IMG/VR virus record: IMGVR_UViG_3300031886_000791
Span: 1-27,800 of that record
Source: a virus
Direction: 5' to 3' (one strand)
Length of the DNA stretch: 27,800 nucleotides
This document shows, in pieces, positions 1-27,800 of this stretch. A program made the translations under genes and the position numbers. Positions within the stretch are counted from its first letter, which is position 1; every line of letters starts with the position of its first letter. The notes under the pieces are model-generated. The model did not search any database, was not told the origin of the DNA, and saw only the letters and a list, made by a program, of their open reading frames with translations.

Positions 1-1
1 A

Positions 2-286
2 TTAGATAATCCAGACAAGTATTTGTTACCAAAGACGTATGCTAGAGTTGTGCTTGATATTGAAATTAGTTATGAAGAGGCTAATTTTATACGAGAAAAC
101 TTTATGGAAAAATATCCTATACGTGAATTGAGTTTAATACAACAAAAATTAGAAGATACAGATGTTGATGAAACAGTAGAAATTAATTTTGAATCAGTAG
201 ACAGTATTGTTTATAGTCAACTTGAAGCAGTACAGAGTGATTTTTATGATAAAGATCTCTTAACAGAAATTTATAGGAATTTATAA
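2..286 (+). CDS. 47: gp47-like recombination endonuclease subunit, C-terminal part
   Basis: The reading frame is open from the left edge of the window (first full codon at base 2) to the stop at 284-286, so this is the tail of a gene that starts outside. About 94 residues remain; they are acidic and carry no motif that I can name by itself. The assignment comes from context: the next gene, starting 1 base later, is the SbcC/Rad50-like gp46, and in T4-like phages its partner gp47 (SbcD/Mre11-like nuclease) lies directly upstream. gp46 and gp47 together process DNA ends for recombination-dependent replication. The in-frame TTG at 23 and the later methionines are not the real start. The nuclease motifs would be in the missing N-terminal part. 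Confidence 0.6.
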   Translation, partial: LDNPDKYLLPKTYARVVLDIEISYEEANFIRENFMEKYPIRELSLIQQKLEDTDVDETVEINFESVDSIVYSQLEAVQSDFYDKDLLTEIYRNL

Positions 287-287
287 T

Positions 288-2051
288 TTGTTTAATCTAT
301 ACAGTATTACAGTCAAGAATTTTATGAGTGTGGGTAACAGCACACAGGCAATAGATTTTAATAGAAATGATTTAACACTTGTACTTGGAGAGAACTTAGA
401 TCTGGGTGGTGATGACACCGGTGCTAGAAATGGTACTGGTAAAACTACAATTATTAATGCTTTAAGTTATGCTCTATATGGACAAGCACTTACTAAAATT
501 AGAGTTGACAATTTAATTAATAAAACAAACGGCAAGAATATGCTTGTTTGTTTAGAGTTTGAAAAGAACGATAAAAGATATAAAATTGAACGTGGGCGTA
601 GACCTAATTTACTAAAATTTTATATTGACGAACAAGAGCAAGAAGCAGACGATAACGCTCAAGGTGATAGCAGAGAAACACAACATGATATAAATCGCTT
701 ACTTGAAATGAGCCACGAAATGTTTAAACACATTGTGGCACTTAACACTTACACAGAACCTTTCTTAAGTTTAAAAAATAATGATCAACGTGCTATTATT
801 GAGCAACTATTGGGTATTACTTTATTAAGTGAAAAGTCTGAAAAACTTAAAGAACAGATAAGGCAGAATAGAGATAGTGCTAAAGAAGAAGAATTTAGAA
901 TCCAAGGCGTTGAACAAGCAAACGCTCATATAAAAGAACAAATAGAAAACCTTAAACGTAGAAGCAAGTTATGGGAAGATAGTAAAGACGAACAAGTACA
1001 AAAATTAGAAAAGGCGATTGCTGACTTAGGTGATGTAGACATTGATGCTGAATTAAAACAGCATGAAAAACTAAATGACTTTAGAGATTTAAGAAGAAAA
1101 CAAAAAGATTTAGAAACAGAGATAGCAAGTAATGAACGAGTAGTTGAAAGACTTACAACAGAAGCAAACAAAATTGCTGAGAGTTTAGAACACGTTAAAA
1201 ATCATACTTGTGATAGTTGTGGACAAGATATTAAACACTTAAAAGATTATAAAGAAAAACTGTTAGGTCTTGAAAAGCAAACAGAAGATATAGCACAGAA
1301 ATTAGTAGATGCCGGTCTAAAAGTAATAGACAACAAAGAATTAAGAGTTGACGTAGGAGAGAAACCAGAAACATTTTATGAAAGTGCCACAGAAGCACAT
1401 AATCATAAAAGTACTTTAACAACTCTTGAGGACCAATTAACAAATAAGCAGGCAGAAGAAAACACTTATAATGAACAAATAACTGAAATGGAGACGTCGG
1501 GCATTCAGGAGATAGTGTTTGACACGTTAAATCAATTAAATAACGTAAAGGAACACCAAGAGTTCCTATATAAATTATTAACAAGTAAAGATAGTTTTGT
1601 TCGTAAACGTATTATTGAACAGAATTTAGCATTCTTAAATAAGCGATTGACATACTATCTTGATAGAATTGGATTACCACATAAAGTGCTATTCCAAAAT
1701 GATTTATCAATTGAGATTACAGAGTTAGGTCGTGATCTCGACTTTGATAATTTATCTAGGGGTGAAAGGAATAGATTGATTTTAGCATTAAGTTGGTCTT
1801 TCCGCGATGTCTGGGAAAATTTATACCAACCTATAAACTTGTTGTTTATCGACGAGTTAATTGACTCAGGCATGGACACCTCTGGTGTAGAAAGTTCATT
1901 GGCAATCTTGAAAAAGATATCCAGAGAAAGAAAGAAAAGCATATGGCTTATTTCACATCGGGATGAGTTGGCTGGTAGAGTAAATAATGTGCTTACCGTT
2001 ACTAAAGAAAACGGGTTTACTAGTTATAACAATGACGTTAACGTTAACTAA
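288..2051 (+). CDS. 46: gp46-like recombination endonuclease subunit (SbcC/Rad50-type ATPase)
   Basis: This 587-residue protein has the full plan of an SMC-like SbcC/Rad50 ATPase. Walker A is GARNGTGKTT near residues 45-54, a long charged coiled coil follows, a zinc-hook CxxC (C308, C311) sits in its middle, a second coiled coil follows, then the ABC signature LSRGER (489-494) and Walker B LLFIDE ending at D522-E523. T4 gp46 is about 560 residues, so the length is normal. It partners the gp47 nuclease, resects DNA ends and feeds recombination-dependent replication in the cytoplasm. The start is a TTG at 288, one base after the gp47 stop, which points to translational coupling; no better start is visible, because the motif VKNFMS right after it is the usual N-terminus of this family. 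Confidence 0.93.
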   Translation: MFNLYSITVKNFMSVGNSTQAIDFNRNDLTLVLGENLDLGGDDTGARNGTGKTTIINALSYALYGQALTKIRVDNLINKTNGKNMLVCLEFEKNDKRYKIERGRRPNLLKFYIDEQEQEADDNAQGDSRETQHDINRLLEMSHEMFKHIVALNTYTEPFLSLKNNDQRAIIEQLLGITLLSEKSEKLKEQIRQNRDSAKEEEFRIQGVEQANAHIKEQIENLKRRSKLWEDSKDEQVQKLEKAIADLGDVDIDAELKQHEKLNDFRDLRRKQKDLETEIASNERVVERLTTEANKIAESLEHVKNHTCDSCGQDIKHLKDYKEKLLGLEKQTEDIAQKLVDAGLKVIDNKELRVDVGEKPETFYESATEAHNHKSTLTTLEDQLTNKQAEENTYNEQITEMETSGIQEIVFDTLNQLNNVKEHQEFLYKLLTSKDSFVRKRIIEQNLAFLNKRLTYYLDRIGLPHKVLFQNDLSIEITELGRDLDFDNLSRGERNRLILALSWSFRDVWENLYQPINLLFIDELIDSGMDTSGVESSLAILKKISRERKKSIWLISHRDELAGRVNNVLTVTKENGFTSYNNDVNVN

Positions 2052-2065
2052 TAGGAGAATTTCGA

Positions 2066-3052
2066 ATGAAACGTTTATTAACAATTATTAGTATGTTGCT
2101 CATCCTATGTACAAGCATGGTAAGAGCAGATGATATTAAAATTGCCGAGTTAAATTGGCAGTCTGGATCGATGATAGCCAACATTGATGCTTATATATTA
2201 GAACATGGTTATGGACACAATATTGAAATTGTTCCAGGAGGCATCGATGCTACTATTCAATCAATGATGACAACAGGCTCACCTAATATAGTTGGAGAGA
2301 TGTGGTTGACATCGCTCGGTGATAGTGCCCACGAGGCTCTTAACAACGGGTCTCTTGAGTTAGTAGGAGATGGTGTTATAGGTGGTGCTGGCGAAGGCTG
2401 GTTCATTCCAAATTATACGGCAGAAGAATATGGTCTTAATACAATTGAAGATGTATTAGCAAGGCCAGATTTATTTCCACATCCAGAAGATTCTTCTAAG
2501 GGTGGCATAGTAATCTGTCCAGAAGGTTGGAGTTGCAAAGGAAGTAATGAAAACCTATTTAAAGCATTTGATATGGAAGCCAAAGGCTGGAAAGTAATAG
2601 ATCCAGGTTCAGGTACTGGCTTGAATGCTCATTGGGAAGGTGCTGTAACTAAAGGAAAAAGTGCCTTTGGTTATTATTGGACACCTACAGTATTTGTAGG
2701 TCGTTTAAATTTAGTAGGACCTCTTCCTTCTGAAGTAGGATTTGCTGGTGACGATAACTGGACTAACTGTATTGCTTTGAGAGTTGATGAATGTGTTAAC
2801 CCACAAGTATCATCGTGGCCTGTACCTCAGACAGGAACTATCGTTACACCGGAAATTTGTTCTTGTGTAAAGGTTTATTTGGCTTCAAGATCATTTAGCG
2901 GTAGTGTTGTTACCCAAATGTTAGTGTGGGCAGATGATAACCAAGCAACAGCGGAAGAATCTGCTATTCATTTTTTAACCACGTATCCTGAAGTTTGGGA
3001 AACATGGGTAACACCGGAAGTCGCTGGCAAAATTAGTGCTACATTAAATTAA
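2066..3052 (+). CDS. proX: ProX/OpuAC-type periplasmic glycine betaine/DMSP-binding protein
   Basis: This 328-residue protein begins with a Sec signal peptide: MKR, a hydrophobic core, then a likely signal peptidase site after VRA near residue 21. The mature part resembles substrate-binding proteins of the glycine betaine/proline betaine ABC importers. It has conserved tryptophans at W31, W80, W112 and W205 (in GYYWTP), the kind of residues that form the aromatic cage for trimethylammonium or dimethylsulfonium groups. Several cysteine pairs (for example around 151-157) could form disulfides in the periplasm. A clear ribosome site (AGGAG) precedes the ATG. It starts 14 bases after gp46 and is followed at once by the permease, so it is read in the same transcript. 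Substrate choice between glycine betaine, proline betaine and DMSP cannot be fixed from sequence; the DddP-like gene downstream favours DMSP. It is host-derived in type and unusual in a phage. Confidence 0.85.
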   Translation: MKRLLTIISMLLILCTSMVRADDIKIAELNWQSGSMIANIDAYILEHGYGHNIEIVPGGIDATIQSMMTTGSPNIVGEMWLTSLGDSAHEALNNGSLELVGDGVIGGAGEGWFIPNYTAEEYGLNTIEDVLARPDLFPHPEDSSKGGIVICPEGWSCKGSNENLFKAFDMEAKGWKVIDPGSGTGLNAHWEGAVTKGKSAFGYYWTPTVFVGRLNLVGPLPSEVGFAGDDNWTNCIALRVDECVNPQVSSWPVPQTGTIVTPEICSCVKVYLASRSFSGSVVTQMLVWADDNQATAEESAIHFLTTYPEVWETWVTPEVAGKISATLN

Positions 3053-3064
3053 GGGTCATGAACG

Positions 3065-3934
3065 GTGAGTTTCCCATCTTTAGATAGAGAAACAATAACT
3101 GTCCTTAAAAAATCTATTGATAGCACTTTCAGAGAATTTGCTAGTAATTGGGGAGAATGGTTTACAGAACTGCTCTTCCCGGTTCAATGGACACTAATTC
3201 ACTTTGAAAAACTATTACTTGCTACACCTTGGTATGTATTTTTAGGTGTAATAAGTTTATTACTTTGGAAGTTAACACTAAACTGGAAACTAATACTAGG
3301 TTTCTTAATTAGTTTTACCTTAATTGGTCTAGTAGGTATGTGGGACGACACAATGCGAACACTAGCCATTGTTGTTGTCTCAACACTTATTTGTATAGTA
3401 GTTGGTATTCCAATCGGAATATTAATGGCAAAAAGCAATATAGCTCATAGAATTATCTTACCCATACTAGATTTAATGCAAACCATTCCAAGTTTTGTAT
3501 ATCTAATTCCTGTTATAATGTTATTTGGACTTGGCAAAGTTCCAGGCTTAATTGCTATATGTTTCTTTGCTATACCTCCAGTGATTAGATTTACAAACAT
3601 TGGCATTCGAGAAATTAATAAAGATTTAACAGAAACAGCACACGCCTTAGGGTTAAGGCCCATACATATTTTAAGACTTATTGAATTGCCATTAGCAAGG
3701 AATGTTATATTTGGAGGGATAAACCAAACAGTTATGATGGCATTAGCAATGGTTGTTATTGCTAGTATGATAGGTGTACGAGGACTAGGCTCCCAAGTAA
3801 TGAATTCAATAGGCAATGGATACTTAGGTTTAGGGGTAATTAGTGGATTGTCTATTGTTGCTTTAGCAATTATAATGGACAGAACTATACAAGCACATAA
3901 TAAACGCCATGATAAATGGAGGGAAAAGAAATAG
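3065..3934 (+). CDS. proW: ProW-type ABC transporter permease for betaine/DMSP
   Basis: This 289-residue inner-membrane protein has about six to seven hydrophobic segments, from around residue 55 to 271. The cytoplasmic EAA loop that contacts the ATPase is clear at about 187-210 (ETAHALG, then IELPLA), and the family signatures QTIPSFVYLIP and GVRGLG are present. It is the membrane channel for the binding protein encoded just upstream. The start is a GTG at 3065 with AAGGG nine bases before it; the nearby ATG at 3058 is in another frame. The stop is followed directly by the ATG of the next gene. No ATPase subunit (ProV) is encoded in the cassette, so the permease would need a host ATPase. The EAA loop and length look intact, which argues against decay. 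Confidence 0.87.
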   Translation: MSFPSLDRETITVLKKSIDSTFREFASNWGEWFTELLFPVQWTLIHFEKLLLATPWYVFLGVISLLLWKLTLNWKLILGFLISFTLIGLVGMWDDTMRTLAIVVVSTLICIVVGIPIGILMAKSNIAHRIILPILDLMQTIPSFVYLIPVIMLFGLGKVPGLIAICFFAIPPVIRFTNIGIREINKDLTETAHALGLRPIHILRLIELPLARNVIFGGINQTVMMALAMVVIASMIGVRGLGSQVMNSIGNGYLGLGVISGLSIVALAIIMDRTIQAHNKRHDKWREKK

Positions 3935-5356
3935 ATGTTAAAACAATACCAACCACCATTAAGTGATGATCAGATATTTCTAAGTTCATCAACTGAACAG
4001 ATTACTTGGGGCGAACTACACGCAAACCTTGATGCTAAAATCGAAAGATTAAAAGAACACAGCATAGGCCCACACGTTGTTTTTATAATAGCAGAAGATA
4101 ACGTTACAATAGATGACTTTTTATGGATCCTTGCTAGTATTAAAAATGGCGGATCAGCCTCTCAGGCAGATGCTACACAATCTAAAACAGAAATAGATAA
4201 CTTAATAAAATGTTGTAAGGCAAGTTGTATAATACGTTCAAACGAAATACAAATGTTAAATGATCCAAAAGAAACAGGTCCTACAATTTTACACCCTAAT
4301 GAAATATACAGAAATATGACAAGTGGAACCACAGCCAAAGAGTTCTTTGAAATGTATCCATCCTTTTGGGATTTTAAAGAGCATGACGAGGCTATTGGGG
4401 TAGATGGACAAACAATAGTAGGATGTACGACTTGGTCTTTAAATGGTCATTTACTTGCTGTAGCACCTGAATTTACAAAAGATAAAAGGCCATATGTTTT
4501 AGGTACACCAAGACTTACAGCAACGTATAATCCGTATAACTTATTAAGGATGTATCAAGTAGGTGGAGGTTTTCATATATTAAATAGTGGTGACAACGTA
4601 CCAGAAGAAATAAAAAGAGTAAAACCTAATATTTGTATATCATATCCTAATGCTGTTAAAAGAGTAGTTGACTCCTGCCCAGAGGATTTTAATTGGACTG
4701 GTATTGACTACTGGGAGTTTGCTGGAGGGCATACACCAGAAACTATTGTTAGAAATATAGAAAAGAAATTTAAGTTCAAAGCATTATACAATGTAATGGC
4801 AAGTACCGAAGCCGATTGTCACACAAGAGCGGTGTACAAACCCGGAGATCCAATAAAAAACTTTTATGGATTTAGAGAAACAATTCATAATGGTGAATTA
4901 AAACTTGATGAAAAAGGTGTACTTTGGTACAAATATGGAACATTAGATTGGATGACAGATGGCGATAAACTTCGAGATGAAGATGGTATATGGTATTATG
5001 AAGGCAGAGTATTTGATGATGTTATTTTTATGAAAAGTGGTGTTAAAGTTTACACAGGACTAATAGAAGCAGTAGCACTTGAAGTTTCTGGTGTTAAAAA
5101 TGTTGCCAGTTGTGAGAAAGATGAACTTCATTACCTATTATATACTGGAACTGCTAATGCTAATGACGTTGCTAATCATTTTATTAATACCATTCAAGAA
5201 TATAAACAGCCTCATTATATATTTCATGTAACTGAACCACTGTTTTTTAGTGGACATATTAAAGTTCAAAAACGTAAACTACCGGACATTGTTAATAATG
5301 CATCAGTTGATCAAATTATAAGTAAAGTAATTGTAAAGCACCATTCAAAAGTATGA
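3935..5356 (+). CDS. ANL-superfamily adenylating enzyme (acyl-CoA synthetase-like)
   Basis: This 473-residue protein shows the ordered core motifs of AMP-forming ligases. There is a P-loop TSGTTAKE at 129-136 with K135, an A5-like MASTEAD at 288-294, a TDGDKL motif at 341-346 and EGRVFDD at 356-362. The C-terminal lid has several lysines (SGHIKVQKRKL, 439-449), one of which could be the catalytic A10 lysine. The usual P-loop ending PKG is replaced by KEF, and the protein is somewhat shorter than typical acyl-CoA synthetases of 500-600 residues. The enzyme would activate a carboxylate with ATP and usually pass it to CoA. The substrate cannot be read from sequence. Its place between a betaine/DMSP importer and a DddP-like lyase suggests a small acid such as acrylate or 3-hydroxypropionate, or a carnitine-like betaine, as inference only. 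It begins right at the ProW stop; its own stop overlaps the next start (ATGA). Confidence 0.72.
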   Translation: MLKQYQPPLSDDQIFLSSSTEQITWGELHANLDAKIERLKEHSIGPHVVFIIAEDNVTIDDFLWILASIKNGGSASQADATQSKTEIDNLIKCCKASCIIRSNEIQMLNDPKETGPTILHPNEIYRNMTSGTTAKEFFEMYPSFWDFKEHDEAIGVDGQTIVGCTTWSLNGHLLAVAPEFTKDKRPYVLGTPRLTATYNPYNLLRMYQVGGGFHILNSGDNVPEEIKRVKPNICISYPNAVKRVVDSCPEDFNWTGIDYWEFAGGHTPETIVRNIEKKFKFKALYNVMASTEADCHTRAVYKPGDPIKNFYGFRETIHNGELKLDEKGVLWYKYGTLDWMTDGDKLRDEDGIWYYEGRVFDDVIFMKSGVKVYTGLIEAVALEVSGVKNVASCEKDELHYLLYTGTANANDVANHFINTIQEYKQPHYIFHVTEPLFFSGHIKVQKRKLPDIVNNASVDQIISKVIVKHHSKV

Positions 5357-6573
5357 ACAACTCACCTGACAGTTTAGTATTAAATGACAACTGGAGTGAC
5401 TTACAGCAGTTCAGAGAACTGCCAAATATTGATCATAACCGACTTAACAAATACCGAATTAAAAGACTTCGTGCGGAAATAAAAAGAGCCAACGTTGGTG
5501 CTTTAGTAATAGTTAATCCTGTTAGTTTACGATATGCGGTAAATTACAACACTTACCCATTGTTTCAAGCACGAGTACCTTCCACATATCTCATTATAAG
5601 TGAAGAAGGCCCAACTATAATCCATAGAGCATATACAGATTATACCACACATATTGACCGATCTTGTCCAGGGCGTCTTCTTAACTTCTTTGATGCTGGA
5701 GACACTCTTAATGATAACGCTCAACTTTTCGCAAAAGATCTTGTTGAATATCTTGAGGAAATTGGTACTGATAATCGACGTGTAGCAATAGAGTCTGTTA
5801 ATCCAAGTGTCACTAGTGCTTGTTTACAAAAAGGGTTAGAAGTATTAGATGGTATGGCACTTACTGAAAAGGCTCGCATAATTAAATCACAAGATGAAAT
5901 CGAGTGTATTCGTTGGTCAATTGCTGTAGCAGAACTTGGTATAGCAAAAATGGAAGAAGCTCTTAAGCCGGGTGTTACTGAACTACAACTTTGGGGATTA
6001 TTAAATTACACTAACTTATCTAACCAAGGTGGTTGGCATGAAGGACAAATGCTGGCTTCCGGTCCACGTATAAACCCTTGGCTTCAAGAAGCATCACAGC
6101 GACCTATAGAGTCAGGTGACCTAGTTGGTTTTGATACTGACATGGTAGGACCAATGGGTTACTTCTGTGATATATCTCGTACATTCCATTGTGGACCAAA
6201 AGAACCAACCAAACGACAAAAAGAAATTTACCAGTTAGCATATGATGAGGTTCAATATAATCTTCAATTAATAAAACCAGGTAAAACAATTAGAGATATA
6301 CAAGAGGCTTCATATACAATTCCGACTGAATTTCAGGAACAGGCATACCCTTGTATTATACATGGAGTTGGAATGTGTGATGAATATCCGCGTATCAATC
6401 CAAAACATTTAGGTGAGAATCCATATAACGGAACAATTGAAGAAGGCATGGTTCTTGCTGTAGAAAGTTATATGGGAGCCGTAGGTGAACGAGATGGTGT
6501 TAAACTTGAGGAACAAATTCTTGTAACTAACGATGGCTACGAAATGCTGTCCACGTACCCTATGGAAATATAA
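5353..6573 (+). CDS. dddP: DddP-like DMSP lyase (M24 metallopeptidase fold)
   Basis: This 406-residue protein has an N-terminal creatinase-like domain (about 30-170) and a C-terminal M24 'pita-bread' domain. The metal ligands visible are D261, D263, D273, H337, E371 and E386, with Y332 and D343 near the histidine. In DddP of Ruegeria the corresponding residues, as I recall them from the structural work, are D295, D297, D307, H371, E406, E421, Y366 and the catalytic D377. The spacings match: 2, 10, 64, -5 and +6 relative to the histidine, and 15 between the two glutamates; one gap differs by a single residue (34 rather than 35). The D-x-D arrangement differs from ordinary aminopeptidase P. Segments such as LASGPRINPW, FDTDM and HGVGMCDE also fit DddP. 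The family cleaves DMSP to DMS and acrylate in the cytoplasm. The ATG overlaps the preceding stop. Other M24 enzymes (ectoine hydrolase, creatinase) are less likely but not excluded. Confidence 0.75.
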   Translation: MNNSPDSLVLNDNWSDLQQFRELPNIDHNRLNKYRIKRLRAEIKRANVGALVIVNPVSLRYAVNYNTYPLFQARVPSTYLIISEEGPTIIHRAYTDYTTHIDRSCPGRLLNFFDAGDTLNDNAQLFAKDLVEYLEEIGTDNRRVAIESVNPSVTSACLQKGLEVLDGMALTEKARIIKSQDEIECIRWSIAVAELGIAKMEEALKPGVTELQLWGLLNYTNLSNQGGWHEGQMLASGPRINPWLQEASQRPIESGDLVGFDTDMVGPMGYFCDISRTFHCGPKEPTKRQKEIYQLAYDEVQYNLQLIKPGKTIRDIQEASYTIPTEFQEQAYPCIIHGVGMCDEYPRINPKHLGENPYNGTIEEGMVLAVESYMGAVGERDGVKLEEQILVTNDGYEMLSTYPMEI

Positions 6574-6576
6574 ATA
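6569..6576 (+). promoter_or_regulatory. TATAAATA box directly before the TauD-like gene
   Basis: An exact late-promoter octamer ends only 6 bases before the ATG at 6583, overlapping the end of the DddP-like gene. If it works as a promoter, the transcript would start at about the ATG and be leaderless. It may also be chance in an AT-rich spacer. Confidence 0.35.
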
Positions 6577-6582
6577 TTATAT

Positions 6583-7398
6583 ATGGCATTACAAGTAGAA
6601 AAGCATACTGATTTAGAAGTAAAAAACGAAGTCAATAAAATATTAAAACACGGCTACACAATTCATCACGAACAAAATTTAACACAATCTCAATTAATTG
6701 ACTATTGTAGACGTATTGGAGATACTAATGATGACAAAATGTGGGGTGCGAGTTTTAATCCTAAAGATAACCCTGATATAGCAAGAGTAATGCCTGGTGG
6801 TATGTTTGGTGAAACAGAATTACACTGGCATAGCAATGGCACCGTACATCACTTGAGTGAGTTTAAAGAAATACTAATTGCTTTATATTGTAAAGACGAA
6901 TGTGTTGATACGGTGTTTAGTTTATTAAACAATCGAGATGCTTTTTTAGAATTACCCGAAAGCGAAAAAGATTATTGGCGTTCCATTGAAATACAATTAA
7001 ACAACTTCGGGCATGGTATATACGGGTCAGAGGCAGAAGCATTAGATGATCCTAGTTTAGATAATTATAAACCGGTTAGGCACGAAGGTGATGAACGTAT
7101 GTCAGCAGTAAACACACATCCAGTTGACGGCCAAGAGTTTTTATATTGGCAACCACCATTAATAGAAAAAGCGTGGCAAGACGGTAAACCTACAGATGTA
7201 GATGTAGTACGGGAAAAATATAAAAAAACATTAGATAGATCTATATACCAAAATCATTTTGTATTTAAAAAAGGCGATTTTCTTATAATGGATCAGTTAT
7301 ATACGTTACATCGACGCTCACCAATTGTGAATAAGAGTAGAGAATTGTGGCGTGTGGCATTTGATTATACAGAAATAGTTCAGAAATCGCGGCTGTAG
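6583..7398 (+). CDS. TauD/TfdA-like Fe(II)/2-oxoglutarate oxygenase with HxN motif
   Basis: This 271-residue protein aligns by eye with the TauD/TfdA/gamma-butyrobetaine hydroxylase group. The proximal metal motif is W-H83-S-N85-G where the family normally has HxD; the distal histidine is H243 in YTLHRR, and R253/R257 about 10-14 residues later fit the 2-oxoglutarate-binding arginine. The Asp-to-Asn change replaces a carboxylate iron ligand and could mean altered chemistry (compare Fe/2OG halogenases, which lack this carboxylate) or loss of activity. Substrate is unknown; betaines and sulfonates are usual for relatives, which fits the importer upstream. It follows the DddP-like gene by 9 bases, with a TATAAATA box ending 6 bases before the ATG and no good ribosome site. 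It ends the metabolic cassette. Confidence 0.7.
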   Translation: MALQVEKHTDLEVKNEVNKILKHGYTIHHEQNLTQSQLIDYCRRIGDTNDDKMWGASFNPKDNPDIARVMPGGMFGETELHWHSNGTVHHLSEFKEILIALYCKDECVDTVFSLLNNRDAFLELPESEKDYWRSIEIQLNNFGHGIYGSEAEALDDPSLDNYKPVRHEGDERMSAVNTHPVDGQEFLYWQPPLIEKAWQDGKPTDVDVVREKYKKTLDRSIYQNHFVFKKGDFLIMDQLYTLHRRSPIVNKSRELWRVAFDYTEIVQKSRL

Positions 7399-7459
7399 GC
7401 ACCTAGAACATTAAATAACAATGGCTGTGGTACACAGTCTTTAAACATAGGAGAAAGTA

Positions 7460-7639
7460 ATGTCAACATTACATGAACAAATAACAGCGGCATACGAGAA
7501 TTATGTAGTAGAGGCTGACAAATTTGATACTAAAGGTAACAAAGCGGCGGCTACTAGAGCTCGTAAATCTTTAGGCGATTTAGCAAAACTTGGTAAATCA
7601 CGTAGAAAAGAAATACAAGAAAAAAAGAACGCTATGTAA
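7460..7639 (+). CDS. small basic Hc1/histone H1-like protein
   Basis: This 59-residue reading frame has a good ribosome site (AGGAG seven bases before the ATG) and starts MSTLHEQ. Its second half is rich in lysine, arginine and alanine, with the segment GNKAAATRARKSLGDLAKLG. That pattern resembles the chlamydial Hc1-type histone-like family, whose members bind DNA without sequence preference. In a phage it might help condense or protect DNA, but no function is shown here. It lies alone between the TauD-like gene and the nuclease gene, in the same direction. Confidence 0.7.
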   Translation: MSTLHEQITAAYENYVVEADKFDTKGNKAAATRARKSLGDLAKLGKSRRKEIQEKKNAM

Positions 7640-7673
7640 TTAGAGTTTTTTCTTAAGAAAGTAACTTAAATTT

Positions 7674-8186
7674 ATGCCAAGCCCACAAAAAGCAAAAGGT
7701 TCAGCCTGGGAACGAGATGTCGCGAAATTCTTGTCAGGGTTATATGGTGAATCTTTTATAAGAGCACCAGGATCTGGTGCTTATGTGGGCGGGTCTAATA
7801 AAGCAAGAAAAGAAATATTACACGAAGGGCAAGTAAGAGCCTTTAAAGGAGACATTGTACCTGGACAAAGTTTTCCTAAATTTAATGCAGAATGTAAGTT
7901 TTATAAACAATTCTCATTTCACAGATTGTTACAACCTGAACCACTTCCTCAATTAGAAGAATGGATATCACAACTTATGGATGTAGCAGATCCAGGCGAC
8001 TTCAATATATTAATAATGAAATTCAATCAAATAGGCAAATTTATCGCTATAGAATCAAAGCACAAATCAAAATCAAAAAACTACATAGACTATTGGTCAA
8101 ACACCACAGGCTCTAACTGGCGCATATCAAATTTTGAGGAATTTTTCACAAGAAATTCAGATCTGGTTAAAACATTATGTGCCTAG
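7674..8186 (+). CDS. PDDEXK-type endonuclease-like protein
   Basis: This 170-residue protein has an arrangement typical of small PDDEXK nucleases: an N-terminal helix with E13 (AWERD), then D60 in KGDIVPG, then E73-x-K75 in AECKF, followed by a helix. The N-terminal MPSPQKAKGSAWER and the glycine-rich segment GSGAYVGGSNKARK are conserved-looking. Such proteins cut DNA with two metal ions; possible jobs are junction resolution, host DNA breakdown or repair. I cannot choose between these. It starts 34 bases after the Hc1-like gene and is the last + strand gene before the non-coding RNA-like region. Its stop at 8184-8186 is directly followed by an 11-base sequence that recurs at 8367-8377. Confidence 0.65.
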   Translation: MPSPQKAKGSAWERDVAKFLSGLYGESFIRAPGSGAYVGGSNKARKEILHEGQVRAFKGDIVPGQSFPKFNAECKFYKQFSFHRLLQPEPLPQLEEWISQLMDVADPGDFNILIMKFNQIGKFIAIESKHKSKSKNYIDYWSNTTGSNWRISNFEEFFTRNSDLVKTLCA

Positions 8187-8229
8187 CATAACATACTATT
8201 AACAGCAATTTTTAAAACTATATAGGTAC

Positions 8230-8560
8230 TCTGAAAACATACCCTTGAGGGCACGGATACCCGTGTTCGGATACTGGGTCGTACCAAGTAAAGGCATTAA
8301 CTTTAAGTGCCAAAGGATGAGGCTCTGTGAAACAGATACAACCTCAACGATTAGTATGTAAGATATCATAACATACTGAACGTTCCGTGACTATGCGAAG
8401 GCAGAAGTAGGGGGATAGCGGGTCGCCGCCTCCGTTAGTAATACTAAATCTTCTTGGATATGATGGGTGAGTTACTCAGATGATGACAAACCGTACTTTG
8501 CTCCTAGTGGGCGAAGTATGGGCAAAATATCTAGATGATAACGAAATGTTATTTCGTTAT
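8230..8560 (+). ncRNA. candidate structured non-coding RNA, possibly group I intron-like
   Basis: At least seven hairpins follow one another. The stems are: CACGG 8252-8256 with 8261-8265; a two-part helix TGAGG 8318-8322 with 8342-8346 enclosing CTGT 8325-8328 with 8332-8335; AGTATGT 8353-8359 with 8371-8377; GGGG 8410-8413 with 8430-8433 enclosing GCGG 8418-8421 with 8426-8429; TGAG 8468-8471 with 8475-8478; a 13-bp helix 8491-8503 with 8509-8521 containing three G-U pairs; and a 10-bp helix 8538-8547 with 8551-8560. G-U pairs in the long helix favour RNA from the + strand, and minus-strand transcripts should stop at 8588. The order of helices and a GACTA at 8389-8393 that could pair with TAGT at 8436-8439 recall a group I intron core (P4-P6, P7, P8, P9), but the match is incomplete and no split exons or homing endonuclease are seen. 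The exact ends are guesses. Confidence 0.55.
8538..8560 (+). terminator. possible terminator or 3' end hairpin of the structured RNA
   Basis: A perfect 10-bp hairpin (arms 8538-8547 and 8551-8560, loop GTT) lies at the end of the structured region. The bases after it on the + strand are TAAATAAAAATGTTTT, AT-rich but without a clean run of T, so it would be a weak intrinsic terminator. It may instead stabilise the 3' end of the RNA. Confidence 0.4.
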
Positions 8561-8587
8561 TAAATAAAAATGTTTTGAGCGAAAGCG

Positions 8588-8613
8588 AAAAAACACATCA
8601 ACGAAGTTGATGT
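8588..8613 (-). terminator. intrinsic terminator of the minus-strand baseplate operon
   Basis: Read on the minus strand, an 8-bp hairpin (ACATCAAC / GTTGATGT, arms 8595-8602 and 8606-8613, loop TTC) is followed by G and six T residues (complement of 8588-8593). It lies 12 bases after the stop of the 62-residue minus-strand gene, the right place to end that operon and keep it from running into the structured RNA region. Confidence 0.75.
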
Positions 8614-8625
8614 TATTAATATAAA

Positions 8626-8814
8626 CTAGTGTAAATCTGGATCTCTTCCAAATCCTGGTTTAATTGAACTTACTTCTATTTTTTCTACGATTAATTCCCA
8701 ATGAGGATGATTTATTTTTTCCATATCCACGACTTGCTGGGCTTCTTCTACTGAAAAAACCGTACAATAAACATCTTTGGTTAATTTGTTAACCACGTTA
8801 TATCTTGTGTACAT
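8626..8814 (-). CDS. small hypothetical protein
   Basis: This 62-residue frame reads MYTRYNVVNKLTKDVYCTVF at its start and ends with PGFGRDPDLH. I do not recognise it. It has no signal peptide or membrane segment. The composition (a two-strand-like start, a helix with VEEAQQVVDMEK, then a short acidic-aromatic stretch) looks like a small globular protein. Support for it being real comes from its place as the last gene of a minus-strand operon, 78 bases after the gp51-like gene, and from the terminator just past its stop. Confidence 0.6.
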   Translation of the reverse strand: MYTRYNVVNKLTKDVYCTVFSVEEAQQVVDMEKINHPHWELIVEKIEVSSIKPGFGRDPDLH

Positions 8815-8892
8815 AGATTTATTTAAACAACTGAACTAACACATTAAAATATGTTATTTGGTATACGGTTATCTAAATAGCGAATTCCTTTT

Positions 8893-9111
8893 TTACACTA
8901 ATGGTAGTTTGGTTTTCTCTGTATTTTTGATATTTTGTTTTATGATTTCGTGTATTTGCTTTCTTTCACTTGGTGACAATGCCATGGCTTCATTGTACGA
9001 TATGCCGCCTCTCATATACCAGGTAGTCTCCAATAAATCTTTTTCTACGGCTTTCGACTCACTGTCAAAATCTTGGAGCAATTTGACAATGTCATCATTG
9101 CCTAGTGCCAA
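8893..9111 (-). CDS. gp51-like baseplate hub assembly protein (tentative)
   Basis: This 72-residue protein contains a helical N-terminus, then TWYMRGGISYNEAMALSPSE and a charged C-terminal helix ending KLPLV. The WYMRGG plus SPxER pattern is one I associate with the short protein next to gp26 in marine T4-like phages, which is often compared with T4 gp51, a factor for baseplate hub assembly. Its start is 5 bases after the gp26-like stop on the same strand, so the two are translated together. The assignment to gp51 rests on size and neighbourhood and is uncertain; that it is a real gene is much more certain. Confidence 0.6.
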   Translation of the reverse strand: MALGNDDIVKLLQDFDSESKAVEKDLLETTWYMRGGISYNEAMALSPSERKQIHEIIKQNIKNTEKTKLPLV

Positions 9112-9116
9112 AAGCC

Positions 9117-10040
9117 TTATCCGAAAAAACTTGAGTTATCTATAGTAAATGGTTGAGTCCATTTCTCTCCACAAGGTGTATTTTTACCTTCCAGGTCAAC
9201 TGTGCCAGCACATTCAAATTGAATAGGATCAATAGTTGATTGATTTCTATTCTCTTCTAAATGCTCTTTAATGGAATTGTAAATGGATCTATCGCAATTT
9301 GCTACAAATTCGCCTATTTGTTTTCGGTCAGTTACTATTGTACCGTTAGTCATTTCAACTTTACCAACAGCCTCCGCAAGAATGCCAACTGAATATACAG
9401 TTAATCGAACAAAAGCATCTTGGAATCTGTCAATTCGATCTTGTTCCGCCATACCTTCGTCAGTAGCAATACCTTGAATCATTCGTTGTTGTTCAAAGTT
9501 TTTTATGGCTTCTTTAGTAACTATTTCGTACGTTAATGGTCGAAAGTGTATTTTTAAGTCACTAACATTAATCAACGGTTTGTATGCTGGAACAGTAACC
9601 TTATCAATAATAGTGCTAAGGTCTAGTTCGTAAGTATTTTCTTCATTACATTTAGGACATACACCCTTAACGTCAGTCATATTACCATATGTAGCAATTC
9701 TAATACTAACAAGAACCATATCCACATCTAAAGCACATAGTTTCCAAGCATTTTTAATTCCTGGAACACAACTTTGAATAACTTCAACTGTAGTAGCACC
9801 GTTCATTAAAGCATCAGGTGTTCTCATTAAGATTTCGTCTTTTGCTGTCATTGGATAAACTGGCAATTCACCATTCTCTGGAATCTCAATCTCACCAGGT
9901 GCATTAAATTTACCTTCACTTGGTAATGAAATATAAATTGCTGGTCTACGAAAATATGCTTGTAATGGGTTAGCCGCTCCCGGCGTTTTTATCTCTGTAG
10001 CCATTTTTGGCATATCATTATTTGTTTCTTTATCATCCAT
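9117..10040 (-). CDS. 26: gp26-like baseplate hub subunit
   Basis: With the start at 10040 this protein has 307 residues (MDDKETNN...). I chose this start because GGAG lies eight bases upstream and a late promoter box lies at 10085-10092; the longer frame up to 10190 would overlap the divergent gene. The body matches the gp26-type baseplate protein of marine T4-like phages: an early segment with LPSEGKF and YPMTAKDEILMRTPDALMNG, then a zinc-ribbon half site C128-x2-C131 (VCPKC) and a second cysteine pair near the C-terminus (FECAGT, PCGEKW). It is longer than T4 gp26 (about 208 residues), as is usual for this group. The role is structural, in the baseplate hub or its assembly. It heads a minus-strand operon opposite to all other virion genes here. 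Confidence 0.78.
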   Translation of the reverse strand: MDDKETNNDMPKMATEIKTPGAANPLQAYFRRPAIYISLPSEGKFNAPGEIEIPENGELPVYPMTAKDEILMRTPDALMNGATTVEVIQSCVPGIKNAWKLCALDVDMVLVSIRIATYGNMTDVKGVCPKCNEENTYELDLSTIIDKVTVPAYKPLINVSDLKIHFRPLTYEIVTKEAIKNFEQQRMIQGIATDEGMAEQDRIDRFQDAFVRLTVYSVGILAEAVGKVEMTNGTIVTDRKQIGEFVANCDRSIYNSIKEHLEENRNQSTIDPIQFECAGTVDLEGKNTPCGEKWTQPFTIDNSSFFG

Positions 10041-10084
10041 GGATTTTTCTCCGCTAAATACAATATAATAGTAGTTAGTCATAT

Positions 10085-10092
10085 TATTTATA
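10085..10092 (-). promoter_or_regulatory. T4-type late promoter box for the gp26 operon
   Basis: The bases TATTTATA are the exact complement of TATAAATA, the T4-type late promoter recognised by the gp55/gp33 system. Its distance of 45 bases from the gp26-like start suits a short leader. On the other strand TATATAAT at 10097-10104 could serve the tape-measure gene, so this 78-base gap may be a two-way late promoter. Confidence 0.6.
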
Positions 10093-10118
10093 TGAGTATA
10101 TAATGGTGAAATGAAAAC

Positions 10119-12806
10119 ATGGCAATAAGAATTAATACAGATAATAATGAAATCGAAATCAGTGATGTAGCAACAGAAGACACCCTTCACGACTTATTAA
10201 TAGCAGTTCAAAAACTTTCTGGGGAGAAAGCAACTGGAGAGGCCAAGTCTCAAGCCAAAAAACAAACTGAATATATCAAGAAAAACGTCGACGCGACAAA
10301 AAATCTTAGCCTTTCATTAAAAGATTGGTCAGGAAACTTTGATGATACCATGGAAGATCTTGATAAATCTATGACGTCTAGAGGAAAAGCAATAGCCAGT
10401 GCTTTAGGAAATATTGTAAAAAATACAGGTAATGTAATAAGTGATCTTATTAGAGGTCCTGCTAGTTTTGATACATTAGGTAGGGCTATTCAGTCAGGAG
10501 CCACAGCATTAGGAGATGGCTTAGGAGGTATGGCAGACAGTTTCCAAGTTCTTGGAACAAAATTGCCTATGGTTGGATCAGGTATAAAAATGCTTGGAGC
10601 CGCCGCAGGAGCGGCCGCTATGGCAGTTGCCGCCTACGCCCAAAATTTAATGGACGGTTTTGTAGCATTAAGTCAAAGTGGAGCAAATTACAATTCTGAT
10701 ATAATTAGGACATCGGCACAAATACATGGCTTAGGCTTAACAATGAATGCCTTTACACAGATTGTTCAAACAAATGCCCAAGGGTTAGCACAATTTGGTG
10801 GTTCAGTTTCACTTGGTGCTAAAAGATTTGTAGAATTAGCAAGTGTAATGAGAAGCGATTACGGCGGAAGTCTTTATGCTTTAGGTTTAACTTATGACGA
10901 ACAAGCCGAACAATTAGCCAAGTATACACAAACCCAGTCAAGAAATACTGCTTTTCAAAATATGAGTTATCAGCAACAGAGTGTACTGTTTAAAGATTAT
11001 ATTAGTGATTTAAACACATTAGTAGGACTAACAGGTAAAAGTAGGCAACAACTAGCACAAGAACTGGCTCAAAATGATTTAAGAGCAGATGCTAATATTA
11101 GATTACAAGGTGCTACAGTTGAAGCTCAAAAGGCATTACAATTAGTTTTTAGTACAGCAGGACAAGATTCAGCAATTTCACAGATATTATTAGCAGGTGT
11201 GGCTGGTAAAGATCTAGCACTTGAGATGGCCGCTGGTAACCAGACTATTAAGAGTTTTGTAGCAGGTAATAGTGAAGCGGCACAAAAATTACGAGATTTA
11301 GGTGATGCTGTAGCAACTGGTACAATAGATCAGGATGAATTCAAAGAAGGAATAAGAGCCATATTACCAAGTATCGCGGCAAGTGGTAAAGAATTTGAAG
11401 GTTTATATGGTATAAGTGATGTTGCTACTGTAATGACACAAGCGGCTAGTGATGTTCAAAAATTACAAGTACAATTTCAAAATTTAGGTAAAGCAGTTGG
11501 AGATAGTGACAGCAAATCAGCCGACGGCGTTGGTGGACAAATCCTACTAATGGCGGCAACATTAACAGACTTCCAGAACCAGATTCAATCAGGCATCGAA
11601 GGAGGCATCTCCGACTGGTCAGCATCATTATTTCCAGAAGACGAGAGACCTATAGGCGAGATAATACAAAGTAGGATGGACTCGTTATCCGTTTGGGGTG
11701 ATAAACTTCAAACTCAACTTGACAAGATTTTAACATCTTTTACCAATTTCTTCACTCAATTTGAAATAGTTGCTAAAGCACCATGGGATTGGTTAATGGG
11801 TGGTACAAGTACTAAAGAATTACGAAAACAAGCAAATCAAATTGTTGAAGGAAGAGGTGGATATGACTCTTACGGGATGGAAGGTGTCATGAGTGGAGCA
11901 GAAATACAGACAGCGATCTCAAAAATGAGTGGCCCAGAATTACACGCCGCTATGAATGCATTGAAATTTGATAGTTCAACAGCAGATGGTAAGGTAAGCG
12001 AAAAAGGTATTATCCATTATATACAAAGCCTTCGATCACTATCAGCGATGGCTCAAGCAAATGAACTCTCTGCTTCGTCTACATCTCTTGCCCCTGGTGT
12101 AACAGATCATGCTTTTGGTAGTTTTGAAGAGTTAGTTAAATCTTTAAATACAGGTTTTAAAGGTAAACAAACAATAGATCTTGGTGGTGGTCACAGTACT
12201 ATAATTGATAGGATTCCTCAGGTTAAGTCTCAATTAGCAAAAGCGTACAATGCCGGACAAGGTGATATTGCTGATGCGGCCTTTGAACAATTTAAGCAAT
12301 TTCTCCATTCAACTATTCCAGGCTATAAAATGGGTATGACTTGGGAAAGTTATATGCAAGATAATAACATTGATGGTTATTCTGTAACAGCCGCACAATC
12401 AGTAATTAGAGATAAGTTACACGCCATTCAAAGATGGAATACTGGTAAGTTCCCTGGCCAGGGAACAGATGGTGGAGCACTGGTTAGTGCTAAAAAATTA
12501 CAATACGGAGGTTATACCAGCCCAATTATTCCACAAATTATTAATGAAGGTGGTATGGGAGAGTGGTTTACACCAAATACAGCAGGTACAATGACACCTA
12601 ATTCAGAATTAGCAACAGCAAGTGGTACTATGGGTGTAATTAGTAATATTCAAGAATCTAATAGACTTTTAGGTCAGGTAATTAAATTAGCCAGCCAAGG
12701 TAATCAACTCTCTGAAGCATTTGGTAGTACATCTATTAATATTTCTAAAGATATATCCAAAACTAATACTAAAATGTTAAGGGCCTATTCAGACATTAAT
12801 ACTTAA
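10119..12806 (+). CDS. large tail protein, tape-measure-like
   Basis: This 895-residue protein is largely helical and rich in Ala, Gln, Ser and Gly, with heptad-like stretches in the first 130 residues and one strongly hydrophobic segment at about 157-175 (GAAAGAAAMAVAAYAQ). It has no enzymatic motif. Size, hydrophobic segment and helical make-up fit a tape-measure or tail-length protein such as T4 gp29, and its position beside a gp26-like baseplate gene and just before the portal gene agrees. Residue identity with gp29 cannot be judged by eye, so the name is by analogy. The start is preceded by a poor ribosome site (GTGAAATGAAAAC). A stretch at about 11510-11670 uses more C-ending codons than the rest of the gene, which could mark a recombined segment. 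Confidence 0.6.
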   Translation: MAIRINTDNNEIEISDVATEDTLHDLLIAVQKLSGEKATGEAKSQAKKQTEYIKKNVDATKNLSLSLKDWSGNFDDTMEDLDKSMTSRGKAIASALGNIVKNTGNVISDLIRGPASFDTLGRAIQSGATALGDGLGGMADSFQVLGTKLPMVGSGIKMLGAAAGAAAMAVAAYAQNLMDGFVALSQSGANYNSDIIRTSAQIHGLGLTMNAFTQIVQTNAQGLAQFGGSVSLGAKRFVELASVMRSDYGGSLYALGLTYDEQAEQLAKYTQTQSRNTAFQNMSYQQQSVLFKDYISDLNTLVGLTGKSRQQLAQELAQNDLRADANIRLQGATVEAQKALQLVFSTAGQDSAISQILLAGVAGKDLALEMAAGNQTIKSFVAGNSEAAQKLRDLGDAVATGTIDQDEFKEGIRAILPSIAASGKEFEGLYGISDVATVMTQAASDVQKLQVQFQNLGKAVGDSDSKSADGVGGQILLMAATLTDFQNQIQSGIEGGISDWSASLFPEDERPIGEIIQSRMDSLSVWGDKLQTQLDKILTSFTNFFTQFEIVAKAPWDWLMGGTSTKELRKQANQIVEGRGGYDSYGMEGVMSGAEIQTAISKMSGPELHAAMNALKFDSSTADGKVSEKGIIHYIQSLRSLSAMAQANELSASSTSLAPGVTDHAFGSFEELVKSLNTGFKGKQTIDLGGGHSTIIDRIPQVKSQLAKAYNAGQGDIADAAFEQFKQFLHSTIPGYKMGMTWESYMQDNNIDGYSVTAAQSVIRDKLHAIQRWNTGKFPGQGTDGGALVSAKKLQYGGYTSPIIPQIINEGGMGEWFTPNTAGTMTPNSELATASGTMGVISNIQESNRLLGQVIKLASQGNQLSEAFGSTSINISKDISKTNTKMLRAYSDINT

Positions 12807-12818
12807 AGTTAAAATGTA

Positions 12819-12826
12819 TATAAATA
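12819..12826 (+). promoter_or_regulatory. T4-type late promoter box before portal gene
   Basis: An exact TATAAATA lies 37 bases before the ATG of the portal gene, in the 57-base gap after the tape-measure-like gene. A ribosome site (AGGAAACAG) follows. This is the expected place for a late promoter of the head gene block. Confidence 0.65.
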
Positions 12827-12863
12827 TCAATATACCCATATTATGGGATAGGAAACAGAGCAT

Positions 12864-14534
12864 ATGAGTTGGAAAAAATATTTTAAAACAGTTGATACTG
12901 GAAGTCTTAGTCCTTTAAGTGGTCGTGCTAATACTCCAGATTCAGCATTTAGAAACTATCAAAGTCAACTTCCAGAAGTATACATTGGACATCCAAATAG
13001 AATTGAAAGATATATGCAATATGAATCTATGGATATGGATTCGGAAGTTAACACAGCAATTGATATTTTAGCAGAATTTTGTACAATGAAGTCTCCGGAA
13101 AACAATACACCATTTACATTTAAATTTAAAGAAGACCCAACAGAAACTGAAGTAAAAGTTTTAAGTGAACAACTTAAAAATTGGACTAGTTTAAACGATT
13201 TTAATAAAAGAATTTTTAAAATGTTTCGTAACGTACTCAAGTACGGCGATCAAACATTTATTAGAGACCCAGAAACTTTTGAATGGTTTTGGGTTGAGCC
13301 ACAAAATGTAATAAAGGTTGTTGTTAATGAAGCAAAAGGTAAAGCACCAGAAGTTTATGTATTAAAAGATATTGCTCCTAACTTTGAAAACTTAACAGTT
13401 ACAGCACCTCAACATACAGAAACAGCAAATATGCAACCTAGTTCTACAACAACTGGTTATAACAATGCTAGTCATTACAGTGGTAGACAAACAGAAACAA
13501 CTGAAAACTCTATAGACGCTGAAAATGTTGTACATTTAAGTTTAACAGAAGGCTTAGATGCTAACTGGCCTTTCGGTACAAGTATATTAGAGAATATATT
13601 TAAAGTATTCAAACAAAAAGAATTACTTGAAGATGCTATTATTATATACAGGGTACAAAGAGCACCAGAGCGTAGAGTATTTTATATTGACGTAGGCAAT
13701 ATGCCAACACATATGGCAATGGGCTATGTTGAAAGAGTTAAAAACGAAATTCACCAAAGACGTATTCCAACACAAACAGGTGGTGGACAAAGTATGATGG
13801 ATGCTACTTATAATCCATTATCAATTAATGAAGATTATTTCTTCCCTCAAACAGCAGAAGGTAGAGGTTCTAAAGTTGAAACATTACCAGGTGGCGAAAA
13901 CCTAGGTGAAATATCAGACTTAAAATACTTTACTAATAAATTGTATAGAGGTTTAAGAATTCCAGCAACATATCTACCTACGTCAGGTGATGATGCTACT
14001 AACACAGTAGCAGATGGTAAAGTAGGTGTAGCATTAATCCAAGAACATAGATTTAATCAGTATTGTATGAGGTTACAAAGTTTAATAGCGAGTACAATGG
14101 ACGCTGAATTTAAATTGTGGTTACGTTGGAGAGGTGTTAATATTGATAATTCAATTTTTGATATTGAATTTAATGAGCCTCAAAATTTTGCTAGTTATAG
14201 ACAAAGTGATATTGATGCTAGTAGAATTAGTAACTTTGCTCAAATGGAAGGTATTTCTTATATTAGTAAGAGATTTGCTATAGAGAGATTCTTAGGTTTA
14301 ACTGAAGAAGAAATAAAACAAAATGAAGTATTGTGGCGTGAAGAACAAGGTGATTCAGAAAACATAATAGGTGGCAAGTCACTTAGAAGTGCTGGAATTA
14401 CTCCAGGCGGATTAGGTGCTGACTTAGATACTATGGGTGGTGACCTTGGTGGCGAAGATTTAGATGCCGAAGGTGGTGAAGCAGACGCAGAAGCAGAACC
14501 AGACGCAGGCGCCGAAGAAGATATTTCAATATAA
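12864..14534 (+). CDS. 20: portal vertex protein gp20
   Basis: This 556-residue protein matches the T4 gp20 portal family throughout. It has the N-terminal segment with YMQYESMDMDSEVNTAIDI, then the WVEP motif, the segment FKQKELLEDAIIIYRVQRAP and the following RRVFYIDVGNMP, and a block with QRRIPT...MMDATYNPLS and SGDDATNTVADGK near the crown and stem regions. The C-terminus is very acidic and glycine-rich, from about 515 to the end. The length is near that of T4 gp20 (524 residues). Twelve copies form the unique vertex where the prohead starts, where the terminase docks and to which the tail joins. It opens the head gene block. Confidence 0.95.
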   Translation: MSWKKYFKTVDTGSLSPLSGRANTPDSAFRNYQSQLPEVYIGHPNRIERYMQYESMDMDSEVNTAIDILAEFCTMKSPENNTPFTFKFKEDPTETEVKVLSEQLKNWTSLNDFNKRIFKMFRNVLKYGDQTFIRDPETFEWFWVEPQNVIKVVVNEAKGKAPEVYVLKDIAPNFENLTVTAPQHTETANMQPSSTTTGYNNASHYSGRQTETTENSIDAENVVHLSLTEGLDANWPFGTSILENIFKVFKQKELLEDAIIIYRVQRAPERRVFYIDVGNMPTHMAMGYVERVKNEIHQRRIPTQTGGGQSMMDATYNPLSINEDYFFPQTAEGRGSKVETLPGGENLGEISDLKYFTNKLYRGLRIPATYLPTSGDDATNTVADGKVGVALIQEHRFNQYCMRLQSLIASTMDAEFKLWLRWRGVNIDNSIFDIEFNEPQNFASYRQSDIDASRISNFAQMEGISYISKRFAIERFLGLTEEEIKQNEVLWREEQGDSENIIGGKSLRSAGITPGGLGADLDTMGGDLGGEDLDAEGGEADAEAEPDAGAEEDISI

Positions 14535-14537
14535 TTG

Positions 14538-14545
14538 AATAAATA
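14538..14545 (+). promoter_or_regulatory. late-promoter-like box (one mismatch)
   Basis: AATAAATA, one base away from TATAAATA, lies just before the ATG at 14551. The same 8-base variant recurs at 14762-14769, just before the next gene. Both sit very close to the starts, so they could be chance in AT-rich spacers; I give them low weight. Confidence 0.3.
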
Positions 14546-14550
14546 TTAGT

Positions 14551-14766
14551 ATGGCCGCAAACGGAATATCAACATTACAATATAAAAGACAAAGGCAAGA
14601 AGCCAAGTTAGCCGCGGCGGCTGAGAAACGTGCCAAAGATGGCAAACCGTCAAAACTTGTTAAAGCCAGATTGCCTTCGCTGTATGCCCCTGGGCAAAAC
14701 GACACAGCAAAAAAGAAGAACAATGAGCACAAAAAAGGGATAAAAGTCGGTCGTCCTTGGAAATAA
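14551..14766 (+). CDS. small basic head-region protein (gp67/gp68 position)
   Basis: This 71-residue protein is very basic (KRQRQEAKLAAAAEKRAKDGK, later KKKNNEHKKGIKVGRPWK) and is probably partly unstructured. It has no motif I can name. It sits between the portal and protease genes, where T4 has the small prohead core genes 67 and 68, and short basic proteins occur at this place in marine T4-like phages. It begins 16 bases after gp20. A role as an internal core protein or DNA-contacting factor is a guess. Confidence 0.6.
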   Translation: MAANGISTLQYKRQRQEAKLAAAAEKRAKDGKPSKLVKARLPSLYAPGQNDTAKKKNNEHKKGIKVGRPWK

Positions 14767-14774
14767 ATACAGTT

Positions 14775-15008
14775 ATGAAACTATTTGAATTAGACGAAAA
14801 AAACGATAAAGATAAGTTGAATGACTTTTATGACCCCGAAGGTGATCAAAGCATTCTAGTCCAAGGTAGCACTCGAAAGAGTAGACTAACTTTGGGTCAA
14901 ATCAATGGCTTGAGAAAAATGTACGATGCCAAAAAATTTGAAAAATCAAAGATGATAGAAAAGATCAAGGCACAGTACGGGCAACAAGACTCAGGCGACG
15001 AATTATAA
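14775..15008 (+). CDS. small charged head-region protein (gp67/gp68 position)
   Basis: With the start at 14775 this protein has 77 residues (MKLFELDEKNDKDKLND...). A start at 14757 is also possible and would add six residues, overlapping the previous gene; I prefer 14775 because MKLFELD is a natural beginning, though the ribosome site is weak for both. The protein is strongly charged, with RKSRLTLGQINGLRKMYDAKKFEKSKMIEKIKAQYG in its second half, likely helical. I do not recognise a family. Its place between gp20 and gp21 suggests a prohead core component. Confidence 0.6.
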   Translation: MKLFELDEKNDKDKLNDFYDPEGDQSILVQGSTRKSRLTLGQINGLRKMYDAKKFEKSKMIEKIKAQYGQQDSGDEL

Positions 15009-15093
15009 CATAATATAACATCCAATTAAAACTACACATATTTTGCCAAAAGTGGTGATTATCTGACGTTTTAACGAATTAACATAGCATATT

Positions 15094-15101
15094 TGTAAAT
15101 A
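15094..15101 (+). promoter_or_regulatory. late-promoter-like box (one mismatch) before the core protein gene
   Basis: TGTAAATA differs by one base from TATAAATA and lies 48 bases before the ATG at 15150, at a spacing like that of the exact boxes in this window. It sits in a 141-base gap that otherwise shows only a good ribosome site (AAGGAG) before the start. Confidence 0.4.
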
Positions 15102-15149
15102 CTACTACGAAATGCGCCATATCTCGTGTATTAACAAGGAGTTCGAAAC

Positions 15150-16082
15150 ATGAATGACAAATGGAAATCACTCATTGAATTAGTAGTCAATGAGGAAGAA
15201 GATAAGGCTAAGGACCTCTTTCATGAGATCGCCGTTGATGAGTCTCGTAAAATTTACGAAAACTTAATTGACGAAGAGGATCTTGCGGATATTGATGAAA
15301 CATCTAAAAAAGATGAAGAAGTTGATGAAGCAAAAGATGAAGAAGTGGACGAAGCCGACGAAAAAGTCGAAGAAACAGCCGACGAAAAAGTAGACGAAAC
15401 AAAAGACGAAGTCGAAGAAACTAAAGATGAAGTTGAAGAAGACTTGTCTAGAGACGAAACTGCTGATTTCGTTGCTGATATCAAAGCCGACGAAGTTGGC
15501 ATGGGCGAAGACGATGACGAAGGAGAAGATCCTGAAGCAGACGCTGGCGACATGGCTGACGACATGGGTTTAGACGCAGGTGAAGAACAAATGGATCCGG
15601 AAGACGCTGAGCGTATGGAAGATGAAATTTTAGACCTTCAAACTGCGATCGACGACTTAAGATCAGAATTTGAAGCAATGACTGGAGATGCTCCAGCCGA
15701 CGATGAAGCACCAGCAGATGACATGGAACCAGAAATGGAGCCAGAAATGGAACCAGAATTGGAACCTGAAGAAGCGGTACGTTACGAAGGCGACGAAGCA
15801 CCAGTAGAAGAAGCAAAAGATAAAGAAGTAGACGAAGCAGAGAAAGTTGTAGAATATACACAAAAAGCACCTGCTCCAGAAACTTCTGAAGGCGGTGATG
15901 GATCAGCAGGTCCAGTTGCTGGCAAAAACGATATGGGCGGCTCTGCCGGTAATATCGCAAAAGGTTCAAGCGAAGAAAAAGGTGCCAAAGCGGCATCACC
16001 AAAAGTTTCTGATGCTGGAAATAAAAACAAACCTGGTGGAAAACAAGCGTTATCATCAGCACCTAAGCCAGTAACCAAATAA
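15150..16082 (+). CDS. highly acidic prohead core protein
   Basis: This 310-residue protein starts with a short helical part (MNDKWKSLIELVVNEEEDKAKDLF) and then turns into a very acidic, low-complexity chain: repeated DEEVDEA, DEKVDE and KDEVEE units at about 50-95, a methionine/aspartate/glycine tract at about 110-150, a helix at about 160-180, a run of repeated EPEMEPEM units near 195-210, and a Gly/Ala/Lys-rich basic tail. The position just before the prohead protease and scaffold is that of T4 gp67/gp68, which are internal core proteins cut during maturation. Its size is much larger than those, but acidity and location fit a core or scaffold role. The function is inferred. The repeats make length differences between relatives likely. 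Confidence 0.65.
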   Translation: MNDKWKSLIELVVNEEEDKAKDLFHEIAVDESRKIYENLIDEEDLADIDETSKKDEEVDEAKDEEVDEADEKVEETADEKVDETKDEVEETKDEVEEDLSRDETADFVADIKADEVGMGEDDDEGEDPEADAGDMADDMGLDAGEEQMDPEDAERMEDEILDLQTAIDDLRSEFEAMTGDAPADDEAPADDMEPEMEPEMEPELEPEEAVRYEGDEAPVEEAKDKEVDEAEKVVEYTQKAPAPETSEGGDGSAGPVAGKNDMGGSAGNIAKGSSEEKGAKAASPKVSDAGNKNKPGGKQALSSAPKPVTK

Positions 16083-16093
16083 GGATATAAGAA

Positions 16094-16726
16094 ATGAAGC
16101 CTTTATTACAAGAAAATTTAACGTACGAACAAGCAGGTATAATAGTAGAATCTGCTAACGAAGGCAAAGACTTATTTCTTAAAGGAATTTGTATTCAAGG
16201 AGGTGTTAAAAACGCCAACGAAAGAATATATCCCGTAAACGAAATTGCTTCGGCAGTAAAAACATTAAATGACCAAATCACAACGGGCAATAGTGTCCTT
16301 GGTGAAGTAGACCACCCAGAAGGGTTACAGGTTAACCTAGAAAGGGTATGCCACGTAGTAGAAAGTATGTGGATGGACGGTCCAAATGGATTTGGTAAAT
16401 TAAAAATTCTCCCAACACCGATGGGACAACTAGTGAAAACTATGTTAGACAGTGGTGTAAAATTGGGAGTAAGCAGTCGCGGAAGCGGCAACGTCAATGA
16501 AGCCACCGGACAGGTGAGCGAATTCGAGATAGTCACAATAGATGTTGTGGCACAACCTTCTGCACCTAATGCCTACCCTCAGGCAATATACGAAGGACTT
16601 TTGAACATGACACATGGTCATAAAGTTTTAGAAATTGCTAAAGAGGCAAAGCATGACACAGCGGTACAGAGGTACTTAAAGGATGAAGTACTTAAACTCA
16701 TCCGAGACTTAAAAGTTAGGAGTTGA
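16094..16726 (+). CDS. 21: prohead core protease gp21
   Basis: This 210-residue protein belongs to the T4 gp21 prohead protease family, which has the herpesvirus-assemblin type of serine protease fold. The visible catalytic candidates are H74 in EVDHPEG and S127 or S128 in LGVSSRG, with D150 in the strand IVTIDVVAQPSAPNA. The N-terminal segment contains NANERIYP, typical for the family. T4 gp21 is of the same length. It cuts scaffold, core and capsid proteins inside the prohead after assembly. A ribosome site (AAGGA) precedes the ATG, and the stop lies 5 bases before the next gene's start. Confidence 0.93.
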   Translation: MKPLLQENLTYEQAGIIVESANEGKDLFLKGICIQGGVKNANERIYPVNEIASAVKTLNDQITTGNSVLGEVDHPEGLQVNLERVCHVVESMWMDGPNGFGKLKILPTPMGQLVKTMLDSGVKLGVSSRGSGNVNEATGQVSEFEIVTIDVVAQPSAPNAYPQAIYEGLLNMTHGHKVLEIAKEAKHDTAVQRYLKDEVLKLIRDLKVRS

Positions 16727-16731
16727 CCAAT

Positions 16732-17814
16732 ATGTTAGAAGTCATCAAACCGTTGCTCGACAGCGATTTAGTAAATGAAGAAACTCGTAAGCAGATTACT
16801 GAGGCTTGGGATACCAAGTTAGAAGAAATCCGTGAAGAAGTTCGTCAAGATCTTCGTGAGGAATTTGCTGGACGTTATGAGCATGATAAACACACTATGG
16901 TTGAGGCTCTTGATAAAATGGTTACGGAACACCTAAGTGCTGAAATTTCGCAAGTAATTGCTGAAAAGAAAGCATTAGCAGAAGACCGTGTTAAGTTTAA
17001 CACAAAAATGACTGAATCTGCTGAAAAGTTTGACAGTTTCATGGTTAAGAAATTAGCCGAAGAAATTCAAGAACTTAGAAAAGATCGCACGTCACAATCT
17101 GCTACAATGGAAAAACTTGAGAAGTTTGTAATAGAGAATTTAGCATCTGAAATTACTGAATTCCACAAAGACAAGAAAGACGTCGTGGAAACTAAAGTAA
17201 AATTAGTTGCTGAAGCAAAAGATCAACTAGATGCTCTTAAAAAGAAATTCATAGAGAAATCAAGCAAACTTGTTAAAGAAGCCGTAACAGGTACTTTGAG
17301 AGAAGAACTAACTCAACTGAAAGAAGATATCAAACAGGCTCGTGAAAATAACTTTGGTCGTAAATTGTTTGAAACATTTGCCGCTGAATACTCTACTAGT
17401 TACTTGAATGAAAATCAAGAAATGAAAGGGTTAGAAGCAGTAATTGTTGATAAAGATAAGCAATTAAAAGAAGCATCTGAGAAATTAGAAACTTCTACAA
17501 CTGAAGTAGACGCTCAGAAGGCAAAAATAGAGCGTATAAACGAGGGTATCACAAGAAAAGAAAAACTCAATGAATTAATGAAGCCTTTAGCGAATAAGCA
17601 GGCGGACGTAATGCAAAGTTTACTCGAAAGTGTCGGAACTGATAAATTAAAATCAGCATACGACAAATATTTGCCAGCAGTACTAAAAAACGAGGCTCCG
17701 AGAAAAGAAATTTTAGCGGAAACTCGTAAAGAAGTTACTGGAAACAAAACCATTAAAAGCCAAAATGTGGATGAGGACAATATTGTACTCCTTCAGAAAT
17801 TGGCTGGAATGTAA
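16732..17814 (+). CDS. 22: prohead scaffold protein gp22
   Basis: I place the start at the ATG at 16732, because AGGAG lies nine bases before it; a TTG at 16723 would add three residues and overlap the gp21 stop. The protein has 360 residues and is almost wholly helical and charged, with long coiled-coil stretches (for example 30-60, 110-200 and 235-275), and no enzymatic motif. The order 21-22-23 and the make-up identify it as the main scaffold protein of the T4 type, which is broken down by gp21 after the shell forms. It is longer than T4 gp22 (269 residues), as is common in marine relatives. The C-terminal peptide, NVDEDNIVLLQKLAGM, probably contacts the capsid protein. Confidence 0.88.
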   Translation: MLEVIKPLLDSDLVNEETRKQITEAWDTKLEEIREEVRQDLREEFAGRYEHDKHTMVEALDKMVTEHLSAEISQVIAEKKALAEDRVKFNTKMTESAEKFDSFMVKKLAEEIQELRKDRTSQSATMEKLEKFVIENLASEITEFHKDKKDVVETKVKLVAEAKDQLDALKKKFIEKSSKLVKEAVTGTLREELTQLKEDIKQARENNFGRKLFETFAAEYSTSYLNENQEMKGLEAVIVDKDKQLKEASEKLETSTTEVDAQKAKIERINEGITRKEKLNELMKPLANKQADVMQSLLESVGTDKLKSAYDKYLPAVLKNEAPRKEILAETRKEVTGNKTIKSQNVDEDNIVLLQKLAGM

Positions 17815-17834
17815 AAATAAGGGAGACATAAAAA

Positions 17835-19007
17835 ATGTCAGATACATTAATTGAAAGCCGTTGGGATGACACTAAATCGGCTCTTATGGAAGGTTTAGAA
17901 GGTAATTCTAAAACTACTATGAGTGTTGTTTTAGAAAACACCCGTAACTACTTAAAAGAGGCGGCAACTGCTGGCGCGACATCTGCCGGTAACGTTGCTA
18001 CTCTAAACCGTGTGATACTACCAGTGATCAGACGTGTTATGCCTACAGTTATTGCTAACGAAATCGTTGGCGTACAACCTATGCAAGGTCCTGTAGGTCA
18101 AATTCATACTCTAAGAGTGAGATATGCTGATACAACCACTGGCGGTGCTACAAACATCGCGGCTGGTGATGAAGCATTATCTCCGTTCAAAATTGCTGAA
18201 TCTTACTCAGGTAACGACGGTAACCCAGGAGCAGGTGCTTCTACGGCTACTTTAGAAGGTGCACCAGGTAAGAGATTGAACATTCAAATTTTAAAACAGC
18301 CGGTAGAAGCGAAAACTCGTAAACTATCAGCTCGTTGGACATTTGAATCAGCTCAAGATGCCCAATCAATGCATGGCATTGACGTTGAAGCAGAAATTAT
18401 GGCCGCATTGGCTCAAGAAATAACTGCTGAGATCGACCAAGAAGTTCTTACTTCTTTAAGATCACTAGCGGCTACTGAAGAAACCTATAACCAGGCTTCT
18501 GTAAGTGGTACTGCTACATACGTTGGTGACGAACACGCGGCATTGGCTGTTTTGATCAATAGAGTTGCTAATAAGATCGCACAAAGAACAAGACGTGGTG
18601 CTGGTAACTGGGCTGTGGTTTCTCCACAAGCACTAACAGTACTTCAATCTGCTTCTACTTCAGCGTTCGCAAGAACAACTGAAGGTACATTCGAAGCACC
18701 AACAAACAACAAGTTTGTAGGTACATTGAATGGCGCTATGAAAATTTACGTTGACACTTATGCGGCTGATGATTCAGCAGTATTAGTTGGATACAAAGGT
18801 TCAAGCGAAGCGGACGCGGCGGCGTTCTATTGCCCATACGTACCTCTAATGTCTTCAGGTGTTGTTTTAGACCCTGATACACTAGAACCAGTCGTTGGCT
18901 TTATGACAAGATATGGATATGTTGAGTTAACTAACACAGCATCTTCACTTGGTAATGCTGGTGACTACTTGGGCGAAATTGCTATGTCAAACATCTCGTT
19001 TGCTTAA
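17835..19007 (+). CDS. 23: major capsid protein gp23
   Basis: This 390-residue protein is a gp23-type HK97-fold major capsid protein. The N-terminal part (to about 50) with VVLENTRNYLKEA is the region removed by gp21 in T4. Typical segments follow: NRVILPVIRRVMPTVIANEIVGVQPM, then GPVGQIHTLRVRY, then EAKTRKLSARWTFESAQD and the C-terminal block with FYCPYVPLMSSGVVLDP. It is shorter than T4 gp23 (521 residues), consistent with lack of the inserted surface domain. A strong ribosome site (AAGGGAGA) precedes the ATG, and a strong terminator follows the stop, as expected for the most abundant virion protein. Codon use is richer in GC than in its neighbours, which suits high expression. Confidence 0.96.
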   Translation: MSDTLIESRWDDTKSALMEGLEGNSKTTMSVVLENTRNYLKEAATAGATSAGNVATLNRVILPVIRRVMPTVIANEIVGVQPMQGPVGQIHTLRVRYADTTTGGATNIAAGDEALSPFKIAESYSGNDGNPGAGASTATLEGAPGKRLNIQILKQPVEAKTRKLSARWTFESAQDAQSMHGIDVEAEIMAALAQEITAEIDQEVLTSLRSLAATEETYNQASVSGTATYVGDEHAALAVLINRVANKIAQRTRRGAGNWAVVSPQALTVLQSASTSAFARTTEGTFEAPTNNKFVGTLNGAMKIYVDTYAADDSAVLVGYKGSSEADAAAFYCPYVPLMSSGVVLDPDTLEPVVGFMTRYGYVELTNTASSLGNAGDYLGEIAMSNISFA

Positions 19008-19032
19008 TAGCATAGAGCTTTAGAAACATTTA

Positions 19033-19059
19033 GAAAGGCGCTTAGGCGCCTTTCTTTTT
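19033..19059 (+). terminator. strong intrinsic terminator after the capsid gene
   Basis: A perfect 9-bp GC-rich hairpin (GAAAGGCGC at 19033-19041 with 19046-19054, loop TTAG) is followed by five T residues. It lies 25 bases after the gp23 stop and would end the head gene transcript. Confidence 0.92.
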
Positions 19060-19070
19060 GACTAAAATTA

Positions 19071-19080
19071 GATAAATATA
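19071..19080 (+). promoter_or_regulatory. late-promoter-like box after the capsid terminator
   Basis: GATAAATATA contains seven of eight bases of TATAAATA and lies directly after the capsid terminator and about 100 bases before the next ATG at 19180. The terminator makes a fresh promoter here likely. The rest of this 172-base gap shows a short imperfect hairpin near 19095-19110 and a good ribosome site (TAGGAG). Confidence 0.45.
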
Positions 19081-19179
19081 TTTGTCACAAATCGTGCCAC
19101 AATTGGTGTGGACTTATGCTGAATTGACCCACAGCGTAGCGGATAGAACCCGCATCGGACTTCTATATAGGAGAAAACA

Positions 19180-19641
19180 ATGGGAAGACCACTTAATAAA
19201 AGATTCTTTGGCGTTGAAGGCGTAGGCCCAACTGCTGGAGGAACAGAAATCAAAGTAAACTTTCATAACGGTTCTGCCGTTAAAGAAGGTTATATTGTAA
19301 AACAAAAAGGATCTAAAAGATTCGTAGTTGAAGAAATCGGAACTGGTGGTACATTTACTTGTACACTTGCTACAGGAAAATTACCTGCGGCTTTGGCATC
19401 AGGTGAGATGTCGATTTCAGTACAAGGTGCTGATTCAGAAACTTATGGAGTAAGCAAAATTTCAGGACATAAAGTTACATTGGCCCAACCAAGTGCTACA
19501 GGTTCAAATGCCTTAGACGGAACAACGGTAGAATGGGCACTAACTGGCGCCGCGGCGACTGGTGTTGGTAGAATGGAAGAAGCAGGTGATGATAACACAT
19601 TAGTTGGTACAGACGACGACGATCTTGTAGAAGACGCATAA
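19180..19641 (+). CDS. putative virion protein next to the capsid gene
   Basis: This 153-residue protein starts MGRPLNKRFFG and ends in a very acidic tail (DDDDLVEDA). Between them is a beta-rich, Gly/Thr-rich sequence with VNFHNGSAVKEGYIVKQKGSKRFVVEE. I recall similar short proteins with the MGRPLNKR start in marine T4-like phages, where they are regarded as structural, but I cannot name the function. A strong ribosome site (TAGGAGA) and flanking terminators on both sides mean that it may form its own late transcript, which fits an abundant virion or capsid-decorating protein. Confidence 0.6.
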   Translation: MGRPLNKRFFGVEGVGPTAGGTEIKVNFHNGSAVKEGYIVKQKGSKRFVVEEIGTGGTFTCTLATGKLPAALASGEMSISVQGADSETYGVSKISGHKVTLAQPSATGSNALDGTTVEWALTGAAATGVGRMEEAGDDNTLVGTDDDDLVEDA

Positions 19642-19672
19642 TATATCTAATCCAGATACAAAATTGTAATTT

Positions 19673-19710
19673 AAAATGACTACTAATTACTGTTAGTAGT
19701 CATTTTTTTT
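19673..19710 (+). terminator. strong intrinsic terminator
   Basis: A hairpin of at least 11 bp (ATGACTACTAA at 19676-19686 with 19693-19703, loop TTACTG), extendable by A-T pairs to 19673, is followed by a run of eight T residues (19703-19710). It ends the single-gene unit before it; a ribosome site (GAAGGAA) for the next gene follows at once. Confidence 0.9.
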
Positions 19711-19721
19711 GAAGGAATACA

Positions 19722-20375
19722 ATGAAAAAAGCATTTGTAATTGGTAATGGTAAATCTCGTATAGGATTTGATTTAAATACATTAAGAGGTAAAGGAACTA
19801 TATATGGGTGTAATGCTCTATATAGAGATTTTATGCCTGATGTTTTAATTGGCACAGACGATAAAATAAGAGAAGAAATTGAATTGTCTGAAATTAACCC
19901 AGATGTTTTAGAAAATATTCCTGCTAAAATTCCTTTTTATACAAGGCGACCTAATCAACTTATTAAAACACACACAGATAGAAAATGGCAAGATACAGAT
20001 TACCAAAATACACACAGTAGAAAAATAGAATATAATTGGGGATATAGCAGTGGCCCTGTTGCTTTAACTTATGCTTGTGTTGAAAAACACAATTACATTT
20101 ATTTAATTGGACATGATTTAATGGGAATAGGTGCTAAAGATAATGATATAAACAACATCTATTCTGATACGAATGCCTATAAGCCTTCAAGTGCGACGGC
20201 AACATATTATATGAACTGGGTAGACCAAATTAGACGAATAATGTTAGAATATTCAGATATTAATTTTGCTAGAGTAGGTGCTTTGAACAATTTTGTGCCA
20301 GAAAACTGGAAAGAATGCTCAAACCACAGAGAAATCACGTTTGAACAATTCGAAAAAGAAATAAATAATGTATAA
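19722..20375 (+). CDS. possible glycosyltransferase-like protein (GT42/DUF115-like start)
   Basis: This 217-residue protein begins MKKAFVIGNGKSR, a glycine-rich nucleotide-binding type loop, followed by LRGKGTIYGCNALYRDFMPDVLIGTDD and, later, WGYSSGPVALTYACVEKHNYIYLIGHDL. The pattern GNGxS then xCNxxY resembles the N-terminal part of Campylobacter CstI/CstII-type sialyltransferases and of DUF115-type proteins, which bind nucleotide sugars or related ligands. The similarity is partial and seen by eye only. A cytoplasmic enzyme that modifies virion or host surface sugars would fit its place between capsid and fibre genes. It has no signal peptide. It starts 12 bases after a terminator, so its promoter is unclear; low read-through expression is possible. 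The next gene begins 12 bases after its stop. Confidence 0.45.
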   Translation: MKKAFVIGNGKSRIGFDLNTLRGKGTIYGCNALYRDFMPDVLIGTDDKIREEIELSEINPDVLENIPAKIPFYTRRPNQLIKTHTDRKWQDTDYQNTHSRKIEYNWGYSSGPVALTYACVEKHNYIYLIGHDLMGIGAKDNDINNIYSDTNAYKPSSATATYYMNWVDQIRRIMLEYSDINFARVGALNNFVPENWKECSNHREITFEQFEKEINNV

Positions 20376-20387
20376 GGATTATTAATT

Positions 20388-21119
20388 ATGGCAAAAATCT
20401 CAGAAAAACGCTTCGACGGACATTATAAAATTACCACTAGTGGTGCTGATTCTAATGTCACAGTAAAAACACATTCACTTACAGTAGATGGAAATCTTGT
20501 TGTTCAAGGTACTAAAACTGAAGTAGAAACAACTAATTCTACAATCTCAGATAATACTATTGTTTTAAACAGTGGTGAAACTGGTGCTGGTATTACAGCA
20601 ACAACGGCTGGCATTGAAATAGAAAGAGGAACAGCAACAAACGTAACTATGCTGTATGATGACAGTATTGATAGTTTTACTTTTAAAGAAGGCAGTACGT
20701 TAACTACTGTATCAGGCGGAACACCTACAACAGCAACACACTTAACTACAAAAGCATACGTTGATGCCGCAACAGGATCCGGATTAACATTATCAGGATC
20801 AACGAATAATACTATTACAACAGTTACAGGAGCAAATGCTTTATTAGGTGAACCAAATTTAACTTTTGATGGTTCAACGTTGATAGTAACCGGAGCGGCA
20901 ACTGTATCAACCACATTAGATGTTACTAGCAATATTACTACTGATGGACTTATGAGATTAACACAAACAACAGACCCAAGTGCGGTAGCCGGCAAATCAT
21001 TAGTATATGCTAAAGCACCAGGCGGTGGCGGAACAGGAGTTTACGTTCAGGCACCAACAGGCAATGCGGAAGAAATGGTAAGTAAGAGTAAAGCAATCGT
21101 ATACGGGTTAATATTTTAG
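20388..21119 (+). CDS. fibre-type virion protein
   Basis: This 243-residue protein is Thr/Ser/Gly-rich and beta-rich, of the kind found in phage fibres and baseplate-attached structures. It contains the module LTVDGNLVVQGTKTEVETTNSTISDNTIVLNSG (about 28-60) and the segment LTTKAYVDAATG, both of which recur in altered form in the last gene of the window (from 26740). The C-terminus (SKSKAIVYGLIF) is short and hydrophobic. There is no enzymatic motif. It follows the glycosyltransferase-like gene by 12 bases and precedes a small virion gene by 9 bases. A role in a trimeric fibre or adsorption apparatus is inferred. Confidence 0.65.
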   Translation: MAKISEKRFDGHYKITTSGADSNVTVKTHSLTVDGNLVVQGTKTEVETTNSTISDNTIVLNSGETGAGITATTAGIEIERGTATNVTMLYDDSIDSFTFKEGSTLTTVSGGTPTTATHLTTKAYVDAATGSGLTLSGSTNNTITTVTGANALLGEPNLTFDGSTLIVTGAATVSTTLDVTSNITTDGLMRLTQTTDPSAVAGKSLVYAKAPGGGGTGVYVQAPTGNAEEMVSKSKAIVYGLIF

Positions 21120-21128
21120 GAAAACAAA

Positions 21129-21437
21129 ATGGCGTTAGCAAAAAAGACTTTAACAACAAGTATTTCAACAGTTTATACTAGCACTAATGACTCGGCTACT
21201 ACATCGATATTTTTTACTAATGATAATGCGGCGGCAAGAACTATAAGTGTTTATCTTGTAGCAAACAGCGGAGCCGCTGATGCTACAACAAGAATTATTA
21301 AAGATTTATCAATAGATGGTGCTGACACATATATTTTAAGTGCTGAAAAAATTGTATTAGCGAATGGTGATACCATTCAAGCAATATGTTCTCACGCCAC
21401 ATCGGTATATGCTACTGTTTCATACGTGAGTATTTAA
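21129..21437 (+). CDS. small putative virion protein
   Basis: This 102-residue protein is beta-rich with many Thr, Ser and Ala residues (MALAKKTLTTSISTVYTSTNDSATTSIFF...), and ends VYATVSYVSI. Its make-up resembles a single jelly-roll or Ig-like beta domain, of the sort seen in small fibre or decoration proteins. No family is recognised. A ribosome site (TAGGAAAA) precedes the ATG. It is flanked tightly by fibre-type genes on both sides. Confidence 0.6.
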   Translation: MALAKKTLTTSISTVYTSTNDSATTSIFFTNDNAAARTISVYLVANSGAADATTRIIKDLSIDGADTYILSAEKIVLANGDTIQAICSHATSVYATVSYVSI

Positions 21438-21439
21438 AA

Positions 21440-21850
21440 ATGGGATATTTTTTAAAGTCTAAAACAACAGGAGTTTCCACAGCATCTGGCACTACAGCAG
21501 AAAGACCATCAGTTGCTGAAAAAGGAACTTTTCGTTTCAACGAAGACACAACTAGAATGGAATACTATGATGGTACCGCTTTTAGATCTGTGACACCTCA
21601 AGGCACATTAGGAATGGCTCTCGATACAGATTCTGGCGACGGGTCAGCAACAACGTTTACTAACTTTTTTACTACAGCACCAGCAAATGTAAATAACGTT
21701 ATTGTTGTAGTAGGCAACGTTCCACAAGAACCTGGTCAAGCATATACTGTTTCAGGCAGAGATATTACATTTACATCAGCACCACCAAATGGGCACAGAA
21801 TTTATGCCTTTATAGGGTTTGATTCAACTACTACAAGCGTCTTATCTTAA
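21440..21850 (+). CDS. fibre-type virion protein with two shared modules
   Basis: I choose the ATG at 21440, two bases after the preceding stop; the longer frame from 21386 would lie inside that gene. The product has 136 residues. Two modules are visible: TTAERPSVAEKGTFRFNEDT...YYDGTAFR (about 18-50), the short motif seen in many marine phage fibre proteins, and NNVIVVVGNVPQEPGQAYTVSGRDITFTSAPPNGHRIYAF (about 85-128). Both recur in the same order in the 425-residue protein from 25377. No catalytic residues are evident. It is likely part of the tail fibre or adsorption apparatus. Confidence 0.68.
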   Translation: MGYFLKSKTTGVSTASGTTAERPSVAEKGTFRFNEDTTRMEYYDGTAFRSVTPQGTLGMALDTDSGDGSATTFTNFFTTAPANVNNVIVVVGNVPQEPGQAYTVSGRDITFTSAPPNGHRIYAFIGFDSTTTSVLS

Positions 21851-21862
21851 TCTTTTCATTTA

Positions 21863-21871
21863 TATAAATAA
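21863..21871 (+). promoter_or_regulatory. T4-type late promoter box before the PKD-domain gene
   Basis: TATAAATAA lies 72 bases before the ATG at 21943, and the 13-base string TATAAATAACATT is identical to that at 26690-26702, before the last gene. Between box and start is a short GC-rich inverted element near 21903-21917 and a strong ribosome site (GGAGGAGA). Confidence 0.65.
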
Positions 21872-21942
21872 CATTGTAACAGGATTATCTGTTATATTAT
21901 ACCCGGGCTCACCCAGGAATGAATAGAGGTGGAGGAGATTAA

Positions 21943-24900
21943 ATGGCCATAGGACGTATTTCTGGCGCCATGCTTAAGGCAAATCTTGAGCGTTTAGGCA
22001 CAGATATAGCATTTGAAACAGACTTATTATACATTGATGTAATAAATGACCGTATAGGTATAAACACATCTTCCCCCACCAAAAGTTTACAAGTAGATAA
22101 CATTACCTTAGAAGGACGATCAATCCGTGCGGTTGGTGGTGACTTAGATTTAGGTGCTGTAGAAGATATTACAATTACAGGCGGTGGCTCAGATCAAGTA
22201 TTAAAAACTGATGGTTCAGGAAACTTATCTTGGACAAGTGTCGCAGGTGGCGGACTAGTAACAGGAAGAGATGTTACATTAAGTTGGCCTGATGATAGCA
22301 CAATATATCCATCAGGTGCTATTAATAATTGGGCAGATAGTACTAATGTTAGTACAGCAATTGATGACTTAAACGAATTATCACAAAATATTATTAATAA
22401 TACTGCTGTTGCTAATGTTGATTTTACAGCAGATGTTACGTCAGGCGGTGCTGGATTAGTTGTAACACTTACGATTTCAACAGACGGTAACCCTACACAT
22501 TATGATATTAATTGGGGTACTGGAGAATCAGCAACAAATAATACAACAGACAGCACACCATCTCATACTTACAATTCAAATACTCAATCACCTTTTACTG
22601 TAACAGTAACAGCAAAAAATAATAGTGGAACCGGATCAGGTTCTAGTGTAAGCAAAACAAGAGCAGGATATATTATTATCTATACAGCAACTCCTGTAAT
22701 GGGATTTGCCGCTTATGCCGCCTCGGCTGGCGGATCACCTATTACAACTTGGGATGATGGTGATACAATTTACTTCCAAAACAATACAACAAATACAAGT
22801 GGAGCAGTAATTCAATATACTTGGGATTGGGGCGATAGTGAATCAGATAATGTTATAAGTAGCGATTCTGCCGCAGGTGGTGTAGGTGGTGCAAGACTTT
22901 CTCATACATTTACAGCAAGTACAGAACAAGAACAAACTCGTACAGTAGAATTAACACTTGATGCCCATTCTACAGCAACACCTAGTGAAATTCCTAGAGA
23001 TACTTCAACAGCACACAAAGTTTATGACGAGCATACGCCTTCACTTACATTAAATGATAATAGCGGAATTAATGAAATAGGAACAAGTGGACACCCTGTA
23101 ATATTTACAAATACTACAGAAAACACAATTGGTTCTTATGCTACATACGGAATTCAATACAAATATACATTTGGTGATGGCAATACACAAACAATTAACG
23201 TTGGTAGTGGTTCAGCAGGTGACACAGGTACAAGTAATTTAAGTCACACTTATACATTGACAAATGCTCAACAAAATGCAGGTACAGATGTAGATTACAC
23301 AGGTAAGTTAGAAGTTTTAAGTTCACATTCAAGTTCTCCGTTTGCTAGTTCAAACTTTACAGTACACGTTGAACCAGATATGAGAGCGAGTGCTACAGGT
23401 ACTGCTGTAACAACAAGTGATGGAAGTAGTGATAACCAATATGACATATATGATTATACAGATATAGATGGAAACAACAGAGCCTTAGTAACAGTAACTA
23501 ATGCTGTTAGTCCTACAGTAAGTTCACCGGCCGCTAGTTATACATTTAACTGGGCCGACGGAAGTTCAAATGATACACCTACAGAAGATGGGTCATCAGC
23601 AGGTACAGTAGGTAATGCTATAACTCATAATTATGTTGGAGAATCAGCAGGTAATTATAATTTAAATCTTAGTGTAAGTGCTACGCCAGACTTAACAGCA
23701 CAATCAGATTCATATACAGGAATAACATTCCAAATGAATTCTGTGCCGGCGGCTCCGGCAAACCTAAGTTCTAAAAGTTTAACATTAGATGATTCAGCAC
23801 AAGGCTCATCACCAAAATTATGTCACGGATTTACAGATAACTCAAGTTCATTTACATCTCAATCACCTGGTGATTCATTAAACACGTCAACATCAAGACG
23901 TTATACAAGTACTGGTGTAATTGACACAAACTTTGTTAGTGATTTTATAACTAACCATTATAATGGTACAAACCAAACTATTACATCAAAAATTAATAAT
24001 GTTGATAGTGGAAATAGAACTGTTACAACAACAGAAGGTGGAGCAAACCAAAATACATTTACTACACTAGTATTAGCAGGTCACAGAGATTATGATGAAG
24101 TAGTTTCGTCATATCCACAGAGAGCATATCTTGTAGCCTCAGCAAAACAGGCTCTAGCACTTACTGGTTATTCTATTGGATCTAGTGCTCAAAGAATAGA
24201 AAGTTCAGCAGGCGGAAATACTAATTTAGTTTATGTAGTTAAAGATGATTTAACATCAAATCCAACAACGTCAATTGGAACACTATCAGAAGGAACAGCA
24301 GGGTCTAAGAGATATATTTCGGGTATACCATATTATAATTCAGGGTCACCTAGTTTAAATATTACAGGAACAACAGTAATAAATCTTACAGGACAAGCAT
24401 ATAAAGATACAAGTTCACCTCATGAAGTAGATCCAGCAACAAATTATGAATCAACGAGTGGTAATGTTATTAGCAATAGAAATTATACATATTCACAAAT
24501 GGACGGAGCGTCAACGTTCTTAAATTCAGGAATACCAATAGTAAACACAGGCGTAGGTGGTGCTTATACGTTAGGAACTATTGCTGTACCAATTACAACT
24601 AGTTCTATTAGATCAGTACAAACGATAAAAGCACGACATCAAAACGTTAATGCTACAGGAAGTTATAATACTAATTCTACAAAAATACAAGTACATACAG
24701 CAAGTCCAAATGGTATTGTAGAAGATTCTATACCAGTTTCAGATAGTTTAGGTAACGGAAGTACACATACAGATGATGGTGTAAGAATTACAGGATTTGG
24801 TGCGGCAAGTGACACACCTAGTTTCACAGGAGCCACAAATTATTATACAAGTAATGCTTGGAGTGGTATTCAAACAGTAGCAGGAACACAAGAAGCAATT

Positions 24901-25377
24901 ACACGTTGGGGAACAATAGAACACTTTACAACAGATTTAAGTTCAGGCTACTTACCAGTAGGTCCTAATTTAAGTTCAGGCAGGAGCGGAGCACAATATT
25001 ATACTTTTGCTTTCCGTAGAACACCAGCGGCTAACTTTAAATTTAAGTTTAGCGGAAAATTAACAGGTGTTTGGATAGCGGCGCCAGGATCTGCTATTGA
25101 TAGTGCTAGTGGTTTAAGTGGTTGGTTATCCGCTACAGACACTTATGCTGGTAGTGGTGTTCCAGGTAGTGACACAGGCAATGGTGGTAACGGGTCAGAT
25201 GGTTGTGCTATGACATCAGGTGATAGAATACCAACAGGTTCAACAGTATCAAATGATAGCAGTACATTAACACTTGGTACTGAAAATATGGCTAACACTA
25301 CAGGTAATACTATTTTAGTTAGAATTAAATTAGTAAGTGGCGATTCGCTTACGTTATTAGAGATTGAGGATGCGTAA
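21943..25377 (+). CDS. giant fibre-type protein with PKD-like domains
   Basis: This 1144-residue protein has an N-terminal part typical of marine phage fibre proteins (MAIGRISGAMLKANLERLG, then DRIGINTSSPTKSLQVDN). Four PKD/Ig-like beta domains follow at about 160-235, 250-345, 365-470 and 480-600, each with the family's signature of W or F-G/A-D-G and a later SHTY or similar strand (YTWDWGDSES, YKYTFGDGNT, YTFNWADGSS, YDINWGTGES). The rest, about 600-1144, is a Ser/Thr/Gly/Asn-rich beta region ending with ILVRIKLVSGDSLTLLEIEDA. PKD domains serve as spacers or sugar-binding modules on surface proteins. A long adhesin or receptor-binding fibre is the likely role. It lacks Cys-rich or enzymatic motifs. 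Its stop overlaps the next start by one base (TAATG). Confidence 0.75.
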   Translation: MAIGRISGAMLKANLERLGTDIAFETDLLYIDVINDRIGINTSSPTKSLQVDNITLEGRSIRAVGGDLDLGAVEDITITGGGSDQVLKTDGSGNLSWTSVAGGGLVTGRDVTLSWPDDSTIYPSGAINNWADSTNVSTAIDDLNELSQNIINNTAVANVDFTADVTSGGAGLVVTLTISTDGNPTHYDINWGTGESATNNTTDSTPSHTYNSNTQSPFTVTVTAKNNSGTGSGSSVSKTRAGYIIIYTATPVMGFAAYAASAGGSPITTWDDGDTIYFQNNTTNTSGAVIQYTWDWGDSESDNVISSDSAAGGVGGARLSHTFTASTEQEQTRTVELTLDAHSTATPSEIPRDTSTAHKVYDEHTPSLTLNDNSGINEIGTSGHPVIFTNTTENTIGSYATYGIQYKYTFGDGNTQTINVGSGSAGDTGTSNLSHTYTLTNAQQNAGTDVDYTGKLEVLSSHSSSPFASSNFTVHVEPDMRASATGTAVTTSDGSSDNQYDIYDYTDIDGNNRALVTVTNAVSPTVSSPAASYTFNWADGSSNDTPTEDGSSAGTVGNAITHNYVGESAGNYNLNLSVSATPDLTAQSDSYTGITFQMNSVPAAPANLSSKSLTLDDSAQGSSPKLCHGFTDNSSSFTSQSPGDSLNTSTSRRYTSTGVIDTNFVSDFITNHYNGTNQTITSKINNVDSGNRTVTTTEGGANQNTFTTLVLAGHRDYDEVVSSYPQRAYLVASAKQALALTGYSIGSSAQRIESSAGGNTNLVYVVKDDLTSNPTTSIGTLSEGTAGSKRYISGIPYYNSGSPSLNITGTTVINLTGQAYKDTSSPHEVDPATNYESTSGNVISNRNYTYSQMDGASTFLNSGIPIVNTGVGGAYTLGTIAVPITTSSIRSVQTIKARHQNVNATGSYNTNSTKIQVHTASPNGIVEDSIPVSDSLGNGSTHTDDGVRITGFGAASDTPSFTGATNYYTSNAWSGIQTVAGTQEAITRWGTIEHFTTDLSSGYLPVGPNLSSGRSGAQYYTFAFRRTPAANFKFKFSGKLTGVWIAAPGSAIDSASGLSGWLSATDTYAGSGVPGSDTGNGGNGSDGCAMTSGDRIPTGSTVSNDSSTLTLGTENMANTTGNTILVRIKLVSGDSLTLLEIEDA

Positions 25378-26654
25378 TGGCAATAACTGATAGCAAAAAA
25401 GTAGATTTCCTCTGGAAGAAGTTAGGTTACGGAGCCACTAAAACAGATACTAATGCGGCCAAAAAAGCACCTAACGAAGCCATATCATCTCCGTTATTAT
25501 TAAGAGGTGACAAAGTATGGCAACAAGCAGATACTATACCGGCTGTTATGCCAGGTTCATCTGCTGGTGTAGTAACAGTATATGCTACAGGTAGTCCTCG
25601 CGAATGTACTGTAGATGGTACAGCAACAGCAAACAGAACATGGAAGTCAACTTTAACTGATTGGATACCACCTGAAGTAGGTTCAACATATCAACTTAAA
25701 GTTTATGTACATACATCAGGAAATGCTGGTACGGCCGCGAGTGGTGGTACTCAGGTGTATGCTACAGGTTCTGGCAATGACGATGAATGGTTTTTTGATT
25801 ACCAATCTGGTGTTGTACATTTTATTGGTGCTAACTTACCAAACGGTGTTTCATTTTCAGGCAAGTCAGTTTATGTTTCAGGAGCAAGATACACAGGAAC
25901 ATTTGGTGTAGGTGGAGCAAGTAGTTCTTTAGGAGACATAACAGCAGAAAATACTACACTTTATACTCCAACAAACTCACATCTTATACTTGAACCACAA
26001 GGAACAGGTATAGTTAAAATTGAATCAACAGGTTCATTATTGTTACCAGTTGGAACAACAGCACAAAGACCAGGTTCACCAACAGAAGGTGAAATTAGAT
26101 ACAACTCAACTTTAGATCAAGTTGAAGTATATAAGAATGGTGCTTGGGAAAGAGTAGGTGATCCAGATTCAGCAACATTAACTAATGATACGTTTGACGG
26201 TGATGGTTCTGATACTACTTTTACTTTAAGTGAAAGTGCTTCAACAAATACTGTAATTGTTACTTTAAATGGTGTGGTACAAGTTCCTACAACTGATTAT
26301 ACAGTAAGTGGAACAACATTAACATTTACAACAGCACCGGTAACTGGTGATAAGATTAGTGTAAAAATATTCTCAAGTATTACATATTTAGACAAAGTAC
26401 AAGACGCTGATTCCGACACTAAAATAGAAGTAGAACGTACAGCAGATGACGATATAGTTTATATAAAAGTAGCAGGATCAGACAAGTTAACAATTTCAAG
26501 TACAGCAACAACACACAGTCAACTAGTACAATTTGCTAGTTACACAACAACACAAAGAGATGCTTTATCACCGTCTAACGGTGCCGTAGTATATAATTCC
26601 ACAGATAACAAGTTTCAAGGTTATGCAGGTGGAAGTTGGGTCAATTTACACTAA
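25377..26654 (+). CDS. fibre-type virion protein with repeated modules
   Basis: This 425-residue protein begins MAITDSKKVDFLWKKLGYG, with a likely structured head domain to about 180. It then has the module TTAQRPGSPTEGEIRYNSTLDQ...NGAWE (about 226-256), the module VIVTLNGVVQVPTTDYTVSGTTLTFTTAPVTGDKI (about 290-327), and a second copy of the first type at the end (TTQRDALSPSNGAVVYNST...GGSWVNL). The first two modules match the order in the 136-residue protein from 21440, which suggests shared ancestry. It is coupled to the PKD-domain gene by a one-base overlap and so probably binds to or follows it in the same structure. No enzymatic motif is seen. Confidence 0.7.
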   Translation: MAITDSKKVDFLWKKLGYGATKTDTNAAKKAPNEAISSPLLLRGDKVWQQADTIPAVMPGSSAGVVTVYATGSPRECTVDGTATANRTWKSTLTDWIPPEVGSTYQLKVYVHTSGNAGTAASGGTQVYATGSGNDDEWFFDYQSGVVHFIGANLPNGVSFSGKSVYVSGARYTGTFGVGGASSSLGDITAENTTLYTPTNSHLILEPQGTGIVKIESTGSLLLPVGTTAQRPGSPTEGEIRYNSTLDQVEVYKNGAWERVGDPDSATLTNDTFDGDGSDTTFTLSESASTNTVIVTLNGVVQVPTTDYTVSGTTLTFTTAPVTGDKISVKIFSSITYLDKVQDADSDTKIEVERTADDDIVYIKVAGSDKLTISSTATTHSQLVQFASYTTTQRDALSPSNGAVVYNSTDNKFQGYAGGSWVNLH

Positions 26655-26689
26655 AATTCTAACTACTAGTATTACTTTGGCCAATCTTG

Positions 26690-26698
26690 TATAAATAA
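26690..26698 (+). promoter_or_regulatory. T4-type late promoter box before the last fibre-type gene
   Basis: TATAAATAA lies 42 bases before the ATG at 26740, with the same 13-base context (TATAAATAACATT) as the box at 21863. An AAGGAG ribosome site follows near 26725-26730. Confidence 0.65.
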
Positions 26699-26739
26699 CA
26701 TTACAAAGAAACCTTACAATTTAAAAGGAGTTGTGAAAA

Positions 26740-27800
26740 ATGGCTGTAACTAGAATTAAGACGAATCAGATTACAGACCTAGCAGTTACATCAGGCAAGA
26801 TTGCAAATAATGCGATTACGGCTGGAAAACTTGCTAATTCTATAACATATGGTTCGAATTTAACTATATCTGGTAATTTAACGGTCTCAGGAACTACTAC
26901 TACGGTAAACTCTACGAATACTACGGTAGCAGATCCTTTAATGGTATTATCCTCTGGAGCGACAGGATCAGGAGCGGTTGACGCCGGTCTTGTAACTGAA
27001 CGTGGTGACGATACAAACGTGTTTATTGGTTGGGACGAAAGTGCCGATCAATTCGTTGTAGCGACCACATCAGAAACTGGCTCAACAGCAGGAAACATTA
27101 CTATTTCAGCGTACTCGGCTTTACAGGCGGGCTCGTTGATCGTTGACAATACCACACTCGATGCTAATGGTATAACCACTAGTGCGGGTGATTTTACACT
27201 AAATCCGGCAGGAAATATCGCGGCAGGCAGTAATAGAATTACTGGCGTTGCTGATCCATCCGGTAACCAAGACGCGGCTACGAAAGCCTATGTTGATACT
27301 CAACTAGGTTCAGCGTCGCGACTCGTAGAAGGAAACACAACCGTAACAGTAGACGATAGTGGAACAGGTGCCGTAACAATGGAACTTGATTCAACTACAG
27401 TTTTTACTGCTTCGGCAAGTGAAGTAACTTTAGCATCTGCTAAAATTACTGACTTAACAGATAATAGAGTACTAATTGCAGGTGCGGCTGGTGTTGTTGA
27501 AGACGACGCTAACCTACACTTTAATGGTACTACGTTCGCAGTTGGTGACGGCAGTGAATTCACAGTAGCGGCGGCAACAGGTAATACTGTAGTTGGCGGT
27601 ACATTGGATGTAACTGGCGTAACAAACTTTAACAATGCTACTGCTTCATCTAGTAAAACCACAGGTGGTGTTATTTTTGATGGCGGTATTGGTGTTGCTG
27701 AAGACATTTATACAGGCGGACAAATAGTAACTGAAGGTGCTTTAGACGTTGGTGGTAACTTTACAGCAAGTGCGGCAGGTGCCGTGGTTGTTGGAACTAC
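26740..27800 (+). CDS. fibre-type virion protein, cut by the window end
   Basis: The frame is open from the ATG at 26740 to the end of the window, 353 residues so far, so the C-terminus is missing. The start is set by AAGGAG ten bases upstream. The N-terminus (MAVTRIKTNQITDLAVTSGKIANNAITAGKLA) is a common start of marine phage fibre proteins. Then follows NLTISGNLTVSGTTTTVNSTNTTVADPLMVLSSG, the same module as in the 243-residue protein from 20388, and later DAATKAYVDTQLG. Still later parts consist of repeating short beta units (LDVTGVTNFNNATASSS, GGVIFDGGIGVAEDIYTGG) that look like triple-stranded beta-helix repeats. It is probably a long tail fibre or similar adsorption protein. Confidence 0.75.
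   Translation, partial: MAVTRIKTNQITDLAVTSGKIANNAITAGKLANSITYGSNLTISGNLTVSGTTTTVNSTNTTVADPLMVLSSGATGSGAVDAGLVTERGDDTNVFIGWDESADQFVVATTSETGSTAGNITISAYSALQAGSLIVDNTTLDANGITTSAGDFTLNPAGNIAAGSNRITGVADPSGNQDAATKAYVDTQLGSASRLVEGNTTVTVDDSGTGAVTMELDSTTVFTASASEVTLASAKITDLTDNRVLIAGAAGVVEDDANLHFNGTTFAVGDGSEFTVAAATGNTVVGGTLDVTGVTNFNNATASSSKTTGGVIFDGGIGVAEDIYTGGQIVTEGALDVGGNFTASAAGAVVVGT

Follow-up and report, generated by a model that had tools for sequence, protein, structure and literature searches.

A contig of a large T4-superfamily marine bacteriophage carries a cassette of five metabolic genes whose best reading is that it probably imports some onium osmolyte, DMSP being only a candidate substrate. 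The window, the whole stretch of DNA analysed here, is 27,800 nt long (IMG/VR record IMGVR_UViG_3300031886_000791, positions 1 to 27,800) and all coordinates refer to it. Our preferred explanation, which we hold to be somewhat better than an even bet, is an auxiliary metabolic operon in which onium osmolytes would enter via the host ProV and phage enzymes would act on the solute. The preliminary description had proposed a module for the import and catabolism of DMSP or betaines. Of this, what stands is a true phage module, to all appearance made for the import of betaine- or DMSP-like solutes and with metabolic enzymes beside the importer genes, whilst specificity for DMSP is unlikely.

Both DMSP and glycine betaine count among the plentiful small organic solutes of surface seawater, and climate-active DMS derives from DMSP. 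Were a phage to control what its host takes up and cleaves, infection would be tied to the flux of sulfur, nitrogen and carbon. Since related ocean phages keep most of the set, viruses may steer the use of these osmolytes by infected bacteria.

A five-gene cassette on a phage backbone

Mechanical ORF finding recovered five intact ORFs, all on the + strand, in the order ProX, ProW, ANL ligase, M24 enzyme and TauD-like protein. The gaps of 12, 0, -4 and 9 bases that had been noted between them were found again exactly; the start of the M24 gene overlaps the stop codon of the ligase by 4 bases (ATGA). All five proteins exceeded the curated Pfam cut-offs. The cassette was said to lie between gp46 and nuclease/baseplate genes, and this is borne out by backbone genes on both sides. 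Upstream is a gp46-like SbcC/recombination nuclease subunit (288..2051, + strand; phrog_77, 1.7e-95), and downstream a PDDEXK/RusA-like nuclease (7674..8186, + strand; PF24608, 1.1e-23), a T4 baseplate protein and then the portal and major head protein. The major capsid protein (17835..19007, + strand; phrog_138, 6.8e-100), used as a marker for phage placement, is 97% identical in viral contig G004 and approximately 65-70% identical in PA5oct, Munch, GAP32 and similar phages.

It is scarcely credible that the arrangement results from an assembly chimera or from host DNA, the outcome that would have undone the preliminary description. The M24 gene, without another viral homologue in the collection, could be read in that way. 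However, an independent viral contig runs colinear with the window, at 71-86% nucleotide identity, over both flanks and through ProX, ProW, ANL and TauD, and on this ground the hypothesis was rejected. In a viral contig of 103 kb, whose major capsid protein is 97% identical, this locus is flanked by the same genes, and the cassette contig is therefore not chimeric. The M24 gene itself is joined to the ligase by the overlap, and its GC3 of 0.233 equals that of the phage, while its relatives lie on contigs of 58-69% GC; it was therefore not acquired recently. The metabolic genes thus sit on a genuine phage backbone, as seen from the portal, capsid and baseplate genes and the colinear second contig. 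Those cassette genes open to comparison are under purifying selection, with dN/dS of approximately 0.10-0.32 for ProX, ProW, ANL and TauD, against 0.12 for gp46.

Recurrence in other marine phages

ProX was found in 21 viral loci and is directly followed by ProW in 20 of them, the remaining locus being cut off. A nearby ANL ligase, before or behind ProX-ProW, is present in 12 of the 21, and these loci usually also carry TauD, a nitroreductase and a methyltransferase. The flanks recur too: the gp46-like protein is 88-89% identical (amino acids) in L095/L096, where it is again directly 5′ of ProX, and the PDDEXK nuclease is 91% identical (amino acids) in L095/L096 and L187, again downstream of the cassettes. 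Gene pairs and triples of the cassette are found again in other viral contigs, which, together with the purifying selection, puts the arrangement beyond chance. In the nearest relative of the phage TauD precedes ANL and there is no M24, and therefore the gene order of the window is a rearranged variant. No M24 was found in 14 related phage records, and IMG/VR, queried with one sequence and with two alignments, returned no relative except a distant M24 (27%) in L094. The search for the same order in other phage contigs was thus answered in part: ProX-ProW and often ANL and TauD recur, but the M24 was seen in no other virus. ProX had no match in 50,697 phage records. M24 and ProW matches in INPHARED were discarded as phage precedents, being unannotated Listeria, Staphylococcus and Enterococcus 'phage' records that look like host DNA. 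No description of the cassette or of a viral dddP was found in the published literature searched, which included few subscription papers and no preprints. The suggestion that the full set is new to described phages is therefore upheld within the records searched, and much of the set recurs in undescribed marine phages.

ProX-ProW occur without ANL or TauD in L187, L194-L196 and L200, and ANL-TauD without ProX-ProW in L097 and L003; these may therefore be distinct modules. On this rests a possible, if rather doubtful, reading: ProX-ProW would replace the host osmolyte importer, for osmotic balance or nutrients, TauD-ANL-nitroreductase-methyltransferase would synthesise or alter a different small molecule or a macromolecule, and M24 would be a chance guest. 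Pelagiphages such as Mosig do have TauD homologues in unrelated, biosynthesis-like clusters, and a phage copy of proXW could offset the drop in host proVWX transcripts seen under infection by two pelagiphages (PMC12753301). However, the adjacency is kept across different orders, the ANL block either following or preceding ProX-ProW (L186, L190 and L202 versus L095, L103, L106 and L109), and the overlap stitches M24 into the middle of the block.

The probable importer and its ATPase

The ProX/DmpX-like periplasmic solute-binding protein (2066..3052, 328 aa; PF04069 (OpuAC), 4.6e-33) has an apparent N-terminal signal peptide and an RBS, GGAG. At 115.3 bits against a PF04069 cut-off of 21.2 it belongs to the OpuAC/ProX family. 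Its best PDB match is 7yle (RnDmpX; 1e-39 with a single sequence, 3e-56 with a profile), whilst the profile scored 5e-6 for 4xz6 and 4e-4 for E. coli ProX. Six of the eight RnDmpX pocket residues are kept (W31, W80, E110, W155, Y203 and W205). The other two have changed, Thr64 to Ile60 and Ala153 to Ser156; this Thr contacts the carboxylate of DMSP in RnDmpX, for which the roles of the pocket residues have been described (PMC10030565). Ile takes its place in 4 of 5 phage ProX proteins compared. The phage proteins form their own clade (100/100), sister not to RnDmpX but to an alphaproteobacterial X-W-V branch, in a sample in which no sequence was recognised by name as the verified SAR11 DmpX; the bacterial sister genes sit in X-W-V operons. 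The ProW/DmpW-like membrane permease (3065..3934, 289 aa; PF00528 (BPD_transp_1), 1.8e-25) matches the ProW/ChoW NCBIfam models at approximately 1e-73, below their cut-offs.

An importer of this kind has three parts, a binding protein, a permease and a cognate ATPase, and ProV is absent from the window. A PF00005 search of the 14 related phage records, which are genome fragments, found solely SufC above cut-off, in two sister contigs, besides matches below the threshold, and no ATPase was found at any viral locus examined. The ABC ATPase of G003/G004 was a candidate for the missing ProV, but was dismissed because it was judged by eye to be SufC, lying next to SufE- and SufD-like genes. The cassette is therefore not a self-sufficient importer, and, the cognate ATPase not being found, the host ProV is probably borrowed. 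The proposed betaine/DMSP import system is upheld in that DmpX is the best solved relative of ProX and the cage is kept; the change of Thr to Ile, the placement outside the RnDmpX branch and the missing ATPase weaken it.

The same lack of an ATPase at every locus examined would suit a very unlikely alternative, namely that ProX-ProW act as a block, occupying host ProV or the solute and so shutting down osmolyte uptake or excluding a competing phage. Against this, the aromatic solute-binding cage is kept and ProX, needless for a pure block, is under purifying selection along with ProW. Under the preferred operon, phage ProX in the periplasm would capture a small onium carboxylate, e.g. DMSP or betaine, and hand it to phage ProW, itself docked on the ProV-type ATPase of the host. 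Transport is the probable function. Two of the three components of an ABC importer would then come from the virus, a case that can be put to experimental test.

The three enzymes

The ANL (acyl/aryl-adenylate-forming) ligase (3935..5356, 473 aa; PF00501 (AMP-binding), 3e-8) scored 33.3 bits against a cut-off of 29.9, which places it in the superfamily. The core motifs TSGTT, ASTE, TDGD and GRxxDD are conserved and the C-terminal Lys443 is invariant among 8 phage homologues. NCBIfam gave weak matches only, and there was no match at 1e-8 in 337 alphaproteobacterial genomes, in a search run without a positive control; DmdB, PrpE and an acrylate-CoA ligase were rejected as identities on these grounds. 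The AlphaFold model has a pLDDT of 42. Judged by its sequence, the ligase is divergent and phage-typical.

The TauD/TfdA-family oxygenase homologue (6583..7398, 271 aa; PF02668, 2.6e-12) reaches 47.7 bits against a cut-off of 27, in line with its first description as TauD-like. The canonical metal-binding Asp is missing, however: where an HxD...H facial triad would have HxD there is HSN at 83-85, with the distal His243 kept. This is a trait of the phage family, HxN being present in 74 of 83 readable homologues, whereas the bacterial control had 25 HxD/E, no HxN and 5 unread. No characterised close relative was found for either the ligase or the TauD-like protein; the ligase and the TauD-like proteins with HxN define phage protein families.

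The M24 metalloenzyme (5353..6573, 406 aa; PF00557 (Peptidase_M24), 1.6e-31, plus PF01321 (Creatinase_N)) had been called DddP-like. DddP is diagnosed by six metal ligands, including Asp297, together with Tyr366 and Asp377 (PMC4108388, PMC5395565). All eight positions are kept, as metal ligands D261, D263, D273, H337, E371 and E386 and catalytic Y332 and D343. The AlphaFold model (pLDDT 89) finds four DddP entries as its best PDB matches (Z 42.6-42.7), with 42.7 for DddP 4rzy versus 34.8 for the best prolidase. Sequence and fold are thus closest to DddP. However, the score against the DddP NCBIfam equivalog NF043017 is 278.5 bits (E 9e-83) where the cut-off is 600, and the protein falls in a 76-member clade (100/100) apart from Ruegeria DddP, in a midpoint-rooted tree with one verified DddP. 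The enzyme is, as far as sequence comparison tells, close to but outside the known DMSP-splitting DddP family. Its clade, sister to that of DddP, is one of marine bacterial proteins, and the enzyme is 71% identical to uncultured alphaproteobacterial members. Some bacterial relatives lie near ProXWV, MttB-family, Rieske betaine-oxygenase-like and GcvT/sarcosine-oxidase-like genes.

These data bear on a DMSP-specific module, in which ProX-ProW would import DMSP, M24 would release DMS and acrylate and ANL would handle the acrylate. DmpX and DddP, the latter with its full catalytic residue set, are the nearest solved relatives of ProX and M24. Nevertheless we regard it as unlikely. M24 lies outside the DddP cut-off and branch, and has Phe, Leu and Tyr for DddP Trp95, Phe278 and Trp379. 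Some of the 55-71% identical bacterial M24s are accompanied by betaine-demethylation genes, and no acrylate genes were seen beside any of them; the ANL is unlike known alphaproteobacterial CoA ligases, and related phages carry ProX-ProW-ANL without any M24.

In the preferred operon, the intracellular ANL ligase would probably activate a carboxylate, and the TauD-family protein may modify that carboxylate or a product. The DddP-type M24 would have been added in this phage, acquired from a marine alphaproteobacterium, and would probably remove the onium group of the imported solute or break a related bond in it. Both this order of reactions and the onium substrate are putative. A bolder version is more speculative: a widespread phage operon would hijack the host osmolyte ATPase to feed a phage pathway of a new ligase family and 2-oxoglutarate-oxygenase-like proteins with a 2-His-1-Asn site, and a new M24 lyase class here would add onium elimination, such that the virus would break down DMSP or betaines.

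Comparison with known systems

As with phage auxiliary metabolic genes generally, host-like metabolic genes maintained by purifying selection lie on a phage backbone; the difference here is that they encode the solute-capturing and membrane components of an ABC importer with the motor absent. DmpXWV of Ruegeria pomeroyi (RnDmpX, 7YLE; PMC10030565) resembles the phage pair in its PF04069 protein, the best structure match, with equivalents of the four-Trp cage, Tyr200 and Glu113, and in a permease gene directly downstream; it differs at Thr64 and Ala153, by clade and in having DmpV. Pelagibacter phage Mosig EXVC030M (MT647606) has a TauD-like gene that is 36% identical, with the same HxN motif and an adjoining methylase, but in a cluster near tail fibres and without ProX, ProW, ANL or M24. 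DddP (RlDddP 4RZY, RdDddP 4B28; PMC4108388) shares the M24/creatinase two-domain fold over 392 residues, as well as the active-site residues given above, but is only approximately 31% identical to the phage enzyme. Nearer are the uncharacterised M24 proteins of alpha- and gammaproteobacteria, Acidimicrobiales and Mesorhizobium (e.g. L014, L018, L028 and L009) at 55-71% identity, and the phage gene nests in their alphaproteobacterial branch (support 100/99). These belong to GC-rich genomes, some adjoining betaine-demethylation genes, whereas the phage gene is AT-rich and part of a phage operon.

Phage setting and integrity of the cassette

The five cassette ORFs, encoding a ProX binding protein (2066-3052), a ProW permease (3065-3934), an ANL ligase (3935-5356), a DddP-like M24 enzyme (5353-6573) and a TauD-like protein (6583-7398), are all present in a row on the plus strand with gaps of 12, 0, -4 and 9 bases, as claimed in the preliminary description, and each protein scores above its own Pfam cut-off for the family named. 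The flanks were also as described, with a gp46-like gene (288-2051) on one side and a PDDEXK nuclease (7674-8186) on the other, beyond which come T4-type baseplate, portal and capsid genes. The source record is a virus record. Judging by the capsid, which shares 65-70% identity with its counterparts in large phages (285-470 kb), the window (27.8 kb) is probably part of the genome of a large T4-superfamily phage. TATAAATA octamers resembling T4 late promoters occur at 6569, 12819, 21863 and 26690 (+) and 10092 (-), a total close to that expected from base composition; four of the five lie ~45-80 bases upstream of phage ORFs and one is 14 bases upstream of TauD.

A chimeric contig, raised earlier as a possible refutation of the cassette, was checked against G004, a 103-kb viral contig (loci L096 and L181). 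G004 is colinear with the window, which is therefore not a chimera: the two share 78% nucleotide identity from gp46 to ProW and again over TauD, 77% over the ligase, 80% across the nuclease region, 71% across that of the baseplate and 83-86% from portal to tail genes, and the capsid proteins are 97% identical. The order in G004 is gp46-ProX-ProW-TauD-ANL-nitroreductase-methyltransferase-nuclease, whereas in the window TauD lies downstream of the ligase with M24 in between, and the nitroreductase and methyltransferase are absent. The M24 start codon falls within the ligase stop codon (ATGA overlap), and its GC3 (0.233) is phage-like, while contigs of its closest bacterial relatives have 58-69% GC. 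Pairwise dN/dS with L096 and the viral locus L103 was 0.10-0.32 for ProX, ProW, ANL and TauD, compared with 0.12 for gp46; dS was saturated for M24. In sister phage contigs (L152; L153, G004:C1:93206-96667), SufE-, SufC- and SufD-like genes, a phage-borne iron-sulfur assembly set, adjoin a glyoxalase-like gene.

Recurrence in other viruses

IMG/VR was scanned with TauD, ligase and ProX as queries, and the cassette order sought in other phage contigs recurred in part. The scans detected ProX at 21 viral loci (52-72% identical to the window protein), which are not independent events since many contigs are near-duplicates, forming roughly a dozen groups by ProX identity and gene order. ProW is directly next in 20, the remaining locus being cut off there, and 12 of the 21 also contain an ANL gene. 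The ANL block lies downstream of ProX-ProW in L095, L103, L106 and L109, upstream in L186, L190 and L202, and occurs without the pair in L097 and in L003, where TctA-TctC stand instead; in L187, ProX-ProW stand alone between gp46 and nuclease. ProW is 90% identical to L103:1734-2603, compared with 67% for the ligase and 53% for TauD, which suggests gene exchange between phages inside the cassette. ProX had zero matches among 50,697 phage records. No other virus yielded M24, the DddP sister-clade enzyme of this auxiliary metabolic cassette, in three IMG/VR scans, in 14 related records or among the ORFs of the 21 ProX loci. INPHARED OR846865, OR848517, OR848511 and similar unannotated 'phage' records carry bacterial ABC permease and M24 genes and were rejected as probably host DNA in phage assemblies.

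Several other genes accompany these loci. A TctA permease gene, with one for a TctC-like binding protein after it, adjoins the cassette in L103:9198-11807, L109:16270-18801, L106:2304-4839, L186:10091-12666 and L003:14397-16950; no TctB was recognised beside these pairs, which seem to be a second transporter without one part. CsgF and CsgG (curli secretion) genes immediately follow ProX-ProW in a viral contig (L185:10065-11434), radical SAM genes lie within and near ANL blocks (L103:5867-6874, L003:4148-6480), and a second short ANL-like gene (L106:6523-7269) is upstream of some cassettes.

The M24, ligase and TauD-like proteins

M24 shares 31% identity with DddP and 54-72% with uncharacterised proteins from bacteria. 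The six metal ligands of DddP and its two proposed catalytic residues (PMC4108388, PMC5395565) are all conserved in M24, and its AlphaFold model (pLDDT 89) gave Z 42.7 to DddP vs 34.8 to the best prolidase. The same residues occur in Mesorhizobium, Pseudomonas and Rhizobium relatives, so the set is a marker for chemistry common to a wider group rather than for DMSP as substrate. The tree nests the phage protein in an alphaproteobacterial branch (100/99) separate from Ruegeria DddP. Mesorhizobium homologues have ProXWV and MttB-family genes nearby; other neighbours of the bacterial homologues are Rieske oxygenases (in 12 of ~78 loci) and FAD oxidoreductases, and those examined by model resemble glycine betaine monooxygenase and GcvT/TMAO- or DMSP-demethylase families. 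These neighbourhoods suggest onium metabolism without fixing the substrate, the associations being partial and variable.

The ligase, a divergent member of the ANL superfamily, retains the core motifs; no close PDB relatives were found, and a search of 337 alphaproteobacterial genomes, run without a positive control, gave zero matches at 1e-8. The TauD-like protein carries HSN (6829-6837, +; homologues in L008 and L095-L151), and profile alignment with solved oxygenases places its Asn at the metal-binding Asp. Among 83 readable members of the phage family (93 collected, redundant), 74 have HxN and 9 HxD; in 30 bacterial TauD controls, 25 have HxD/E, none HxN and 5 were unread by the pattern. 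Several phages hold HxN and HxD copies in tandem, the second often retaining Asp. In Pelagibacter phage Mosig (L008, 48493-65218) and L111-L151, the homologue sits near tail fibres in a recurrent cluster resembling a biosynthetic one (methylase, N-acetyltransferase, Asp/Arg hydroxylase, aminotransferase, desaturase-like, FMN reductase and peroxiredoxin genes).

Probable import of an onium osmolyte

The best-supported reading of the whole, to which we give slightly better than even chances, is that an onium osmolyte (a betaine- or DMSP-like solute) is imported through a two-part phage transporter. DMSP import with DddP-type cleavage is unproven and rather unlikely. No ProV was found in the phages: across 14 related records, SufC was the one ABC ATPase to exceed the cut-off. 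Phage ProX proteins group in a single clade, and its sister is an alphaproteobacterial branch whose members (5/5) lie in X-W-V operons. We infer that phage ProW would work on host ProV.

The window ProX is a far better match to Roseovarius DmpX (7yle), a DMSP-binding relative, than to 4xz6 (TmoX) or to E. coli ProX. The RnDmpX pocket comprises Trp35, Thr64, Trp84, Glu113, Trp152, Ala153, Tyr200 and Trp202, of which Tyr200 is required for DMSP binding (PMC10030565). The Tyr200 equivalent is Phe in 4xz6 and is kept in the window ProX, but also in 20/20 bacterial relatives examined, and is therefore not diagnostic of DMSP. At the eight positions the window ProX has, in order, Trp, Ile, Trp, Glu, Trp, Ser, Tyr and Trp; it thus differs from RnDmpX in having Ile for Thr64 and Ser for Ala153, and shares the other six pocket residues.

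Follow-up and report, generated by a model that had tools for sequence, protein, structure and literature searches.

The locus and its gene-free gap

The stretch of viral DNA analysed here (the window, 27.8 kb) belongs to an uncultured T4-like phage. It carries T4-type genes for an SbcC-like nuclease subunit, portal, head protease, major capsid and baseplate hub proteins, and its major capsid protein is about 69-70% identical to those of jumbo phages (e.g. PA5oct and Phosso). The same window also holds a TauD/TfdA-family dioxygenase gene (PF02668) at 6583-7398 and a freshwater-2 RNA (RF02980, 69.3 bits) at 19096-19182, directly 3' of the major capsid gene (17835-19007). The initial annotation had drawn attention to a gene-free gap between converging genes, and indeed no open reading frame (ORF) of at least 60 amino acids is found in 8187-8625. 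The stop codon of the endonuclease gene that precedes the gap lies 38 nt upstream of the RNA core described below, while a small gene like the ORF at 8893-9111 adjoins the RNA in many relatives (the kinship of the window's own ORF being judged by eye). The features of the locus are as follows.

7674-8186, plus strand: PDDEXK_15 / RusA-like phage endonuclease gene (PF24608, E 1e-23; phrog_244, E 5e-15)
8195-8224, plus strand: leader with conserved ACATACTATTAACA and linker, nearly invariant in five close relatives
8225-8541, plus strand: structured RNA core of about 317 nt (folding z -4.69 for 8187-8590; covariation in 43 relatives)
8225-8285, plus strand: 5' domain with helices P1, P2 and P3 (pairing in relatives)
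8319-8345, plus strand: P5 (8319-8322/8342-8345) with inner P5b (8324-8328/8332-8336), from 43 relatives
8347-8383, plus strand: long hairpin P6 (90.6% paired in its outer and 70.6% in its inner part, 43 relatives)
8387-8391 with 8422-8426, plus strand: predicted pseudoknot stem a (97.6% paired over the 43 relatives, with as many as six pair types)
8403-8454, plus strand: long-range helix P8 (8404-8407/8450-8453), enclosing stem b (95.9% paired; AU, UA and GC)
8410-8414 with 8429-8433, plus strand: predicted pseudoknot stem b, GGGGG/CCUCC (100% paired in 43 relatives)
8474-8484, plus strand: motif M1, ACUCAGAUGAU, identity-coupled to M2
8491-8521, plus strand: P9, 13-bp hairpin between M1 and M2 (83% paired, both-side changes in 8 of 13 pairs)
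8529-8539, plus strand: motif M2, AUCUAGAUGAU, identity-coupled to M1
8540-8558, 8571-8596 (GAGCGAAAGC) and 8596-8612, no strand assigned: downstream hairpins, the last two present in close relatives
8893-9111, minus strand: small ORF of 72 amino acids, converging on the RNA (ORF list)
9117-10190, minus strand: T4-type baseplate hub protein gene, converging on the RNA (PF12322, E 5e-13; phrog_150)

The location first proposed for the RNA, 8230-8560, is right, but its bounds are better placed at about 8225-8541, possibly from 8195. The leader at 8195-8224, where no sigma70 match is found on the plus strand, may belong to the RNA or be a promoter. The hairpin at 8596-8612 resembles a terminator for the minus strand (site 8613-8595).

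Fold, strand and pseudoknot

The plus strand of 8187-8590 folds at -117.6 kcal/mol, as compared with -91.5 +/- 5.6 kcal/mol for shuffled sequences (0 of 100 reaching this value; z -4.69), and the minus strand of the gap gives a z of -3.8. The proposed fold was then compared with shuffled and slid versions on an alignment of 43 window-type relatives. In this alignment 79.3% of the cells are paired, both-side changes occur in 301 cells against 118 +/- 9 in shuffles, and the covariation score is 0.295, against 0.124 +/- 0.005 for shuffled versions (0 of 500) and at most 0.103 for slid ones. Related phages thus do carry compensatory changes in these stems, which, together with the folding energy and the recurrence of the RNA in other phage contigs, bears out the structured RNA proposed for the gap. 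Conserved G-U pairs are numerous; read from the opposite strand they would be A-C, so the RNA lies on the plus strand, the template that had been considered likely. It is almost certain that this is a real and widespread plus-strand structured phage RNA.

In the 5' domain, P1 (GGUAC 8225-8229/GUACC 8281-8285) becomes GCUAC/GUAGC in close relatives, a compensatory change in which the second pair is C-G in three of them and G-C in two. P2 (8241-8244/8276-8279) is 98.1% paired in the 43 relatives, with both-side changes in all four pairs, and P3 joins 8252-8256 to 8261-8265. P4, P7 (8436-8446) and the interior of P3 have poor support in this alignment when the wide family is considered. P5 corresponds to the helix already noticed around 8318-8346 and is 98.8% paired in the 43 relatives, with GC, UA, CG and AU pairs, while P5b is 75.8% paired; P6 shows both-side changes in nine of ten pairs. 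The 13-bp helix with three G-U pairs at 8491-8521, here P9, is present as first described, and the outermost pair of P8 (8403-8454) finds no support in relatives.

The nested helices reported at 8410-8433 call for a partial revision. The GGGGG/CCUCC helix stands, but as part of a pseudoknot that is completed by the pairing of 8387-8391 with 8422-8426. Stem a changes from GUGAC/GUCGC to GAGAC/GUUUC and GAAAC/GUUUC in close relatives, again by compensation. An H-type pseudoknot made of stems a and b, overlooked in the initial annotation, is therefore strongly supported by the pairing patterns of the relatives. The GCGG/CCGC hairpin nested in 8410-8433 is almost invariant and competes with the pseudoknot.

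Relatives, known RNA classes and gene neighbourhood

Relatives were gathered via the neighbouring nuclease gene (38 loci). The gap is 74-83% identical in close relatives, and L010, L012 and L019 carry a more distant version of the RNA. A search of viral contigs for the pattern of the two motifs (M1, ACUC-NR-AUGA-D, and M2, AUCU-NR-AUGA-D, which flank P9 about 55 nt apart) matched at least 120, and at least about 97 distinct sequences of sufficient length among the matches listed are members of the family. With a covariance model of the 3' domain, additional copies came to light that escape the pattern (L013-L015, about 40 bits, E about 1e-6), and overall the RNA recurs in at least about 100 IMG/VR contigs. 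No DNA match to the RNA was found among isolated phages, and the twin motif was not found in six checked isolates carrying a homologous nuclease; a search of plasmids for the RNA gave none. A bacterial scan (one genome per species) returned 33 pattern matches, nearly all of which look like chance in coding DNA. One of them, in an alphaproteobacterial MAG contig (L186, 4833-4998), is borderline at 20.8 bits (E 0.014) with AG/AG motifs, and could stem from a prophage or from chance. With six isolates lacking the twin motif and at most one doubtful bacterial case, the RNA appears to belong to uncultured phages.

Other loci hold sequences of related interest. In L044 and L046 a strongly diverged RNA lies at a similar place on the minus strand (about 7339-7369; 12 bits by the model), where, by eye, a pseudoknot-like GUCUU/AAGAC with GGGG/CCUC is kept and a different twin motif, GGUAAU, apparently occupies both motif positions. 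About 100-450 bases 3' of the nuclease gene, L008, L009 and L011 have another structured-looking sequence with GUUGC/GCAAC and CUAC/GUAG; since the model gave nothing above about 8 bits there, the third RNA type seen by eye is not claimed. Sinorhizobium phage Phosso (L203) has a gene-free, hairpin-rich gap of about 1 kb (2986-4001) upstream of a Holliday junction resolvase gene, in which the twin motif is absent.

Rfam 15 was scanned with the window, L010 and L012 at the gathering score and at E = 10. The gaps gave only chance matches, except for RF01718 (Polynucleobacter-1) in L012, at 112 bits; the models of GOLLD, ROOL and OLE were unmatched. Cryo-EM complexes of such ornate RNAs (GOLLD and ROOL) are described in PMC12286853. 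The view that the RNA is no tRNA, tmRNA, RNase P RNA or riboswitch agrees with ARAGORN and Rfam, neither of which gave a match. The group I intron core that had been hinted at is not sustained: group I models give no match at E values up to 10, no P7-like pair is conserved, and there are no flanking exons, the RNA sitting between complete converging genes with no gene split. The GACTA of the suggested GACTA/TAGT pair (8389-8393) is replaced by GACTT, AACTT or GACAT in relatives; it is not conserved because its bases lie largely in the pseudoknot strand 8387-8391.

Polynucleobacter-1 is listed as a motif of Burkholderiales from fresh water and estuary, marked 'y' for likely cis-regulatory (Weinberg et al. 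2010, PMC2864571), and among the mostly openly accessible papers searched this survey alone was found to name it. Within sisters that share the 3' domain of the window (L012, L050, L096, L114, L115, L055, L133, L129, L080 and L094) RF01718 scores 62-121 bits and makes up the 5' third of the RNA. These type I RNAs differ from the window (type II), whose 5' domain is of another type: RF01718 is unmatched in 8100-8700 up to E = 10 (gathering score 37 bits). The pseudoknot, M1, P9 and M2 lie outside RF01718, are common to both types and align in a full-length homology between the window and its Polynucleobacter-1 sister. The window and L012 have the same nuclease gene class upstream, and model R1 scores them at 105.9 and 126 bits, respectively (both being in its training set). 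Neither the 5' domain of the window nor the shared 3' domain has a match in Rfam 15, and no description of the 3' domain was found in a search of mostly openly accessible papers.

The usual gene order is an SbcC-like gene, the nuclease, the RNA, and then the converging small and hub genes. Among readable copies in the matches listed, the upstream ORF belongs to a SegE-like GIY-YIG cluster in 65 of 94 and to PDDEXK_15 in 15 of 94, the rest being varied. Extra genes separate the nuclease from the RNA in L013-L015, L083, L065, L073 and L146, and in loci with such insertions the RNA remains at the hub-gene junction. In L135, L140 and L156 the preceding ORF lies on the strand opposite to the RNA, with a 10/12 sigma70 match, TTGACC-17-TATACT, upstream of the RNA in L156. 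No neighbouring gene is fixed; given the varied upstream genes, the inserted genes and the opposite-strand ORFs, the RNA is not a cis element of a single gene. The opposite-strand ORFs and the L156 sigma70 site further indicate that it can probably stand alone. L156 also has, near the RNA (2864-3435), a tRNA and a tmRNA of betaproteobacterial or permuted type, a hint of a betaproteobacterial host.

As two nuclease clusters unrelated to each other, of which one is SegE-like GIY-YIG, account for 80 of the 94 upstream genes in the matches listed, the RNA could belong to a mobile nuclease element, either as part of an RNA-guided nuclease or as a degenerate intron with its homing endonuclease. This is very improbable, because the RNA holds the hub-gene junction when the nuclease is more distant (L013-L015), the nuclease occurs without the RNA in six isolated phages, matches to group I or group II introns are not above chance, and no gene is split.

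A 3' UTR of the operon mRNA at the converging junction, acting as a knot that blocks 3'-to-5' exonucleases or as the source of a processed 3'-UTR sRNA, has more to be said for it. In most copies no more than tens of bases separate the start of the RNA from a stop codon on its own strand, the gene order converges, and a general upstream promoter signal is absent. Indeed, sigma70-like sites upstream of all copies are no commoner than in shuffles, so the source of most copies may be the operon transcript, a longer mRNA, or phage promoters outside the model of the scan. Nevertheless, the RNA is kept where the preceding ORF faces the opposite way, and mere protection needs no pair of motifs that preserve each other's sequence, which makes this explanation rather unlikely.

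Identity coupling of the twin motifs

In the members listed, which were picked by a pattern requiring equal N and R in M1 and M2, the NR pair is always AG/AG, GG/GG or GA/GA, and D is equal in the two motifs with one exception (L113). Matches with unequal NR, seen before the equality filter, do not resemble the RNA. The normalised mutual information between the motifs is 1.0 for N and R, whereas columns beyond the motifs and their immediate flank reach at most 0.42 with them. A tree made without the motif columns requires N to change about 23 times, and in each of the 13 supported independent pairs the state of M2 goes with that of M1 (p 2e-4); for D, eight pairs are concordant, none is opposed and one is without change. 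L013-L015, found without the pattern, serve as an out-of-sample example, and their state (AA/AA and A/A) is a new one. The UG-R element 5' of each motif is coupled in part only.

Watson-Crick pairing between M1 and M2 fails as a cause, because it predicts complements and the coupling is of identical letters. Gene conversion between the short repeats is a less likely though possible cause, as the neighbouring ACUC/AUCU difference persists. The coupling does not track residues of the upstream nuclease, and neither a third motif copy nor a co-varying complementary site was found in the RNA, nor a consistent one in the phage records. A weak excess of the complementary 7-mer in the flanks (48 vs 38, 3/300, among 15 tests) was discarded, the sites being scattered and partly homologous codons. 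Since M1 and M2 change together, the sequences suggest that one partner is gripped by both, which would be the simplest cause of the coupling.

Repeated motifs that suggest multivalent binding recall the sponge RNAs of the CsrB/RsmY type. Unlike these, the RNA has two motifs only, and many copies have AGA or GAA in place of the GGA core, so CsrA is unlikely to be the partner. GOLLD and ROOL are large, pseudoknotted, phage-linked RNAs with a conserved 3' and a variable 5' part. The RNA of the window recalls them in size, pseudoknot, phage setting and its variable 5' and conserved 3' domains, but it is smaller and has no sequence or structure match to them in Rfam 15. To our knowledge, twin motifs have not been described for GOLLD or ROOL. 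An RNA-only oligomer of this kind, with the motifs as equivalent subunit contact surfaces, is improbable, as a complementary element co-varying with the motifs is absent within the RNA and no such family matches it in Rfam.

For a stand-alone folded phage non-coding RNA whose two motifs bind one partner in trans, the chances appear about even. We infer that such an RNA is made as a discrete transcript, acts in trans and is bound by a partner. About 320-350 nt would be made from the plus strand at the end of the SbcC-like/nuclease operon, probably from an own promoter in some phages. The 3' half would fold into the H-type pseudoknot, followed by a recognition motif before and after a rigid hairpin, and M1 and M2 would each hold one copy, or one of two identical faces, of the same fast-evolving partner, for which a protein is the likeliest candidate and a nucleic acid a less likely one. 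Two motifs for the same partner would make the RNA a bivalent scaffold or decoy. The complete proposal is put forward tentatively, as somewhat more likely to fail than to hold: a widespread class of phage RNA, so far undescribed, in which the two 3' motifs co-evolve by identity as a consequence of each binding the same fast-changing partner, the RNA being a bivalent scaffold or decoy, and of which Rfam holds no more than a 5' fragment of one subtype.

Polynucleobacter-1, an orphan motif of 2010, becomes one subtype of a larger phage RNA, which gains a 3' domain with a pseudoknot and a second subtype of 5' domain. The near-strict identity coupling of two motifs about 55 nt apart represents an unusual kind of covariation, and it leads to the prediction that a single partner is bound twice.
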